NCBI RefSeq assembly: GCF_003208055.1
Contig: NZ_QJUE01000002.1
Coordinates: forward strand, 558,001-622,000
Source of the DNA: Prochlorococcus marinus XMU1408
GTDB lineage: Bacteria; Cyanobacteriota; Cyanobacteriia; PCC-6307; Cyanobiaceae
Length of the DNA: 64,000 nt
Direction: 5' to 3'
This document shows positions 1-64,000 of the stretch, one piece after another (position 1 is the first letter of the stretch; every line of letters begins with the position of its first letter). The notes below the pieces were generated by a model, which saw only the letters and a list, made by a program, of their open reading frames with translations, was not told the DNA's origin and did not search any database. A program made the translations under genes and the position numbers.

Positions 1-401
1 ACTATTAATATACCTATCGCTAAATCTAAAGCAGGAAAGGATGAAAAAATTACTATATTTTTTAAAAGAAGACCTGTAACAAAACTAACGGCCGAAATAG
101 TAAATGTACCAGTTATTAATCCAACTATTACATATATAGGCAAATAAAATTTATTACGTTTTTGAAATCCCTCTAAAAGCGATAGCCCTGTAACAGCTGT
201 AAATCTTGTGCCAACAAGTAAAAATGGATATTTGACTAGATTCGTTAATAAAATAAGTCCAATAAGAGAAAATCCAAATTTGGCTCCAGCTGTAGTGGAT
301 GACATTAGATGTGATCCGCCTATACATGCAGCTGCTAGAAGGATTCCAGGGCCAAGACTTTTTCTATAACCTATGGATTTACTTGAGACTAATTTTTCCA
401 T
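1..401 (-). CDS. NRAMP-family divalent metal transporter (partial, N-terminal part)
   Basis: The reading frame opens at an ATG at 401 and runs leftward off the window edge, so only about 133 N-terminal residues are visible. The start (MEKLVSSKSIGYRKSLGPG) is followed by hydrophobic segments and a GPGILLAAACIGGSHLMSST stretch. That stretch resembles the first helix of NRAMP (MntH-like) proton-coupled Mn/Fe importers, which begins GPG and carries the substrate-binding region. At least three membrane helices are visible. A role in manganese or iron uptake at the plasma membrane is inferred from the family. The C-terminal two thirds are outside the window, so metal specificity cannot be judged. 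It is divergent from the gene at 551. Confidence 0.7.
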   Translation of the reverse strand, partial: MEKLVSSKSIGYRKSLGPGILLAAACIGGSHLMSSTTAGAKFGFSLIGLILLTNLVKYPFLLVGTRFTAVTGLSLLEGFQKRNKFYLPIYVIVGLITGTFTISAVSFVTGLLLKNIVIFSSFPALDLAIGILI

Positions 402-550
402 ATATTTGGGAAGATATTATTATTTTCACAATAAAAAAAATTTTTTCAATTTAAGTACATAAAGATTATTATTTTATAGAGAGATATCTTTTTATTAAAT
501 TAGCTTTTTCTAAGTTCTTTTTATTGCCAAGCTTCTATAGACTTTTCATA

Positions 551-1057
551 ATGACTAAATCAGTTAATCTATATTTAGCATCAGGCGTGAGTGAAGGGAT
601 AGGCTTTTGGCTAGTTAACTTTACTGAGGATGATGATATTTGTAATTCTCTCGGTACTAAATTACTTGAGTGTTATAGAAAAGAGCTATTTGGTCTTGAA
701 GGAGCAATTGAAGTTAAGGAAGCAATTAATACCACATTAGATATCCTTGCCTTCGATTCAAAATTTGATCGATATAAATTAGAATATTCTAATATAGGTT
801 ATTCCTCTGAGATCCCTATTAACATAATTGAGGATATATTTGACCTATGGGCATATAATTATAATAATAAGATTTTATGGAAAAAATATATTGGTTTATT
901 GAAGTTCAGAAAAAAAATAAAAACAAATAATAATTATATTAATATAGGATTAAAAGGTGATATTTATGAATTTGCTATCAAATTAGAAGCATTAATAAAT
1001 CTGAGAAAAGTAAATGCTTTATCAGGCCTTACTAAATTTAATGAATCAATGTGGTAA
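551..1057 (+). CDS. hypothetical protein, 168 aa
   Basis: An open frame from an ATG at 551; an in-frame TTG at 524 would add nine residues but is less likely. I do not recognise the family. The protein looks soluble and mixed alpha/beta. The N-terminal part (NLYLASGVSEGIGFWLVNF) is followed by an acidic segment, and residues about 115-145 are basic (KKYIGLLKFRKKIK). There is no signal peptide or clear membrane helix. It converges on the phosphoribosyltransferase gene with a 7 bp gap. Codon use is as AT-rich as its neighbours, so it is probably a lineage-conserved picocyanobacterial gene, but no function can be assigned. Confidence 0.6.
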   Translation: MTKSVNLYLASGVSEGIGFWLVNFTEDDDICNSLGTKLLECYRKELFGLEGAIEVKEAINTTLDILAFDSKFDRYKLEYSNIGYSSEIPINIIEDIFDLWAYNYNNKILWKKYIGLLKFRKKIKTNNNYINIGLKGDIYEFAIKLEALINLRKVNALSGLTKFNESMW

Positions 1058-1064
1058 TTATTAT

Positions 1065-1451
1065 TTAGGCTCTAGATTGATAATATAAATCACTATCAAT
1101 ATCAGCAGCATTTATATTCTCCCATGGGAAAACTATCCATTCTTTACCTTCTATATATTTATATGAATTCCACCAAGTAGGTATTTTTTTACTTATCCAT
1201 ACGTGAGTTTGTGTGCCTTTCAAATGTCTAATTTGTTCAAGAGTTTGACCAGAATCATAAATATCATCAACTATAAGACAATTATTTTTTGGTTTTCCTA
1301 GCAAAGGTAATCCAAGTGAATGACTTAAGGCAACAGCAATACAAAGTCCACCTCTCGGAAATCCATATACACCTTCAAAATGCTTATTTTTACATTGTGT
1401 ATATATTGAATATATACAATCTTCAAATTCATTCCAGCTTAACTTATTCAT
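1065..1451 (-). CDS. type I phosphoribosyltransferase-domain protein
   Basis: 128 residues with the PRPP-binding signature CLIVDDIYDSGQTL at about residues 58-71: hydrophobic strand, two adjacent Asp, then the SG-T phosphate loop. An upstream GFPRGGLCIAVALSHSLG segment (30-47) matches the PPi loop region of this family. These proteins use PRPP for purine-base salvage or act as regulators. It is shorter than typical hypoxanthine/guanine phosphoribosyltransferases (about 150-180 aa) and resembles the small xanthine/guanine type. The base substrate cannot be told from sequence. The C-terminal region has several Trp residues (WWNSY, EWIVFPWE), a pattern seen near the base-binding end of xanthine-guanine enzymes. 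Confidence 0.75.
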   Translation of the reverse strand: MNKLSWNEFEDCIYSIYTQCKNKHFEGVYGFPRGGLCIAVALSHSLGLPLLGKPKNNCLIVDDIYDSGQTLEQIRHLKGTQTHVWISKKIPTWWNSYKYIEGKEWIVFPWENINAADIDSDLYYQSRA

Positions 1452-1495
1452 TTATGGGTTATTAATTTCTATTCTGTACAATTAAAGTTTAATTT

Positions 1496-1624
1496 TTAGA
1501 ATTTTCTAGATAAACTGTAGTAGCCCATAAAGCCTCCTATAGTAAGAATCCCTGCGATTGGGGCGGATAAATTTAATGGTGTGGCCCATTCATGAACCAT
1601 TAAAGAAGCTAAAATAGTAAACAT
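1496..1624 (-). CDS. small hydrophobic protein, 42 aa
   Basis: An ATG-initiated frame too short for most gene callers. It encodes MFTILASLMVHEWATPLNL followed by a Gly/Ile-rich membrane-like segment (APIAGILTIGGFMGYYS) and a basic end (SRKF). The composition is that of a single-pass thylakoid or plasma-membrane peptide with a charged C-terminal anchor. I do not recognise it as a known Psb, Psa or Pet subunit. It sits alone between the phosphoribosyltransferase gene and another small membrane ORF on the same strand. Confidence is limited because short frames can arise by chance. Confidence 0.4.
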   Translation of the reverse strand: MFTILASLMVHEWATPLNLSAPIAGILTIGGFMGYYSLSRKF

Positions 1625-1776
1625 TAAACTAATATTAGAATTTTAATAAAATAGTACATAAATGATTGTTTTGCTTTTTAAGTTTGCAATAATTTACAAC
1701 TATATGTAATTATTTATGATTTTTTTCGTGATGAATTTATTTTTTATTTGACATTTACAGAAGTATTTAATTTATT

Positions 1777-1944
1777 TTAATTGTCATTTGATGCATTGTT
1801 TTCAAATATTTTCGCTACTTGGCTATATATTTTAGCAAATAGCCAAGAAATGAATATTATACTAAAAATCCCTAGAATTATTGTTATTGCTGATATCCCA
1901 GCATCATTTGGACCATAATTAATAGCGGGATCAAATCCTTCCAC
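1777..1944 (-). CDS. small single-pass membrane protein, 55 aa
   Basis: The frame starts with GTG at 1944. It encodes a polar N-terminus with several Asp/Asn (EGFDPAINYGPNDAG), one strong transmembrane helix (ISAITIILGIFSIIFISWLF) and an amphipathic C-terminus ending EN-NASNDN. The layout of short lumen-type N-terminus, helix and cytoplasmic tail is typical of small photosynthetic membrane subunits. The sequence matches none I can name. The start codon is uncertain because there is no in-frame ATG. Confidence 0.45.
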   Translation of the reverse strand: MEGFDPAINYGPNDAGISAITIILGIFSIIFISWLFAKIYSQVAKIFENNASNDN

Positions 1945-2082
1945 GATAATAGGCTTTTAGAATTATTAATATATTAATATCTTTTTTGATGCGATTAATC
2001 AATTTTAACTTTTTTGAAATCTGTGTAAAATATTTTTTTTGATATGATTTATGTATAATAGAAATTATCTAAATACATATTG

Positions 2083-2370
2083 ATGAAGTGGGAATATCAC
2101 GTTGTTCATCTAAATGTTGATGATACGCCAAGTGACAACATAGAAACTTCCAATCCTGAAGCTGCAAGCGAAAAACTTAAGGGATCACTTAGTCCAGATT
2201 TTCTTAAAGATCAATTTCCTGAACAATTTCATGAAAATGGAAATTCGGAACATCCTGCTATTCAACTTAGTAAGTTTCTGAATAAAAAAGGTCATGAACA
2301 ATGGGAACTTTCCCAAACAGTAAGACTTGGACAAATGTTATTTCTTATTATGAAACGACCAATTGATTAA
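2083..2370 (+). CDS. hypothetical protein with KWEYHVV N-terminus (DUF4177-like)
   Basis: About 95 residues from an ATG at 2083; a TTG directly upstream in frame would add one residue. The N-terminal MKWEYHVVHLNVD and the C-terminal block (GHEQWELSQTVRLGQMLFLIMKRP) resemble the short beta-strand proteins grouped as DUF4177, in which an N-terminal WEYKVV strand pairs with a GWEL...FKRP C-terminus. The middle is a variable acidic insert. It is soluble and of unknown function. Its stop codon abuts the stop of the convergent gene at 2371 with no spacer. Confidence 0.6.
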   Translation: MKWEYHVVHLNVDDTPSDNIETSNPEAASEKLKGSLSPDFLKDQFPEQFHENGNSEHPAIQLSKFLNKKGHEQWELSQTVRLGQMLFLIMKRPID

Positions 2371-2769
2371 TTAGAATATATCTTTTAAAGTGAATATTAA
2401 CCAATTAAATATATTAAGTGGATTTGTTATAGTTTTTATATCTCTGTTTCCATCTATTTTGTAGTTGACTTTAATGATGCCTAAAATATGTTCGGCACTT
2501 TTTGATTTTGATGATTCATCTATAAAGTCGACTTTATATGCTTCTTTTGTCTTTGCATCTAATTCATTGCTGAAAATCCAAACTTTTTGATTGTTATTCG
2601 TTATTAATACATATCCAATACCCATACCATCTGTCATTTTATAATCTATGATATTACCAATAATAATTTGAGGTAAATTATCGAATAATTTTTCAGGTAT
2701 CACATTTTCTATTTTTGACTTGTCAACTTTTATTGTTGTTCCAATTGGTATAAGTGGATTGAAGTCCAT
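2371..2769 (-). CDS. DUF2862-like cyanobacterial protein
   Basis: 132 residues. The central block IIDYKMTDGMGIGYVLITNN (about 40-60) resembles the core of the short cyanobacterial family DUF2862, which has a KMTDG-GIG-V turn followed by an aromatic strand (here QKVWIFSNEL). An IGTTIKV strand near the N-terminus fits the start of that domain. This copy is longer than the bare domain and carries a C-terminal extension of about 55 residues with no recognisable motif. It is soluble, with unknown function. The family assignment is from memory of the motif. Confidence 0.6.
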   Translation of the reverse strand: MDFNPLIPIGTTIKVDKSKIENVIPEKLFDNLPQIIIGNIIDYKMTDGMGIGYVLITNNNQKVWIFSNELDAKTKEAYKVDFIDESSKSKSAEHILGIIKVNYKIDGNRDIKTITNPLNIFNWLIFTLKDIF

Positions 2770-2894
2770 TATGAATAACTCCGGATCTAACTAAATTAAC
2801 ATATTTTATCGATCTTTGAATTAAAATACTTCTACTAATGTTTAATAGCTCTTTTAGGTGATATATTTTTGGATTTATAGTCAATCAATCGACT

Positions 2895-3089
2895 TCAGAA
2901 TCCTTTATTCTTACTTTTAGGTTTCTTATCTAATTCTACTGCTTCTTCTTTTTGTAAGAAGTTTTCCTTTATATAATTTACTCCAATTATAGTTAATCTT
3001 ATGACGACAAATCCAGTTGCTATAAATCCAATTAAGATGAATGTTGATAAGAGGGCTGATCCTAGATCTATTTCAGATATTTTGGGCAT
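2895..3089 (-). CDS. small membrane protein, 64 aa
   Basis: ATG-initiated. It has a short polar start (MPKISEIDLG), one long transmembrane helix (residues about 12-36) and a strongly basic tail (KKPKSKNKGF). The positive-inside rule puts the tail in the cytoplasm. I do not recognise the family and there is no obvious partner: the next gene is divergent and the gene behind it on this strand is the DUF2862-like protein. Confidence 0.5.
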   Translation of the reverse strand: MPKISEIDLGSALLSTFILIGFIATGFVVIRLTIIGVNYIKENFLQKEEAVELDKKPKSKNKGF

Positions 3090-3242
3090 AAAAATAGCCT
3101 TAACTAAATAATTTAATATTTTATAAATTGATTTATAATTCCATAACTTTTTTTAAATAATTTTAATTTATATTGATTACAAGACATGTGTAGAAAAAAA
3201 AATCAAATGGATGCATAACAGAAATAGGAAAATAAATTGAAA

Positions 3243-3452
3243 ATGAATCAGACTCAATTTAAAATCCCACTCTCAGGCCTAAGACCTTATACAGTCCATT
3301 ACAGAGACTGTGAAAATCACCGTCTTGAAAATTGTTTTTATGCATGTGATGCATATGAGGCAAGATTGCTTGCAATGGAATTTAATAGATATATTCATGA
3401 GCACCCAAACTGTATTGATCTTATTAGAAGAGAAATGATCAAGAATATTTAG
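3243..3452 (+). CDS. small conserved-looking soluble protein, 69 aa
   Basis: The frame from ATG 3243 (an in-frame TTG lies six bases upstream) encodes MNQTQFKIPLSGLRPYTVHY, then a Cys/His-containing segment (RDCENHRLENCFYACDAYEA) and a helix (ARLLAMEFNRYIHEHPNCI). The four Cys residues are unusual for so short a protein and could bind metal or form disulfides, but their spacing does not match a standard zinc finger. It looks like a conserved picocyanobacterial protein of unknown function. A good stem-loop terminator follows directly, so it is probably transcribed alone. Confidence 0.55.
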   Translation: MNQTQFKIPLSGLRPYTVHYRDCENHRLENCFYACDAYEARLLAMEFNRYIHEHPNCIDLIRREMIKNI

Positions 3453-3456
3453 TATG

Positions 3457-3484
3457 ATAAAGATTTAATCATCTTTATTTTTAA
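3457..3484 (+). terminator. intrinsic terminator after the 69-aa gene
   Basis: An 8 bp perfect inverted repeat (ATAAAGAT / ATCTTTAT, arms 3457-3464 and 3471-3478) with a 6-base loop is followed by a T-rich run, 4 bases after the stop codon of the preceding gene. The stem is A/T-rich, as is usual in this genome. Confidence 0.6.
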
Positions 3485-3503
3485 ATTAATTTTTTAAATT
3501 TAT

Positions 3504-4277
3504 ATGTTTAATAATGATATTTTTTCTCAAATTTTTTTTGGGATTGTATCTTTTGTTTCAAACTTTATTTCTGCATTGTCCGGTGGAGGTGCAGGCCTAA
3601 TTCAACTCCCAGCACTTTTACTTTTTGGCTTGCCTTTCTCTAAAGCTTTGGCTACTCATAAAGTTGCTAGTGTCGCTTTGGGCGTAGGAGCTTCAATACC
3701 ACATCTTAAGCAAGGTAATTTACAACGAAAATATGCCCTATTGATTTTGATATCTGGAATACCAGGAGTTTTGAGTGGGGCATATATAGCTTCAATTATA
3801 CCTAGTAATCTTTCAACTTCATTATTAGGTTTTTTGACTTTATTTATTAGTTTTTACTCAGTAAATAATAAAAAACTTGGTAATTCTAACTCAAGCACAT
3901 CAAATTATAAGTTAAGAATAATAATTGGTTCTTTGGGACTTTTTGTGATTGGTTTTTTAAATGGATATCTTTCTTCTGGTACTGGATTATTTGTTACGAT
4001 TTGGATGATAACTATATTTAATCTATCTTTTACTGTCGCTGTAGCCTATACCTTGATTTTTGTAGGAATTTTTTGGAATGGCGTAGGCGCTCTCTCTTTG
4101 GGATTGAGAGGCAATATTATTTGGAATTATATTCCTATTCTGATTTTAGGTTCTCTTGTTGGAGGCTACTTTGGAGCTTATTTCTCAATAGTTAAAGGAT
4201 CTAAATTTGTTAAATTATTTTTTGAAATAATCACTTTTTCTGTTGGAATTTCGTTACTTATAAAAGCTTTTTTATGA
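3504..4277 (+). CDS. TauE/SafE-family sulfite/anion exporter-like permease
   Basis: 257 residues with about eight hydrophobic segments. The N-terminal FVSNFISALSGGGAGLIQLP followed by ALATHKVASVALGVGA is the first-repeat signature of the TauE/SafE (DUF81) family: a glycine-rich reentrant motif, then a T-(H/N)-K loop. The second repeat (FLNGYLSSGTGLFVTIWMI) has the same layout. Members export or import sulfite, sulfoacetate or related anions across the plasma membrane. The substrate here is unknown. It lies between a small gene and gpgS, which points leftward, with a 12 bp convergent spacer, so it is unlikely to belong functionally to the glucosylglycerate genes. Confidence 0.8.
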   Translation: MFNNDIFSQIFFGIVSFVSNFISALSGGGAGLIQLPALLLFGLPFSKALATHKVASVALGVGASIPHLKQGNLQRKYALLILISGIPGVLSGAYIASIIPSNLSTSLLGFLTLFISFYSVNNKKLGNSNSSTSNYKLRIIIGSLGLFVIGFLNGYLSSGTGLFVTIWMITIFNLSFTVAVAYTLIFVGIFWNGVGALSLGLRGNIIWNYIPILILGSLVGGYFGAYFSIVKGSKFVKLFFEIITFSVGISLLIKAFL

Positions 4278-4289
4278 TTATTTAAATGT

Positions 4290-5477
4290 TTATAAGCCTC
4301 CAGCTTTTTCTAAATCATCTTGTAATTTACTCTCACAATCTAAAACCCTTGCCCAACATGGTAATTGTTGTTTTACAGGTGATTCGAGGAATTTATTAAT
4401 TGCAGGTCTTAAAAGTTTTCCAAATGTATGTACAGCTAGTTCTTCTTTATGTCTACTATATGGCAGTTGATTAACTGAGGAATCTAAACTGAATTGCTTT
4501 ACTCTGTCTTCTCCCGCTCTTCTATATAAAACTTCTAAATTTGCTAATTGAGAACTAGTAAGTGTCTTTGCTTCATGTTCCATTAACCCTCTCAAAACAC
4601 TTGAAAGAATTTCTGTAGACATTTTTTGTAATCCCTCAGTAGCTTTAGAACCTATTTCTTTATGTTTGTGGTCAAAAATCCCTAAATCCACCTGAGCGAT
4701 TCTTGATATTCTTACATTTTTATATACTTCTGATAGTAACCCTATTTCTAAGCCCCAATCACATGGGATTCTTAAATTCATTGCTAAGTCAGTAGTAAAA
4801 GCAAACTCTCCTGCTAATGGATATCTAAAAGACTGTAAATATTGGAGGAAGGGCACATTTCCTATCAATTGTTCCAAGCTAGAAAGTAATGGTCCTACAA
4901 ATAGCCTTGTTGCTCTGCCTTGAAGTGCATTTGTCTCAAGTGATAAACGGCTATAAAAGGCTTTTACATATGAAATCCCATTTGATTTTTCGAGCAAAGG
5001 ACCCAGCATCCTTGATGGATAATTTGAGTTGAATGTTCTTATATCAGCATCAAACAATGCTACAACTTCAGAGTTTTTAGTAGCTACACCGACACCTTGC
5101 CAGACAGCCCATCCTTTTCCAGGAACACCTAATAGGTCTAGTCCGTTTTTTTCTTGATCTTTTAGTAATTCAATTACTTTTGGACTATTAGTCCATTGGA
5201 CGTGGACTGGGAAGGGCATTTCTTTAAAGAAATGCCTAGCCTTCAATACATCATCATGATTACTGGCTGAGAGGGCTATTACTAATTGATTTAAATTTTT
5301 TAATTCTTTTAAAGTATTTTTAATAATCTTTAAAGCTGGCCTATTGAATTCATCGAATAAGCAAGGAATAAGTATTGAAGTGGGTCGCTTTAGGAGGTCT
5401 TTATTTAATTGAGATACTGGATCTTTTGCTAATCCGTACTCATGAATAGTTGTGATTAAACCTTGCTGAAAGTCCAT
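4290..5477 (-). CDS. gpgS: glucosyl-3-phosphoglycerate synthase (GT81)
   Basis: 395 residues. GpgS transfers glucose from an NDP-glucose to 3-phosphoglycerate, giving glucosyl-3-phosphoglycerate, the first step to the compatible solute glucosylglycerate. Visible signs are the GT-A fold start (TSILIPCLFDEFNRPALK, about 33-50), a VPGKGWAVWQG loop (118-128), the metal/NDP-binding ALFDADIRTFN (140-150, DAD at 143-145) and the C-terminal LGIFDHKHKEIG segment. Full length for the family. It is divergent from the phosphorylase-phosphatase-kinase operon, whose nearest start is only 12 bases away. Mannosyl-3-phosphoglycerate synthase is the main alternative, but the marine cyanobacterial context and the GT81-like motifs favour GpgS. 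Confidence 0.88.
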   Translation of the reverse strand: MDFQQGLITTIHEYGLAKDPVSQLNKDLLKRPTSILIPCLFDEFNRPALKIIKNTLKELKNLNQLVIALSASNHDDVLKARHFFKEMPFPVHVQWTNSPKVIELLKDQEKNGLDLLGVPGKGWAVWQGVGVATKNSEVVALFDADIRTFNSNYPSRMLGPLLEKSNGISYVKAFYSRLSLETNALQGRATRLFVGPLLSSLEQLIGNVPFLQYLQSFRYPLAGEFAFTTDLAMNLRIPCDWGLEIGLLSEVYKNVRISRIAQVDLGIFDHKHKEIGSKATEGLQKMSTEILSSVLRGLMEHEAKTLTSSQLANLEVLYRRAGEDRVKQFSLDSSVNQLPYSRHKEELAVHTFGKLLRPAINKFLESPVKQQLPCWARVLDCESKLQDDLEKAGGL

Positions 5478-5488
5478 TCAAAAATAAA

Positions 5489-7300
5489 GTGCTACAGATT
5501 CAAGGTGAGAGCTACGATGATGTAGAGAAGATTGTTTTCCTTTTAAGAGTGTCTGAGTTGGATAGTAAATTAAAAGAGCTGAGACTGTCTCTCAGAGAAA
5601 TTTATCCTGATCACTCTGAACAAGAAATCAATTCAGTGTGGTCTCAATTGTTGCAGATTCTCGATCCATATTATGTTAATCATGACAGTAATGATGTAGA
5701 AAACAAAACGATTTGGGATTCTTCTAGTGTTGTTTTGATTACTTATCCTGATTCAATTTATAGGAAAGGGGAATCAACTTTAAAAACATTAGCTGAATTC
5801 GTTAGGGACCGATTGAATGGACTTTCCTCCGTGATACATGTTTTACCATTCTTACCTTCTACAAGTGATGGGGGGTTCGCTGTATCTGATCACGAAAATA
5901 TAGATGAAACTTTTGGTGATTGGAATGATTTAAAGAATCTGTCAAGTAATAAGAAAATAATGGCAGATCTTGTTTTAAATCATGTCTCATCTTCTCACCC
6001 TTGGGTTCATCAATTTATCAAATCAAATGAACCTGGTTCGGAATATATTGTTTCCCCGTCTCAAACAGATATTTGGGAAGAAGTTATTAGACCTAGAAAT
6101 TCATCACTCTTCACTAATATTAAAACTAATAAAGGTTTTCAAAAGGTATGGACAACATTTGGCCCTGATCAAATTGATGTTGATTGGAGAAATCCCCATA
6201 TCTTTTTAGAATTTTTGAAATTATTGGTTAGATATATTAATAATGGAGCTGAATGGATAAGACTTGATGCAATTGCTTTTATTTGGAAGGAACCGTATAC
6301 AACTTGTTTACATTTAGACCCTGTCCATTTAATCGTTAAATTGTTAAATAAATGCTTAAAGATTATTAAACCATCGGCTGTATTAATAACAGAAACAAAT
6401 GTTCCTGAGGAGGAAAATCTTTCTTATTTAATTGACGGAAATGAGGCTAATCTAGCCTACAATTTCACCCTGCCTCCTCTGTTATTGGAAGCAATTTATA
6501 CTGGTAAAACTGATTTATTAAATAATTGGTTATCTAATTGGAATGAGTTGCCAACTTCTACATCTTTACTCAATTTCACTTCTTCACATGATGGTATTGG
6601 TCTAAGAGCTTTGGAGGGGATTATGGATGATACGAGAATGCATGACCTCTTGGTCGAATCAGAGAAACGGGGGGGATTAGTTAGTCATAGACGTTTGTCA
6701 AGTGGACAAGATCAACCATATGAATTAAACATTAGTTGGTGGAGTGCAATGTCAAATAGCGGATCAGATTTTACCTTCTTACAATTTGAACGTTTCTTGC
6801 TCAGTCAGGTTTTAACATTATCTTTAAAAGGAGTACCAGCTTTTTATCTTCCATCAATATTAGCTTCGCCTAATGATTTGGATACTTTTAGGAAGACTGG
6901 ACAAAGAAGAGATTTAAATCGAGAGAAATTTGAAGCTAACAAATTACTTGAGCGACTTAAGAACTTTGATTCTCCGGCAAGTAAAAATATTTCATACCTC
7001 AGCCACATTATTAAAGTCCGATCAAGGCTATGTGCATTCCATCCTGAGGCGTATATGAATTGTATCTCAACAAATATTGATAATTGTGTAGTTATTCAAC
7101 GAGGATTAGATGAAAATAGAGTATATGTAATTTGTAATATGTCTGACAAAAATCTATGTTTTCCAATCTTAAATGAAATAGATTTATTTAAATCAAGTTC
7201 TAAAAAGCGTTTAATTGATAACATATCCGGCTCTTATTTAAACTGTAATTCTTTTGACCTTAATCCCTATCAAGTAGTCTGGATCTCATTAACAGATTAG
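5489..7300 (+). CDS. GH13 sucrose-phosphorylase-family enzyme, probable glucosylglycerate phosphorylase
   Basis: 603 residues (from GTG 5489) of the GH13 subfamily 18 alpha-amylase fold. Motifs: DLVLNH (160-165), the nucleophile region WIRLDAIAFIW with Asp about 260, the acid/base LITETNVP with Glu about 302, and the stabiliser SSHDG with Asp about 368. The WTTFGPDQIDVDW block (221-233) is typical of this phosphorylase group. Annotation pipelines would call it sucrose phosphorylase. Its operon with gpgP and glycerate kinase, opposite gpgS, suggests instead glucosylglycerate + Pi to glucose-1-phosphate + glycerate. GTG 5549 or TTG 5558 are alternative starts that would leave more room for promoters. 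Specificity is inferred, not read from sequence. Confidence 0.8.
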   Translation: MLQIQGESYDDVEKIVFLLRVSELDSKLKELRLSLREIYPDHSEQEINSVWSQLLQILDPYYVNHDSNDVENKTIWDSSSVVLITYPDSIYRKGESTLKTLAEFVRDRLNGLSSVIHVLPFLPSTSDGGFAVSDHENIDETFGDWNDLKNLSSNKKIMADLVLNHVSSSHPWVHQFIKSNEPGSEYIVSPSQTDIWEEVIRPRNSSLFTNIKTNKGFQKVWTTFGPDQIDVDWRNPHIFLEFLKLLVRYINNGAEWIRLDAIAFIWKEPYTTCLHLDPVHLIVKLLNKCLKIIKPSAVLITETNVPEEENLSYLIDGNEANLAYNFTLPPLLLEAIYTGKTDLLNNWLSNWNELPTSTSLLNFTSSHDGIGLRALEGIMDDTRMHDLLVESEKRGGLVSHRRLSSGQDQPYELNISWWSAMSNSGSDFTFLQFERFLLSQVLTLSLKGVPAFYLPSILASPNDLDTFRKTGQRRDLNREKFEANKLLERLKNFDSPASKNISYLSHIIKVRSRLCAFHPEAYMNCISTNIDNCVVIQRGLDENRVYVICNMSDKNLCFPILNEIDLFKSSSKKRLIDNISGSYLNCNSFDLNPYQVVWISLTD

Positions 7301-7304
7301 TCTT

Positions 7305-8105
7305 ATGTCAAATAATTCAAAATTATGGATAGTTACAGATCTTGATGGGACATTAATGGATGAGAATTATGATATTTCTCCTGCAAGAAATACTTTAAAC
7401 TTATTGAGAGAGTTAGCTATACCAGTAATACCATGTACAAGTAAAACAGCTTCTGAAGTAAGATTTTTCCGAAATGAGAATAGATTATTGGATCCTTTCA
7501 TTGTTGAAAATGGAGCTGCAGTCTACGGTTGTCATGAGAATAATACTTCCGAATGGGAATTGCTATTAGGCAAAAGTTATAAAGAATTGAGAATTATTTT
7601 GATGAACATATCAGAAAAAGTTAACTACCATCTAACTCCTTTGAACGACTTAAATAATAATCAGATATTTGAACTTACTGGTTTATCAGATCAAGGAATT
7701 AAACGAGCGTTAGATAGGCAATGGAGTGTTCCATTCTTAAATCCTCCGGATGAGATCTTTGAAAAAGTTAAGCTTATTTGTGAGTCTTATGATGTGCATG
7801 TTTTTAAAGGAAATCGAATGAGTCATCTTCTTTCTAACGAGAGTCATAAAGGTAAGGCTGTTAATAAGTTAAAGTTATATCTAAATAATAAGGATGTAAA
7901 AGTTGTAGCACTTGGGGATTCTCAAAATGATCTTCCGTTACTTGAGTATGCTGATATATCAATTGTTGTACCTGGTATAAATGGACCAAATAAGTATTTA
8001 CAGAATGGTATTGATAAAGGATCCTTTAGATTAGCCAATGCCCCTCATGCCCAGGGTTGGTCAAATAGTGTTGAAGATATTATTAATAACATTAATGATT
8101 TATAA
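7305..8105 (+). CDS. gpgP: glucosyl-3-phosphoglycerate phosphatase (HAD, MpgP type)
   Basis: 266 residues. The HAD motif I is TDLDGTL (11-17, nucleophile Asp12 and Asp14), motif II lies in PCTSKTASEV (43-52), Lys in HKGKA (181-185), and motif IV is LGDSQNDLPLL (203-213). The subfamily is HAD-IIB, mannosyl/glucosyl-3-phosphoglycerate phosphatase type. It removes the phosphate from glucosyl-3-phosphoglycerate to give glucosylglycerate. It starts 4 bases after the phosphorylase stop and its own stop overlaps the next start by one base (TAATG), so the three genes are surely co-transcribed and probably translationally coupled. The synthase gpgS lies on the opposite strand beyond the phosphorylase. 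Confidence 0.87.
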   Translation: MSNNSKLWIVTDLDGTLMDENYDISPARNTLNLLRELAIPVIPCTSKTASEVRFFRNENRLLDPFIVENGAAVYGCHENNTSEWELLLGKSYKELRIILMNISEKVNYHLTPLNDLNNNQIFELTGLSDQGIKRALDRQWSVPFLNPPDEIFEKVKLICESYDVHVFKGNRMSHLLSNESHKGKAVNKLKLYLNNKDVKVVALGDSQNDLPLLEYADISIVVPGINGPNKYLQNGIDKGSFRLANAPHAQGWSNSVEDIINNINDL

Positions 8106-9115
8106 TGCTATATAAAAATGATTTACACGAATTCAATAATATTTTCCCTAGAGATATAAGTGATGAATTCCTTTTCTCTTTTGATGAATACTGTCTATTT
8201 CTTCAAGCCTTATCTATAAACCCATTAACTTTCCTAAGTACATGGTCTGATATTAACAGACAAGATATTATTTCTAAATATTGGAAGGAAAATACAAAAA
8301 TAGATTGGAAATGGTCATTATCATTTCCATTGTTTTCTGTTTTGGAAAAATATATTGAGAATTTCACTAATCCAATAATAATAGGTTTTTCTGGTCTACC
8401 TGGATCTGGTAAATCGACTCTAGGCTTTTGGATTGATCAGGTCGCTAAAGATTTAAGTTTAGACATCAATGTAATATCTTTAGATGATTACTATTTACCT
8501 GGAAAAGAAATGGATATTGCTATGCAAGGCAATCCATGGAATGTTCCTAGGGGCTTTCCGGGAAGCCACTCTATTGATTTATTGAATCAATCATTAGATA
8601 CTTTTTCCAAAACTGGGTTTTTGAAGTCTCCAGTTTTTGATAAATCTTTGAGAGAAGGTAAAGGTGATAGATCAGGATGGTGTGAACTAAGACCTAAAGT
8701 TTTGATTTTGGAAGGATGGTTTGTAGGTTGTGAGCCAATATCAAATCTAAGTGAAATTGATTATATATTGGAAGACAAATTTAATCTATCTCTTAATAAT
8801 GTAGAAAAGCAGTTTCGTATTTCTATTCAAGAATCTCTAATTAGATATAGTCATATATGGACAAAATTTGATAAGATCTGGCATTTAAAATCTTCAAATT
8901 TTAATAATACAATTCTTTGGAAAACTCAGCAGGAACAGGAGATGATTAAATTAAAAGGATCTGGTCTAAAAGATAATAGATTAACTGATTTTATTCGTAT
9001 GATACAAGCATCTATTCCACAAGAAACCTTATCCTGCATTAAGGCTGATACTAGAATTGAAATTAATCAGGATCGTAGGATTGAAAAACTTTTTAGTAAT
9101 AAATATCAATTCTAA
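8105..9115 (+). CDS. D-glycerate 3-kinase (plant/cyanobacterial GLYK type)
   Basis: 336 residues. The P-loop is GFSGLPGSGKSTLGFWID (about 94-111), followed by ISLDDYYLPGKEM, a GNPWNVPRGFPGSHS block, and LILEGWFVGCEP (Walker B-like). This pattern is that of the P-loop glycerate kinases of plants and cyanobacteria, which make 3-phosphoglycerate in the last step of photorespiration. Here it sits in an operon with a glucosylglycerate phosphorylase candidate and gpgP, so it may also recycle glycerate released from glucosylglycerate. If it is the only glycerate kinase in the genome, it must serve both pathways. The N-terminal 90 residues are lineage-variable. Its start overlaps the gpgP stop. Confidence 0.87.
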   Translation: MLYKNDLHEFNNIFPRDISDEFLFSFDEYCLFLQALSINPLTFLSTWSDINRQDIISKYWKENTKIDWKWSLSFPLFSVLEKYIENFTNPIIIGFSGLPGSGKSTLGFWIDQVAKDLSLDINVISLDDYYLPGKEMDIAMQGNPWNVPRGFPGSHSIDLLNQSLDTFSKTGFLKSPVFDKSLREGKGDRSGWCELRPKVLILEGWFVGCEPISNLSEIDYILEDKFNLSLNNVEKQFRISIQESLIRYSHIWTKFDKIWHLKSSNFNNTILWKTQQEQEMIKLKGSGLKDNRLTDFIRMIQASIPQETLSCIKADTRIEINQDRRIEKLFSNKYQF

Positions 9116-9246
9116 TATCTAGTTACTGATTTACTTTTAATTGATTAGTAAATTTATCAATACCTTTTTTTATGTTTTGTTAAACTTATTTTTTTTTTCC
9201 TTTCTTCTACTATCATGATTAAATATATCTATTACATGCCTATAAG

Positions 9247-9624
9247 ATGACTTCCTATGTTTACTTAGTTCAAAATGGTGATTTATTCAATATTGGTGTT
9301 TCAAATAATCTTGAGCGCTCTCGAATTAGTTTAAGACCAGGTGAATTGATTGCTTTTTCAATAACAGATAAGCCTGAAGTACTTATTAATAATCTAAGGA
9401 AAATATATGTTGATAATAGATTGCCAGGATCTGATTATTATCGATTAGCTAATTCGCAAGTTAAGGAATGTCGAGCATTATTAGAGGGAGATGGATCAAA
9501 TAACTATTTCCAACCTTTTTTTAGGGGTCCAAGTTTATTTTTATTATTTATTTCTTCTTGGTTCTTAATTACTTATATAATTATTCAATTTGCTGTCAAT
9601 CCTATTCTCTCCAAGTTTAGCTAA
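9247..9624 (+). CDS. GIY-YIG-like (T5orf172-type) protein with C-terminal membrane anchor
   Basis: 125 residues. The N-terminal 80 residues resemble the GIY-YIG/T5orf172 fold: YVYLVQNGDLFNIGVSNN supplies the YVY and NIG halves of the two-strand motif, followed by LERSRIS with a possible catalytic Arg. Later, GSDYYRLANSQVKEC resembles the helix that in this group carries the ...E-W/F-F region. The last 35 residues form one hydrophobic helix (SLFLLFISSWFLITYIIIQF), predicting a tail anchor. A nuclease activity is uncertain because the conserved Glu is not clear. It stands alone, with AT-rich spacers on both sides. Confidence 0.6.
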   Translation: MTSYVYLVQNGDLFNIGVSNNLERSRISLRPGELIAFSITDKPEVLINNLRKIYVDNRLPGSDYYRLANSQVKECRALLEGDGSNNYFQPFFRGPSLFLLFISSWFLITYIIIQFAVNPILSKFS

Positions 9625-9734
9625 TTTTCCTTTTTATTTGAATTGATAGATTAATATTGTTTACAGAATCTAGAGTTCATATACATGTTTTTTTTGTTAG
9701 ATTATATTTGTAAATATTTCATTCGGATAATAGA

Positions 9735-9869
9735 TTGATCTTATCAAATTTCTTGATTTTTGTGGCTGTACCTTTTGTTTTGTCTGCTGTTTTCTTTGGT
9801 ACGAAAAATGGTTACTACAATAGTGATGACTATGAGGGTGATGGTTGTGCACATGATGTGCAGAGATAA
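9735..9869 (+). CDS. small membrane-associated peptide, 44 aa
   Basis: A TTG-initiated frame encoding a hydrophobic segment (ILSNFLIFVAVPFVLSAVFF), then a polar, Asp/Tyr-rich tail (GTKNGYYNSDDYEGDGCAHD). An internal GTG at 9762 could also start it. The strong contrast between helix and acidic tail, and the Gly/Asp/Cys/His tail, look like a real peptide rather than noise. I recognise no family. It occupies what would otherwise be a 266 bp empty gap. Confidence 0.4.
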   Translation: MILSNFLIFVAVPFVLSAVFFGTKNGYYNSDDYEGDGCAHDVQR

Positions 9870-9890
9870 TATTTTGATTATTTGATATTT

Positions 9891-10172
9891 TTAATTATTG
9901 GAATTCTTGATACATGTCCACTTGCTATCAAATTGCCATACTGGTTTGTAGATATCATTCTCAATTTTCCTTCCAGCTTCGATACACATTTTTTCTGTTC
10001 CAAAGGGTATAGCAAATAATGATGGACTTGTAATACCACTTACTTGTGGTTTGCCACCTGGACCTTGTCTATAACTACCAATTACGAGCCAGTAATTGCC
10101 TTTAGCTAATGCTTGCAAACCTAATAATGAACTAAAAATAAAAACAAGTGAGATGACAACTCTTTTCCCCAT
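9891..10172 (-). CDS. small secreted/periplasmic protein, 93 aa
   Basis: It starts with a typical signal peptide (MGKRVVISLVFIFSSLLGLQ, cleavage after ALA-K at about residue 23). The mature part is 70 residues: NYWLVIGSYRQGPGGKPQVS, then MCIEAGRKIENDIYKP and a Trp/Cys end (WTCIKN). Two Cys in the mature chain (CIEAG and WTCIK) could form a disulfide in the periplasm or lumen. The pattern of a residue readout followed by a C-x-E-A-G helix is common in small secreted proteins of picocyanobacteria. Function unknown. It is divergent from uppP. Confidence 0.6.
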   Translation of the reverse strand: MGKRVVISLVFIFSSLLGLQALAKGNYWLVIGSYRQGPGGKPQVSGITSPSLFAIPFGTEKMCIEAGRKIENDIYKPVWQFDSKWTCIKNSNN

Positions 10173-10234
10173 GATTTATTTCCATTTTAGTATTCATATA
10201 TATACTAATTGAAATTCCATGCAAATTAGTAAGA

Positions 10235-11095
10235 GTGTGTTTTTTTTGTTTTTTTAAGATTCCTGAGTTAAATCATTTTATAGTCGATTGTTTTCAGTCT
10301 TTTTTATTAGGAATTATTCAAGGTATTACTGAGTTTCTACCAATTAGCAGTTCTGCTCATTTAAAAGTAGTTCCTTATTTCTTAGGATGGAATGACCCTG
10401 GAGTTTCTATTTCTGCTTCTCTTCAACTTGGAAGCGCTTTTGCTATTGTATATTATTTTCGAAAGGATATCGGTTTAATAATTAATTCATTTATTGCTAT
10501 TTACAATCATCGACAACCTTTTAAGGATGAAAATACCAAACTTGCAACATATATCTTTGTAGCAAGTATTCCTATTATGATTTTAGGTTTACTTATAAAA
10601 ATATACTGGCCAGGTTTCTCTGATTCCTATTTTAGAGGTTTATTTTCAATAGCAATAATTTCAATAATTATGTCTTTATTATTAGCAATTTCTGAACTTT
10701 GTTGTGATAAGAAAAAGTTATTTAATGACATTAAATTATCAGATATTTTCTTATTAGGAATTTCTCAATCTCTAGCAATATTTCCTGGAGTATCAAGGTC
10801 TGGTATTACTTTGACATCGGCGTTATTTTCAGGAATCGAAAGGAAAACAGCTGCTAGGATATCTTTTCTTGTTGGTATTCCTGCTATTTCTATTTCTGGT
10901 TTTGTTGAGTTGTTTTCTATATATAGAACGTCCACAGCAATAGACATTCTCCCAACAATTATAGGTATAATTTCATCTTTTATTTCATCGATAATTTCAA
11001 TTGACCTACTACTTAGATTTTTAGCAAGAAATAATACTTTTATTTTTATATATTATCGCTTGGCTTTTGGGACTCTTATATTATCGATTATGTAG
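10235..11095 (+). CDS. uppP: undecaprenyl-diphosphatase
   Basis: UppP (BacA) dephosphorylates undecaprenyl diphosphate to recycle the lipid carrier for peptidoglycan and surface polysaccharides. The two family signatures are present: GIIQGITEFLPISSSAHL (about 26-43, with the catalytic E and SSSAH) and PGVSRSGITLTSALFSG (about 183-199, PGxSRSG). Seven or eight membrane segments and a total of 286 residues fit the family. The frame opens with GTG at 10235; no ATG lies upstream of the conserved core, and the first 15 residues (CFFCFFKIPELNH) are atypical, so the true start could be slightly downstream. It stands as a single gene. Confidence 0.92.
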   Translation: MCFFCFFKIPELNHFIVDCFQSFLLGIIQGITEFLPISSSAHLKVVPYFLGWNDPGVSISASLQLGSAFAIVYYFRKDIGLIINSFIAIYNHRQPFKDENTKLATYIFVASIPIMILGLLIKIYWPGFSDSYFRGLFSIAIISIIMSLLLAISELCCDKKKLFNDIKLSDIFLLGISQSLAIFPGVSRSGITLTSALFSGIERKTAARISFLVGIPAISISGFVELFSIYRTSTAIDILPTIIGIISSFISSIISIDLLLRFLARNNTFIFIYYRLAFGTLILSIM

Positions 11096-11161
11096 ATTTA
11101 AATTTTAAATTTGTTTGCATTAGTATTATTATTAGTTTATTGTGTTTGATTTTTTAGATTT

Positions 11162-11320
11162 ATGCTTTTTGCAACTGATTTATTTTTAGTCTCTTTTGGT
11201 GAAATTGATATTCCTCCATTTGTTTTTGGATTGATTGTCTTTTTAAGTGTATTTGTTTTCTTAGCTGTTCTGATCAGTACAACAAAGTTGATTCAATCTT
11301 TAGTGAATGATTCTGATTAA
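11162..11320 (+). CDS. small single-pass membrane protein, 52 aa
   Basis: An ATG-initiated frame encoding MLFATDLFLVSFGEIDIPP, one strong helix (FVFGLIVFLSVFVFLAVLIS) and a short polar tail (TTKLIQSLVNDSD). The layout resembles small thylakoid subunits, but I cannot match it to a named Psb, Psa, Pet or Ndh peptide. It follows uppP by 66 bp and precedes the tRNA-Pro gene on the other strand. Confidence 0.5.
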   Translation: MLFATDLFLVSFGEIDIPPFVFGLIVFLSVFVFLAVLISTTKLIQSLVNDSD

Positions 11321-11339
11321 GCATGAAATGAATTTTTAT

Positions 11340-11412
11340 CGGAACGGCGGGATTTGAACCCACGACCCCCACTACCCCAAAGTGGTGCGCTACCAAGCTG
11401 CGCTACGTCCCG
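11340..11412 (-). tRNA. tRNA-Pro (anticodon GGG)
   Basis: On the minus strand a 73-base cloverleaf can be folded. Acceptor arms are CGGGACG / CGTTCCG (one G-U), the D-arm is GCGC...GCGC, the anticodon arm is CCACT-TTGGGGT-AGTGG with GGG at positions 34-36, and the T-arm is GTGGG-TTCAAAT-CCCGC. No CCA is encoded. The sequence carries no intron. Confidence 0.95.
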
Positions 11413-11446
11413 TTTTTTTAAATTATCACAACTACTTCCAGATCTT

Positions 11447-11779
11447 TTAGTTATTTAATGATTTCCATTTAATCCTTCTTTTTGTCTTTCTTACTATGCG
11501 CCTTATGAGAGAGTTCCTATTATCGCAAGAATAACCATGAATATGAAGTTGTTTAGCCATTTTCCTTAACTGATATATATTCATTTTCGAAAGTTTCAAT
11601 TCAGTATTGTTTTCCCACTCTTCTCCTTCATCAGGCAATACACTTTTATATTGTGATGCTTCAATTGTATATATCAACTCCGCAAATAATTCAGGTATAA
11701 TTACAATTATAATTGCAAGAATATTATATATATTTATTCTTGCTTTCTCTATTCTTTTCTGATAGTCAATATTTTTCAT
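11447..11779 (-). CDS. membrane protein with C-terminal SAP/Rho-N-like helical motif
   Basis: 110 residues. The N-terminal 40 include a hydrophobic helix (INIYNILAIIIVIIPELFAE). The C-terminal half (KLSKMNIYQLRKMAKQLHIH, then GYSCDNRNSLIRRIVRKTKR) has the helix-turn-helix pattern of SAP and Rho N-terminal domains: L-x(2)-M-x(2)-L-x(2)-A-K-x-L-x-I-x-GYS...L-I-x-x-I. Such motifs bind nucleic acid or act as small scaffold folds. The very basic end (RKTKRRIKWK) fits nucleic-acid contact. A membrane-tethered DNA- or RNA-binding protein is the inference. It lies between tRNA-Pro and a small membrane gene. Confidence 0.55.
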   Translation of the reverse strand: MKNIDYQKRIEKARINIYNILAIIIVIIPELFAELIYTIEASQYKSVLPDEGEEWENNTELKLSKMNIYQLRKMAKQLHIHGYSCDNRNSLIRRIVRKTKRRIKWKSLNN

Positions 11780-11816
11780 TTTGGTTAATTTACATTAAAG
11801 TGATTAAAAAATATTT

Positions 11817-11981
11817 TTAAACTGGAGATACAAATTCAGTATTTAGAGTACTATCCATCCATTGGATTGTTCTTTCTTGATCAATTTTCTTAGATTTAAA
11901 AGTAAAGGCTAAAAAGAATACCAATAGCAATGTTGCTAAAATTATTAGTATTACTGTCCTATCTGGTAATTGATCATTCAT
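11817..11981 (-). CDS. small single-pass membrane protein, 54 aa
   Basis: ATG-initiated: a short acidic start (MNDQLPDRT), one helix (VILIILATLLLVFFLAFTF) and a polar tail (KSKKIDQERTIQWMDSTLNT). Its start codon lies 2 bases after the msrA stop, so it is almost certainly the last gene of an operon with msrA and the 81-aa membrane protein. No family recognised. Confidence 0.5.
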   Translation of the reverse strand: MNDQLPDRTVILIILATLLLVFFLAFTFKSKKIDQERTIQWMDSTLNTEFVSPV

Positions 11982-11983
11982 TA

Positions 11984-12730
11984 TTAATTGGATTTAATAG
12001 GTGTATTTTCACCTCTAAGAATACAATGACTAATATCCCAATTGTAATAAGACCAAATCTTTTCATTAAGTTTAAAATTTGCACCTTTAAAATTCTTAAA
12101 TATTACTTTGGTTGGCATTGCTGAGCAATATGGCCTGCTTCCTGGCTTTGCTAAATATTGTTGGTGGTATTCCTCAGCAAAATAGAACTTTACATCATTT
12201 GTAATCTCGGTGGTGATTTCACCAAAGCCATTGTTTTGGAGTTCTTTTTGGTAACTTTTTTTGCTTTCTATTACTTTATTTAATTGATTTTTATTTGTCG
12301 TGTAAATTGCTGATCTATACTGAGAACCAATATCATTACCTTGACGATTTCCCTGCGTTGGGTCATGACATTCCCAAAATAATTTTAACAAGTCACTTAT
12401 ATCAATTTCATTATTATTCCAAACAACTCTTACTACTTCTGTATGACCTGATAGACCAGTACATACTTCTCTGTAGGTTGGGTTTTCTTTATCTCCACCT
12501 GCATAACCGACTGCTGTTGATATTATTCCTGGCAGTCTCCAAAAACCTTTTTCTGCTCCCCAAAAGCAACCACATCCAAAAAGAATCTCTTGTTCATTAG
12601 CTTTTAATTCTGCTGAAAGATCATTTTTAAATATTGTATGGAGCACTTCTTTTTTGATTTTGATACTATTATTGATTAAATATAGCTTATTAAATATCTT
12701 TGATAAATATTCTCTTAGATTTTTAATCAT
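11984..12730 (-). CDS. msrA: peptide-methionine (S)-S-oxide reductase
   Basis: MsrA reduces methionine-S-sulfoxide in proteins and repairs oxidative damage. The active-site motif is FGCGCFWGAEKGFW (about 51-64, catalytic Cys in GCFWG), with the downstream GYAGGDKENPTYREVCTGLSG split by family convention, the WECHDPTQGNRQGNDIGSQY block, and AEEYHQQYL near the C-terminus. The protein is 248 residues, with about 48 extra residues before the core that are basic and amphipathic (IKNLREYLSKIFNKLYLI). The last part could be a membrane-binding or unprocessed extension. It is flanked at 4 and 2 bp by genes for small membrane proteins on the same strand. Confidence 0.93.
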   Translation of the reverse strand: MIKNLREYLSKIFNKLYLINNSIKIKKEVLHTIFKNDLSAELKANEQEILFGCGCFWGAEKGFWRLPGIISTAVGYAGGDKENPTYREVCTGLSGHTEVVRVVWNNNEIDISDLLKLFWECHDPTQGNRQGNDIGSQYRSAIYTTNKNQLNKVIESKKSYQKELQNNGFGEITTEITNDVKFYFAEEYHQQYLAKPGSRPYCSAMPTKVIFKNFKGANFKLNEKIWSYYNWDISHCILRGENTPIKSN

Positions 12731-12734
12731 GTTA

Positions 12735-12980
12735 TTAATTTATAGTTTCTATTCTTATATGATTTATTAGTGTGGTAACAAATGCAAATAATAAGAATGG
12801 AAGGCTTAGTACAAGGATTAAGCCAACACCTAATAGTGCAAAAATAGGCCTTGAAGATCCCATTAAGGCAAGTCCTGCAGCTAAACTTACAAAAATTACT
12901 CCCATCCAAGCAAGAATTTGAATGTATATATCACCAAATTCAAGGTCACAAATAAGTCTATAATTTGTAAATGAGCTCAT
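12735..12980 (-). CDS. two-helix membrane protein, 81 aa
   Basis: The start (MSSFTNYRLICDLEFGDIY) leads into two hydrophobic helices (ILAWMGVIFVSLAAGLALMG and PIFALLGVGLILVLSLPFLLF) and a polar end (NHIRIETIN). This looks like a conserved cyanobacterial inner or thylakoid membrane protein. It is the first gene of an apparent three-gene operon with msrA (4 bp gap) and the 54-aa membrane protein. The gene context suggests a link with oxidative damage or membrane redox repair, but nothing in the sequence proves it. Confidence 0.55.
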   Translation of the reverse strand: MSSFTNYRLICDLEFGDIYIQILAWMGVIFVSLAAGLALMGSSRPIFALLGVGLILVLSLPFLLFAFVTTLINHIRIETIN

Positions 12981-13076
12981 GATTTCTTGATTAATTTATT
13001 GAACATAATAGTTTTTCATTATTTTATCTTATTTATAGTGAATTGATTAAAAAACTTTAATAAGTAATAATTAGTT

Positions 13077-14822
13077 CTAAGATTGAATTTGCTCTTTAGC
13101 TTTTTCTCTTTCCCACATGCTTTTATACAAACCATCCTTATTAATTAAGTTTTGATGAGTTCCTTCTTGTATGATTTTTCCATCATTCATTACTAATATA
13201 CGATCACATGCAGCAGCTGCTGATAGTTGGTGACTAATCATTAATACTGTTTTGTTAAACTGGCTTTTTATTGTTTGCAGTATTGCTGAGGCAGTTTTAT
13301 TGTCGACACTTGCTAAAGCATCATCTAAGACTATTATTTTTGAATCTACTAATAATGCTCTACTTAAAGCAGTTCTCTGTCTTTGTCCGCCGCTGAGTGT
13401 AATACCTCTTTCCCCAACAAGGGTTTTTAACCCATCTGGAAACCCTTTAATGTCATCTGACATTCTGGCTTCATAGGCAGATTCCTCAACTTTTGATATG
13501 GAAGCTTCTGGATCTCCGTACCTAATGTTTTCTGTAAGTGTTTCTGTAAACAGGTATCCCTCTTGAGGTACTAATGCTATAAAGCTTCTTAAATCTTCCA
13601 GCCTTAAATTAGTTACATCGTAATCATCTAAAAATAAGCACCCCTCATCAATATTAACCATCCTCCCTAAAGCTCTTGCCAAGGTTGTCTTCCCACAACC
13701 TACAGGACCTACTAAGGCTACTATTTCGCCAGACTTTATTTTGAATGAAATTCCATCAAGTATCTTTCTTTGTGAATCTTCATATCTTATCGATAAATTT
13801 TTTGCCTCTAATTCACCAGATATAGGTTTATTTATATTAATAGCATTATCTTTATCTTTGATAGTTGGCTCATTATTTAATATTTCTTCTATTCTTTCTA
13901 AACTTACCTGCCCTAATTGAAAAGTATTAAGTGTAAAACCTAATAAAGCTGTTGGGAAAACGAGTCTTTCAACATAAAGAATTAAAGCAACTAGACCTCC
14001 TACAGTAAGACTTCCTTTAGAAAGCTGTCCACTTCCAATAGCAATAAGAAGTAGCAATGATATTGAGGATAATCCTTGAAGTAATGGAAATAATGTACTA
14101 GCGGTTCTTGCAAGATTAATTGCAGCATCTCTATATCTTATATTTAATTTCTTGAAAGCATTTTGCTCTGCTTTCTCTTGACCATATATTTTGATTGCAC
14201 TAATACCTGAGAGATCTTCTTGTATCAATTCACTTAGTTCAGATAATGCTTTTTGTTGTCTCTTTCTTTGTTTAACCATTCTCCCACCAAACAATCCAAC
14301 TGTGCCAAGCAATGCAGGATAAATGGATATGGCAAAAAAAGTTAGAACGGGGTCTATTGAGAGCATTGCTGGCAATGTGAATGTATAAGCCAATAAAGTA
14401 TTTGTGAGGCTTAAGATGGTAAAACCGAGCAATCTTCTGATATTTTCTAAATCACTAGTAGCTCTAGTTATTACTTCTCCAGTTCCTATTGTTTGAACCC
14501 ATGCAGGATCTTGTCCAAGCATGTGATCAAACAGCTTTTGTCTTAGTGAGACTTCTACTTGTCTTCCCACTCCAAAGACTAATTGTCTAGAGATGAGTCT
14601 TACTCCACCCATAACAGTTGCTAAAATTATTAACCATGTCGACTTATTCAAGACATCTGAAAATGTAAATCCCTTTTTGAGATCATCGACGATACTTCTT
14701 ACTTCCATAGGAATAGCAACACTCAGGATATTTACAAAAATCAGACATAGGCCACCAATCAGCAACTCCTTCTTATGTGGTCTTAGATAGTTTTTTATTA
14801 GATCTAGTCTTAATGCAGCCAT
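13077..14822 (-). CDS. ABC exporter, fused permease and ATPase (MsbA/MDR type)
   Basis: 581 residues: an N-terminal six-helix ABC transmembrane domain (about 15-310), then an ATPase domain. Walker A is GPVGCGKTTLARAL (about 369-382), the Q-loop is VPQEGYLF, the signature is LSGGQRQRTALSRA and Walker B is KIIVLDDALASVDNKT, then the H-loop ISHQLSAAAACD. It acts as a homodimer or heterodimer to export a lipid or drug-like substrate. The DDAL in Walker B in place of the common DEAT (second acidic Asp rather than Glu) is seen in some members of heterodimeric exporters and could mark weak catalytic activity. No partner is adjacent. It is divergent from the DUF3288 gene. Confidence 0.88.
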   Translation of the reverse strand: MAALRLDLIKNYLRPHKKELLIGGLCLIFVNILSVAIPMEVRSIVDDLKKGFTFSDVLNKSTWLIILATVMGGVRLISRQLVFGVGRQVEVSLRQKLFDHMLGQDPAWVQTIGTGEVITRATSDLENIRRLLGFTILSLTNTLLAYTFTLPAMLSIDPVLTFFAISIYPALLGTVGLFGGRMVKQRKRQQKALSELSELIQEDLSGISAIKIYGQEKAEQNAFKKLNIRYRDAAINLARTASTLFPLLQGLSSISLLLLIAIGSGQLSKGSLTVGGLVALILYVERLVFPTALLGFTLNTFQLGQVSLERIEEILNNEPTIKDKDNAININKPISGELEAKNLSIRYEDSQRKILDGISFKIKSGEIVALVGPVGCGKTTLARALGRMVNIDEGCLFLDDYDVTNLRLEDLRSFIALVPQEGYLFTETLTENIRYGDPEASISKVEESAYEARMSDDIKGFPDGLKTLVGERGITLSGGQRQRTALSRALLVDSKIIVLDDALASVDNKTASAILQTIKSQFNKTVLMISHQLSAAAACDRILVMNDGKIIQEGTHQNLINKDGLYKSMWEREKAKEQIQS

Positions 14823-14895
14823 TCTTTTATTAATATGCTCATTAACCTAGGCAATATAAGCCCATGGACGTGAGCAAAAACTAATTAAGTTATTT

Positions 14896-15207
14896 ATGAT
14901 TGAAGCTCAAAATCATCCACTGTATTCAACAGACCGTGAAAATCTTGACCGATTAAGTGGTATTGATACTCCAGCACCTACTGATTTTGTTGAGCTTGCT
15001 AGATTACTAATTCGCTATCAAGACTTCAAAGGAGCTGATGATCTTAATTCTGACATGGATAAATTATTAAAAAAATGGAAAATCAACCGAGAAAAGTTAG
15101 AGACAATAACCAGAAAAATATGGTCCGATGGATTTAGACCTACCAGCTCTTCAGGTTCTGATAACGTCGGTTCTGGATTTGACACGTCCGATTCATCTCA
15201 AAACTAA
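14896..15207 (+). CDS. DUF3288 family cyanobacterial protein
   Basis: 103 residues with the family pattern HPLYSTDRENLDRLSG, TDFVELARLLIRYQDFKGAD, a W-x-I-x-R-E-x-L motif and ITRKIWSDGFRP. It is soluble and mostly helical, with a Ser/Gly-rich disordered tail. The family is restricted to cyanobacteria and has no known function. It starts the plus-strand block leading to trpD, but a 112 bp gap with weak inverted symmetry separates it from trpD. Confidence 0.85.
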   Translation: MIEAQNHPLYSTDRENLDRLSGIDTPAPTDFVELARLLIRYQDFKGADDLNSDMDKLLKKWKINREKLETITRKIWSDGFRPTSSSGSDNVGSGFDTSDSSQN

Positions 15208-15319
15208 TGTTATGAAATTATTTTTTTATTTTAATAACTTCTATGACTTGTAATATTTATGTCTAAGTTAATAAAAATATTCATCTTGAAATTCTAAGCA
15301 AGCAGCTATTTTCAAATAT

Positions 15320-16357
15320 ATGAGCTCATCATTTCCTATAACTTTTCCACTAATTCTTGAATCCCTTCTCTCGTCTAATGATTTAACCAGTGATCAAGTT
15401 AACTTCTTAATGAATTCATGGTTAGAAAATAAAATTGAACCAGTTCAAACTGGGGCATTTCTAGCTGCATTTAGAGCTAAAGGGATTTCTGGGGATGAAC
15501 TTTCTGTAATGGCTAAAATTCTTCAAGATGCGTCGAAAACTCCATTAAATCTTCCGTCTTTTGATTTGGTTGACACATGTGGAACTGGTGGAGATGGAGC
15601 TAACACATTCAATATTTCTACCGCGGTCGCTTTTGTTTCTGCTGCTTTAGGGGTGAAAATTGCCAAACATGGAAATCGCAGTGCAAGTGGCAAGGTTGGA
15701 TCTGCAGATGTTTTAGAAAATCTAGGTTTGCCTTTGAAAGTTTCTTCTGAAAACGTTATTGAGGCTTTAAAAACTTTTGGTATTACTTTTCTTTTTGCAC
15801 CATCCTGGCATCCTTCTTTAGTTAATCTTGCACCTCTTAGAAAAAGCTTAGGAGTTAGAACTATTTTTAATTTGCTAGGACCACTAGTTAATCCGCTAAG
15901 GCCAAAATCTCAAGTATTAGGTGTAGCTAAATCTAACTTGCTTGAGCCTATGTCCATCGCCTTAAAAGGAATGGGTCTAAAAAGAGCAGTGGTTGTTCAT
16001 GGTGCAGGAGGTTTAGACGAGGCTTCCCTCGCTGGAGAAAATGAATTTCGGTTTTTAGATAATAACTCAATAAGATCTGAAATTATTCATCCTAGTGATA
16101 TTGGACTTGATGAAATATCTAATGAAAGTTTAAAAGGGGATGATTTGCAAACTAATTCGAATATTTTGATGTCTTTACTCAAAGGAGAAGGAAATAAATA
16201 CCATAAAGAAGTTGTAGCTTTAAATACTGCATTGGTTTTATGGGCTTCAGGCTTTGAAGATAACTTATCTTTTGGTGTCAAAAGTTCTTTAGATTGTTTG
16301 AATACAGATAAATCTTGGCTTCTTTTTGAGGAATTAAGAGATTTTTTAGCTAACTAA
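15320..16357 (+). CDS. trpD: anthranilate phosphoribosyltransferase
   Basis: 345 residues. TrpD transfers the phosphoribosyl group of PRPP to anthranilate, the second step of tryptophan synthesis. Motifs: the PRPP loop [17 protein letters not shown] (about 88-104), the [15 protein letters not shown] anthranilate/metal block (about 119-133), and the [14 protein letters not shown] region with the conserved Arg that positions anthranilate. Homodimer, cytosolic. Length is typical. carA follows after 29 bp, so the two may be co-transcribed; a link between aromatic and pyrimidine/arginine synthesis by shared PRPP or glutamine use is only speculative. Confidence 0.95.
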
Positions 16358-16386
16358 TATTTTTTACCTTATATACCAATTTTATT

Positions 16387-17541
16387 ATGTTTTTTGATAC
16401 TGAATGCTCTGCTATATTGTTATTAGAGGATGGAACATATTTTGAAGGAATATCATTTGGTGCAGTTGGTACTATCTCAGGAGAAGTTGTATTTAATACA
16501 GGTATGACTGGTTATCAAGAGGTTATAACTGATCCAAGTTATTATGGTCAACTTATTACTTTTACTTATCCAGAGATTGGTAATACTGGGGTTAATCCAG
16601 AGGACAATGAATCTTTACATCCATCAGTTAAAGGTTTAATAACCAGACAAATATCAAATGTTTCTAGTAACTGGAGAAATAAAATAGATTTTGATCAATG
16701 GTTGAAAAATGAAAATGTTGTTGGTATTCGTGGAATAGATACAAGGGTTTTAGTTAGACATCTTAGAGAGTCTGGTACTTTGAATGGAATTATTTCATCA
16801 GATTCGAGCCTCACAATAACTGAACTATTCTCAGATTTAAAAAAATCTCCCAATATGAGTGGATTGAATCTTGTAGACAAAGTAACCACCAAAGATTCTT
16901 TCAAAGTCATTTCAAGTTGTCCTGTTGCATTTGATAAAAGAATCAAAAATATAAAAACAAATCCATACAAAATAATAGCCATAGATTTTGGAATAAAAAA
17001 ATCTATCTTGGATCGACTAGTAGCTCATGGCTGTGAAGTTACAGTTTTGCCTGCAAGTGCATCTATATCTGATGTTTTAGATTTGTCTCCTGAAGGTGTT
17101 TTCCTCTCCAATGGCCCTGGAGATCCAGCGGCAGTTGATAGTGGTATTAAACTCGCTAAAGAATTAATAAAATACGAAAAACTACCTGTTTTCGGGATCT
17201 GTCTAGGCCATCAAATTCTTGGTTTAGCACTTGGAGGCAAAACATTTAAATTATCTTATGGACATAGAGGCTTAAATCATCCTTGTGGGTTGAATGGAAA
17301 GGTTGAGATTACAAGCCAAAATCATGGTTTCGCATTAAATTCAGAATCTTTAAATTCAGAAAGAATAAAAATCACTCGATTCAATTTAAATGATCAAACT
17401 GTAGCGGCTATTTCTGTAATAGATAAACCTTTCTTTGGGGTTCAATATCACCCTGAGGCTAGCCCTGGCCCTCATGACGCAGATCACCATTTTAATCATT
17501 TCGTAACCTTAATAGAAGAACGACGTAGATTCGTGGATTAA
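16387..17541 (+). CDS. carA: carbamoyl-phosphate synthase, glutamine-hydrolysing small subunit
   Basis: 384 residues. CarA releases ammonia from glutamine and passes it to CarB for carbamoyl phosphate, used for arginine and pyrimidines. The N-terminal domain opens with LLEDGTYFEGISFGA and contains the FNTGMTGYQEVITDPSY block. The class I amidotransferase domain has PVFGICLGHQILGLALGG (nucleophile Cys) and QYHPEASPGPHDADHHF (catalytic His and Glu). Length and domain order are normal. carB is not in the window. The next gene, for a STAS protein, begins shortly after without an ordinary start codon. Confidence 0.96.
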   Translation: MFFDTECSAILLLEDGTYFEGISFGAVGTISGEVVFNTGMTGYQEVITDPSYYGQLITFTYPEIGNTGVNPEDNESLHPSVKGLITRQISNVSSNWRNKIDFDQWLKNENVVGIRGIDTRVLVRHLRESGTLNGIISSDSSLTITELFSDLKKSPNMSGLNLVDKVTTKDSFKVISSCPVAFDKRIKNIKTNPYKIIAIDFGIKKSILDRLVAHGCEVTVLPASASISDVLDLSPEGVFLSNGPGDPAAVDSGIKLAKELIKYEKLPVFGICLGHQILGLALGGKTFKLSYGHRGLNHPCGLNGKVEITSQNHGFALNSESLNSERIKITRFNLNDQTVAAISVIDKPFFGVQYHPEASPGPHDADHHFNHFVTLIEERRRFVD

Positions 17542-17592
17542 TTTGGTTTCTATCACTACACTTCCATCAAGAAGTAATAGGGGATTGATCCC

Positions 17593-17958
17593 ATAGCTGA
17601 ATTACAACGAATTACTGTTTCTCTTAGAGGTGGTTTTAACCAGCAAAGTGGTTGTTTGGTGATAAATTTCACCGGCCAACTGGATGCTTATTCTGAGAAG
17701 CAATTCACTACATTTATCAATGATGTTTTAGACTTAAATCAACTATCAGTAGTTATTGACTTAAGTAATATCGATTTCATTGACTCTTCTGGATTAGGAG
17801 CAATGGTACAAGCAGTGAAAAAATGTACTCAGTCTAAAAGAGCATTTAATGTTGTTGGTAACCCTAGAGTTGTTCAAACTATTAAACTAGTACGGCTAGA
17901 AGAGTTCCTTCATCTTTCACCAGATTTGAATACTGCAATTAGTAAATTATCAGCTTGA
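17593..17958 (+). CDS. STAS-domain protein (anti-sigma-factor antagonist type), uncertain non-ATG start
   Basis: A single STAS domain. The core GCLVINFTGQLDAYSEKQF, VIDLSNIDFIDSSGLGAMV (the phospho-acceptor Ser in DSSGLG) and FLHLSPDL form the usual fold. The first beta strand (LQRITVSLRGG) lies upstream of the first GTG at 17656 and has no in-frame ATG, GTG or TTG back to the TAG at 17578-17580. An ATA (17593) with an AGGGG nine bases ahead, or an ATT (17584), are the only initiators that keep this strand. Proteins of this type act in anti-sigma/partner-switching regulation or as lipid-asymmetry subunits; no partner kinase is nearby. Confidence 0.75.
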   Translation: MAELQRITVSLRGGFNQQSGCLVINFTGQLDAYSEKQFTTFINDVLDLNQLSVVIDLSNIDFIDSSGLGAMVQAVKKCTQSKRAFNVVGNPRVVQTIKLVRLEEFLHLSPDLNTAISKLSA

Positions 17959-18359
17959 CTGATTGGATTCGCTCTTACAAATCAAACATCTCTCCAGATG
18001 GTTTAGGTCCATTGCAGTTAGCTTGGTTGGGAGATTCTATATGGGAAATGCATCAAAGGTTGCGTTATTGCGTTAGTCCAATGCGTTCGAAGGATTTTCA
18101 TAATGCTGTCGTTAACGAAGTTAATGCTTCTAGTCAAGCCAGGGCAATTAGCCAAATAGAACCATTTCTTACTGATGCGGAAAAGGATTTACTTAGAAGA
18201 GCTAGAAACAAGGCTGGACGAGGCCCTAAAAATGTAGATGCTGCGACATATGCCATTGCTACCGGTTTTGAGACTATTGTTGGGTGGTTGTTTTTAAAAA
18301 ATCCAAATCGACTCGCTGATTTATTTGATCTGCTTGATCGACCCAATAACTGGAAATAG
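17955..18359 (+). CDS. mrnC: Mini-ribonuclease 3 (RNase III-like, no dsRBD)
   Basis: 134 residues. Mini-III processes the ends of 23S rRNA precursors. It has the half RNase III fold without an RNA-binding domain: LGPLQLAWLGDSIWEMHQR (the acidic LGD...E signature), ALISQIEP and an RRARNKAGRGPKN loop, then VDAATYAIATGFETIVGWLF with the second acidic cluster. The probable start is TTG at 17955, overlapping the STAS stop by four bases. The next gene, rlmB, modifies 23S rRNA, so the two may form an rRNA maturation unit. Confidence 0.88.
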   Translation: MTDWIRSYKSNISPDGLGPLQLAWLGDSIWEMHQRLRYCVSPMRSKDFHNAVVNEVNASSQARAISQIEPFLTDAEKDLLRRARNKAGRGPKNVDAATYAIATGFETIVGWLFLKNPNRLADLFDLLDRPNNWK

Positions 18360-18368
18360 TTTAAAAAA

Positions 18369-19541
18369 ATGAGTTATCGTTTCAATAAAGATACAAAGAA
18401 TTCTAAAGACACTTCTTTTAATAAACGAAGTAGTAATTATTATCGCAAGGATAATGATTCAAGGAAATCTAACTTTAATGATCGCAGAAGAACAAATAAT
18501 AAAATTAACCGTCTTTCATCTGATCAAACAAATGAATATTCATATGAGAAACAACCTTCTGAAGATTTAAGAAGTAATAACAACTCTAATACCAATTACA
18601 GAGGAGCTAATCGATTTGAACGAAAAACTTCAAAGCCCTCTTATCGAAATCTTAATGCTCAGATAAGTAAAAATGATAAGAGAAGAGTGACAAATGACCC
18701 TATTGCATATTCTGAAAGCTTCACTAAAACACTAAGTGACGACTTGATTTGGGGGCGTCATTCAACTGAAGCAGCGCTTTTGGGTGGCAGAGCTATTCAT
18801 AGGATTTGGTGCACGTCTGAATTAAGAAGTTCACCTAAATTCTTTCAACTTCTAAAAGATGCAAAAGCTTCTGGGGTGTTGGTTGAAGAAGTATCTTGGT
18901 CCAGGCTTGGTCAAATCACTAATGGAGCCGTTCATCAAGGAATAGTTTTACAAATTGCCGCATCAAAAACACATACTTTGACGAATTTAATTGAAGCTTG
19001 TAAACCATTTGGAGATACATCATTGCTTTTGGCTTTAGATGGCTTAACTGATCCTCAGAATCTTGGAGCAATAATTAGATCTGCAGAAGCATTAGGTGCC
19101 CAAGGTTTGATTCTTCCGCAAAGGCGAAGTGCAGGCTTAACAGGCTCTGTAGCAAAGGTTGCAGCAGGTGCTTTGGAACATTTGCCTGTTGCAAGAGTAG
19201 TTAATCTAAATAGGTCTCTTGAGAAATTGAAAGATGAAGGTTATGCAGTTGTTGGGCTTGCGGAAGAAGGAGCCTCAACCCTTTCTGAGATTAAATTTCA
19301 AGGTCCTTTAGTTGTTGTTGTTGGCTCGGAGGATAAAGGAATTTCTCTAATAACTAGAAGATTATGTGATCAACTTGTAAGAATCCCTCTTAAGGGAGTA
19401 ACAACAAGTCTTAATGCATCTGTTGCCACTTCAATTTTCTTGTACGAAGTTGCTAGATGTAGGTGGATGCGTTCTATCTCTGGTCAGGATCCATCTCCTA
19501 GGTTATTGAAACCTCAGATTTCAACTGAAGTTAATAATTAA
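18369..19541 (+). CDS. rlmB: 23S rRNA 2'-O-methyltransferase, TrmH/RlmB (SpoU) family, with long disordered N-terminus
   Basis: 390 residues. The C-terminal 270 residues are a SpoU methyltransferase. An RNA-binding N-subdomain (DLIWGRHSTEAALLGGRAIHR, read as two blocks) is followed by the knotted SAM domain. That domain includes LLALDGLTDPQNLGAIIRSA (motif 1), LVVVVGSEDKGIS (motif 2) and RIPLKGVTTSLNASVATSIF (motif 3). It methylates the ribose of a 23S rRNA guanosine (G2251 in E. coli). The first 120 residues are very rich in Asn, Ser, Arg and Lys, with no predicted fold, like RNA-contacting low-complexity tails. It starts 9 bases after mrnC. Confidence 0.88.
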   Translation: MSYRFNKDTKNSKDTSFNKRSSNYYRKDNDSRKSNFNDRRRTNNKINRLSSDQTNEYSYEKQPSEDLRSNNNSNTNYRGANRFERKTSKPSYRNLNAQISKNDKRRVTNDPIAYSESFTKTLSDDLIWGRHSTEAALLGGRAIHRIWCTSELRSSPKFFQLLKDAKASGVLVEEVSWSRLGQITNGAVHQGIVLQIAASKTHTLTNLIEACKPFGDTSLLLALDGLTDPQNLGAIIRSAEALGAQGLILPQRRSAGLTGSVAKVAAGALEHLPVARVVNLNRSLEKLKDEGYAVVGLAEEGASTLSEIKFQGPLVVVVGSEDKGISLITRRLCDQLVRIPLKGVTTSLNASVATSIFLYEVARCRWMRSISGQDPSPRLLKPQISTEVNN

Positions 19542-19766
19542 TCTGTTTAAAACCCACTTTAATAGCTACTGTATAGTCTTTATAGTTTAATTATATTTTG
19601 ATAAACTGAATAATTAAATAGAGTATTAATTACTTTGGGCACTCATTTTTACAAGTAACAATATGCTTCTAAAAAGTTTTGCTTCATCATCAAGTGAACA
19701 TAATTTTGCTTTTTATTTGATAAATTTATGCTTAAGAAAGTAAAATAATAAAAATGCACTTTACTC

Positions 19767-19997
19767 ATGGGTCCCATTAGGGCTCTTCGAAGCTTAGGTA
19801 ATAGTTTTGGCTTGGCCTGGTGGGCCAAGGTTGAGACAAATCAACCTGATGTAACTTATTGGTTTGGTCCTTTTTTGACTCGACGCAGTTTAAAAGTCAG
19901 GTTAAATGGTTTTGTAGATGACTTATCTGCAGAGTCACCTCAGAAAATAAACCATAGTTTAGTTAGATGTCGTCGTAAAGAGCCTTTGACATCATAA
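19767..19997 (+). CDS. DUF1816 family cyanobacterial protein
   Basis: 76 residues: LAWWAKVETNQPDVTYWFGP (aromatic-rich strand), RRSLKVRLNGFVDDLSAESP and a short basic end. The WW-x-K/E-I/V-x-T-x-x-P-x-x-T-Y-x-F-G-P-F pattern is the DUF1816 signature found in cyanobacteria. The fold recalls CpcD-like linker domains, but in an organism without phycobilisomes a different role is likely. It is preceded by 225 bp of AT-rich DNA in which I see no other gene, and gatA follows 30 bp later. Confidence 0.8.
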   Translation: MGPIRALRSLGNSFGLAWWAKVETNQPDVTYWFGPFLTRRSLKVRLNGFVDDLSAESPQKINHSLVRCRRKEPLTS

Positions 19998-20027
19998 GCT
20001 TGATAACAATTTTTTTATAATTTAATA

Positions 20028-21488
20028 ATGACTTTTGCAGACTTACGCCAGAAATTGAAAAGTGGTGAAGTCTCGTCTAAAGAGCTAGTTCAAGAAAAAA
20101 TTTTAAGAATTAAACAGCTTGATCCAAAACTAAATTCTTTTTTATCTGTCAATAGCGAGCAAGCTTTAAAACAAGCTGAGTTCATCGATAATCAACGATC
20201 TGCAGGAGAAATACTCCCACCTTTGTCAGGTATACCATTAGCGATCAAAGATAATCTTTGCACGAAAGGTATTAAAACAACTTGTGCAAGCAAGATTTTG
20301 GAGGATTTTGTCCCTCCTTATGAATCCACAGTCACAAAAAGGCTTTTGAAATCAGGTGCAGTAATGATTGGGAAGACAAATATGGATGAATTTGCAATGG
20401 GGAGCTCTACTGAAACTTCAGCATTTGGTCCAACCTTAAACCCCTGGGATATTTCCAAAGTGCCTGGAGGAAGCTCTGGTGGTAGTGCTGCTTCTGTTGC
20501 TGCAGGATTATGTTTTGGATCTTTAGGTTCTGATACTGGAGGTTCAATTCGTCAACCTGCTTCATTTTGTGGTGTAGTCGGTATGAAACCTACATATGGC
20601 AGAGTAAGTAGATGGGGCCTAATAGCTTTTGCTAGTTCTTTGGATCAGGTGGGACCATTTGCAAATAATGTTTCTGATGCAGCTGAAATCTTGCAAGTTA
20701 TATCAGGCAAGGACGATTTTGATTCAACTACAGTTGATGTACCAGTACCAAATTATTTAGATAGTCTCTCTAAGTCAATCAAGGGGTTGAAAATTGGTTT
20801 GATTGATAATTGCTTTCAGCATGATGGCTTGGCAAAAGATGTAAAAGAATCTGTTCTGAGCGCAGCATCTCTCCTAGAAAAACAAGGTGCTGAAATTATC
20901 AATCTTTCGTGCCCTCGCTTTAACGATGGCATTGCCACTTATTACGTTATTGCTCCTTCTGAGGCATCAGCTAATTTAGCCAGATATGACGGTGTTAAAT
21001 ATGGATTTCGTTCTGATGATCCAAAATCACTTATAGAAATGACATCGAAAAGTCGAGCAATTGGCTTTGGAAGCGAAGTTAAACGAAGAATCTTAATTGG
21101 CACATATGCACTATCTGCTGGTTACGTTGATGCATACTACAAGAAGGCTCAGCAGGTGAGAACTTTGATTCGAAAAGACTTTGATAATGCTTTCAAAAAA
21201 GTTGATATCTTGCTGGCTCCTACCTCTCCAACTACTGCTTTCGGATCAGGAGAAAATGTAGATAATCCTATGGCTATGTACTTATCAGATTTATTAACTA
21301 TTCCAGCTAATTTAGCTGGATTGCCCGCTATCAGTTTGCCTTGTGGTTTTGACAAAACAGGTTTACCAATTGGTTTACAGCTGATTGGCAATGTTTTTGA
21401 TGAAGCCAAGCTTCTTCAAGTTGCGAGCCAATATGAAATAGCTGCTGATGTCTTTAAAAATAAACCTAAGAGTGATTTCACTTTTTAA
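20028..21488 (+). CDS. gatA: Asp-tRNA(Asn)/Glu-tRNA(Gln) amidotransferase subunit A
   Basis: 486 residues. GatA hydrolyses glutamine and supplies ammonia to GatB for conversion of Glu-tRNA(Gln). The amidase-signature triad is visible: Lys in [12 protein letters not shown] (about 73-84), the cis-Ser/Ser in [18 protein letters not shown] (about 145-162), and [13 protein letters not shown] (about 167-179). Length is standard. It acts with GatB and GatC in the cytosol. GatB and GatC are not in this window, which is usual in cyanobacteria because the genes are scattered. Upstream is the DUF1816 gene, downstream dnaE (68 bp). Confidence 0.96.
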
Positions 21489-21556
21489 ATTTAAACACTT
21501 TATGTAGTGACCTGAATTCTGGCTACACTATATGCAGCGTTTCTCGCTGGATATTT

Positions 21557-24500
21557 ATGTCTTTTGTCCCTATACACAATCATAGCGATTATAGCCTTCT
21601 TGATGGAGCTAGCCAGCTTCCATTAATGGTTGAACGAGCAAAGGAACTGGGAATGCCTGCACTGGCTTTGACTGATCATGGAGTTATGTATGGAGCTATT
21701 GAATTATTGAAGCTATGTAAGGCAGCTGATATCAAGCCAATAATTGGCAATGAGATGTATGTTATTAATGGTTCCATAGATGATCCTCAACCTAAGAAAG
21801 AGAAAAGATATCATCTTGTTGTTGTTGCAAAGAATCAAATTGGATATGAAAATCTCGTTAAATTAACAACTCTCAGCCATTTAAATGGAGTTAGGGGAAG
21901 AGGGATATTTTCACGACCGTGCATAGATAAATCATTATTAAAACAATATAGTGATGGATTGATTTGTTCAACAGCTTGCTTAGGAGGAGAGATCCCGCAA
22001 GCAATTTTAAAAGGAAGAAATGATGTTGCTAGAGATATCGCATCTTGGTATAAAGAAATTTTTAAAGATGATTTTTATCTTGAAATTCAAGATCATGGAT
22101 CAGTTGAGGATAGAATTGTTAACAGTGAAATAGTCAAAATATCTAAAGAACTTGATATTCAGATTATTGCTACAAATGATGCACATTACGTCTCAAAGAA
22201 TGATATTGAAGCTCACGATGCATTGATATGTGTATTGACAGGGAAGTTAATTAGTGACAAAAAAAGATTGAGATATACAGGTACCGAATATATAAAATCT
22301 GAGGAAGAGATGAGATGTTTATTTACTGATCATTTGGATAAAGTTATAATAGATACATCTATAGAAAATACCGTAAAATTAGCAAACAAAGTTGAAGAAT
22401 ATAAAATATTAGGAACATATAAGATGCCAAATTTTCCTATACCAAATGGATTTAATGCTATCGATTATTTAAAAGAAACTAGTATAAATGGACTTTTAGA
22501 TCGATTAAATATATCTGATTTTAATTTAGTTCCTAATGTCTATAAAGAAAGACTTGATTTTGAATTAAATGTTATCGAGCAAATGGGATTCCCAACTTAT
22601 TTTCTAGTCGTTTGGGATTATATAAAATTTGCAAGAGAACAAAATATTCCTGTTGGTCCTGGTAGAGGATCTGCAGCAGGTTCTTTAGTGGCTTTTTCAC
22701 TTCATATAACTAATATTGATCCAGTCGAGAATGGATTATTATTTGAACGTTTTCTTAATCCAGAAAGGAAGTCAATGCCAGATATTGATACTGACTTTTG
22801 TATTGAGAGGCGAGGTGAAGTTATAGATTATGTTACTAAAAAGTATGGTGAAGATAAGGTTGCCCAGATAATTACATTTAACAGAATGACATCTAAGGCA
22901 GTTTTGAAAGATGTAGCTCGTGTACTTGATATTCCTTATGGAGATGCGGATCGTTTAGCGAAATTAATACCTGTTGTTAGAGGCAAACCTGCAAAATTAT
23001 CTTCTATGATCTCCAATGAATCTCCAAATAAAGATTTTTTAGAAAAATATAATAATGATCTGAAAGTAAGGAAATGGGTTGATATGGCAATGCGAATAGA
23101 AGGAACAAATAAAACTTTTGGTGTCCATGCAGCTGGAGTAGTAATAGCCGCTAAATCTCTTGATAATTTAGTACCTCTACAACGAAACAATGATGGCCAA
23201 ATTATTACTCAATATTTTATGGAAGATATTGAATCACTTGGTCTTTTAAAAATGGACTTTTTAGGACTAAGAAATCTTACAATGATAGAAAAGACTATTA
23301 ACTTAGTTCAGGAATCAATAGGTAAAAGATTAGATCCTGATTCTTTGCCTTTCACAGATAAGAAAACATTTGAATTACTTACTAGGGGAGATTTAGAAGG
23401 TATTTTTCAACTTGAATCTAGTGGAATGAGACAAATAGTTAAAGATTTAAAGCCTTCATCACTTGAAGATATTTCTTCTATTTTAGCTCTTTACCGACCT
23501 GGACCTCTTGATGCAGGATTAATTCCTAAATTTATAAATAGAAAACATGGTAAGGAGAATATTGATTTTCCACATCAGTTACTTAAACCCATTTTAAGTG
23601 AGACTTATGGAATCATGGTTTATCAAGAGCAGATCATGAAGATTGCACAGGATTTAGCTGGATACTCTCTTGGTCAAGCCGATTTATTAAGAAGAGCAAT
23701 GGGAAAGAAGAAAGTTTCTGAAATGCAAAGACATAGAGAACTCTTTGTTGCGGGTGCTGTTGATAATGGAGTGACAGAATTGATTGCAGATCAGTTGTTT
23801 GATCAAATGGTTTTATTTGCAGAATATTGCTTCAATAAAAGCCACTCGACTGCTTATGGCGCTGTTACTTATCAGACAGCGTATTTGAAAGCACATTATC
23901 CCGTTGCCTATATGGCGGCATTGTTAACAGTTAATGCTGGTTCAACTGACAAAGTTCAGCGTTATATCTCGAACTGTAATTCGATGGGCATAAATGTAAT
24001 GCCACCAAATATAAATACTTCTGGTGTTGACTTTACTCCCAAGGATAATTCTATTCTTTTTGGATTATCTGCTATTAAAAATTTAGGTGATAGCGCAATT
24101 AGAAAAATCATTGCTAGTAGAGAAACAGATGGAGAATACAGATCATTAGCTCAATTCTGTGACCGCATTTCATTATCTTCTGTTAATAGAAGGGCTCTTG
24201 AAGCTTTGATTCATTGCGGTGCTTTCGATTGTCTTGATGAGAATGCTAATCGAGCTCAACTTATATCTGACTTGGATTTAGTAATTGAATGGGCTTCTTC
24301 AAGGGCGAAAGATAGAACTAGTGGCCAAGGAAATCTTTTTGATCTGTCTACCTCCTCCTCAACTGAAGAATCATCAACTAATGATTATCTATCAGTTCCC
24401 AAGTCTAAAAGTGTTAATGAATACCCCCCATCCGAGAAACTTAAATTAGAAAAAGAACATGTTGGCTTTTATTTATCTGATCACCCTTTGAAACAGCTAT

Positions 24501-25075
24501 CTGAGCCTGCAAGATTAATTGCTCCAATTAGTTTGGGATCTTTAGAAGATCAAAAAGATAAGTCTAGAGTTAGTGTCATTGCCATGATTCCTGGGATGAG
24601 AGAGGTTACAACTAGAAAGGGTGACAGAATGGCGATCATTCAACTCGAGGATCTAACTGGTTCTTGTGAAGCCGTTGTCTTTCCGAAAAGTTATGAAAGG
24701 TTGTCTGATCACTTGATGGTTGAAACGAGGTTATTAATATGGGGGAGCGTTGATAGGAGAGATGAAACTGTTCAATTAATTGTTGATGATTGTCGTGAAA
24801 TTGATGATTTAAGATTTTTACTGATTGACCTTCTCCCTGATCAAGCAACTGATATAAATGTTCAGCATAAATTAAGAGAATGTCTTTCAAAAATTAGGCC
24901 TGATAGAAATGAATTAGGTGTTCGTATCCCAGTTGTGGCTTGCCTTAAGGATAATATTAATACTAGATACGTAAGATTAGGTGATCAATTTTGTGTAAAG
25001 GATACAGAGCTTGCTTTGAATATTTTGTCCAAGAATTCCTTCAGTGCAAGATCTAGTAAAAGACTTGTAAATTAA
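21557..25075 (+). CDS. dnaE: DNA polymerase III alpha subunit, uninterrupted
   Basis: 1172 residues. The replicative polymerase. The N-terminal PHP domain starts [20 protein letters not shown] (metal-binding HxHSxYS). The polymerase palm has [14 protein letters not shown] and the [12 protein letters not shown] acidic motif. The segment [20 protein letters not shown] (about residue 757) is the site of the split intein in many cyanobacterial dnaE genes; here it is continuous. The fingers and OB fold follow, ending with a tau-binding-like tail (about residues 1010-1172). Start ATG 21557; the convergent pam68 stops 10 bases after. No proofreading subunit is nearby. Confidence 0.97.
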
Positions 25076-25084
25076 ATTTAATTG

Positions 25085-25525
25085 TTAACTGGTTATTTCA
25101 TTTTTAGAACTCTTGAATGCATCCTTCATCCTATTGATATTTGGTTTTATGTTTTCAAAACCTAAAAAACTGCCTGGGCTGATATCCCAACTAGCAGAAA
25201 GTATTCCGTAGCTTAGTCCCAGTAAACCCACAAGGAAACACATTGCTGAACTGACGAGCGTAACTGTCGGCGAGATTTCTGCGATACCTTTGCTTATAAG
25301 AAAATAACTGCCAATAAATACTCCCATACCACTAATTGTTGGTATTCCTGTCGTAAATACAATCCTCCTCGCCATTCTGTTGGCTACATATTTTGGTATT
25401 CCAGATTTAGTATTAGAATTTTTTGAGGGAGTTTTAATTTCAATCTTTGGTGTCGAGCTGCTACTCGAAAATCCTATTTTTGCTTCTTGAGATTGTGTTT
25501 TTTTGGTTTTTTTTGCTCCTTTCAT
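25085..25525 (-). CDS. pam68: Pam68-like photosystem II assembly protein (DUF3464)
   Basis: 146 residues. Pam68 helps insert chlorophyll into CP47 and assemble early PSII intermediates at the thylakoid. The N-terminal 50 residues are Ser/Lys-rich and disordered (KKTKKTQSQEAKIGFSSSSS). Then come IPKYVANRMARRIVFTTGIP (the conserved P-x-x-V-x-x-R-M-x-R-R start), two membrane helices with PTISGMGVFIGSYFL, and LSASWDISPGSFLGFENIK, the family C-terminal block. It is the last gene of a minus-strand run that includes rpsO and ruvA, and is 27 bp from rpsO. A symbol is given by family, not by proof. Confidence 0.88.
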   Translation of the reverse strand: MKGAKKTKKTQSQEAKIGFSSSSSTPKIEIKTPSKNSNTKSGIPKYVANRMARRIVFTTGIPTISGMGVFIGSYFLISKGIAEISPTVTLVSSAMCFLVGLLGLSYGILSASWDISPGSFLGFENIKPNINRMKDAFKSSKNEITS

Positions 25526-25552
25526 TAGCTTTTAACTACGTAATACCCGTCA

Positions 25553-25822
25553 TTATCCTCTAATAGATAGTTTTTCTATTATCTCAGTATATCTTTTTTC
25601 ACTTTTATTTCGCACATAACCCAAAAGTCTTTTGCGCTGACCAATCATTTTAAGTAAGCCTTGTCTTGAGGAAAAATCATGAATGTTTCCTTGAAGATGT
25701 TTGCTTAATTTCGAGATCCTTGTTGTCAGCATGGCAACTTGAACCTCTGCTGAACCAGTATCAGTTGGATGTATTTGATGTGAGTTGATTAGCTTTTGTT
25801 TCTCTTCTGTGCCAAGTGACAT
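25553..25822 (-). CDS. rpsO: 30S ribosomal protein S15
   Basis: 89 residues with the standard bacterial S15 landmarks: [20 protein letters not shown] read as [11 protein letters not shown] and [16 protein letters not shown]. After that come [20 protein letters not shown] and [20 protein letters not shown]15 binds the central domain of 16S rRNA with S6 and S18. The DxSS/R residues that contact the three-way junction are retained. It is co-directional with pam68 downstream and ruvA upstream (53 bp). Confidence 0.97.
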
Positions 25823-25875
25823 TTTGATTTGAATTCTCTTAATACAATAAGTCTATTTTAATCCCTAGCCTTCTA

Positions 25876-26550
25876 TCAAGTGCTCTTTTGACTTAATCTT
25901 ATAAGAATCTCTTTAAGATGCTTATCCATCAGCTCTTTTTTAGCTTCTGTGGATAGTGTATTTATTAGCAATGTATTTTCTTTTTCGTTGATTGTTAAAT
26001 ATTTTATTGAATCTTTTATTTCATTATCCATATAGCCCAGTGAATTTAGAATTGATCTAATTTCTTCTATATATGTACCAAAGCTGTTTAAGTTTGAACT
26101 TTTTTGATTATCTACATTTATTTTAGTATTATCAGTAAATTCTTGAAGTTTATTTTTGAGTTCCACTACTAATCTTTCTGCTATACGTTTACCAATGCCC
26201 TGAGAATTAGTTAATAAACTTAAATCTTGTTCTTCAATAGCATTAACTAATTGATAAACCTCTAAGTCCTGTAATAAAACCATAGCAATTTGAGGGCCAA
26301 TACCATTAATGCTAATGATTTTTCGAAATAAGTCCCTTTGATTAATCTCCCTAAAACCATATAGGTTTGTACAATCCTCACGATTTATTTGGTGAATCCA
26401 AAATTCTTTAAAATCCGAATTCTCAATCTTATCTATTTGCTTTGATAATAGTTGTACTTCATAACCAACACCACCAACATTTAGAACTACTCCCCTTTTG
26501 GAGGATATATGCCAGTTTTGTATTATTTGACCTTTTAACCAACTAATCAT
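25876..26550 (-). CDS. ruvA: Holliday junction DNA helicase RuvA
   Basis: 224 residues. RuvA tetramers bind Holliday junctions and load RuvB. Domain I is the N-terminal OB fold (MISWLKGQIIQNWHIS...VGGVGYEVQLLS). Domain II has two helix-hairpin-helix motifs, SINGIGPQIAMVLLQ (about 74-88) and NSQGIGKRIAERLVVELKN (about 111-129). Domain III (150-224) is the mobile RuvB-binding three-helix part, with ILNSLGYMDNEI. Length is slightly above the E. coli protein (203). No LexA-like box was seen upstream. RuvB and RuvC are elsewhere. Confidence 0.95.
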   Translation of the reverse strand: MISWLKGQIIQNWHISSKRGVVLNVGGVGYEVQLLSKQIDKIENSDFKEFWIHQINREDCTNLYGFREINQRDLFRKIISINGIGPQIAMVLLQDLEVYQLVNAIEEQDLSLLTNSQGIGKRIAERLVVELKNKLQEFTDNTKINVDNQKSSNLNSFGTYIEEIRSILNSLGYMDNEIKDSIKYLTINEKENTLLINTLSTEAKKELMDKHLKEILIRLSQKST

Positions 26551-26593
26551 TATTTATAAATTTATTTGAAATTATTTTGATAGCTAAGTTGAT

Positions 26594-26977
26594 TTAACCA
26601 CCGTCTATTTCACACCCCACCATTGACCCCCCTATTATGCCGGCTGGAATTGCCCACCAACGATCCTTACCTCTGGATATTGCTGTGGCTAATCCACCAC
26701 CTAATATTCCTCCAGCAATTGTACCCTCAGAGCAATCATTGTTATCAAATTTATTTTTATTTGTCGTTGAACTAACTCCTGGGCAAGGCACCTCCACTGT
26801 CTCTTCCCATTTCTTGATATATCCAGGATTATTTCTTGTCCCTGGTATGTATTCCTCTCTATATTCATTTCTAGTGCAAGTTCTGCTAGAGGAGAACCCC
26901 TTTTGATAATCATCAGCAAAAACAGATGTTGATCCAGTAATTAGAACCATTGATAAGATCGCAGAATTTATTTTCAT
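26594..26977 (-). CDS. secreted glycine-zipper protein
   Basis: I start it at ATG 26977 (MKINSAILSMVLITGSTSVF) because this gives a clean signal peptide with cleavage after VFA-D; an upstream ATG would bury it. The mature protein is about 105 residues, with many Cys (TCTRNEY, EVPCPG, NDCSEG, VGCEID) and a C-terminal glycine-zipper repeat (EGTIAGGILGGGLATAISRG and PAGIIGGSMVGCEI). Such glycine-zipper segments often sit in or span the outer membrane. The KKWEETVEVPCPG block is reminiscent of picocyanobacterial secreted proteins. Function unknown. It is between ruvA and the DMT permease on the same strand. Confidence 0.6.
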   Translation of the reverse strand: MKINSAILSMVLITGSTSVFADDYQKGFSSSRTCTRNEYREEYIPGTRNNPGYIKKWEETVEVPCPGVSSTTNKNKFDNNDCSEGTIAGGILGGGLATAISRGKDRWWAIPAGIIGGSMVGCEIDGG

Positions 26978-26984
26978 ATGTAAT

Positions 26985-27887
26985 TTACGCTTTTGAACTT
27001 TTTGATGCACTTATACTAATAATAGTGGATATAAGTACGCAAAGACCACCCAAATAAACTGAAGTTGATATTGTATCTTTAAAAATCAATAGACCCCAGA
27101 TGCTTGAGAAGATTACTTGAGAATAATTAAGTGAGGTAGCTTGCCCTGCTGGAATAAGTCTTAGGCCCTCAGTTATGCAAACTTGACCAATTTGTGTAAA
27201 GAAACCAATACCTAATATCCAAATCCATTCAAATCCAATTGGTAATACAAAATTATTAATTATAAGTGGTAAAGATAATGGAATAGATACCAATGGAAAA
27301 TAATGAATAATAACTAGAGGGTGCTCTTTAGCAGATAATTTTCTTACGCAAATATAGGCAAGCGATGTCAATAGAGCTCCTATTATTGCTATAGTTAATG
27401 CTATAAAAGTATCTATTACATTTCTATTTGAAATAAATTCTGGTTGACTAACTAATATTATTCCTATCCATCCAATGATGATCGAATAAACTATTCTTTT
27501 TAATATATCTTCTTTTAAGATAAAGTGTGCACATATAACTGTAAATGTAGGATAAATATATTGTATTACAGTAGCTGTTGCTATAGGTAAAATTGTTAGA
27601 GCCTTAAATATACAAAATAGAGCTAATGTTCCAAGTAAACCTCTAATAATTAATAATTTTTTTTGATTTCCCCAAGGATTTATATTATTTTTAAATAACA
27701 CTAGTCTAGTTATCACCAAACTAATTGATGCTCTCGCGAACACCAATTCTGAAACTGGTATTCTTCCATTAATTGATTTCACACATACGCTCATAAGACT
27801 AAATGCAAGACCACTTGCTATTAAAAATTTGATACCTCTAAAATTTCTATCTTTTTCAATTTTTTTTAGAATTTGTTTTTCTCTCAA
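26985..27887 (-). CDS. EamA/DMT-family permease
   Basis: 300 residues with ten predicted helices in two EamA repeats. The N-terminal half begins FRGIKFLIASGLAFSLMSVC, with ELVFARASISLVITRLVLF after the first helix, and ATATVIQYIYPTFTVICAHF closes repeat one. The second half has GIGFFTQIGQVCITEGLRLI and LNYSQVIFSSIWGLLIF. These are features of the 10-helix drug/metabolite exporters (RhaT/RarD relatives). The substrate cannot be predicted. Its 3' end is 7 bp from the start of the secreted protein, and it is divergent from dnaG. Confidence 0.85.
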   Translation of the reverse strand: MREKQILKKIEKDRNFRGIKFLIASGLAFSLMSVCVKSINGRIPVSELVFARASISLVITRLVLFKNNINPWGNQKKLLIIRGLLGTLALFCIFKALTILPIATATVIQYIYPTFTVICAHFILKEDILKRIVYSIIIGWIGIILVSQPEFISNRNVIDTFIALTIAIIGALLTSLAYICVRKLSAKEHPLVIIHYFPLVSIPLSLPLIINNFVLPIGFEWIWILGIGFFTQIGQVCITEGLRLIPAGQATSLNYSQVIFSSIWGLLIFKDTISTSVYLGGLCVLISTIISISASKSSKA

Positions 27888-27935
27888 TTTCTAAAACTCT
27901 TAACTAAATATTTCTGTATCAATTAAAATTATCAT

Positions 27936-29963
27936 ATGGCTTCAGTTCGACTTCATCCCAGGACAATAGAATCTGTAAAAGATCGTGTAGACATAGTTGA
28001 TGTTGTTGGAGATCACGTTGTTCTAAAGAAAAAAGGAAAAGAATTTGTTGGCATTTGTCCTTTTCATGATGACAGTAAGCCTTCGATGTCAGTGATTCCT
28101 GGTAAACAATTTTATTACTGTTTCTCTTGTGGTGCAGGTGGAAATGCAATTAAATTTTTAATGGAGTTTGAACGGAAAAGTTTTAGTGATGTTGTTCTTG
28201 AACTCGCCAAAAAATACCAAGTTCCCGTTGATACAGTTGAGGGGCCACAACAGGAAAGACTAAAACAACAGATATCTCGTCGTGATACTTTATACCGTGT
28301 TTTAAAACTCGCTACTGGTTGGTTTCGTAATCAATTAAATTCTTCGTGCGGAGAAAATGCTCTTAACTATCTTCAAAATTCACGTAATTTGAGTGATGGA
28401 GCTCTAATTAACTTCGAAATCGGGTATGCACCAGATAATTGGGATTCATTACTTAATTATTTTGTTGATATTGAAAAAGTTAGTGTTGAAATACTTGAAT
28501 CCTCTGGATTGATTGTTCCTAAAAAGGGAGGAAATGGTTTCTATGACAGATTTCGCAATCGTATTATTGTTCCAATACATGATAGACAAAAAAGAGTTAT
28601 TGGTTTTGGAGGAAGAAGTCTTGATGGATCTGAACCTAAATATTTAAATTCTCCTGAGACTGAAATCTTTGAAAAGGGAAAAAATCTTTTTGGGTTAGAT
28701 AAAGCTGCTCTTTCTATAAGAAAAAAAGACTATGCAGTTGTGGTTGAAGGTTATTTTGATGTGATAGCACTTCATGATTCCGGTATTACTAATGTTGTAG
28801 CCTCCTTAGGGACAGCATTAAGTCGTAATCAAATAACGCTTCTCTCACGATCAACAGATAGTAAAAAGATCCTTTTAAATTTTGATTCAGATAGTGCAGG
28901 AATACGAGCAGCCAATCGAGCCATCAATGAGGTTGAAAACCTTGCTATTCAAGGACAGCTCGATTTACGAGTTCTCCAATTACCCTCTGGTAAAGATCCA
29001 GATGAATTTCTCAGAGATAATTCTTCTTCGGAATATGAAGCATTAGCTGCTAAATCACCACTTTGGATGGATTGGCAAATAGATCAATCACTGAAAGATT
29101 TAGATTTAAGTAAATCTGATCAATTTCAGATTGCTGTTAGTGATTTAGTAAGTCTTCTTGGGAAGCTACCGCAAACTGCTATAAGAACACATTATCTACA
29201 GAAAGTTGCACAACGTCTTAGTGGAGGTCAAGGTAGATTCGCTTTACAACTTGAGGAAGATTTACGTAATCAAATTAGAGGTCAAAGATGGCACGGTCGA
29301 TCTAAGAAATATGAGAAAGATCAGGAAATAAGTCATAGAGAGCGAAGTGAGGCTGATATATTGTTTATATACATTCATTGTCCTAACTCTAGATCTTTCA
29401 TTCGTAATGAACTCCGATTAAGAGATCTAGATGATTTTGCTATTAATCATCATCGAGTAATATGGTCGACAATAAGTAATATTGAGGAGAAAAGATTTGG
29501 TTTTGATAAAGTTGAGAATATTAATCGTGGCAGTGATACAACTAACGTCTTAGCAGAGGTCGATTTAATTAAACATCTGTTAGATACTTTCCTTGTAAGT
29601 AATAATGAACATCTATCAAAACTAACTCTTTTACTTGAGGCTGATGAGCTTCGTCAGGCAACTTTAAGTGAGCCTGAGATGCAAATTCGTGGTTCATTAG
29701 CTGTCCTTGAAAAACAAAAATCATTAAAACGCTGTCGACATTTAATTGATGCGTGGAGCTCACAGAGATTACAGACACTAGAGAACTGTATTGCATCTCT
29801 TATTGTTCAAGAGAACTCAGAGCCTAGTAATTCATCAGATATGGAAGAACGGGTGATTAAAATGTTTGAAGAGTTAAACAATGATGCTATTAATTTTCAG
29901 GATCTTTACTATGCTGAAAGAAAGCACATTTTACATCTAGATCAGCAGAGATGTTTTAAATAA
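27936..29963 (+). CDS. dnaG: DNA primase
   Basis: 675 residues. DnaG makes RNA primers at the replication fork. The N-terminal zinc finger is GICPFHDDSKPSMSV...YYCFSCGAGG (about residues 38-70, Cys-His-Cys-Cys). The TOPRIM core has VVVEGYFDVIALHDSGITNV (Glu about 270) and LLNFDSDSAGIRAANRA, the DxDxAG metal motif. The remaining 270 residues form a DnaB-binding region with no further recognisable domain. Start ATG 27936. A small gene of unknown function follows at 26 bp. No rpoD or rpsU is adjacent, unlike in E. coli. Confidence 0.96.
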   Translation: MASVRLHPRTIESVKDRVDIVDVVGDHVVLKKKGKEFVGICPFHDDSKPSMSVIPGKQFYYCFSCGAGGNAIKFLMEFERKSFSDVVLELAKKYQVPVDTVEGPQQERLKQQISRRDTLYRVLKLATGWFRNQLNSSCGENALNYLQNSRNLSDGALINFEIGYAPDNWDSLLNYFVDIEKVSVEILESSGLIVPKKGGNGFYDRFRNRIIVPIHDRQKRVIGFGGRSLDGSEPKYLNSPETEIFEKGKNLFGLDKAALSIRKKDYAVVVEGYFDVIALHDSGITNVVASLGTALSRNQITLLSRSTDSKKILLNFDSDSAGIRAANRAINEVENLAIQGQLDLRVLQLPSGKDPDEFLRDNSSSEYEALAAKSPLWMDWQIDQSLKDLDLSKSDQFQIAVSDLVSLLGKLPQTAIRTHYLQKVAQRLSGGQGRFALQLEEDLRNQIRGQRWHGRSKKYEKDQEISHRERSEADILFIYIHCPNSRSFIRNELRLRDLDDFAINHHRVIWSTISNIEEKRFGFDKVENINRGSDTTNVLAEVDLIKHLLDTFLVSNNEHLSKLTLLLEADELRQATLSEPEMQIRGSLAVLEKQKSLKRCRHLIDAWSSQRLQTLENCIASLIVQENSEPSNSSDMEERVIKMFEELNNDAINFQDLYYAERKHILHLDQQRCFK

Positions 29964-29989
29964 TATTTTTACAGTTATATTTTTTTTTA

Positions 29990-30289
29990 ATGAAAAATTC
30001 TTCCTATTTTGATCTAGATAAATGTTCTTTATCTAACCATATTTGGCCTGATTTTATTAATAAAATTGGTATTTTTAAGGCAAAATTAGCAGTTCGTCAG
30101 GCTCTCGATCTTCAGAAAATGCAGGGCAACTCTTCTACCTTACCTGTTCTTATTCTTGAAACATGCGGAACTGCTCTTATCAGCTCCAGTGCTATCAAGA
30201 CCTATATTGGCTTAACTTGTGTTGAACAAGGAATGCTTTTGATTTACAGTAAAAAGTTAGATGCTATTCAATTACTTAGAGATTATTAA
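29990..30289 (+). CDS. hypothetical protein, 99 aa
   Basis: It begins MKNSSYFDLDKCSLSNHIWP and contains KIGIFKAKLAVRQALDLQKM, VLILETCGTALISSSAIKTY and TCVEQGMLLIYSKK. It is soluble and of mixed secondary structure, with no recognisable motif. The gene lies 26 bp after dnaG on the same strand and may be co-transcribed with it. It converges on the HExxH gene at 30304 with a 14 bp gap. I do not know the family. Length and codon use are consistent with a real gene. Confidence 0.55.
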   Translation: MKNSSYFDLDKCSLSNHIWPDFINKIGIFKAKLAVRQALDLQKMQGNSSTLPVLILETCGTALISSSAIKTYIGLTCVEQGMLLIYSKKLDAIQLLRDY

Positions 30290-30303
30290 AAACGAAATAA
30301 TTA

Positions 30304-30762
30304 TCATAGACAATACTTTATTAATTCTTTTTCTACTAATCTTGGTTTATCTTCTAATATATATGCTTGTCTTTCTTTTTCTTCCTCTCCTGATATTTTT
30401 GTAGAACCTTTTAAAGCTTCAATTTTTGCTGGATTCATCGTTAAATTTTTATTTATTTTTAATAAGTTCCCGTTATTGCATTCTTGTGTTACGTGAACAG
30501 CTTCATGTCTTAATGCTTTTTTTATAAGTGTTGCTGTCCGCTCATAAGTATCAGTATATTTCTTACTTAGACTTTTATAGCCTCCTATCCTTTTAACATT
30601 ATCTGTACATATAACAATCTTTTTTTGTCTCTTTTTTAAAAAACCTACGTATTTTTGACTTAATAAACATAGAGATGTATTTTCCTCTGTTGAATATCCT
30701 GCTTTTTCAACATGCTCTATTATCTTAATTTCTATTTTATCTAAATATTGAATGAACTCCAT
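30304..30762 (-). CDS. putative HExxH zinc-metalloprotease-like protein
   Basis: 152 residues, no signal peptide. The motif LRHEAVHVTQECNNG (84-98) contains HEAVH, the zinc-binding pattern of zincin metalloproteases, embedded in a helix with hydrophobic spacing. About 40 residues later a helix EEEKERQAYILEDKP (126-140) contains Glu residues in a context like the third ligand of gluzincins (E-x-x-A-x-x). The N-terminal half is alpha/beta with a CTDNVKRIGGYKSLSKKYTD segment. I do not recognise a named family. It lies 88 bp downstream of umuC, on the same strand, so read-through from the SOS operon is possible. Activity is not shown. Confidence 0.55.
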   Translation of the reverse strand: MEFIQYLDKIEIKIIEHVEKAGYSTEENTSLCLLSQKYVGFLKKRQKKIVICTDNVKRIGGYKSLSKKYTDTYERTATLIKKALRHEAVHVTQECNNGNLLKINKNLTMNPAKIEALKGSTKISGEEEKERQAYILEDKPRLVEKELIKYCL

Positions 30763-30850
30763 TATTCTAATCTCTAATAATTATATTATTTTTAATTTAC
30801 CATATTTTTTTCACATATGTTTATTGTATATTTTAAATCTCATAGAAACT

Positions 30851-32128
30851 TTAATTTGCAAATACAGTAGGAATACTTTCTATATTAGTTACTTTTGAAC
30901 CGGATAGTTTACTACGACGTGGCCTCCATTCCCTCTCTATAATAGATGAGCCCCATCCTAATAAATCTTTTCCATTTTTTTTGTTAATATTATCTATTAC
31001 ACTATTTAGTCTTTCTAGATAGAATTCTTCTTGTAAATCATTATTACAAAATAATAGTTTTTGTTTGTATTGATTGCTACTGAGGTTATGCAATATTACA
31101 CCAGCTTTTATAAATTTCTTATATGGTTTAAATATTCTATTTGTTAATTCAATACTGTTTTTCTGGATAATTATTGAGTTCGAACTTGGTGTCTGTAATT
31201 TTATACTTGCTTCACTTCTATAAAAATCTTTTGAATGAGTATTGGTTGTTGTAAAGACTGTAATTGCAGAAGATAATTGATTGTATTTTCTAAGCTTTGC
31301 AGTTGCTATGAGAACATATTTACTTATTGATTGACTCAGCTCCTCTAAGCTATCTATTGGATATGCAAAACTCCTACTCACGCAGATTTCTTTTCGAGCT
31401 GATGATTTTTCATTAATAGGAATACAGTATGTACCTTTCAATTCATTTTGTATGCGTAAACCAATTACACCATATTTGGATTTAATTTGATTGCTTGACA
31501 TATCTCTAAGTTCTCTTGCGTTGTTTATGCCTCTAACTTTTAGCCATGTCGACATTTTTTTTCCTACACCCCAAACTTTATCTACCTTGATTTGTTGAAG
31601 ATAAGGATTCTTATCTTCAACTATACCTATATCAAATATACCTGAATTACTTTGTATTTCCTTTGCTATATAATTAGAAATTTTTGATAGAACTTTTGTT
31701 TCACCAATACCAATAGATATTGGTATTCCTATGTTCTGATAAACTAAGGCTCTTAAATCTTTTCCCCATTGATATAGACACTTATCTTTTGGTCGTTTCA
31801 TAGTCGCAAATGCTTCATCTATAGAGTAAATTTCTAGCTCTTCACAATTTTCTTTTAGTATCTGCATTAATCGATTGCTTACATCACCGTAAAGTTCATA
31901 ATTTGAACTTCTTACATTTATATTTAATTGATTTAGTTTGCTTTTTAATTTGAAATAAGGCTGACCCATAGGAATTCCCATTTTTCTAGCTTCTGAGCTT
32001 CGGGCTATAATGCATCCATCATTATTCGAAAGTATAACTAAGGCCTTTCCTCTAATTGATGGATCGATCATTTGCTCACACGAAGCATAGAAATTATTGC
32101 CATCAATTTGAACTATAGCTTTGCGCAT
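30851..32128 (-). CDS. umuC: translesion DNA polymerase V catalytic subunit
   Basis: 425 residues of the Y-family polymerase UmuC. The first catalytic carboxylate is in VQIDGNNFYASCE (Asp about 9). The second cluster is IYSIDEAFA (Asp104, Glu105), offset by three from E. coli UmuC. The LSNNDGCIIARSSEARKMGI block is the fingers signature. The helix-hairpin-helix KVDKVWGVGKKMSTWLKVRG and the little-finger domain (250-360) follow. The tail ends after a WGSSIIEREWRPRRSKLSG segment close to that of E. coli. UmuD starts 11 bases ahead of it on the same strand. Together they form error-prone polymerase V. Confidence 0.95.
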   Translation of the reverse strand: MRKAIVQIDGNNFYASCEQMIDPSIRGKALVILSNNDGCIIARSSEARKMGIPMGQPYFKLKSKLNQLNINVRSSNYELYGDVSNRLMQILKENCEELEIYSIDEAFATMKRPKDKCLYQWGKDLRALVYQNIGIPISIGIGETKVLSKISNYIAKEIQSNSGIFDIGIVEDKNPYLQQIKVDKVWGVGKKMSTWLKVRGINNARELRDMSSNQIKSKYGVIGLRIQNELKGTYCIPINEKSSARKEICVSRSFAYPIDSLEELSQSISKYVLIATAKLRKYNQLSSAITVFTTTNTHSKDFYRSEASIKLQTPSSNSIIIQKNSIELTNRIFKPYKKFIKAGVILHNLSSNQYKQKLLFCNNDLQEEFYLERLNSVIDNINKKNGKDLLGWGSSIIEREWRPRRSKLSGSKVTNIESIPTVFAN

Positions 32129-32138
32129 AATTATTTAT

Positions 32139-32576
32139 TTATCTTTCTAGTTTGTGTATTGAATAAATTGCTACTCCCCAAATTTGTATATCTAAATATT
32201 CATATAAATTTATTGCTGGATAGTTTTTTTTATCTGCTTTTAGATAATAATTATTTTTTTCTTTTATAAGTCTTTTTAATGTGAATTCCCCATCCAACAG
32301 AGCAACTACAACATGTCCAGGAGTCGGATTTATGCTTCGATCTATTATTAATAAGTCATTATTATAAATTCCTGCGTTATTCATAGAATTACCACAAACG
32401 CGTAGAAAGAACGTACTTATGGGGTTTTTGATTAAGTATTGGTTTAAGTCGATGCCTAGCTCTATATAATCTTCTGCGGGAGAAGGGAACCCTGCCGAAA
32501 TTGTTTCTTTTACTAATGGAACTAATAAGTTCGACGGCATCTCTTTTGAAGAAGAGTGAGAGATCTTTGAATACAT
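32139..32576 (-). CDS. umuD: UmuD-type SOS mutagenesis protein (S24 peptidase)
   Basis: 145 residues. UmuD is cleaved in a RecA-stimulated way to UmuD', the active partner of UmuC. The site SAGFPSPAEDY has Ala28-Gly29 in place of the E. coli Cys24-Gly25. The catalytic dyad is Ser64 in VCGNSMNNAGI and Lys101 in EFTLKRLIK, both four positions later than in E. coli. Length matches (139 in E. coli). It is the first gene of the operon with umuC, and a LexA-like box lies 28-41 bases before its start. Confidence 0.94.
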   Translation of the reverse strand: MYSKISHSSSKEMPSNLLVPLVKETISAGFPSPAEDYIELGIDLNQYLIKNPISTFFLRVCGNSMNNAGIYNNDLLIIDRSINPTPGHVVVALLDGEFTLKRLIKEKNNYYLKADKKNYPAINLYEYLDIQIWGVAIYSIHKLER

Positions 32577-32603
32577 GAACCCAGCGTGACCTGATTTTAT
32601 TAT

Positions 32604-32617
32604 AGTTCACTTGTACT
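32604..32617 (-). promoter_or_regulatory. LexA-like SOS box upstream of umuD
   Basis: On the minus strand the sequence reads AGTACAAGTGAACT. Compared with the cyanobacterial LexA consensus as I recall it (RGTACNNNDGTWCB), 13 of 14 positions agree; the exception is T changed to A in the second half. It is an imperfect palindrome (AGTAC...GAACT), centred about 35 bases before the umuD start. Confidence 0.7.
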
Positions 32618-32642
32618 ATCGCGTATTGTGTCGGTGTAGTCT

Positions 32643-33080
32643 TTATTCTTTGTGGTATGGGGAGCCTTGAGTAATAGTTTTTGCCCGATACAGTTGCTCT
32701 ATAAGGAGAAGACGAGCTATTTCATGCGGAAAAGTCAGTGGTGAAAGACTTAATTGCAAAATAGCGAAATTATTTAGGGACTGGCTAAGACCGGTAGCAC
32801 CTCCAATAACAAAAGTAATGTTTTGATTATTAAAATTAAGCAGCTTTCTTGCTAATAGTTTTGAAGAGAAAGATTGTCCATTCTCGTTGAGAATGACAAG
32901 GGCCTCATTTTTTTTTAAGATTCCTTTAATCGTATATTCTTCTTTTATTTGAGTACTGTCTTTGATTTCTATGACTTGTAAACCAGGCAATCTTTTCAAG
33001 TACATTTCTATACCTGTCTGAATCCACTTTTTCTTTATTTTCCCAATGGCAATGATTTTATATCGTGAAACATTAAGCAT
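32643..33080 (-). CDS. rlmH: 23S rRNA (pseudouridine1915-N3)-methyltransferase
   Basis: 145 residues. RlmH (YbeA family) is a small SPOUT methyltransferase that modifies pseudouridine 1915 in helix 69 of 23S rRNA. Its signatures are IIAIGKIKKKWIQTGIEMYLKR, shortened here to IAIGKIKKKWIQTGIEMYLK, then ALVILNENGQSFSSKLLARK, ITFVIGGATGLSQS (the SAM-binding knot loop) and LTFPHEIARLLLIEQLYRA, with the YHKE C-terminal end. These fit the family along the whole chain. It starts 15 bases after the 121-aa gene on the same strand and ends 26 bases before the LexA-like box of umuD. Confidence 0.95.
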   Translation of the reverse strand: MLNVSRYKIIAIGKIKKKWIQTGIEMYLKRLPGLQVIEIKDSTQIKEEYTIKGILKKNEALVILNENGQSFSSKLLARKLLNFNNQNITFVIGGATGLSQSLNNFAILQLSLSPLTFPHEIARLLLIEQLYRAKTITQGSPYHKE

Positions 33081-33095
33081 AAAATTTATATTTAT

Positions 33096-33461
33096 CTAAT
33101 AATTATCATCTTCAAGGAGAAATTGTTTAAATTGTGTATAAAGCTCTAGTGATTCGTTAACAGAAAGTTCTTGAGGATTTTTATTCTTATCTGGTGTAAT
33201 ATTTGAATGATTTTTTACAGTATTTGATTCAAGTGTTTTCAGTCGATCTAATAGATGGGGTGGGACGTTCCCATCTGGGCTTATTTCCATAAGTTCTCGA
33301 AAAAGTTGTTGAGGATTGGTTTCAATTTCAACTGGATGAAGTTTGTGTTGTTTAGTCGAATTAGTTTTTTTTGATTCTGTTTGTTGAGATTTGGATATCT
33401 CTTTAGGAAGTTTACGTCCAAGTTCTTTTAAACGTTCAAGGCTGTGACTATCAAAACTCAT
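33096..33461 (-). CDS. hypothetical soluble protein, 121 aa
   Basis: An N-terminal helix (HSLERLKELGRKLPKEISKS), a Lys/Ser/Thr/Gln-rich linker (about 25-45), a conserved-looking block IETNPQQLFRELMEISPDGN and PPHLLDRLKTLES, and a C-terminal acidic helix (SLELYTQFKQFLLEDDNY). It is helical, charged and partly disordered, typical of picocyanobacterial proteins that bind nucleic acid or ribosomal factors, but no motif proves this. It is in tandem with rlmH (15 bp), and divergent from rsmA (100 bp). No named family recognised. Confidence 0.6.
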   Translation of the reverse strand: MSFDSHSLERLKELGRKLPKEISKSQQTESKKTNSTKQHKLHPVEIETNPQQLFRELMEISPDGNVPPHLLDRLKTLESNTVKNHSNITPDKNKNPQELSVNESLELYTQFKQFLLEDDNY

Positions 33462-33561
33462 TTTTCTGGAGAAGGATATATTGATTGAAAATCTTTTTAT
33501 GATTATATTTTAAATAATTTATTTTTACTTCAGTAAAAAATGTGATTATTTCTAATGTGGT

Positions 33562-34437
33562 TTGGAGATTGTTCGTGTGGGTGATAAAACATTGAATGAT
33601 TTTAGACATATTCCTCGAAAACGCTTTGGCCAGCATTGGCTAAAAGATCAGGGTGTTCTAAATAAAATAGTTAAAGCTGCCAAATTGAATTCTGATGATT
33701 GTGTATTAGAAGTTGGCCCAGGTAGAGGTGCTTTAACTGAAAAATTAATTGAATCTCAAGCAAGATTCATTCAAGCAATTGAACTTGATAGAGATTTGGT
33801 AGCTGGTTTGAAAAAGCGTTTTATTGATCAAAACAAATTCAGTTTGAGAGAGGGAGATGTTCTATCTGTTCCATTGAATGCAGCTAATGGAGAAATTATT
33901 AATAAAGTTGTTGCTAATATTCCTTACAACATAACAGGACCAATATTAAGAAGATTAATTGGTGAACTATGCAATCCACCAGAAAATAATTTTGAAACTT
34001 TAGTTATCCTTATGCAAAAAGAAGTGGCTCAAAGAATTTTAGCCCAACCAGGCAATAGCAATTATAGTGCTTTAAGCGTAAGAATACAGTTGTTAGCAAA
34101 ATGTCAATTTGTATGTGATGTTTCTGCTAGATGTTTTCAACCTTCTCCAAAGGTGGATTCCAAAGTCGTGCTGTTTGAACCTCATTTATCTCTTGGTCAT
34201 GAATTTTATGAAATTGGGAATTTATTAGAGAAACTTTTAAAACTTGCTTTTTCTGGTAGAAGGAAGAAATTACGTAACACGATTGGAAGTTTTGTAACTT
34301 CAAACGATCAAATAAAAGAATTTTTTGCCTATAGAGGTATTAGTCTTGATCAACGACCACAGGAAATTTCTCCTTCCAATTGGTTTGCCTTAGCCAAAGC
34401 TTTAAAAGAAACTTCTGTTATTAAAAATGACTTCTAA
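33562..34437 (+). CDS. rsmA: 16S rRNA dimethyladenosine transferase
   Basis: 291 residues (TTG start at 33562; an in-frame GTG at 33577 is possible). RsmA/KsgA dimethylates A1518 and A1519 of 16S rRNA. Motifs: PRKRFGQHWLKDQGVL (19-34), VLEVGPGRGALTEKLI (SAM motif I), the catalytic-site VANIPYNITGPILR (motif IV, NIPY), MQKEVAQRIL, and CFQPSPKVDSKVV. All are in family order. It overlaps ispE by 11 bases. This rsmA-ispE pairing is common in bacteria. Confidence 0.95.
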   Translation: MEIVRVGDKTLNDFRHIPRKRFGQHWLKDQGVLNKIVKAAKLNSDDCVLEVGPGRGALTEKLIESQARFIQAIELDRDLVAGLKKRFIDQNKFSLREGDVLSVPLNAANGEIINKVVANIPYNITGPILRRLIGELCNPPENNFETLVILMQKEVAQRILAQPGNSNYSALSVRIQLLAKCQFVCDVSARCFQPSPKVDSKVVLFEPHLSLGHEFYEIGNLLEKLLKLAFSGRRKKLRNTIGSFVTSNDQIKEFFAYRGISLDQRPQEISPSNWFALAKALKETSVIKNDF

Positions 34438-35386
34438 CAATGTTAATGATAATTCTCTCATAGCAATTGCAAATGCAAAAATTAATTTGCATTTAGAGGT
34501 TTTAGGTATGAGAAATGATGGCTTTCACGAATTGGCAATGGTCATGCAAAGTATTAGTCTAAGCGATAAATTGAAGATGATAAAAAGGCAGGATAATAAT
34601 ATTAGCCTTAAATCTAATAATAAAGAGATCAGTAATGGTGATGATAATTTAATAATAAAGGCTGCAATGATTTTGAGAAAGGAAGTTGGAAATACAAAAT
34701 TAGGTGTTGATATAGAACTTGAAAAAAACATACCAATTGGTGCAGGATTAGCAGGAGGATCTACAGATGCAGCAGCGACTTTTGTTGGTTTAAATAAACT
34801 CTGGAACTTAAATCTAGAGGGTTATCAATTAGAGAAAATATCACAGCAGATTGGATCAGATATTCCCTTTTGCGTATCAGGAGGTAGGCAAATTTGTTTT
34901 GGACGTGGTGAAGTTCTAGAAAAATTAAAGTGTAAAAAGTTTGATCTGGGTCTTGTTTTGGTAAAAGATCCTTCAATTCAAGTTTCTACGCCAGTCGCAT
35001 ATAAAAAATATAAAGAACAGTATGGTCATACTTATCTTGATGATGATAAGGATTTTGATCTCAAAAGAAATATGATCAGGTCTATAGATTGGTCTGATAA
35101 GTCTATATTTGATAATCGAATAGAAATACAAAATGATTTACAAAAAACAGTTCGCCCTATGACACCAGAGGTTGAAAAGTCATTGAAAATATTGTCTGGT
35201 TTGCCAGGTTCTCGCCTTGTATCTATGAGTGGCTCTGGACCAAGCTGTTTTGCTTTGTTCCCAAGCTATGATGTTGCAAATAAAGTGTTAACAGAACATT
35301 TTAATGAATTTGAAAGAGCTGGTTTATCAGCTTGGGCATGTTCAATGATGTCTAATGGAGTTAACTTGGAAAATGAATTTACCTAG
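34427..35386 (+). CDS. ispE: 4-diphosphocytidyl-2-C-methyl-D-erythritol kinase
   Basis: 319 residues. IspE phosphorylates CDP-ME in the MEP pathway to isoprenoids (carotenoids, chlorophyll phytyl tail). The GHMP kinase signatures are present: AIANAKINLHLEVLGMR, the ATP-binding IPIGAGLAGGSTDAAATFVG (Pro-x-x-x-Gly-Leu-Ala-Gly-Gly-Ser), QIGSDIPFCVSGG, and SMSGSGPSCFALF near the C-terminus. It overlaps rsmA at its 5' end and the DUF3082 gene at its 3' end, and dxs, the first enzyme of the same pathway, is elsewhere in this window at 52690. Confidence 0.95.
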   Translation: MTSNNVNDNSLIAIANAKINLHLEVLGMRNDGFHELAMVMQSISLSDKLKMIKRQDNNISLKSNNKEISNGDDNLIIKAAMILRKEVGNTKLGVDIELEKNIPIGAGLAGGSTDAAATFVGLNKLWNLNLEGYQLEKISQQIGSDIPFCVSGGRQICFGRGEVLEKLKCKKFDLGLVLVKDPSIQVSTPVAYKKYKEQYGHTYLDDDKDFDLKRNMIRSIDWSDKSIFDNRIEIQNDLQKTVRPMTPEVEKSLKILSGLPGSRLVSMSGSGPSCFALFPSYDVANKVLTEHFNEFERAGLSAWACSMMSNGVNLENEFT

Positions 35387-35738
35387 TAATGGATTTAAAA
35401 AAGAATCAGAAGAATTAGGGAATTCAGAATCAATTCCCATTGATAGTATTAGTGCTGATGTGCAAAAGAAGGGACCATTCAGCTTTTTTTCTGGTTCGAT
35501 TACGAGTTTAGCTTTTAGTTTTTTAAGCCTATTTATAAGTAAGAAAATAGTTTTGTATTTCTCTATACATAGTCCTAATTACTCTTCACCAATTGCTCAA
35601 AGTATAGCTTCCGGTTTTAAAACGCTAATTATAGGAATTAGCTTTCTTGCAACTTTTACATTTGGTTTTATAGGTCTTGGTTTGTTTTTAGTATTTATTC
35701 GAAGTTTGATAGCAGGCAATAAGGTTAAAACGGACTAG
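35373..35738 (+). CDS. DUF3082 family membrane protein
   Basis: I take ATG 35373 (MNLPSNGFKKESEELGNSES), which overlaps the ispE stop by 14 bases; ATG 35355 is also open. The N-terminal 40 residues are polar. After that come PFSFFSGSITSLAFSFLSLF and a second hydrophobic segment (FKTLIIGISFLATFTFGFIG...FIRSLI). This matches the cyanobacterial/plastid family DUF3082, two membrane helices with an S-G-S-I/L-x-x-G/A start. Function unknown; plant members are plastid proteins. Confidence 0.75.
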   Translation: MNLPSNGFKKESEELGNSESIPIDSISADVQKKGPFSFFSGSITSLAFSFLSLFISKKIVLYFSIHSPNYSSPIAQSIASGFKTLIIGISFLATFTFGFIGLGLFLVFIRSLIAGNKVKTD

Positions 35739-35774
35739 TATTTAAATATTAAATTGTAATATTTAGGTCTTTTT

Positions 35775-35870
35775 ATGACCCTTCATGATTTAGGACTTCT
35801 TGTTTTATTACTCGCTCCTGGTATGTTGCTTTCCATATTGCTGTTATCTACTTTTGCGGCGGGTGGGTAA
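35775..35870 (+). CDS. very small membrane peptide, 31 aa
   Basis: ATG-initiated, MTLHDLGLLVLLLAPGMLLS followed by ILLLSTFAAGG and a TAA. It is a single hydrophobic helix with almost no charge, like small photosystem or Ndh subunits. Not one I can name (it is not PetN, PsbN, PsaM or PsbT). It sits between the DUF3082 gene and pdhB (62 bp), so it could also be a leader peptide in the pdhB 5' region. Confidence 0.5.
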   Translation: MTLHDLGLLVLLLAPGMLLSILLLSTFAAGG

Positions 35871-35932
35871 TTAGGCACAGTTTGAGATAGCTTGGAATAA
35901 CAAACCGGTAATCCGGGCTTTCTGTTAAAGCT

Positions 35933-36922
35933 GTGAAAGGTACTCTTTTATTTAATGCTCTTCGTGAAGCTATTGATGAAGAAATGGCTAGAGATCCTAT
36001 GGTTTGCGTAATGGGTGAGGATGTTGGCCAATATGGAGGTTCTTATAAAGTCACGAAAGATTTATATGAAAAATATGGAGAGTTCAGAGTATTAGATACT
36101 CCAATTGCTGAGAATAGTTTTACGGGAATGGCAGTTGGTGCAGCCATGACAGGTTTAAGACCAATTGTGGAAGGTATGAATATGGGTTTTTTGTTGCTTG
36201 CTTTTAATCAGATATCAAACAATATGGGAATGTTGAGATATACAAGTGGTGGTAATTTTACAATTCCAACAGTTGTTAGAGGCCCTGGGGGGGTTGGAAG
36301 GCAATTAGGAGCTGAGCATAGTCAAAGGCTTGAAGCGTATTTTCATGCAGTCCCTGGAATAAAAATTGTTGCTTGCAGTACTCCTACTAATGCGAAAGGT
36401 CTCATGAAAGCAGCTATTAGGGACAATAATCCGGTGCTTTTCTTCGAGCATGTCCTTCTCTATAACCTCACTGAAGAATTACCTGAAGGTGAATATGTTT
36501 GCGCTTTAGATCAAGCTGATCTTGTAAAAGAAGGAAGTGACATTACAATTTTGACTTATTCAAGAATGCGTCATCACTGTTTAAAAGCAGTTGAACTTCT
36601 TCAAGTGAAGGGAATTGATGTTGAATTGATTGATTTAATTAGTCTTAAGCCTTTTGATATGGATACAATTTCTAAGTCCATTAACAAGACCCATAGAGTT
36701 ATAATTGTTGAAGAATGTATGAAAACAGGTGGGATTGCTGCAGAATTGATGTCCTTAATAACTGAGAATTGTTTTGATGATTTAGATTATCCTCCTGTGC
36801 GTTTGTCCAGCCAGGATATTCCTACTCCTTATAATGGAAACCTTGAAAATTTAACTATTATTCAACCTCATCAGATAGTAGATGCAGCCGAGAGAATTAT
36901 GGGAAATGACGGAGTTGATTAA
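35933..36922 (+). CDS. pdhB: pyruvate dehydrogenase E1 component, beta subunit
   Basis: 329 residues. With PdhA it forms the E1 of pyruvate dehydrogenase, giving acetyl-CoA for fatty acids. Motifs: [38 protein letters not shown], the [20 protein letters not shown] block (transketolase-like Glu that activates TPP), [16 protein letters not shown], and [15 protein letters not shown]. Start is a GTG at 35933; the conserved sequence begins right after it. It is 2 bases before secD, an arrangement frequent in marine picocyanobacteria, so transcription is shared. The PdhA subunit is elsewhere. Confidence 0.95.
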
Positions 36923-36924
36923 CA

Positions 36925-38418
36925 ATGGGACGAAAGAATTATTGGTTTCTTTTTGTCATTATTTTTGCAGTATTAAGTATATTTATCTGCATTAATATAC
37001 CTTTTCAATTAGGACTTGATCTTCGTGGAGGTAGTCAATTAACATTAGAAATTAAGCCTACTCCTGAAGTAGCAAAAATAACTCCTAATGAAGTTGAAGG
37101 AGTTAAGGCTGTTCTTGATAAGAGAGTTAATGGATTAGGCGTTTCTGATTCTCAACTTCAGACTATTGGAACAAATCAATTATTATTAGAGCTACCAGGA
37201 GAACAAGATCCTTCAAGGGCAGCCAAAGTACTAGGAGAGACCGCTCTATTAGAATTCAGAATTCAAAAAAATGGGTCAGAGCAGGAATTAAGAAATTTAC
37301 AAACACAGAGAAATAGTATTGAATCTATAATTAAATTATTAGAAGAAAATAATAATTCAGCCCAATTGATAAAAGAGATCAATACAAATAATGAAATTAA
37401 CAAATTGTTCGAAAAATATAATTTTGATACGAACCAAATTCTTGAATTAGATAAATTTATTCTCCTAAGGAATAATTTAAATACTGATATTGCTGCTTTG
37501 TTTGACTCAACATCTTTGACTGGTCAATATCTTACTAATGCAGGTAGAAGACAAGATCAAAATACAAACAATTGGGAAGTAACTTTGAGTTTTAATAATG
37601 AGGGAGGTGAAAAATTCGCAGAAATTACTAAATCAATAGCAGGTACATCTAGACTGCTAGGAATTGTTATTGATGGGATGTCATATAGTGAGGCAAGTGT
37701 TGGTAGACAATTTCAAACAGCAGGAATAACTGGTGGTGCCGCGACAATAAGTGGAAACTTTACTGCAGATGACGCTAGAAATTTAGAAGTTCAGCTTCGA
37801 GGAGGTGCTTTGCCTCTCCCTATAGATATTATTCAGATAAGAACAATTGGTCCTTCTCTTGGAATACAAAATATTCGACTTAGTCTTTTTGCTGCTTTAA
37901 CAGGTTTGCTTTTTGTAGGTATTTTTATGATTTTTATATATAAATTGGCTGGATTTGTATCTGTACTTGCTCTGTCTTTTTACTCTTTATTTACTCTTTC
38001 CATTTATGCCCTACTCCCCGTGACTCTAACGCTTCCTGGTATCGCTGGATTTATATTAAGTATTGGAATGGCTGTAGATGCTAATGTTCTTATTTTTGAA
38101 AGACTGAAAGAAGAATTACGCAATGGTAATACATTAATTCGATCAATAGATGCAAGTTTCAAAAATGCTTTTTCTTCTATAATTGATGGACATTTAACTA
38201 CTTTAATTAGTTGCGTAACTTTATTTTATTTGGGCACTGGATTTGTTAAAGGTTTTGCAGCTACATTAGGTATTGGAGTTGTATTGAGCTTATTTACAGC
38301 CTTAACCTGTACAAAAGCAATATTGAAGTTTCTAATGAGTTATCAGGGGCTTAGAAAAATTTCTAATTTTATTAATCTTAATCAGATTCCTAAACCATCT
38401 ATCAACATTCAACAGTAA
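36925..38418 (+). CDS. secD: protein translocase subunit SecD
   Basis: 497 residues. SecD uses the proton gradient to pull secreted proteins out of SecYEG. The N-terminal helix is FFLFVIIFAVLSIFICINIP (approximate), then the D1 signature LGLDLRGGSQLTLEI. The large periplasmic loop runs from about 45 to 310, and here it is rich in Asn/Gln (about 110-190). The RND-like helices have GFILSIGMAVDANVLIFERL (the D4 proton-path motif). It is followed by secF after 21 bases. This copy is smaller than E. coli SecD (615), as usual in cyanobacteria. Confidence 0.95.
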   Translation: MGRKNYWFLFVIIFAVLSIFICINIPFQLGLDLRGGSQLTLEIKPTPEVAKITPNEVEGVKAVLDKRVNGLGVSDSQLQTIGTNQLLLELPGEQDPSRAAKVLGETALLEFRIQKNGSEQELRNLQTQRNSIESIIKLLEENNNSAQLIKEINTNNEINKLFEKYNFDTNQILELDKFILLRNNLNTDIAALFDSTSLTGQYLTNAGRRQDQNTNNWEVTLSFNNEGGEKFAEITKSIAGTSRLLGIVIDGMSYSEASVGRQFQTAGITGGAATISGNFTADDARNLEVQLRGGALPLPIDIIQIRTIGPSLGIQNIRLSLFAALTGLLFVGIFMIFIYKLAGFVSVLALSFYSLFTLSIYALLPVTLTLPGIAGFILSIGMAVDANVLIFERLKEELRNGNTLIRSIDASFKNAFSSIIDGHLTTLISCVTLFYLGTGFVKGFAATLGIGVVLSLFTALTCTKAILKFLMSYQGLRKISNFINLNQIPKPSINIQQ

Positions 38419-38439
38419 CTAATTCACATAAAATAAATT

Positions 38440-39405
38440 ATGAACTCTAATTTAAATGTACAACTTTATAAAAATCGAAAAGTAGTTTGGCTTATTTCTT
38501 TATCTTTATCTTTATTATCAATAATGGGAATGTTGATATGCTATAAAAATCCTCGTATTAATGCCCCTTTAAATCTTGGCTTAGATTACACGGGGGGTAC
38601 TCAAATAATCTTAGACAGAAGTTGCAGTAACGAATGTCTTGAATTAAATACAAGTGACATATCCAAAAATATTATTGCGTTGAAAAATGTAGATAAAAAT
38701 TTTGAATCCAATTCCTCCCCTAATCTTACTAGATCTCAAATACAACTACTCGACAATTCAAAATCAATTTCTATTAGATTACCTTTCCTTTCTGCAAGTC
38801 AATCGGAATCTGTAGTAAATGAAGTCACTAAATCTTTTGGACCATTTATAAATGAAAATACTTCTGTGGAAATAATTGGCCCTAGCCTAGGCAAGCAATT
38901 GCTTAAAAGCAGTTTAATATCATTATTCTTTGCTTTTCTAGGCATAGCTTTATATATAAATTTTAGATATGATCGAAGATATTCTTTTCTAGCTCTATTT
39001 GCACTTTTTCATGATGTACTTATTGTTTGTGGTGTATTTTCGTGGTTAGGATATTTTTATAATATAGAGGTAGATTCTTTATTCGCTGTTTCATTGTTAA
39101 CCATTGCAGGTTATTCAGTTAATAATACTGTTGTAGTATTTGATCGGATTAGAGAAAAAAGCATAGTTGATAATAAATTGAGTTTTAAATATCAAATTGA
39201 TAAAGCAGTTGGTGCAACTTTGACAAGAACTCTATATACAAGTTTTACGACATTACTTCCATTGATTTGCATATTGATTTGGGGTGGATCTACATTATAT
39301 TGGTTTGCATTTGCTTTGGTTATAGGAGTTATAGCTGGTTCCTGGTCTAGCATAGCTTTAGCACCCTCCCTCTTATCAATAACAAGTAATAAAGAAATTG
39401 ATTGA
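38440..39405 (+). CDS. secF: protein translocase subunit SecF
   Basis: 321 residues. SecF pairs with SecD. The N-terminal helix (VVWLISLSLSLLSIMGMLIC) leads to NLGLDYTGGTQIILDRSC, the D1-like GLDYxGG motif. The second half has FAFLGIALYINFRYDRRYSF, SLLTIAGYSVNNTVVVFDRI (motif D4, in which the SecD Asp is replaced by Asn/Thr as in SecF) and LTRTLYTSFTTLLPLICILI. The Cys-rich CSNECLELNTSD patch in the periplasmic loop is unusual but could be a disulfide. It follows secD by 21 bp, and the next ORF begins at 39411. Confidence 0.95.
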   Translation: MNSNLNVQLYKNRKVVWLISLSLSLLSIMGMLICYKNPRINAPLNLGLDYTGGTQIILDRSCSNECLELNTSDISKNIIALKNVDKNFESNSSPNLTRSQIQLLDNSKSISIRLPFLSASQSESVVNEVTKSFGPFINENTSVEIIGPSLGKQLLKSSLISLFFAFLGIALYINFRYDRRYSFLALFALFHDVLIVCGVFSWLGYFYNIEVDSLFAVSLLTIAGYSVNNTVVVFDRIREKSIVDNKLSFKYQIDKAVGATLTRTLYTSFTTLLPLICILIWGGSTLYWFAFALVIGVIAGSWSSIALAPSLLSITSNKEID

Positions 39406-39410
39406 TAGAC

Positions 39411-39632
39411 ATGATATTTATTTTTAGACTTTATAGATTTTTTAAATATAACTGGCTTCAAATTACATTAATTATACTTTCATTATATGATTTAAGAATT
39501 GACATAAGACTTCTATTTGACTTTTTTACTTTATCTACACTTTTTTATACTATTTCAGACCATCCGTTAGCAATAACTATTTTAATTATGATTCCATCTA
39601 GGTTTAATTCGTTAAAGACAATTAATAAATAA
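39411..39632 (+). CDS. hypothetical membrane-associated protein, 73 aa
   Basis: ATG 39411 gives MIFIFRLYRFFKYNWLQITL, then IILSLYDLRIDIRLLFDFFT, LSTLFYTISDHPLAITILIM and a basic end. It is basic/aromatic and hydrophobic with two possible helices. It starts 5 bases after the secF stop (a TTG at 39402 would overlap it). The similarity to known families is not recognisable, though short basic YrhK/DUF-type proteins of this length are common. It is possibly the last gene of the secDF transcript. Confidence 0.5.
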   Translation: MIFIFRLYRFFKYNWLQITLIILSLYDLRIDIRLLFDFFTLSTLFYTISDHPLAITILIMIPSRFNSLKTINK

Positions 39633-39690
39633 AAAAATTATATAATTAATAATAATTTTGCCTCTCTATAATAAAGTAAAAAGTATAATA

Positions 39691-39888
39691 TTATTTTTTT
39701 GATTTTTTTGATGACTTTGGTTCAATTACTGTAAGAAGTTCCTCCATTTGAGTCATTAATTTTTTGACTTCTGTTGGTTCTGGAAGAGTTAGTTCTTCTG
39801 TAACACCTAAATGCATTTTTCTTAGCTCAGCTCTTAAAATCTTTAATGAGGCTTTTACCTCCTCCTTTTTTTCCTTAGCAGTAGCCAT
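39691..39888 (-). CDS. small coiled-coil/basic protein, 65 aa
   Basis: Very charged: MATAKEKKEEVKASLKILRA, LRKMHLGVTEELTLPEPTEV, KKLMTQMEELLTVIEPKSSK. Helix and coiled-coil tendencies, no membrane segment. The small size and Lys-rich ends resemble picocyanobacterial stress or nucleoid-associated peptides, but there is no specific motif. It stands alone, convergent with the 73-aa gene at 39411. Confidence 0.55.
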   Translation of the reverse strand: MATAKEKKEEVKASLKILRAELRKMHLGVTEELTLPEPTEVKKLMTQMEELLTVIEPKSSKKSKK

Positions 39889-40035
39889 CTTTTATAGCTA
39901 TAAAACTTTTTTATTATACATTATATTATTATTAATTTCACTCTTTGATTCCCAAACCAAATAACAAAGGATATAATTTTGTTTAATGCATAGTTCATTT
40001 TTAAGTGAACTTAGGATTTCTAATCATATTTGATT

Positions 40036-41685
40036 ATGAAAAAGATTGAAAATAATCCTTTAATCTATAGGAATAATAAACTAGGTATCTTTAATTTATT
40101 TTTAAGGCATCAAGGTATATTTGTTACTTTACTTTTTATCCTTTCATTTGTTCTACTTTATTTTTCGATAGATTTCTCGACTCAAAGTCTAGTAGCCCAT
40201 GATGAAGGACTTTATGCAAGAAGATCGCGATTAGTTGAAGAATCATCTAATTGGTTCTCTCCAACATTCTCTTCTGTTCATCATAAGACACTAGGGAGTT
40301 ATTGGTTGATTGCATTATCAATAAGATTATTTGGCTTCAGTGAACTAGCACTAAGACTTCCTAGCATTTTATCCTCATTTATTTGTTTATTTATTTCATA
40401 TTTGATTGCATGTAAAGTTACAAATAAGAAGTCTGCTTTGATCTCTGTTTTTTCACTAGCATCAATGCCACTATGGATACAATATTCTAGATATGCCAGT
40501 CCTGACTTACCCTTTGTATTGTGTATACTGCTTGTTATTTTTTTCTTTTTGAGTTTTCTAGATTCTAATAAATATATTTATAAGTATTTTTATATTTTCA
40601 ATTCTGGCTTGTTTTTTACTTCTGCTTTTTTTATTAGAAGTTATATGGCATTTGTTCCTCTCATAGGACTTTCACCATTTCTTCTATTTCACTTAATTAG
40701 ATCAAAGAATATATTTAAATATATCTTTTCTTTCGGAACTTTATTTGGTTCTATCCCCACTTTGCTTAATCTTTATTTCTCCTATAAAAAATATGGATTA
40801 TCAGGTATTACAACTCTTTTTGATTTTGCAAAGAAACAGGCGATTGGAGGATTTGATCTTAATAATTATATATTTACTCCTATTAATTTTCTATACCTGA
40901 CTTTCCCTATTGGTTTTTTATTTATACTTCTTATTGTTTTTACTAGAAGTACTAAATCTCAAAAATATCCTTTATTAGTATATTTTTATCCTATTTCCTC
41001 AGTATTAATTCTTTTGTGTATGTCTACTTCATATCCCCATTACTATTTATTCCTACTTCCATCTTTGTCAATTTTATTCTCAGTCAAATTAAATTATGAA
41101 GACTTTCGATTTTCGTTATCAGCATATTTTATTAAATATTTATTATTTTTCATTTGTATATTAATTATCTCTATTTTATTTTCATTTTTATTATTTTTAA
41201 AAGATTCTCTTATAGAGTATTCTTATGGTAACCTATTTATAGTATACTTATTACCTTTAATATTAATCTTATCCTATATATCGTCAATTTATATACTTTT
41301 AATAGATAAAAATTATAAGACTCAATTACAAAATTTCTTCTATACTGTTGCCATTCCTCAAGTTATTTCTTTATCATTTTTATTTAATTTTGGTATTCTT
41401 GGTAATCCAAATTATAGAATAAAGAGTTTTTTAAATGATGTATCTGTCTCTTCTATCATAAATTCAAATACTATATATTTATTAAACGTAGAGAGTAAGA
41501 TACAGACTTTATTATCTTATTATTTACCTTCATCTAAGATTATCAACCAAAATCATGATTTCTCTGAATACAAGTATATTATTACTTCTAATACTAGTGA
41601 TTTTGAAACTTTCAATGACAATATCATCTTCAAATCAATTAGTAGATTTCCCAATCATGTTTTATTAATTAATATTAGTAAATAA
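40036..41685 (+). CDS. ArnT/PMT-like membrane glycosyltransferase
   Basis: 549 residues from ATG 40036 (an in-frame TTG at 40030 adds two). A large membrane protein with about 12 hydrophobic segments. The N-terminal part has SLVAHDEGLYARRSRLVEES, in which the acidic pair DE after the first helix is the catalytic motif of GT-C enzymes (ArnT/PMT), then HHKTLGSYWLIALSIRLFGF and SELALRLPSILSSFICLFIS, and YSRYASPDLPFVLCILLVIF. It probably transfers a sugar from a lipid-linked donor on the outer face of the plasma membrane. The last 100 residues are soluble. The gene is AT-rich, stands alone, and has the look of an accessory surface gene. Confidence 0.7.
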   Translation: MKKIENNPLIYRNNKLGIFNLFLRHQGIFVTLLFILSFVLLYFSIDFSTQSLVAHDEGLYARRSRLVEESSNWFSPTFSSVHHKTLGSYWLIALSIRLFGFSELALRLPSILSSFICLFISYLIACKVTNKKSALISVFSLASMPLWIQYSRYASPDLPFVLCILLVIFFFLSFLDSNKYIYKYFYIFNSGLFFTSAFFIRSYMAFVPLIGLSPFLLFHLIRSKNIFKYIFSFGTLFGSIPTLLNLYFSYKKYGLSGITTLFDFAKKQAIGGFDLNNYIFTPINFLYLTFPIGFLFILLIVFTRSTKSQKYPLLVYFYPISSVLILLCMSTSYPHYYLFLLPSLSILFSVKLNYEDFRFSLSAYFIKYLLFFICILIISILFSFLLFLKDSLIEYSYGNLFIVYLLPLILILSYISSIYILLIDKNYKTQLQNFFYTVAIPQVISLSFLFNFGILGNPNYRIKSFLNDVSVSSIINSNTIYLLNVESKIQTLLSYYLPSSKIINQNHDFSEYKYIITSNTSDFETFNDNIIFKSISRFPNHVLLINISK

Positions 41686-41732
41686 TGTTATATAATTAGA
41701 AGTTTTAAGCTAGAGTATTTAAAAATAATTAA

Positions 41733-41876
41733 ATGCTAAAAAGCGCATACAAAAATTTCTGGGTTCCTGTTATGGGAAGGCTAACTTCCAAATTAATTCC
41801 ATTCCTTGAAGGCAAGGAACCTGATAAACATCCAACCTATGATATAGATGGTGATAAAAAAGGAAAAGCTAGATAA
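41733..41876 (+). CDS. hypothetical small protein, 47 aa
   Basis: MLKSAYKNFWVPVMGRLTSK, then LIPFLEGKEPDKHPTYDIDG and a basic end (DKKGKAR). Basic start, charged end, no membrane helix. It begins 48 bases after the glycosyltransferase stop and ends 7 bases before the convergent 114-aa gene. The sequence is not low-complexity and has an ATG start, so it is probably coding. No known family. Confidence 0.45.
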   Translation: MLKSAYKNFWVPVMGRLTSKLIPFLEGKEPDKHPTYDIDGDKKGKAR

Positions 41877-41882
41877 TTGTGA

Positions 41883-42227
41883 TTACTTTGGAAGTGAACC
41901 GCCATGACAATATCCAACTGCTAGAGAATTAATATCCATTTCATTTTGAGACTTATTTATATTTTTGGACTTTAGATATTTTGTTGTATTATTTATGCAT
42001 GATGCACTTGAAGATGTATACCTTACTATTGGGTATATGTATAATATTCCTGCAATTAAGATTATAGAATATGCTATATATTTTTTATTTTCATCAATAA
42101 ATATCAATGTTTCTTTTTTCTTTCTTAGATATTTAGAAAGCCATGCATCAGGTAATCCAATTTGAACAAATAAAAGTTCAACCCACCATGGAAGATTTGT
42201 TTGATTTTTATCTGAATTACTTTTCAT
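41883..42227 (-). CDS. hypothetical membrane protein, 114 aa
   Basis: I start at ATG 42227 (MKSNSDKNQTNLPWWVELLF); upstream frame extensions would include a non-conserved 35-residue stretch. The core is NLPWWVELLFVQIGLPDAWL, then SKYLRKKKETLIFIDENKKY, a membrane helix IAYSIILIAGILYIYPIVRY and a Cys-containing tail (CINNTTKYLKSKN). The PWWVELLFVQ(I/L)GLPD block appears in many cyanobacterial proteins of this type that I have seen, but I do not know the function. One membrane helix, tail probably in the lumen or periplasm. Confidence 0.55.
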   Translation of the reverse strand: MKSNSDKNQTNLPWWVELLFVQIGLPDAWLSKYLRKKKETLIFIDENKKYIAYSIILIAGILYIYPIVRYTSSSASCINNTTKYLKSKNINKSQNEMDINSLAVGYCHGGSLPK

Positions 42228-42330
42228 GGTGATAGTTAGATTTGATGGCCCTCGATAAACATTCTTTTGGGTTGTTATCACATCCTTATTGTACCAACTA
42301 AAATATATCCCATATTTATAAAAATGGAAC

Positions 42331-42353
42331 ACTCATATGTTTGGTATATGAGT
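42331..42353. repeat. inverted repeat between convergent-free genes
   Basis: An 8 bp perfect inverted repeat, ACTCATAT (42331-42338) and ATATGAGT (42346-42353), with a 7-base spacer. It lies 89 bases upstream of the 92-aa gene at 42442 and 104 bases before the start of the 114-aa gene on the other strand, i.e. between two divergent genes. It could be an operator or an RNA hairpin; the following bases are mixed, so it is not a clear terminator. Confidence 0.35.
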
Positions 42354-42441
42354 ATTTACTCTTATTCTTGTGGTTTTTAGATTCCCTTCCTCCTCTGATT
42401 GATTTTTAGATTAAAGATAGTGTATTATTTTTGAGGATAGA

Positions 42442-42720
42442 ATGTATTCAATGGCAAAAAGACGACGGAAGCTTAGCCCTGAATTAGAAAAGAACATTTC
42501 ATTAGCTAAGAAAGAGATTGAACTAATTACAGCCATAATTCACGATATCGACGAAGAAGATATACAAGAAGAATATAAAACAGCTTTTTTACCCGTAATG
42601 TCAGCTTATATGTCGCTTGATCAAATGTATAAAGAAGTAGGTTTTAATGATGAAACTACTAATCTTTATGAGCTTTATTTGTCGAACTTAGATAAATTTA
42701 AAGGTGAATATGAAGTTTAG
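42442..42720 (+). CDS. hypothetical helical protein, 92 aa
   Basis: MYSMAKRRRKLSPELEKNIS, then LAKKEIELITAIIHDIDEED, IQEEYKTAFLPVMSAYMSLD and QMYKEVGFNDETTNLYELYL. All-helical, acidic overall, with a basic N-terminus. An AGGA motif lies five bases ahead of ATG 42442, which supports this start over the internal ATG 42451. The family is not known to me. It is divergent from the 114-aa membrane protein gene and followed by 176 bp of AT-rich spacer. Confidence 0.55.
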   Translation: MYSMAKRRRKLSPELEKNISLAKKEIELITAIIHDIDEEDIQEEYKTAFLPVMSAYMSLDQMYKEVGFNDETTNLYELYLSNLDKFKGEYEV

Positions 42721-42896
42721 ATTTATATTTTTACTTTGAGTTCTTTCTGAATTTTATCTTAATAAGCTTTTACTTGATCGATTTATTCTAATTAGATTCT
42801 TATAATTTTTTTAGCTTTATATAATTCTGTTTATTTTATTAATTATTTAGTTATTTCAATAATAATGATTAATATTAAAATTATTTATAAATCATT

Positions 42897-43055
42897 ATGA
42901 CAGATAATCTATTTGAGATTGATTCAGCAATGAATATGATTAAAGAAGACATTATAAGAGATCTTTCAGAATCTGTTTCTAAGCAAAATAGCAGTTCCTA
43001 TATTAAGGACCAGTCATCTAGTGCCCTCCCTTTCTCCGAGAAGAGAATGGATTAG
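42897..43055 (+). CDS. possible small protein, 52 aa
   Basis: An ATG frame encoding MTDNLFEIDSAMNMIKEDII, RDLSESVSKQNSSSYIKDQS and SSALPFSEKRMD. Hydrophilic, helical. Its last 38 bases overlap the 3' end of the convergent DUF2103 gene. Amphipathic helix and Ser-rich end suggest a real peptide, but nothing else supports it. Confidence 0.3.
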   Translation: MTDNLFEIDSAMNMIKEDIIRDLSESVSKQNSSSYIKDQSSSALPFSEKRMD

Positions 43056-43320
43056 TTTGTTGAATTATTTGTTTTATTTCCGTTTTATTTAGGCTAGTAA
43101 CAACAAAAACTTCTTGTACAAGCTTACCTTTCCTCGCTAGCAGCTTAAAACCATCAATCGTCTCAACAGTTATTTTTAGTATTAGTTTTTCCCCTCTGCC
43201 GTTAGTTTTATAGAGAGAGGCCGGAGTAATTGTCTTTATTTCTTGGTATTCTGCTATCCTCTTTAACCATTTAATTAGACCTTCTATGTGTGTGCTGTGG
43301 TTTTGAACTAGTCTTCCCAT
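43018..43320 (-). CDS. DUF2103 family predicted metal-binding protein
   Basis: 100 residues with the family pattern: MGRLVQNHSTHIEGLIKWLK (the HSTHI-x-GL block), TITPASLYKTNGRGEKLILK, ETIDGFKLLARKGKLVQEVF (KLLARKG-x-x-VQEVFV) and TSLNKTEIKQIIQQTN. DUF2103 proteins are described as predicted metal-binding proteins in cyanobacteria and archaea; the His pair may bind metal. Soluble, function unknown. It overlaps the possible 52-aa ORF at its 3' end, and is divergent from petN (113 bp). Confidence 0.82.
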   Translation of the reverse strand: MGRLVQNHSTHIEGLIKWLKRIAEYQEIKTITPASLYKTNGRGEKLILKITVETIDGFKLLARKGKLVQEVFVVTSLNKTEIKQIIQQTNPFSSRRKGGH

Positions 43321-43433
43321 GATTCTTATGTTTTGTGTTTTGTTGATTCGGTTTCAATTTCTCTCATCTCTCTTATCAATGAAACAATTTATACCTTTTT
43401 AATAAGTTATAATTTGGGAAAATAATTAATGTA

Positions 43434-43535
43434 ATGATCTTTTCTTTAGGTTGGGCTTCATTGGCAGCAATTTTCACATTTTCAATTGCAATGGTTGTAT
43501 GGGGGAGAAATGGAGATGGATCTATTGATATTTAG
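43434..43535 (+). CDS. petN: cytochrome b6-f complex subunit VIII (PetN)
   Basis: 33 residues: [20 protein letters not shown] then [13 protein letters not shown]. The LGW-x-S-L start, the [12 protein letters not shown] core and single helix are diagnostic of PetN, which stabilises the cytochrome b6f dimer in the thylakoid. The usual protein is 29 residues and ends near RNGL; this one carries a four- to five-residue acidic extension (DGSIDI). It was found by eye and is too short for ordinary gene callers. A second small membrane gene begins 8 bases later. Confidence 0.9.
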
Positions 43536-43543
43536 GGTTTGTT

Positions 43544-43666
43544 ATGTCTATAGAATTTAACCTCTATAGCTTTCTATCTTTTTTATCAATTTTGCTTTTG
43601 TCTTTTATCACAATTGGTGTGATATATATAAGTTATATTGATTGGAAAGATAAAAAAAGAAAGTAG
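43544..43666 (+). CDS. small membrane protein after petN, 40 aa (possibly NdhP-like)
   Basis: MSIEFNLYSFLSFLSILLLS, FITIGVIYISYIDWKDKKRK. One helix followed by Y-I-D-W-K-D-K-K-R-K. The pattern of helix then Y-(L/I)-x-x-(V/I)-(E/D)-W-x-D-(R/K)-(R/K) is what I recall for the small NDH-1 subunit NdhP, but I am not certain. It starts 8 bases after the petN stop and so is probably co-transcribed with it. It converges on the Psb29/Thf1 gene. Confidence 0.5.
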   Translation: MSIEFNLYSFLSFLSILLLSFITIGVIYISYIDWKDKKRK

Positions 43667-43673
43667 CAAATAA

Positions 43674-44279
43674 TTATTTTTTATTTGAAGATAAGTTTAG
43701 TGCAATAATTTCTAATGCTTGTTTCATTTTCTCTATATTAGATTTATACATACTTATATCTTTCTCGACTCTTGAGTATTGATATCCTAATGAATCTGTT
43801 ATGTTTATTATTTCATTATTTAGTTCTTCTGCATTTATATCTTTGCAATATGATAACTCTGTTGCTAATTTGTATATTCCAATAGCATTGATACGACTAT
43901 AATAGTCTGACTCTTTCGTATAGTTTTCAAGTTTGGATAGAAATTTACTTAGATTCTCTTTTTCTAATAAATTAGCTTCCCTAATTAATTCTTCTGACAT
44001 TTTACTTATTTCAGTAGGATTGAATCCATTGCAATTACATATTGCATTAAAAAGTTCTTCAATATGTTCAGTTGGTTTATATCCGCTTGTGAATTTATTG
44101 AATATTTCTTTTAAACCAGTAGCAAATAACTTATTATTATTAAAATTTTTTTGATGACTTAATAAATGTAATTCTACAAGCAGTTCATCCGCAAGTTTTC
44201 TATAAATAGGAGGAATGACGTAAGGAAATTCCTTATGGAAATCAGATTTACTGTCTGAAATTGTTGCTCTAACGCTCAA
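43674..44279 (-). CDS. thf1: Psb29/Thf1 (thylakoid formation, PSII biogenesis)
   Basis: The family core is clear: [20 protein letters not shown], then [39 protein letters not shown], and a long helical region with [20 protein letters not shown]. Psb29/Thf1 is needed for PSII repair and interacts with FtsH in cyanobacteria and plants. I use a TTG start at 44279 ([11 protein letters not shown]), since it begins just before conserved sequence and avoids a 10-base overlap with the divergent clpP start. ATG 44339 would add 20 weakly conserved residues. About 201 residues. Confidence 0.85.
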
Positions 44280-44365
44280 TGCCAAACCTAGATAATTCTT
44301 AAGAGACCTTAGCTTACCTCGTGACTTAGCTAGGATCATGAAAACCGACCATCCCACATCGTTTA

Positions 44366-44956
44366 ATGATTCCAATAGTTATTGAAGAATCTGGAAGAGG
44401 AGAAAGAGCCTTTGACATTTACTCCAGGCTTTTAAGGGAAAGAATTGTTTTTCTGGGTGAACCAGTAACGAGTGATTCTGCAAATAGGATTGTTGCGCAA
44501 CTCCTTTTTCTAGAAGCAGATGATCCAGATAAAGATATTTTTCTCTATATCAACTCACCTGGTGGATCTGTTTATGACGGTCTTGGTATATTTGACACAA
44601 TGCAGCATGTAAAGCCAGATATACATACCGTATGCGTTGGCCTCGCAGCGAGTATGGGTGCTTTTTTGCTTTGTTCTGGAGCGAAGGGAAAAAGAAGTAG
44701 CTTGCTTCATTCCAGGATCATGATTCATCAACCACTTGGTGGTGCTAGAGGTCAGGCGAGTGATATCAGAATCCAAGCTGATGAAATTCTTTTTATTAAG
44801 GACAAATTAAATCAAGAATTATCTGACAGAACTGGTCAACCTATTGAAAGAATAAGAGAGGATACTGATCGAGATTTTTATATGTCTCCTTCGGAAGCTG
44901 TTGACTATGGAATTATTGATAACGTTTTTAATAAAAGGCCAATAAACTCAGTTTAG
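44366..44956 (+). CDS. clpP: ATP-dependent Clp protease proteolytic subunit
   Basis: 196 residues. The catalytic triad is visible: Ser96 in [11 protein letters not shown], His121 in [10 protein letters not shown], and Asp about 170 in [10 protein letters not shown]. The [20 protein letters not shown] segment and [20 protein letters not shown] complete the family pattern. It forms a tetradecamer with ClpX or ClpC. This is one of several ClpP copies usual in cyanobacteria; which one cannot be decided from this. The gene is divergent from thf1 and convergent with ftsH (9 bp between stops). Confidence 0.95.
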
Positions 44957-44965
44957 AATTAAGTG

Positions 44966-46888
44966 TTATTTTGGATCTTGCAGAACAGGAATAAATCTAT
45001 CCTTTTCAGGAATGACTGTAAATTCAGAGAGAATTTTGCAAAATTCTTCTCCATCCATTGTTTCTTTTTCAATTAAAATTTCAACTAATTTATCCATGGC
45101 AGTTCTATTATTTGAAACTAATTCAAGTGTTTCTTTATAGCACTGTTTAACAATCTTTCTAACTTGCTCATCAATTTGTTTGGAAATTTCGTCTGATATG
45201 TCTGAAGTATTCATTAAACTTCTACCAACAAAAACTTCTTGACTGTCACCTTCTAAAGAAACTGGTCCGAGACTACTCATTCCAAATCGGGTTACCATTT
45301 GACGTGCCATTGATGCAACTTGTTGCACATCACCACCTGCACCAGTTGTTACCTCTTCCCTTCCGAAAATAATATCTTCAGCAGCTCTTCCTCCTAATGC
45401 TCCCATTATTCTTGCTTTTAATTGTGCCCTGCTTATTAATGTTTGATCGTCATCTGGGGAGAACCATGTCAGGCCTTTTGCTTGTCCCCTAGGAATAACA
45501 GTAACTTTTTGTACTGGATCATGATCTTTTACTAAAGATCCTATTAATGCATGACCAACTTCATGATAAGCAATAAGTCGTTTGCTCCTTCCATCGACAA
45601 GAGGTTGGCCTTCCATTCCTGCGATTATGCGATCAACTGCATCATCAATTTCAGATAGTCCTATTTGGTCCTTTCTTCTTCTTGCTGTAAGTATTGCTGC
45701 TTCATTAAGCAAATTTGCAAGATCGGCACCTGTAAAACCTGGAGTTCTTCTGGCAATACTTTCTAAAGTTAAATCCTTTTCTAATTTTTTATTTCTGGAA
45801 TGAACTTTAAGTATTGATAATCTTCCAGAAATATCTGGTGCATCAACAGTTACTTGTCTATCAAACCTTCCTGGTCTCATCAATGCAGAATCAAGTACAT
45901 CTGGTCTGTTAGTTGCTGCAATGATAATAATTCCACTGTTTCCTTCAAAACCATCCATTTCAGTTAGTAGTTGATTAAGTGTTTGTTCTCTTTCATCATT
46001 TCCCCCACCTATACCTGCGCCCCTCTGCCTACCAACTGCATCAATTTCATCGATGAAGATTAAGCAAGGATTATTTTCTTTTGCTCTTTTAAATAAATCT
46101 CTTACTCTGCTTGCTCCCACACCAACAAACATTTCAACAAATTCTGATCCTGAGAGGGAAAAAAATGGAACACCAGCTTCTCCAGCAATCGCCTTTGCTA
46201 AAAGGGTTTTTCCTGTTCCGGGAGGGCCAACAAGCAATACACCTCTTGGAATTTGAGCTCCAACAGAAGTAAATCTCTCTGGTTGTTTTAAGAAAGTAAC
46301 TACTTCTTCCAAATCTTGTTTGGCTTCATTTACTCCAGCTACATCATCAAATTTGACACCTGTTTCTGCTTCCATAGCAAATCTTGCCTTGGTTTTACCA
46401 AATTGCATTGCTTGACCTGGCCCACCTGGCATTGAATTAGATCTCCTTGAAAGAAGAATCAATCCACCAATGAGTATTAATGGGAAGAGGAGATTGCCAA
46501 GTATTCCTAAACCTGCTGGAGCTGTTTTCGGTGGATGAATATCAAAACTTATTCCTTCATCTTTGAGGGAAGAAACTAATTCAGGAGCTAATCCTGGCAG
46601 GTCAACTCGTAATCTTTGAACTCTATTATCAATTTCAGGATCGATTGATTCGACTATTGCATTTCTACCTCCTTCGTAAATATCAACAGAAGTGACCCTC
46701 CCTGCTTTTACATAATCGAGGAACCTTCCGTAGCTAATTCTGGCTACTGGTGCATTTCTTGATGCGTTAGAAGAATTTGTTTGATTAATTTGAGTATTGG
46801 TTGCTGAGCCAAGTATTTGCCAAGTAATTAAAATTACTATTGTTATTGGAAGTACCCAAAGAGCTATAACTTTCCATTTCTTATCCAT
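44966..46888 (-). CDS. ftsH: ATP-dependent zinc metalloprotease FtsH
   Basis: 640 residues. It has two membrane helices (about 7-27 and 129-147), the AAA domain with Walker A GPPGTGKT (221-228), Walker [13 protein letters not shown] (275-286), the second region of homology [20 protein letters not shown] and the zinc-protease motif HEVGH (442-446). In cyanobacteria, FtsH hexamers degrade photodamaged D1 at the thylakoid. Psb29/Thf1, which is known to affect FtsH, lies two genes away. Start ATG 46888; a hairpin-rich leader lies ahead of it. Confidence 0.97.
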
Positions 46889-46935
46889 GAATTTTTAGAA
46901 CTTTTCGACAGATTCTAATGGGGTAATGCCCCTTT

Positions 46936-46955
46936 CTGTTGAATGATTTCAACAG
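46936..46955. repeat. inverted repeat in the region upstream of ftsH
   Basis: A perfect 8 bp inverted repeat CTGTTGAA / TTCAACAG (46936-46943 and 46948-46955) with a 4-base loop, 48 bases before the ftsH start. A shorter GGG...CCC element lies next to it toward ftsH (46921-46932). No run of T follows on the minus strand, so a simple terminator of the upstream permease is unlikely. It may be a leader hairpin or operator of ftsH. Confidence 0.45.
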
Positions 46956-47031
46956 TTCCTTAAAAATAGTGAGAAAAAATATTCAAAAAAATTTAATTTA
47001 TAATCTAATTTAACTATTTTAAATTAACTAT

Positions 47032-48261
47032 TTATAGACTTCTAAGTGCGGTAATTGGATCTAGTTTTGCAGCTCTTTTTGCTGGTAATACGCCAAAGGT
47101 TAAGCCTATTGTACCTGAAATCATTACTGTTATAAATACTGTTCCTAAACCAATTGTTGCGGGTAGTGGTGTTAGAAAAGAAACAATTTTTACAGTTGTA
47201 AGTCCTAAGCCAGTACCAGCAATTCCACCTAGGCTAGAGAGGATTAATGATTCAATTAGAAATTGTGTTGAAATATCAAGTCTCCTAGCTCCTAGTGCCT
47301 TCCTAAGGCCTATTTCTTCAGTCCTTTCACTTACAGATACCAACATTATATTCATAATGCCTATTCCTCCAACAAGTAATGATATGCCGCCTATTGCCGC
47401 TAACATTAGTGTTAGTCCACCTGTAATACTTGATACTATTTGCAAGGCATCTTTTTGAGATCTAACAGCGAAATCATCATCTCTAATTATTTTATGTCGT
47501 TGTCGCAATAAATTAGTTATTTGGAATTTAGCAGCTTTTGTTGAATTTTCATTTATTGCTTCAACGCTTATAAAACTAAGACTTATTCCATATGTAGGAT
47601 CCTTTCCAGTAATGCGGCTAACCATTGTTGATAGCGGGATATATGCATTTTTATCTTGATTATTTCCAAATACAGCTCCCTTAGGTTTCATTACTCCCAC
47701 AATTTCAAAAGACTGGTCTTTAATCCTTATTCTCTCTCCTAAACTATTTCTTTCATTAAAAAGCTTTGCCTCAAGATCAGGTCCTATAACTACAACATTT
47801 TTAGCTCCTTTTGAATCTTGATCATTTATAAAACGACCTTTAGCTATTTCGAAGCTTCTTACAATTAAAAAATCTCTAGTCACTCCTGAAATTGAGCTAC
47901 TAGTGCTTTTAGATCCTGCTTGAATGACTTCACTTGATGAAATTTGAGGTGCAACTCTTTTTACAGTTGGGACTTGTTTCTCTATTGCTATTGCATCTTT
48001 AAGAACTAGATTTCTAGGAAAAGCAACTCCTCTTCTTCTGGTGTCATTATTTCCAGGTACAACAAATAATACGTTTGCACCTAGATTGCTTAATTGATTT
48101 TCCGCAAGGTTTTGAGCACCTCTTCCTACTCCTACAAGTGTTATTACCGAGGCATTACCAATAACTATTCCTAGCATTGTTAATAGGCTTCTAAATTTAT
48201 TAGATTTAAGATTCTTAATTGCCATTCCCGAGGTTTCAGCTAACGGGAGTTTTCTTTTCAT
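47032..48261 (-). CDS. MacB-type ABC transporter permease
   Basis: 409 residues. It starts AETSGMAIKNLKSNKFRSLL, the MacB/FtsX N-terminal helix pattern with TMLGIVIGNASVITLVGVG, then a large periplasmic domain (about 60-280, MacB_PCD). Three C-terminal helices follow, starting GGIGIMNIMLVSVSERTEEI and including GLRKALGARRLDISTQFLIE, then GVLPAKRAAKLDPITALRSL. The family exports lipoproteins, peptides or drugs with a separate LolD-like ATPase. No such ATPase is adjacent. The gene follows pyk by 5 bp on the same strand, an odd pairing that suggests shared transcription. Confidence 0.85.
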   Translation of the reverse strand: MKRKLPLAETSGMAIKNLKSNKFRSLLTMLGIVIGNASVITLVGVGRGAQNLAENQLSNLGANVLFVVPGNNDTRRRGVAFPRNLVLKDAIAIEKQVPTVKRVAPQISSSEVIQAGSKSTSSSISGVTRDFLIVRSFEIAKGRFINDQDSKGAKNVVVIGPDLEAKLFNERNSLGERIRIKDQSFEIVGVMKPKGAVFGNNQDKNAYIPLSTMVSRITGKDPTYGISLSFISVEAINENSTKAAKFQITNLLRQRHKIIRDDDFAVRSQKDALQIVSSITGGLTLMLAAIGGISLLVGGIGIMNIMLVSVSERTEEIGLRKALGARRLDISTQFLIESLILSSLGGIAGTGLGLTTVKIVSFLTPLPATIGLGTVFITVMISGTIGLTFGVLPAKRAAKLDPITALRSL

Positions 48262-48266
48262 ATGTA

Positions 48267-49724
48267 TTAAATAAAAGAGTTTTTAGGCTCTTCTTCCGAG
48301 CTAACTATCCCTACTTTAACTAAATCAGTTGAACCGCTTACGCCAGTTAAGGTACCTGCTGTTTCAACAACCAGATCTCCTTGTTTAAGTATTTTCATTT
48401 TTTTGGCCATATTCATTGCATCATCAAATGTTTTTGATGTACTTGTTTGATTCTCAATTAGGAGTGGAGTGACACCCCAAACAAGTTGAAGAGTGCTAGC
48501 AACACTCTTTTCATTGGTTACCGCTAAAACTGGGGTTGCGGGTCTAAATTTACTCACGTTTTTTGCAGTCGCACCACTTTTTGTAAGTGGAATTATCGCC
48601 GCAGCGTTTATCTGTCTAGCAATGCTACTAACAGCTGCACTTATTGCATTAGGTATTGTGCTTGGAAGATGACTTTCTAAGGCCCTTTGTGGATAATCTC
48701 TTTCAATTCTTTTTGCAATTGTGGCCATAGTTGCGACTGCCTCAATTGGGTAATCGCCTACAGCAGTCTCATTTGAGAGCATTACCGCATCTGTGCCATC
48801 TAGGATCGCATTTGCTACATCACTAACTTCAGCTCGAGTAGGCCTGGGACTTGAGGCCATTGAATCAAGCATTTGTGTGGCAGTGATAATTGGTATTCCA
48901 AGGCTGTTTGCTTTTTTGATGAGTTGTTTTTGTAACAATGGAACTTCTTCTGCAGGCATTTCTACACCAAGATCTCCCCTTGCCACCATGACTCCATCAC
49001 AAAGTTTTAAAACAGAATCGATTTGATCAATTGCTTCGAATTTTTCTATCTTTGCTACTACTGGAGTATCAAAACCATGATTTCTAATTAAATCTTTTAT
49101 CTCTATTAAATCTGATGGATTTCTTACAAAACTAAGAGCGACCCAATCAACTCCTTGTTTTAATCCAAATTCTAGATCTTTTTTATCTTTATCTGTTAAG
49201 GCCCTAATTGATAATTGAACGTCAGGAAAATTTACGCCTTTGTTATTAGAAAGAACTCCACCTACAGTTATAGAGCAAATTAATCTTTGCTCTTTCACAT
49301 CAACTTCTTCTACTTTCATTTCTACTCTTCCGTCGTCCAATAAAATTCTATTTCCAACTGTAACTTCTTCGGCTAATTTCTTATAAGTAACATTTGCTTG
49401 ATCCTTGTTACAGTCAATAGTCTTTGATGTAAGAACAAATTTATCTCCATTTTTAACATTAACAGGACCATTCTTAAATCTACCTAATCTAATTTTTGGT
49501 CCTTGTAGATCTTGAAGTATTCCTATATGAATTCCAAGTTCTTCTGAAACTTGTCTAATTGTTTTTATTCTTTGAGCATGTTCATCATGGTCCCCATGAC
49601 TAAAGTTTAGACGGAACGTTGTAGCGCCAGCTTCGACTAATTTAGTTATTTGGCTCGCACTCTCAGTTGCGGGGCCTATCGTGGCAACAATTTTGGTCCT
49701 TCTAGCGAGATCGAGTATTGTCAT
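48267..49724 (-). CDS. pyk: pyruvate kinase
   Basis: 485 residues. It catalyses PEP + ADP to pyruvate + ATP. Motifs: TKIVATIGPATESASQITKL, RLNFSHGDHDEH, the effector/active region LQDLQGPKIRLGRF, the catalytic VVAKIEKFEAIDQID (KIE Lys/Glu), VMVARGDLGVEMPAEEVPLL and IITATQMLDSMASSPRPTRA. The C-terminal allosteric domain follows to residue 485. It lacks the extra C-terminal PEP-utilising-like domain of some bacterial enzymes (total about 590 residues), so it is of the E. coli length. It ends 5 bases before the MacB-like permease. Confidence 0.95.
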   Translation of the reverse strand: MTILDLARRTKIVATIGPATESASQITKLVEAGATTFRLNFSHGDHDEHAQRIKTIRQVSEELGIHIGILQDLQGPKIRLGRFKNGPVNVKNGDKFVLTSKTIDCNKDQANVTYKKLAEEVTVGNRILLDDGRVEMKVEEVDVKEQRLICSITVGGVLSNNKGVNFPDVQLSIRALTDKDKKDLEFGLKQGVDWVALSFVRNPSDLIEIKDLIRNHGFDTPVVAKIEKFEAIDQIDSVLKLCDGVMVARGDLGVEMPAEEVPLLQKQLIKKANSLGIPIITATQMLDSMASSPRPTRAEVSDVANAILDGTDAVMLSNETAVGDYPIEAVATMATIAKRIERDYPQRALESHLPSTIPNAISAAVSSIARQINAAAIIPLTKSGATAKNVSKFRPATPVLAVTNEKSVASTLQLVWGVTPLLIENQTSTSKTFDDAMNMAKKMKILKQGDLVVETAGTLTGVSGSTDLVKVGIVSSEEEPKNSFI

Positions 49725-49802
49725 TTAGTGGACTTGTGATAACAAAAAACTAACATCTGATTGTGATTGAATTGTCAACTTTGTTTTTTCAATAAAATAA
49801 AC

Positions 49803-50132
49803 ATGGAATTAAATCATTATCAAAGGGAATCTCGAAAGACTGCTCTTTATCCTAATGTTGGTAGCAATGCTGTTTATCCAACACTAGGTCTTGTTGGTGA
49901 AGCAGGGGAAGTTGCTGACAAAGTCAAAAAAATTCTAAGAGACAAAAAGGGTGTATTTGATAAAGATAGTAAGGATGCAATTAAATTTGAACTTGGTGAT
50001 GTTCTTTGGTACATCTCACAGCTTTCTACCGAATTAGGCTACGAATTAGAGGAAGTTGCTAATGCAAATTTGCAAAAGCTTGCTAGCCGAAAAAATAGAG
50101 GAAAAATTCAAGGAAGCGGGGATGATCGTTAA
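49803..50132 (+). CDS. MazG-like nucleotide pyrophosphohydrolase
   Basis: 109 residues from ATG 49803. MELNHYQRESRKTALYPNVG is followed by YPTLGLVGEAGEVADKVKKI (the E-x(2)-E of the MazG fold) and FELGDVLWYISQLSTELGYE (the E-x-x-D pair). These four acidic residues coordinate Mg in dUTPase/MazG-type NTP pyrophosphatases. The N-terminal Y-Q-x-x-(S/T) and single domain are like MazG-like proteins that clean aberrant nucleotides and are also found in cyanophages. An upstream in-frame extension (from 49767) is unlikely. Confidence 0.85.
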   Translation: MELNHYQRESRKTALYPNVGSNAVYPTLGLVGEAGEVADKVKKILRDKKGVFDKDSKDAIKFELGDVLWYISQLSTELGYELEEVANANLQKLASRKNRGKIQGSGDDR

Positions 50133-50144
50133 TCTTAAGATTAA

Positions 50145-50447
50145 TTATCCATACATCTGAAATCCTCCCATGGCCAATGCAGCTGCGTTGCCAAGTATTC
50201 CTTGAACAACTCTAATAACTACAAAAGCTAATATAGGGGACAAATCTAAACCACCTAATGGAGGGATTATTCCTCTGAAAAAATTTAAGTATGGATCAGT
50301 AATAGCACATAAGTTTAAAAGTATTGGGTTACTCATATCAAGATTAGGGAACCAAGTCAGCAAGACCCTAATAATCAAGATTGTTGAATAAATTCCAAGT
50401 GTTTTTAGAAGTACAAGCAAAATTGTAGGAATAATTTCGTAACCCAT
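50145..50447 (-). CDS. YggT/YlmG-family membrane protein
   Basis: 100 residues with two membrane helices. The family block YSTILIIRVLLTWFPNLDMS is followed by TDPYLNFFRGIIPPLGGLDL and SPILAFVVIRVVQGILGNAA. The W-(F/Y)-P and TDP(Y/F)L-x-x-(F/Y)-R motifs are diagnostic of YggT (plastid YlmG). In plants and cyanobacteria YlmG1 affects nucleoid partitioning and thylakoid organisation, and proteobacterial members have been linked to osmotic tolerance. It is 23 bp after scpB on the same strand. Confidence 0.9.
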   Translation of the reverse strand: MGYEIIPTILLVLLKTLGIYSTILIIRVLLTWFPNLDMSNPILLNLCAITDPYLNFFRGIIPPLGGLDLSPILAFVVIRVVQGILGNAAALAMGGFQMYG

Positions 50448-50470
50448 TAGTCAGAAAATTTATAAATATA

Positions 50471-50977
50471 TTATGCCGCATTTTTATCTTCTGTTTGATC
50501 TGGTTCAGGTAATACAGAAAAAGTTTGATGAAATTTTTCCGAAAGTGTTAACCAGAATGATCGTCCATCCTTTTGTCTTCTTCTCTCTACAAAATTTTTT
50601 TCAACAAGTTCTTTTATGTGGTCGTATGCCCCTGACCCTCTTAAATCAACTAATTCGGATTGAAGTATTTTCTTTTTTAATGCAACTGTTGCAAGGGTTC
50701 TGAGTGTTGCGATTGATAAATCTGCTGGCAATAAATCTTGCACTAACTCACCTAGTCCTTGTCTTAGTTCTAAGCTGTAATAATTTTTACTTTCATTTAT
50801 TTCTAGAGCAGTATCGCGTTGAGCATACCCTGCTTTTAGCTCCCAAAGTGCATTTTCAACTTCATTAATATCTTTATCAAGTAGATCAGCCATTTCTTTT
50901 GACGATGTAGGTCTTCCTTTGAGATAAAGGATTGCCTCAATCCTCGCCGGTAATGAGATTTGTCTGGTCTCATTCAT
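50471..50977 (-). CDS. scpB: segregation and condensation protein B
   Basis: 168 residues: two winged-helix domains. LPARIEAILYLKGRPTSSKE (N-term domain), ENALWELKAGYAQRDTALEI, LRQGLGELVQDLLPADLSIA (the helix), TLRTLATVALKKKILQSELV and DLRGSGAYDHIKELVEKNFV. ScpB dimers bind ScpA and Smc in chromosome segregation. The E. coli type lacks this gene, while cyanobacteria carry it. ScpA is not in this window. It is 48 bp downstream of ilvA on the same strand and 23 bp upstream of yggT. Confidence 0.92.
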   Translation of the reverse strand: MNETRQISLPARIEAILYLKGRPTSSKEMADLLDKDINEVENALWELKAGYAQRDTALEINESKNYYSLELRQGLGELVQDLLPADLSIATLRTLATVALKKKILQSELVDLRGSGAYDHIKELVEKNFVERRRQKDGRSFWLTLSEKFHQTFSVLPEPDQTEDKNAA

Positions 50978-51025
50978 GATTCTTCTTGTTGAATTTATTT
51001 TTTTTGATATCCAAAATTACCGTGT

Positions 51026-52570
51026 CTAATTAATCTGTGCACCTAAAAATAATTTATAAGCGGGATTATCTGTTTCTTTCCAGTTTTTGTAACCTACTTT
51101 ATGAACAAATTCATTCCAAGCTGGAATATCGGAATCTTTTACTAGTACTCCTATTACTATTCTCCCAGTGTCTGCACCATGATTTCGATAATGAAAAATG
51201 CTTATTGTCCATTCTGGTCTCATAGAGTTAACAAACCTCATTAAGGCTCCTGGTCTTTCTGGAAATTCAAATCTGTAAAGCAATTCTCGGTATTCTCCTT
51301 TAGATATTTCGCTGATTGATCTGGGGAGTCTTCCTCCTACCATGTGTCTTAGATGTACCTTAGATAATTCATCATTACTTAAATCATGACAATCAAAACC
51401 CTTCCTTTTGATCTCGGCGATTAGTAATTCCCTATCATCAATATTTGAAACTTCTACACCCATAAATATTTGAGCTGTTTTTCCTTCTGACATTCTGTAA
51501 CTAAATTCAGTTAAACTTCGAGACCCAAGTGTTTCGCATAAAAGTTTTAAACTACCTGCTTTTTCGGGAATTCCTACAGCAATCATTGCTTCTTTTTCTT
51601 CTCCTAATTCAGCCCTTTCTGCTACAAACCTTAGGCGTTCAAAATTCATATTTGCACCACAAGCTATTGCTACTAGGTTGTTATTTTTTAACTGATTATT
51701 AACTACATGTTTCTTTAAACCAGCAATGGACAATGCACCTGCTGGTTCAAGAATCGATCGTGTATCCTCGAAAACGTCCTTTATGGCTGCACAGATTTCG
51801 TCAGTATTTACCGTAACCATTTCATCAATATTCTTTTTACAAATCGAGAACGTCTTTTCTCCTACCTTTCTTACCGCTACACCGTCTGCAAAAAGGCCAA
51901 CACTTTCAAGCTCAACTGGCTTGTTGGCTTTTATAGAAAGTGTCATTGCGCAGGCATCTTCAGGTTCAACACCAATTATTTTTGTATCTGGCCATATTGA
52001 TTTTACGTATGCACTTACTCCTGCAATAAGTCCTCCTCCTCCCACAGCGATGTAAATAGCGTCAGGTTGTTTATGACTCTGTCTAAGTATCTCTAGACCT
52101 ATCGTGCCTTGTCCCGCTATAACTTCAGGGTCATCAAATGGATGGATAAAAGTTAGATTTTCTTTTTTTGAAATTTCTAGTGCTTTTTCGTAGCATTCAT
52201 CATATGTTTCACCGAAAAGAATAACTTCTGCTTTGTGTGATTCCACTGCTCTTACTTTCATTATGGGAGTTGTAAGAGGCATTACAATCACTGCTTTGCA
52301 TTTAAGAAAGGATGCACTTAAAGCAACTCCCTGTGCATGGTTCCCAGCGCTTGATGCAATCACTCCTTTATTAAGCTCTTCCTTTGTTAGCTGAACCATG
52401 CGATTAAATGCACCTCTTAACTTGAATGAAAAGACAGGTTGAAGGTCTTCTCTCTTAAGGAAAATATGATTTTTGAATTTTTTACTTAAGTTTTTTGCCC
52501 TTTCTAATGGGGTTTCTTCGGCAACGTCATAAACACGAGCTCTTAGTATTTTTTGTAGATAGTCCTCCAT
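51026..52570 (-). CDS. ilvA: threonine dehydratase, biosynthetic
   Basis: 514 residues. IlvA converts threonine to 2-oxobutanoate for isoleucine. It has the PLP Lys in VFSFKLRGAFNRM (about residue 50), the SSAGNHAQGVALSASFL block, the GGGGLIAGVSAYVK glycine loop, and two C-terminal ACT-like regulatory domains (from about 325) that bind isoleucine. Among them are GSLKLLCETLGSRSLTEFSY and PGALMRFVNSMRPEWTISIF. Length matches the two-ACT type (E. coli 514). Divergent from dxs (119 bp). Confidence 0.95.
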   Translation of the reverse strand: MEDYLQKILRARVYDVAEETPLERAKNLSKKFKNHIFLKREDLQPVFSFKLRGAFNRMVQLTKEELNKGVIASSAGNHAQGVALSASFLKCKAVIVMPLTTPIMKVRAVESHKAEVILFGETYDECYEKALEISKKENLTFIHPFDDPEVIAGQGTIGLEILRQSHKQPDAIYIAVGGGGLIAGVSAYVKSIWPDTKIIGVEPEDACAMTLSIKANKPVELESVGLFADGVAVRKVGEKTFSICKKNIDEMVTVNTDEICAAIKDVFEDTRSILEPAGALSIAGLKKHVVNNQLKNNNLVAIACGANMNFERLRFVAERAELGEEKEAMIAVGIPEKAGSLKLLCETLGSRSLTEFSYRMSEGKTAQIFMGVEVSNIDDRELLIAEIKRKGFDCHDLSNDELSKVHLRHMVGGRLPRSISEISKGEYRELLYRFEFPERPGALMRFVNSMRPEWTISIFHYRNHGADTGRIVIGVLVKDSDIPAWNEFVHKVGYKNWKETDNPAYKLFLGAQIN

Positions 52571-52689
52571 ATCTAGTTTTTCACCGATTTTTGGTTTATG
52601 TATTTTCTACATTCCATTTGTTCTTGTGCAAGTTTTATCAAAATGTAGGGTAGACCTCGTAGATTGGAGGGATTCAATCTCAGAGTTAT

Positions 52690-54576
52690 ATGCGTCTGAG
52701 CCAGTTAAGTCATCCGAATGAGCTCCATGGCTTGGCCATTAGTGAATTGGAAGATGTTGCTTGCCAAATAAGAGAAAGGCATCTTCAAGTTGTTTCTACT
52801 AGTGGTGGGCACTTAGGTCCAGGTCTTGGTGTTGTTGAGTTAACAATTGCTCTCTATCAGACTTTAGATCTAGATGTTGATAAGGTTATTTGGGATGTTG
52901 GACATCAAGCTTATCCACATAAGTTACTTACTGGAAGATATGAGCGATTTGATTCGCTTAGACAGCAAAAAGGAGTAGCTGGTTATCTAAAAAGAACAGA
53001 AAGTAAATTTGATCATTTTGGAGCAGGGCATGCGAGTACCTCCATTTCAGCTGCTCTTGGTATGGCTATTGCTAGAGATCGAAAAGGTGAAGATTATAAA
53101 TGTGTAGCAGTTATTGGTGATGGTGCTTTAACTGGTGGTATGGCTTTAGAGGCCATAAATCATGCTGGACACTTACCAAAAACACCACTTTTGGTTGTTT
53201 TAAATGACAATGACATGTCAATTTCTCCGCCTGTTGGTGCATTGTCGACTTATTTGAATCGCATGCGTCATAGTCCACCTGTTCAATTCATTTCGGATAG
53301 TGTTCAAGAAAGTGTCAAAAATCTTCCATTTATGGGAGATGCCATCCAAGAGGAATTTAAATCTCTTACTGGGAGTGTTAGACGTCTTGCAGTTCCTAAA
53401 GTTGGAGCAGTTTTTGAGGAATTGGGGTTCACTTACATGGGCCCTGTAGATGGACATGATATTGCTGAATTGACTAGGACATTTAATGCTGCTCATAAGG
53501 TTGGAGGACCTGTAATGGTCCATGTCGCTACTACGAAAGGAAAAGGTTATCCATATGCTGAGGCTGACCAGGTTGGCTACCATGCTCAGTCTTCCTTTGA
53601 TTTAACTACAGGAAAATCTATTCCCTCTAAAACCCCAAAACCTCCTAGTTTTAGTAAAGTTTTTGGTCAAACATTGGTAAAGCTTTGCGAGCAAGACACC
53701 AAGATAGTAGGCATTACTGCAGCGATGGCTGAAGGTACTGCTTTAAATCTTTTACAGAAAGCTATTCCTGATCAATACATAGATGTTGGTATAGCTGAAC
53801 AACATGCTGTAACTCTCGCTGGTGGAATGGCTTGCGAAGGCATCAAGCCAGTTGTTGCGATTTACAGTACTTTTTTGCAACGAGCATATGATCAGTTAAT
53901 ACATGATATTGGAATACAAAATTTACCTGTTACTTTTGTATTAGATAGAGCAGGCATAGTTGGTGCAGATGGCCCGACTCATCAAGGGCAATATGATATT
54001 AGTTATTTAAGATGTGTCCCCAATTTCACTGTTATGGCTCCAAAAGATGAGTCCGAATTGCAGCGAATGTTAGTTACTTGCATTAATCACAATGGTCCAT
54101 CAGCTCTAAGAATTCCTAGAGGCTCTGGAGAAGGTGCAGCGTTGATGGAGGAAGGATGGGAGTCTCTAGAAATTGGTAAAGCTGAGATAATAGAAGAGGG
54201 GGATAATTTATTAATAATTGGCTATGGTTCTATGGTTTGCCCAGCTATTAAAACAGCCGCAATACTTAAAGAATTTGGCATCAATAGCACTGTTATTAAT
54301 GCACGCTTTATAAGACCATTAGATGAGGAAACTATTCATAAAGCTGCTATAACGATAGGTAAAGTAGTAACAATGGAAGAAGGAACATTATTGGGAGGTT
54401 TTGGATCAGCAGTCGTTGAATCTTTTAATGACAATGATATTTTTGTTCCTACATTAAGAATTGGAATACCAGACAAACTAGTAGATCATGCGACTCCTCA
54501 ACAAAGCAAAGAATCACTTGGCTTGACTCCGGAAATGATGGCTGATCAAATTAGAAATAAATTTAATTTTAATTAA
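52690..54576 (+). CDS. dxs: 1-deoxy-D-xylulose-5-phosphate synthase
   Basis: 628 residues. The first enzyme of the MEP isoprenoid pathway, TPP-dependent. It has [35 protein letters not shown], the TPP motif [20 protein letters not shown] (GDG...N), [19 protein letters not shown] read here as [18 protein letters not shown], and [17 protein letters not shown]. Length is standard. It makes DXP from pyruvate and glyceraldehyde-3-phosphate; ispE of the same pathway lies at 34427. A strong terminator follows 12 bases after the stop. Confidence 0.97.
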
Positions 54577-54588
54577 TTATCAAACAAT

Positions 54589-54621
54589 AAAAAAGGATTA
54601 TTAAAAAAATAATCCTTTTTT
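54589..54621. terminator. bidirectional intrinsic terminator between dxs and psaK
   Basis: A perfect 14 bp inverted repeat (arms 54589-54602 and 54608-54621; centre GGATTATT / AATAATCC) with a 5-base A loop. The outer arms are A6 and T6, so it can terminate both dxs on the plus strand and psaK on the minus strand. It lies 12 bases after the dxs stop and 24 bases after the psaK stop. Confidence 0.85.
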
Positions 54622-54644
54622 TCTATTGAATTTTAGAAACTAAA

Positions 54645-54905
54645 TTATAAAACGCCTCTGGCAGCAAGGCCCAAAATTGAGCCTATTCCCAAAACATGAC
54701 CTAAGCAGTTTGCAGCAACAAAAGAACCATGACTTAGACCGCCATAGAATTGTGAATTAGGCATTGGAAAACCTTCGTTTGGCTTTTCAATGTTTGACCT
54801 TGCAATTGCATAAGCAAGTAAATTGCAAATGATCATCACAACGGCACATTTTGGAGACCACTGAAATGTCACTGGATCAGCTGCTGCTAATAGAGTTGTG
54901 ATCAT
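54645..54905 (-). CDS. psaK: photosystem I reaction centre subunit PsaK
   Basis: 86 residues. PsaK is a two-helix peripheral subunit of PSI that binds chlorophyll. It begins with a short leader-like MITTLLAAADPVTFQWSPKC, then the first helix (AVVMIICNLLAYAIARSNIE), the conserved loop KPNEGFPMPNSQFYGGLSHG and the second helix (SFVAANCLGHVLGIGSILGL). The F-Y-G-G-L-S-H-G and GHVLG motifs are diagnostic. It lies 70 bp downstream of the DUF3593 gene and shares its direction, so it may be read from its own promoter or from the upstream cassette. Confidence 0.95.
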   Translation of the reverse strand: MITTLLAAADPVTFQWSPKCAVVMIICNLLAYAIARSNIEKPNEGFPMPNSQFYGGLSHGSFVAANCLGHVLGIGSILGLAARGVL

Positions 54906-54975
54906 CTTTTATCCCTATTGAATAATTCTATTATTGACTATAAAGAATGCTTTTGCGTCAAATGTTACTCACCTC

Positions 54976-55320
54976 TTAAGAGTTTTTTACTTCCGTTTTC
55001 GTTTTCAATGACTGGAGCATCAAAACAAAACCATAAACAACAAATGCATCGCTAATCGTTAAAAACGATTCTGCAAGTCCGTGCAGTACATCTACATTTG
55101 TTAATTCATCCCCAAAATAAATTTGTGCGATTATTGCAAAAACTATTGTCATGAATACAAATAACAGCGTTAACTTAAATCCTAAAAATGATAATTTTGG
55201 TATCGCTTTTGTTTTTCCTGCATAACGCAGGAATACTAGATAAGGGATTAGTGAAAGGATGAAAAATGGACTAGGATCAATTCTTGCAATTGACTGAAGA
55301 CTAAGGATTGACATATTCAT
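54976..55320 (-). CDS. DUF3593 family membrane protein
   Basis: 114 residues. ARIDPSPFFILSLIPYLVFL is the conserved start of DUF3593, a family of cyanobacteria and plastids; then KLSFLGFKLTLLFVFMTIVF, the lumenal YFGDELTNVDVLHGLAESFL block and the last helix AFVVYGFVLMLQSL. Three membrane helices. Function unknown. Its ATG overlaps the stop of the Ycf49-like gene (ATGA), so it is translationally coupled. Confidence 0.85.
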   Translation of the reverse strand: MNMSILSLQSIARIDPSPFFILSLIPYLVFLRYAGKTKAIPKLSFLGFKLTLLFVFMTIVFAIIAQIYFGDELTNVDVLHGLAESFLTISDAFVVYGFVLMLQSLKTKTEVKNS

Positions 55321-55625
55321 TGGTTTGGTTGTGATGACTCAGATCTAAACAAGTTCCAAGCAGCAAATGCAAGACATATATTTCCTAAAGTTGTAAGTGC
55401 TGCCTGTAGTACAACTAGTCCTTTTAATTCAAGACTGTTGTCAAATATATGCCAAGTGATAGCGGCCATAGCACTAGCAAGGTTTGGCAACATTGCCAAA
55501 GCAAAATAACCCAATGCCTTGTTATTGGATATTGATGAAATATGGTCAATTACTATTATTGCAATCACCCACTCAAATAGAGTTGCAATGTGGATAAACC
55601 ATGTTCCTAAGGAAAGTTCATGCAT
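55317..55625 (-). CDS. Ycf49-like protein (DUF2499)
   Basis: 102 residues, three membrane helices: HELSLGTWFIHIATLFEWVI, LGYFALAMLPNLASAMAAIT, WHIFDNSLELKGLVVLQAAL and TTLGNICLAFAAWNLFRSES. The WFIH-x-A/S-S/T-x-x-E-W and HM/LPxLxSAMAAxTWHxFDN motif set is that of DUF2499/Ycf49, conserved in cyanobacteria and some plastid genomes and of unknown function. It overlaps the peroxiredoxin stop by 8 bases and the DUF3593 start by 4, so all three genes are read together. Confidence 0.88.
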   Translation of the reverse strand: MHELSLGTWFIHIATLFEWVIAIIVIDHISSISNNKALGYFALAMLPNLASAMAAITWHIFDNSLELKGLVVLQAALTTLGNICLAFAAWNLFRSESSQPNQ

Positions 55626-56172
55626 ATATATTCTTTTGTTTAATAAGTTCTTCTAAAACTTCTTGAGCATGCCCTATGGGTCTTACTCCTATCCATTTAT
55701 AAACAACTATACCCCTTGGATTGATCATAAATGTATTTCTTTTTGAATAGGGATCCAACCATGAATCATATGATTTACTTATTTCACCTGTTGTATCTGA
55801 TAGTAGGGTATATCCAAGTTTTGCGGATGTACAAAATGATTCATGTTCTTCTTTATTGTCAGCTGAGATTCCAACTACAGAGGAATTAAGTTTTTTAAAC
55901 TTAGAAAGGTTATCTTGAAATCCTTTGGCTTGTAATGTACAGCCACTTGAGAAATCTTTAGGATAAAAATATAAAATTAACCATTCACCTGAAAAATCAT
56001 CAAGAGACCATTCCTTTTGATTTGGATTATTTTTATTGAAACCATTTAATAAAAAATCAGGTGCTTTTTTACCAAGACTAACGGAATTTATACTTGCTAA
56101 TAATCTTGAAGGTTTAACAAATAAAATACTAGAAAATAAAAAAAATGATTTTATAAATTTTCTTCTTTTCAT
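55618..56172 (-). CDS. Tat-signal peroxiredoxin (BCP/PrxQ family) without the usual resolving Cys
   Basis: 184 residues. The N-terminus MKRRKFIKSFFLFSSILFVK has a twin-arginine motif (RRKFIK), a hydrophobic stretch and a possible cleavage site near SRLLA-S, pointing to export into the lumen or periplasm by Tat. The domain has APDFLLNGFN, WLILYFYPKDFSSGCTLQAK with the peroxidatic Cys78, VVGISADNKEEHESFC and RNTFMINPRGIVVYKWIGV. In PrxQ/BCP a resolving Cys stands five residues after Cys78; here it is Lys83. A second Cys at about 114 could serve instead. The gene overlaps the Ycf49-like gene. It probably reduces peroxides near the thylakoid lumen. Confidence 0.85.
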   Translation of the reverse strand: MKRRKFIKSFFLFSSILFVKPSRLLASINSVSLGKKAPDFLLNGFNKNNPNQKEWSLDDFSGEWLILYFYPKDFSSGCTLQAKGFQDNLSKFKKLNSSVVGISADNKEEHESFCTSAKLGYTLLSDTTGEISKSYDSWLDPYSKRNTFMINPRGIVVYKWIGVRPIGHAQEVLEELIKQKNIYA

Positions 56173-56190
56173 TTGATTAACAAATCAAAT

Positions 56191-56427
56191 TTAAAGTTTG
56201 TTTAGATCTACCCCTAGTGTTTTGGCATACTTTCCTAATCCTTTCTTTTGAATAGTTTTTAGTGCTCTTGTCGTTACTCTTATATTGATCCATTTGTTTT
56301 CTTCTTCCCACCATAATCTCCGCTGCTGCAAATTTGCTTGCTGCAATTTTTTGGTTCTAATATGGGAATGGCTGACTGACATTCCATTGTTAGCTCTTGT
56401 GCCTGTAAGTTGGCAAACCCTAGACAT
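56191..56427 (-). CDS. rpmB: 50S ribosomal protein L28
   Basis: 78 residues: [60 protein letters not shown], and [17 protein letters not shown]. These match bacterial L28 throughout (the C-x-L-TG-x(3)-G/N-N-x-V-S-H start). It begins the leftward transcript toward the peroxiredoxin gene, which follows at 18 bases. The partner L33 gene is not adjacent. Confidence 0.97.
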
Positions 56428-56472
56428 TTTTTAAACTTAATCGTTTTTTTATTCTATCAAATGAGGTTGAGA

Positions 56473-58377
56473 TTATACGAATTTTTGCATTAATTTCCCT
56501 AACACCTCAGCATTCCTTGTTTGAAAAGCTGCGATATCTTTATTCTCTAGACCTCCTATTGACAATTTAGCCATCTCATAAACATGGATAGCGATATCAC
56601 TGGCTAATTGACCTTCCTCTGATTTGCTCGATCCTTCAATAACTATTGGGTTGGAATTTAACTTGATTAATCCTTTAATAAGTGGATGGTTTGAATTGAC
56701 GATTAAATTATGATATTCAGGTAGACCAGGAAGTTTCTGTTCCATTAATGCTGTTATATCATTAATCCTTCTCATTTGTTCTGGTAATAATATTAATGAC
56801 GGTGGAGAATTCTCACCTTTAAGGCTTTGAACTTGTACGGTCACTTTCTCGTTGTTTAGAGCTGAACTAATAATCTTTTTGAGTGTTTCTGACTTTGTAT
56901 TTCCATCTTTATCTGCAATTTCAGGCGAATCATCTTTAATACTTTCATCAAGTTCGGAATCGACTCTAACAAAATTTATTTCTTTATTTTTTTCTTCTAA
57001 CCAAGGAATAAATTGGGTGTCAATAACAGTATCAAGTTTTAGAACTTCTTTTCCTTGTGAAGTCCACATGTTGAGTGCTGTTGATTGTGAGACTTCATCA
57101 GTTGAATATAAAACCTTTTTGTTCTCATCAGTTAGCCTATTCTTATAATCTTCAAGGGTGGTGAAAGTCTTTGAACCAGATTTTATTAGTTCATTAGTAT
57201 CTTCCTTATCTGCTGAAGTGTTTTTTGTTGTCGAATATAAAATTATCTCTTTTACTTGTTCGGCAAATTTCTCATCTTCCATAGCACCTATTTTTATAAA
57301 GGGTGATATGGAGTCCCAAATATCTGCATAAAATTGGGTTTCATCTTTCTTTAATGTTTTAAGCTTATCGGCTAGTTTCTTAGCAATAAAGTTACCGATA
57401 GATTTAACTCTTCTGTCTGATTGTAATGCGCTTCTACTTACATTTAAGGGAATATCGGGTGAATCTATTACTCCCCTCAAAGGTAATAAGTATCTAGGTA
57501 CAATTTCTTTAATTGAATCGCTAACAAATACCTGATTACAGAATAGTTTTATTTCACCACTTTCCCAATCGGCTCTTCCACTTATCTTTGGAAAATATAA
57601 TATACCTTGCAGATTATATGGATAGTCTGTGTTTAGGTGAACCCATAGAAGAGGATCGCCTTGAAAAGGATAGAGATATTTATATAGTTCAATATAATCT
57701 TCGTCTTTTAAGTTTTGTTTGCTTTCTCTCCATGGTGGATTCATTTTATTGATAACTTCTTCTTCAAGTGAGATTTCAATAGGCATGAAATCACAATATT
57801 TTTTTATTAATGTTTTAATTCTGCTTGGTTCAATATATTCAATTTCTTCTTCCATTAAATGTAAAATTATATCAGTACCTATTTCTTTTTTATCTGATTC
57901 ATCAAGTGAATATTGAGGAGATCCATTACATTTCCATTGAATAGCTTGTGAATCATTCTTTGCTGATTTAGTTATAATTTCAACTTCTTCTGCAACCATA
58001 AAACTCGAATAGAAACCGAGTCCAAAATGACCTATAAAACCGTCATCTGGTTGTTTATATTTTTCAAGAAATTCTTCTGCACTTGAGAAAGCTACTTGAT
58101 TTATATATTTCTTTATTTCATCACTGGTCATTCCTATTCCATTGTCACTAATTGTCAATGTCTTATGTTCTCTGTCAATTGAGATTTTTATTTTTTCATC
58201 TTCAGCTGCGACACAATCTCCGGCAAAGGCGGCCATTTTCCTTTTCTTGATTGCATCTACGGAGTTACTTATAAGCTCTCTAATGAATATTTCATGATCT
58301 GAGTAGACTGCTTTTTTTATTATTGGAAATATATTTTCTGTGTGAATTAGAATAGTTCCTTCTTCTTTAACAGGCAT
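56473..58377 (-). CDS. htpG: molecular chaperone HtpG (Hsp90)
   Basis: 634 residues. The N-terminal GHKL ATPase has HSDHEIFIRELISNSVDAIK (read as EIFIRELISNSVDA), DNGIGMTSDEIKKYINQVAF, and GHFGLGFYSSFMVAEEVEII. The middle domain has LPLRGVIDSPDIPLNVSRSA (the conserved Hsp90 block), and the C-terminal dimer domain ends at KLMQKFV without the eukaryotic MEEVD. Hsp90 of cyanobacteria helps stress protein folding and supports linker and tetrapyrrole enzymes. Start ATG 58377. No CIRCE element is seen in the 130 bp upstream. Confidence 0.97.
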   Translation of the reverse strand: MPVKEEGTILIHTENIFPIIKKAVYSDHEIFIRELISNSVDAIKKRKMAAFAGDCVAAEDEKIKISIDREHKTLTISDNGIGMTSDEIKKYINQVAFSSAEEFLEKYKQPDDGFIGHFGLGFYSSFMVAEEVEIITKSAKNDSQAIQWKCNGSPQYSLDESDKKEIGTDIILHLMEEEIEYIEPSRIKTLIKKYCDFMPIEISLEEEVINKMNPPWRESKQNLKDEDYIELYKYLYPFQGDPLLWVHLNTDYPYNLQGILYFPKISGRADWESGEIKLFCNQVFVSDSIKEIVPRYLLPLRGVIDSPDIPLNVSRSALQSDRRVKSIGNFIAKKLADKLKTLKKDETQFYADIWDSISPFIKIGAMEDEKFAEQVKEIILYSTTKNTSADKEDTNELIKSGSKTFTTLEDYKNRLTDENKKVLYSTDEVSQSTALNMWTSQGKEVLKLDTVIDTQFIPWLEEKNKEINFVRVDSELDESIKDDSPEIADKDGNTKSETLKKIISSALNNEKVTVQVQSLKGENSPPSLILLPEQMRRINDITALMEQKLPGLPEYHNLIVNSNHPLIKGLIKLNSNPIVIEGSSKSEEGQLASDIAIHVYEMAKLSIGGLENKDIAAFQTRNAEVLGKLMQKFV

Positions 58378-58507
58378 GACTTATTAAAATTTTTATCATC
58401 ATAGCGAGATACATTTATATTTAGGCATTAAAAGCAAAAGTATTATTGTTTACAGCTCGATAGTTTTCGATCCCTGACAATTATTGAGAATATTTAGTTA
58501 ATTTATA

Positions 58508-59683
58508 TCAATCTATCCACTCAATCTTTGTGCATCTATTGGATTTCAAAAGTTGATTTGTTGCATCATTAGTCTTTAGAGGTTCATGGGAAATTACAGA
58601 AATAATTCCCTTTTTGTGCCATTCCTTTTGTTGTTTTAGTGCTTTATATAGACTTTCACTTTGCTTGTATGCGATTAATACTTTTTCGTTTATACCTTTA
58701 ATTTCCTCGTTTGAGGAGACTAATTCCCTGATTTTATCAATGCTAATACTAAATCCAATTCCGAAGCTATTATGCACGCTAGAACTGAATTTCTTTACCA
58801 AATCATCATATCTACCACCTTTAGCAATAATAACAGGAGCACTTGGGGATGATGAAACGAGTGAAAAGGTTAAACCACTATATAATTTATATTTAGTCCC
58901 TAATGTAGGGTCTAGTTGCACTTCTATACCTTTCTCTTTAGCTAATGGCTCAATAATAGTAAACAATTCTTTTAGGTTTTCAATGTAAGAATTCGATCCA
59001 TATATATTTTCCAGATCGGTTAATACTTTTTCTGGTTTTCCTCTCATATTCAAGATCTTTTTTATAAACTTTCTTTGTTCATCTTTTAAATCTAGTTTAC
59101 TCAATCCAATGTAATCAAGATCGCAGAGTATATTTTTTATTTGATCTATTTTGGTTGAATCAAATGAGCTTAAAATCATCTCTAATAGATATGTATTTCC
59201 AATTAGCAATGTCATTTTATATTCCTTATCAATTTCAATTATTTTTAATGATTCAATCAGTAGAGAAAGAAGTTCTATCTCGGCATTAATAGCTTTAGTT
59301 CCTATCAATTCTACTCCACTTTGGAATGATTCCTCAATATCTATACCACCATCAATACTTTGATTGCATTTAAATGATGTGCCTGTCGACCAGAAACGAA
59401 GTGGCCTTTCATATTCATTAAATCTAGTAGAAGCTGCTCGAACAATTGAAGCTGTTATTTCAGGTCTTAATCCAAGAGGTTCATCGGAAACAATTTTTAG
59501 TATTTCATTGTTCGAAATTCCACCAGCTGCCATAAGTGTGTCTAGACGTTCAATATGTGGCGGTGATATTCGCTCATATCCCCATAGTTGATATAAAGAT
59601 GAAAGTTTTGATGCAATGAGATGGTTCTTTCTTACTTGCTGAGGATTTAAATCGCGTGCACCCGAGGCAGGTTGCAATGTCAT
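58508..59683 (-). CDS. hisZ: ATP phosphoribosyltransferase regulatory subunit
   Basis: 391 residues of a HisRS-like fold: PASGARDLNPQQVRKNHLIA, the motif 1/2 region LWGYERISPPHIERLDTL, and EPLGLRPEITASIVRAASTR and, later, GGRYDDLVKKFSSSVHNSFG. HisZ binds the short HisG and confers control by histidine and feedback. It lacks the complete histidine A region of HisRS and the anticodon domain is degenerate, as in other HisZ. 36 bp after the inositol-monophosphatase gene on the same strand, a common arrangement in marine picocyanobacteria. Confidence 0.9.
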   Translation of the reverse strand: MTLQPASGARDLNPQQVRKNHLIASKLSSLYQLWGYERISPPHIERLDTLMAAGGISNNEILKIVSDEPLGLRPEITASIVRAASTRFNEYERPLRFWSTGTSFKCNQSIDGGIDIEESFQSGVELIGTKAINAEIELLSLLIESLKIIEIDKEYKMTLLIGNTYLLEMILSSFDSTKIDQIKNILCDLDYIGLSKLDLKDEQRKFIKKILNMRGKPEKVLTDLENIYGSNSYIENLKELFTIIEPLAKEKGIEVQLDPTLGTKYKLYSGLTFSLVSSSPSAPVIIAKGGRYDDLVKKFSSSVHNSFGIGFSISIDKIRELVSSNEEIKGINEKVLIAYKQSESLYKALKQQKEWHKKGIISVISHEPLKTNDATNQLLKSNRCTKIEWID

Positions 59684-59719
59684 TATTTGAATCTTTTTAT
59701 TACTTTAGGATCACATAAA

Positions 59720-60592
59720 TTAGGACAATTTTCCACCATAAGAGTTAGGAGTTAATGGCCTAATTTTTTCGAGTTCTTTCATGAGCTCATTTTGTATCTT
59801 TGGATTGCAAGCAAGAATTCTGCCGGTATTTAGATCAAAATTTCCGGAAGGATAGTTGGATACTATTCCACCTGCCATCTCAACTAGTGGTACTCCTGCT
59901 GCCATATCCCATTTCGCAAGCCCGCGTTCCCAAAAACCGTCCACTTTGCCTGATGCTACAAATGCTAAATCTACTGCGGCTGCTCCTCCTCTTCTGACGC
60001 CATGGGTACGATGTGTTAGCCAACAAAATTCTGCATAATTATTATCTAGTATTTCTCGTCTGTCATATGCGAAACCAGTAACTAAGAGTGAATTAGATAA
60101 GGAATTTGTGCTCGTGACATTTAACTTTTCGCTATTACAAAATGATCCATGCTCTGGAGAGGCATAATAAATTTCATTTAAAGAAGGTACAGATATTGCT
60201 CCCAAAATTGGATTGCTATTCCAAATTAAACCAATTGAAGTCGCAAAGAATGGATAGCCATGGGCATAGTTTGTTGTTCCATCAAGAGGGTCTATACACC
60301 ATTTTAATTCTCCAGCTTTTAACTTATATCCACTTTCTTCAGCAAGAATAGAAATGTTAGGAGTCTCTTTTTCTAAATAATCTATAATTATTTTTTCACA
60401 TTCTATATCTGCATTAGTAACAAGATCTCCAGCTGTTCCCTTACATTTTATTGTTTTAATCCTTCCATAATTTTCCATTAGTGATGCTCCTCCTCTTTCA
60501 GCCGCATGCTTTGCAATTTCTAGTAATTTATTAATGTCATCTTTAGTTAGGCCTGCATTCAACGATGCCGTTTTACATGAGGGTATACCCAT
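59720..60592 (-). CDS. inositol-monophosphatase family protein
   Basis: 290 residues. Motifs of the Mg-dependent phosphatase: GDLVTNADIECEKIIIDYLE, the metal-binding SILAEESGY, WCIDPLDGTTNYAHGYPFFA (DPLDGTTN) and WDMAAGVPLVEMAGG. The family includes inositol-1-phosphatase, histidinol-phosphatase (HisN-type), and fructose-bisphosphatase-like forms. The gene lies ahead of hisZ on the same strand, so histidinol-phosphatase is a plausible role. Sequence alone does not decide. It starts with ATG 60592. Confidence 0.85.
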   Translation of the reverse strand: MGIPSCKTASLNAGLTKDDINKLLEIAKHAAERGGASLMENYGRIKTIKCKGTAGDLVTNADIECEKIIIDYLEKETPNISILAEESGYKLKAGELKWCIDPLDGTTNYAHGYPFFATSIGLIWNSNPILGAISVPSLNEIYYASPEHGSFCNSEKLNVTSTNSLSNSLLVTGFAYDRREILDNNYAEFCWLTHRTHGVRRGGAAAVDLAFVASGKVDGFWERGLAKWDMAAGVPLVEMAGGIVSNYPSGNFDLNTGRILACNPKIQNELMKELEKIRPLTPNSYGGKLS

Positions 60593-60807
60593 AACAATTT
60601 TTTTTAATTATATTAATCATCTTCTATTGGATGATTCTATTTATCTTTAAATCAATTTATTCTCATTAGTACTTTAATTGTTACTAGCACCTTCTTTATT
60701 ATAAATAAACTAAATAAATAAATTCGACATTTAAATTTTTAACAAGAGCTCTATTGTGGTATATATTTAAATTCAGCATTTGAGAGATATTTCATTGCTG
60801 AATTTAA

Positions 60808-60894
60808 GGAGAGGTGGCCGAGTGGTTGAAGGCGCAGCACTGGAAATGCTGTATAGGGGCAACCCTATCGAGGGTTCGAATCCCTCTCTCTCCG
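60808..60894 (+). tRNA. tRNA-Ser (anticodon GGA)
   Basis: An 87-base type II tRNA. The acceptor arms are GGAGAGG / TCTCTCC plus a discriminator G, the D arm is GGCCGAGTGGTTGAAGGC, the anticodon arm is CAGCACT-GGA-AATGCTG, the long variable arm is TATAGGGGCAACCCTATC, and the T arm is AGGGTTCGAATCCCT. No encoded CCA (followed by TCCCAT). Confidence 0.95.
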
Positions 60895-60931
60895 TCCCAT
60901 AAAGTTACTTTTAATATAAAAGCTTTAAAGT

Positions 60932-61735
60932 TTATCCAAATTTTCCAGAGATATAGTCTTGAGTTGATTTTTGCTTCGGCGAATTGAACATTTTTTTTGT
61001 TTTATCAAATTCAACTAAAAATCCTATTTTTCCACCTAAATCGTTATCTTTTTTCTCTGTGTTGAAAAAAGCTGTGTAATCACTGACTCTATTAGCTTGT
61101 TGCATATTGTGCGTAACAATAATGATTGTAAAATTCTTCTTTAACTCATGAATTGTCTCTTCAATTTTTAATGTAGACAAGGGGTCAAGTGCTGAACATG
61201 GCTCATCCATTAGTATCACATCAGGTTCAATAGCAATTGTCCTTGCTATGCATAATCTTTGTTGTTGACCGCCAGATAATGAATAACCACTTTCGTTTAA
61301 TTTATCCTTGCACTCATCCCAAACAGCTGCCTTTTTAAGAGATTCTTCTACTAATTGATCCATATTACCTTTATATCCATTAACTCTTGCACCAAAGGCA
61401 ATATTTTCGTAAATACTTTTAGGAAAAGGATTGGGTTGTTGAAAAACCATTCCAATTCTCCTTCTAACTTCAACTGGATCTATATCCTCTGCATATATAT
61501 CTATCCCTTCAAAAATAACACTGCCTGATAATTTGCAACCTTCTATTAAATCGTTCATTCGGTTGATTGCTCTAATGACGGTTGATTTACCACATCCTGA
61601 TGGACCAATAAAAGATGTAACTTGATTCTTTTGAATATCACAAAACACATTTTTAACTGCAAGTGAATTGCCATATGTTATTGATACATTATCTAGTGAG
61701 ACTGAAGATGTAGATGTTATATTTTTTTTATTCAT
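60932..61735 (-). CDS. pstB: phosphate ABC transporter ATP-binding protein
   Basis: 267 residues. ATPase of the Pst high-affinity phosphate importer. Walker [19 protein letters not shown] (about 40-57), [20 protein letters not shown] (the Q-loop typical of PstB), [19 protein letters not shown], and [20 protein letters not shown]. The full chain matches PstB. It is the last gene of pstCAB, with a 31 bp gap from pstA. No pstS or phoB is within this window. Cytoplasmic face of the plasma membrane. Confidence 0.97.
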
Positions 61736-61766
61736 TATCTTATTTTATCTTTAGTTTTGATCATAA

Positions 61767-62681
61767 TTATACTTTGTTTTTTGAAAAAGCACCAAGTGTG
61801 ACTATCCATCTTGAAAGGATATTAAGACTTAAAAGTACAACAACTAATATGAATGATGCTGCCCATGCTAGTTGATTTTGGGCTTCATATGGTTCAAGAG
61901 CGAAATTGTAAATTAATACTGATAATGAACCCATTTCATAGAAAAGATCATCAAGACTTGTAATGTAGTAACGGGAGAAAAGAGCTGTAAATATTAATGG
62001 AGCTGTTTCTCCTGCTGCCCTGGCGAGTGCTAATAATACACCTGTAGAAATTGAACTAAATGCAGCTGGCAATGTGATATTTGTTATCATTGTGAATTTT
62101 GATGCACCAACTCCAAATGCAGCTCTTCTCATGTCATTTGGAACTAATTTAAGTGCTTCATCAGTAGTTTTAATTATTGTTGGAATCATTAAAATTGAAA
62201 GTGATATTCCGCCTGCTATACCGCTGAACATTGATCCAAATAGTATTTTGGTAGAGACAATTATTGCGTATATAAATACACCAGCAATTATAGAAGGAAT
62301 CCCAGCAAGTACATTTGATCCAAACCTTATAAATTTAGCAAACTTTCCAGATTTTGAATATTCGGCAAGATATATTCCACCTCCGACTCCAACAGGTATT
62401 GATATGATTGAAGCAATAACAGACATTATAAAAGTCCCAGTAATTGCTGGCCCTATTCCTCCTGCTGAGAGAAGATCATCTCCTGGTGGCTCGGGTTCAA
62501 GTATTAAGGTATCTAAGTTTATATAACTACCACCTTTAATTAATACATAGCTTATGACTAATATTAAAGGAAGTACAGAAATGATGGCAAAAAGAGCAGA
62601 AGCTATTGTTAAGGCTTTGTTCCCAATATTTCTTGTTAGAGAGGGATTATAAGTTAGTGATTTTTGTGAAGTATAATTCAT
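61767..62681 (-). CDS. pstA: phosphate ABC transporter permease PstA
   Basis: 304 residues with six helices. ALTIASALFAIISVLPLILV, GGIGPAITGTFIMSVIASII and IPVGVGGGIYLAEYSKSG (the conserved permease block), then MRRAAFGVGASKFTMITNIT, LPAAFSSISTGVLLALARAA (the EAA-type loop that docks with PstB) and GETAPLIFTALFSRYYITSL. It forms the membrane pore with PstC. Directly adjacent to pstC with no spacer. Confidence 0.96.
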   Translation of the reverse strand: MNYTSQKSLTYNPSLTRNIGNKALTIASALFAIISVLPLILVISYVLIKGGSYINLDTLILEPEPPGDDLLSAGGIGPAITGTFIMSVIASIISIPVGVGGGIYLAEYSKSGKFAKFIRFGSNVLAGIPSIIAGVFIYAIIVSTKILFGSMFSGIAGGISLSILMIPTIIKTTDEALKLVPNDMRRAAFGVGASKFTMITNITLPAAFSSISTGVLLALARAAGETAPLIFTALFSRYYITSLDDLFYEMGSLSVLIYNFALEPYEAQNQLAWAASFILVVVLLSLNILSRWIVTLGAFSKNKV

Positions 62682-63647
62682 TTACTGATATTTTAAGCTT
62701 AATCTTTTAACAATCCACTGAGCAAATACATTAACCAATAAAGTTAATATCATTAGGATTAATGCAGCATACATTAGAGAGGAGACTTGGCTTCCATCTG
62801 CTTCACCAAATTGATTGGCAAGCATGGATGAAATTGTATATGAAGGAGCAAATATTGACCAACTAAAGTTATTTGAATTGCCAATAATCATTGTTACTGC
62901 CATTGTCTCACCCATAGCTCTTCCTAGGGCAAGTAAAACTCCTCCTGTTATTCCAGAAATTGCGGCTGGAATAATAACTTTAAAAATAGTAGTCCATCTT
63001 GACGCTCCAATTCCATAGGCAGCTTGCCTAAGTTTTGATGGAACTTGATTTAGAGAATCTTTTGAAATCGATGTAATTATAGGTAATATCATTACCACAA
63101 GTATTAATATTGCTGGCATCATTCCAGCGCCCAAAGGTTGTGTGCCAAAAAATGGTATAAATCCAAATAGTTCGTAGATTATGTTCAAAAATGGTCTAAT
63201 AAAAGGTTCCATAATAAATACAGCCCATAGACCTAAAACTACTGATGGAATAGCGGCTAAAAGCTCAACCATTATTCCAATTACGTTTCTTATATATCCG
63301 GGAATTATATTTTCAGTTATAAATATTGCAGTGCCAACGCCCAATGGAATTGCAATTAATAATGAAGCAATCGATGTAAAAAGGGTTCCATAAATAGCTG
63401 TGAATGCACCGTACTCATCTGTAACTGGATTCCATGCAGAGCTAAAAAGAAACCTAAGTCCATATCTTGAAATCGATTCGGTTGATTCATAATAAACAAC
63501 TGCAAATATGGAAAAAAGCACTATTGCTACCATTGAAGCCATGGCAACAACAATATTTTTAAAACCAACATCTACCAACTTCTCTGAAGTTGGTCTTGTT
63601 CTCAGTGAAAATTTCGATGTCCTTGCTTTGTCCACGCGCAAACGCAA
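62682..63647 (-). CDS. pstC: phosphate ABC transporter permease PstC
   Basis: 321 residues. The N-terminal 30 residues are basic (RLRVDKARTSKFSLRTRPTS). Then GFKNIVVAMASMVAIVLFSI, IPLGVGTAIFITENIIPGYI, LLAAIPSVVLGLWAVFIMEP, LRQAAYGIGASRWTTIFKVI, IPAAISGITGGVLLALGRAM and GETMAVTMIIGNSN. These are PstC hallmarks. It begins the pstCAB transcript; the intergenic region to dnaK is 138 bp. Confidence 0.96.
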   Translation of the reverse strand: MRLRVDKARTSKFSLRTRPTSEKLVDVGFKNIVVAMASMVAIVLFSIFAVVYYESTESISRYGLRFLFSSAWNPVTDEYGAFTAIYGTLFTSIASLLIAIPLGVGTAIFITENIIPGYIRNVIGIMVELLAAIPSVVLGLWAVFIMEPFIRPFLNIIYELFGFIPFFGTQPLGAGMMPAILILVVMILPIITSISKDSLNQVPSKLRQAAYGIGASRWTTIFKVIIPAAISGITGGVLLALGRAMGETMAVTMIIGNSNNFSWSIFAPSYTISSMLANQFGEADGSQVSSLMYAALILMILTLLVNVFAQWIVKRLSLKYQ

Positions 63648-63718
63648 TATACATATGAATCTATATCTAATTTCAAATTTTTCACTAAGAGAGGGTTAAT
63701 GATTGGCTTTAAGTGTTG

Positions 63719-64000
<282 letters not shown>

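What the first reader, a model, noticed from the sequence alone, without database searches (positions are those of the whole stretch)
4290..9115. Candidate closed glucosylglycerate synthesis and salvage loop
Four genes lie together: gpgS (leftward), and an operon of GH13_18 phosphorylase, gpgP and D-glycerate 3-kinase with gaps of 4 and -1 bases. GpgS and GpgP make glucosylglycerate from NDP-glucose and 3-phosphoglycerate. If the GH13 enzyme is a glucosylglycerate phosphorylase (EC 2.4.1.352 activity exists in this subfamily), it would give glucose-1-phosphate and glycerate, and the kinase would return 3-phosphoglycerate. That gives a reversible osmolyte or carbon store without nitrogen. Coupling synthesis and breakdown in one operon is notable. 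The usual annotation, sucrose phosphorylase, would miss this.
Basis: partly seen in the sequence, partly recalled or inferred. Interest (0 to 1): 0.75.

Follow-up and report, generated by a model that had tools for sequence, protein, structure and literature searches.

The report
Known osmolyte make-and-recycle gene cluster
Four neighbouring genes in this marine cyanobacterium very probably make the nitrogen-free salt protectant glucosylglycerate and break it down again into reusable sugar phosphate and 3-phosphoglycerate, a pathway already described in a close relative.

Summary
gpgS (leftward) and GH13_18, gpgP and glycerate 3-kinase (GLYK, rightward) lie at 4290-9115 with the stated gaps; only the GH13_18 start is probably 5549, not 5489. 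The GH13_18 protein carries both published glucosylglycerate phosphorylase (GGaP) marks (TETN, and Glu in loop A), is 34% identical to E. coli YcjM, a characterised GGaP, and splits from sucrose phosphorylases in a tree. It is not new: Coe et al. 2024 (PMC11631117) show this loop and operon in Prochlorococcus NATL2A, and a 2020 review (PMC7178133) reports such gene company.

What I add is evolutionary. gpgS sits beside GGaP in 59 of 60 GGaP-bearing genomes of the family (the 60th has it on another contig). GLYK is joined only in the Prochlorococcus type (34 of 36; the other two clusters stop at contig ends) and in none of 24 other genomes. It appears to have moved in from another locus. Of 16 examined GLYK loci without intact GGaP, five keep other pieces of the cluster. 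The kinase outlives the osmolyte genes, so it probably has a second job, presumably photorespiration. No enzyme assay was possible.

The parts
4290..5477 (-). gpgS, glucosyl-3-phosphoglycerate synthase (395 aa)
   Evidence: NF040724 nearly full length 396 bits (below its cut-off), matches to solved GpgS; divergent neighbour of the GH13_18 gene in 80 of 80 named loci
5478..5548 (.). short divergent gap between gpgS and the GH13_18 gene (true start probably 5549); promoters must lie here or inside the coding ends
   Evidence: in-frame TAA at codon 19 or 5 of the annotated ORF in 11 of 13 close relatives, GTG at codon 21 in 13 of 13; no sigma-70-like match found in 5300-5700
5549..7300 (+). GH13_18 glycoside phosphorylase, predicted 2-O-alpha-glucosylglycerate phosphorylase (GGaP, EC 2.4.1.352); annotated ORF starts at 5489
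   Evidence: TETN at residues 301-304 and Glu412 (PYE) of the 603-aa ORF; aligned catalytic D260, E302, D368; 34% identity to YcjM; tree
7305..8105 (+). gpgP, glucosyl-3-phosphoglycerate phosphatase (HAD-IIB, MPGP family)
   Evidence: NF001217 424 bits over its 373-bit cut-off; solved MPGP relatives
8105..9115 (+). GLYK, plant-type D-glycerate 3-kinase; the only glycerate kinase found in this genome by three searches
   Evidence: matches solved GLYK 7xpc, 6ckg; single GLYK match in own genome; PF13660 and PF02595 not found
3504..4277 (+). TauE/SafE-family permease, convergent with gpgS; possibly the transporter that Coe et al. place next to the operon in NATL2A (my identification, not checked)
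   Evidence: PF01925 139 bits; found within 0.5 kb of gpgS in 9 of 80 named loci, a few of the 80 lacking enough upstream sequence to tell

Best explanation
A complete glucosylglycerate (GGA) turnover cluster. GpgS joins glucose from an NDP-sugar to 3-phosphoglycerate; GpgP removes the phosphate to give GGA, a nitrogen-free negatively charged compatible solute. The GH13_18 enzyme is a glucosylglycerate phosphorylase that splits GGA with phosphate into glucose-1-phosphate and D-glycerate, and GLYK phosphorylates the glycerate back to 3-phosphoglycerate. Run together the cycle wastes ATP. gpgS is transcribed apart from the other three genes, so its expression is the likely gate between accumulation and recycling. 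Shown here: gene identities by homology, specificity signature, linkage. Inferred: substrates, direction of flux, gating.
For: The review PMC7178133 gives (T/S)ETN and a loop-A Glu as the GGaP marks (passages); both are present in the window and in 140 of 140 related sequences extracted, while four sucrose phosphorylases (PDB 1r7a and three plasmid genes annotated as such) have PEIH, VEIH or IEVH and a Gln in loop A. 34% identity over 543 aa to E. coli YcjM, which that review names as a strict GGaP; YcjM and the cyanobacterial proteins stand apart from the four sucrose phosphorylases at 100/100 support. gpgS within 300 bp of the gene in 59 of 60 genomes. PMC11631117 section 17 (read) and passages place these genes in one operon in NATL2A and report synthesis transcripts down and GGA-recycling transcripts up in dark-tolerant cells.
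Against: No activity data for this protein or, in the passages I read, for any cyanobacterial GGaP. YcjM is a long branch, and no sucrose-phosphate or glucosylglycerol phosphorylase was in the tree (only their motifs, taken from the review, were compared). GpgS falls below its model's cut-off. Two papers name what is probably the same gene gmgG: a glucosyl(mannosyl)glycerate glucosidase (PMC9361551) and part of a gpgS-gmgG-gpgG cluster (PMC7522525). PMC9606707 (passages) assigns gpgP in NATL1A and MED4 to loci whose tags lie far from gpgS (NATL1_05721 and NATL1_09131; PMM0515 and PMM0962), which does not fit the linkage found here unless another phosphatase was named there; not resolved.
Confidence: 0.88

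Rival explanations
1. The GH13_18 enzyme is a sucrose (or sucrose-6F-phosphate) phosphorylase that breaks down the other osmolyte, sucrose, and sits by chance beside the GGA genes.
For: GH13_18-like sequence; best NCBIfam model is sucrose_gtfA; the nearest solved chains by sequence are labelled sucrose phosphorylase.
Against: The sucrose_gtfA score is below its cut-off. The SP motif N(L/V)D(I/L/V)YQ and the SPP motifs GFDVHQ or KXXYYQ are absent; TETN or SETN and a loop-A Glu are present in 140 of 140. gpgS beside the gene in 59 of 60 genomes.
Confidence: 0.04
2. The phosphorylase mainly runs in the synthetic direction: it makes GGA from glucose-1-phosphate (glycogen) and photorespiratory glycerate, giving a second route to the osmolyte rather than salvage.
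For: The reaction is reversible (PMC11009771, passages). One genome, G085, keeps gpgS and gpgP but only a relic of GGaP, so the two routes are separable.
Against: GLYK in the same operon would drain glycerate, and high phosphate favours breakdown (inference). All 60 family genomes with GGaP also have gpgS, as expected for salvage. NATL2A expression: recycling up while synthesis is down, as those authors read it.
Confidence: 0.08

Closest known systems
Glucosylglycerate metabolism operon of Prochlorococcus NATL2A (Coe et al. 2024, PMC11631117; passages and section 17 read)
   Same: GGA made via glucosyl 3-phosphoglycerate and recycled to glucose-1-phosphate and 3-phosphoglycerate by genes co-located in one operon, with a transporter gene immediately adjacent
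   Different: Nothing in kind; the window is another Prochlorococcus genome
Strict glucosylglycerate phosphorylases of Meiothermus silvanus, Spirochaeta thermophila and E. coli YcjM (EC 2.4.1.352; Franceus et al. 2017, not held; reviewed in PMC7178133, passages)
   Same: (T/S)ETN motif and loop-A Glu; as a group often in the company of glycerate kinase, GpgS or GpgP genes
   Different: 34% identity to YcjM; in E. coli the gene sits with putative ABC transporter and kojibiose phosphorylase genes, with no gpgS annotated in the 20 kb fetched
gpgS-SYNW2435-gpgP of Synechococcus WH8102 (PMC2874817, passages)
   Same: the middle gene was noted in 2010 to share an operon with gpgP and perhaps act in the same pathway; I take it to be the same gene by position
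   Different: kinase not mentioned in the passages read; in Synechococcus-type genomes here it lies elsewhere
GGaP-like, GT and HAD gene group on a Qingshengfaniella alkalisoli plasmid (NZ_CP042265.1)
   Same: sugar phosphorylase 36% identical to the window's, with a GpgS-like (36%) and a GpgP-like (29%) gene beside it
   Different: galU follows; no glycerate kinase annotated in the stretch fetched

Membership tests
Glucosylglycerate phosphorylase (GGaP, GH13_18) | GH13 catalytic nucleophile, acid/base and third Asp conserved | tested here: met
   D260, E302, D368 align with those of B. adolescentis sucrose phosphorylase (assignment of the roles recalled)
Glucosylglycerate phosphorylase (GGaP, GH13_18) | (T/S)ETN at the tip of strand 5 | tested here: met
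   TETN 301-304; of 140 relatives 139 have TETN and 1 SETN; feature from PMC7178133
Glucosylglycerate phosphorylase (GGaP, GH13_18) | Glu in loop A where most other clades have Gln | tested here: met
   PYE, Glu412; 140 of 140
Glucosylglycerate phosphorylase (GGaP, GH13_18) | groups with a characterised GGaP rather than with SP | tested here: met
   split at 100/100 from four SPs with YcjM on its side; long branches flagged; no SPP or GGoP in the tree
Glucosylglycerate phosphorylase (GGaP, GH13_18) | phosphorolysis of GGA, none of sucrose | not testable with these tools
   needs an assay
Sucrose phosphorylase | N(L/V)D(I/L/V)YQ motif in loop A | tested here: not met
   window has QDQPYE; motif
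Sucrose-6F-phosphate phosphorylase | GFDVHQ or KXXYYQ in loop A | tested here: not met
   QDQPYE; motifs
Glucosylglycerol phosphorylase (GH13_18) | VGAIYQ in loop A | tested here: not met
   QDQPYE; motif
Uncharacterised myxobacterial GH13_18 clade | AETD instead of (T/S)ETN | tested here: not met
   TETN; motif. Its loop A also ends in PYE, so the ETN motif is the deciding one
GpgS | passes the NCBIfam equivalog cut-off | tested here: not met
   NF040724 396 of 700 bits, though matched over nearly its full length; also matches solved GpgS. I call it GpgS on homology, linkage and the literature on close relatives, not on this model
GpgP / MPGP-family phosphatase | passes the NCBIfam model | tested here: met
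   NF001217 424 of 373 bits, TIGR01486 289 of 165
Plant-type D-glycerate 3-kinase (GLYK) | homology to solved GLYK | tested here: met
   7xpc 1.1e-16, 6ckg 8.2e-16

The most novel reading that the evidence does not exclude
The photorespiratory glycerate 3-kinase was captured by the GGA cluster once, early in Prochlorococcus, so that one kinase now serves both photorespiration and osmolyte salvage. The GGA genes were then lost repeatedly while the kinase stayed at the scar. The operon would thus tie osmolyte turnover to photorespiratory carbon recovery.
Probability: 0.45. Interest if true: 0.45.

Novelty: already known. Interest (0 to 1): 0.25.

Why it matters
GGA is a main nitrogen-free osmolyte of Prochlorococcus according to passages in PMC9606707, PMC10654061 and PMC3686209, so its recycling route matters for carbon budgets and dark survival. 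The loop itself is published. Useful additions are a sequence argument that the middle gene, probably the gmgG 'glucosidase' of some papers, is a phosphorylase and conserves bond energy as glucose-1-phosphate, and the observation that the kinase is joined to the cluster only in Prochlorococcus-type genomes and outlives it.

Tried and rejected
Sucrose, sucrose-6F-phosphate and glucosylglycerol phosphorylase were considered and rejected on loop-A and ETN motifs. Chance neighbourhood was rejected by the surveys. A second glycerate kinase in the genome was sought with PF13660 and PF02595 and not found; the families rang in 4 and 5 of 14 control genomes. A sigma-70-like promoter scan of 5300-5700 found none, 1.5 expected in shuffles. 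The wish to date the kinase losses on a kinase tree was only partly met: 9 label changes, 3 forced by well-supported branches, deep forks unresolved, bootstrap not settled. Phage copies: 42 phage records matched; the organism and host names shown are not cyanophages, though 5 records give no host and only 10 were listed. The genome-contig scan returned only Prochlorococcus among the 80 kept, so M. silvanus and S. thermophila sequences were not obtained. A first statement of mine that relative G086 starts with ATG at codon 21 was wrong: the alignment tool prints GTG as M; one search shows GTG there.
Full report
Observation. The window lies in a 1.795-Mb genome. Its closest named relatives by this gene are Prochlorococcus records at 81-84% identity. 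The start of the GH13_18 ORF at 5489 is doubtful. Of 13 close relatives, 10 have an in-frame TAA at codon 19 and one at codon 5; two (L037, L038) have none inside the ORF; all 13 have GTG at codon 21. GTG at 5549, or a start slightly downstream, fits better and leaves about 71 bp for divergent control of gpgS and the rest.

Identity of the enzymes. GpgS: nearly full-length match to NF040724, below its cut-off, and matches to solved GpgS. GpgP: above the cut-off of NF001217, an MPGP-family model. Kinase: matches solved D-glycerate 3-kinases. GH13_18: the automatic name would lean to sucrose phosphorylase (sucrose_gtfA 184 bits, cut-off 334). The review PMC7178133 (passages) states that glucosylglycerate phosphorylases (GGaPs) are told apart by (T/S)ETN and a loop-A Glu. 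The window has TETN and PYE. All 140 related sequences extracted from loci in hand carry both (139 TETN, 1 SETN); this set includes the window's own copy and may hold the same species more than once, so the rows are not independent. B. adolescentis sucrose phosphorylase and three plasmid genes annotated as such have IEVH, PEIH or VEIH and a Gln. Identity to E. coli YcjM is 34% over 543 aa. In a 39-row tree (32 of the 140 relatives were used) the four sucrose phosphorylases are separated from YcjM plus all cyanobacterial rows at 100/100. The program flags YcjM and the deep branches as long, and no sucrose-phosphate or glucosylglycerol phosphorylase was included; those were compared by motif only.

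Neighbourhood. The three loci without the kinase, one of them also without gpgP, end 24, 252 and 843 bp after the phosphorylase gene. In 151 genomes drawn from the family, 60 have an orthologue (over 500 bits). gpgS lies within 300 bp in 59 of these 60; in the last it is on another contig. The kinase lies within 1 kb in 34 of 60. In the 24 other, mostly larger, Synechococcus-type genomes the best kinase match is never near: it is far away on the same contig in 13 and on another contig in 11. Some of those matches are weak, down to about 39 bits, and may not be true orthologues. In the 17 of those 24 clusters that I fetched, gpgP follows the phosphorylase gene in 17 of 17 and no kinase is in the stretch, one of them (L145) ending 173 bp after gpgP. 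Outside the family, 12 of the 40 phylum matches (292 genomes searched) lie in other families of the class. Three of these 12 have the same gpgS, phosphorylase, gpgP order, one has gpgS in tandem, and eight show none of the partners in the fetched stretch, two of these lying near contig ends. So the three-gene set looks old and the kinase a later addition.

Kinase without the loop. In the survey 76 genomes have a kinase match but no phosphorylase orthologue; many are larger or distant genomes. I examined the kinase loci of 15 of these 76, chosen from the more similar kinases, and a 16th in G015, where an intact cluster with a second kinase lies on another contig. Five of the 16 carry pieces of the cluster: L117 (ends of gpgS and gpgP), L118 (gpgS lacking its first third), L119 (gpgS and gpgP whole or nearly so, phosphorylase a short relic), L120 (gpgS fragments) and L127 (gpgP fragment). 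In the other 11 no cluster gene was found beside the kinase. One genome, G025, keeps the kinase in the neighbourhood seen in two Synechococcus-type genomes, and its kinase groups with one of them; the other 15 do not share that neighbourhood. The simplest account is one move of the kinase into the cluster followed by repeated loss of the GGA genes. The kinase tree is poorly resolved at depth (9 label changes, at least 3 forced by well-supported branches), the flanking genes of the kinase-only loci do not match those downstream of the cluster in named Prochlorococcus, and several genomes are incomplete, so the number of losses is open. The window's genome has one GLYK match and no PF13660 or PF02595 kinase. 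That photorespiration is the kinase's other job is established knowledge of plant-type GLYK (recalled), not tested here.

Mechanism. Reactions follow from the enzyme families: NDP-glucose + 3-phosphoglycerate to glucosyl-3-phosphoglycerate (GpgS), to GGA (GpgP), to glucose-1-phosphate + D-glycerate with phosphate (GGaP), to 3-phosphoglycerate with ATP (GLYK). The full cycle costs ATP, so both halves should not run together. gpgS is on the other strand and can be controlled alone. [quoted passage not shown]

What is already in print. PMC11631117 (passages and section 17) shows a glucosylglycerate metabolism operon in NATL2A with recycling to glucose-1-phosphate and 3-phosphoglycerate and a transporter next door. 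PMC7178133 (passages) says GGaPs are frequently accompanied by genes for glycerate kinase, GpgS or GpgP. PMC2874817 (passages) noted in 2010 that SYNW2435 shares an operon with gpgP. PMC7522525 (one passage) names a gpgS-gmgG-gpgG cluster, and PMC9361551 (one passage) calls gmgG a glucosidase; by position gmgG is probably this gene, which I could not confirm. Against the linkage, PMC9606707 (passages) lists gpgP and gpgS of NATL1A and MED4 under locus tags that lie far apart; either another phosphatase was named gpgP there or those strains differ, and I did not resolve it. My searches for print on the kinase link (gpgS, cyanobacteria and glycerate kinase, 0 papers; glucosylglycerate and glycerate kinase, 2 papers, of which I saw passages of PMC7178133 and only the listing of the other) gave no account of kinase capture or retention, but Franceus 2017 is not held, and Klahn 2010 and Scanlan 2009 were seen only as citations.

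Transporter. TauE/SafE was found within 0.5 kb of gpgS in 9 of 80 named loci, eight of them the window's closest relatives, and within the fetched flank of up to 8 kb in 18 of 80. As a dedicated GGA carrier it is therefore weakly supported outside this group.

Verdict. Real, correctly read, and already known.

Noticed in passing
window 3504-4277: TauE/SafE permease convergent with gpgS; found within 0.5 kb of gpgS in 9 of 80 named loci, so its role as a GGA carrier is open.
   Followed up: partly
L119 (G085:C8:36500-46500): gpgS, gpgP and kinase whole or nearly so but the phosphorylase reduced to a relic with stops: a lineage that seems to make GGA without this way of breaking it down.
   Followed up: partly
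L120 and L121 (G015, contigs C8 and C2): A 1.4-Mb, 77%-complete genome holds two kinases, one beside gpgS fragments and one in an intact cluster on another contig: regain by gene transfer, or a mixed assembly.
   Followed up: no
L122 and L123 (G027): gpgS on a different contig from the phosphorylase, with TauE directly upstream of the phosphorylase instead.
   Followed up: no
L157 (Qingshengfaniella alkalisoli plasmid NZ_CP042265.1): A proteobacterial plasmid carries a phosphorylase, GpgS-like, GpgP-like and galU group, perhaps an independent assembly of the same pathway.
   Followed up: partly
phage records OR848156.1, OR846735.1 and others: Unannotated 'Listeria phage' records carry GGaP-like stretches at 33-36% identity (the 10 listed); probably bacterial DNA in phage-labelled contigs.
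   Followed up: no
window 9247-9624: Small conserved protein downstream of the kinase, also downstream in several Prochlorococcus loci (L037, L043, L048, L058, L061, L115, L122), function unknown.
   Followed up: no
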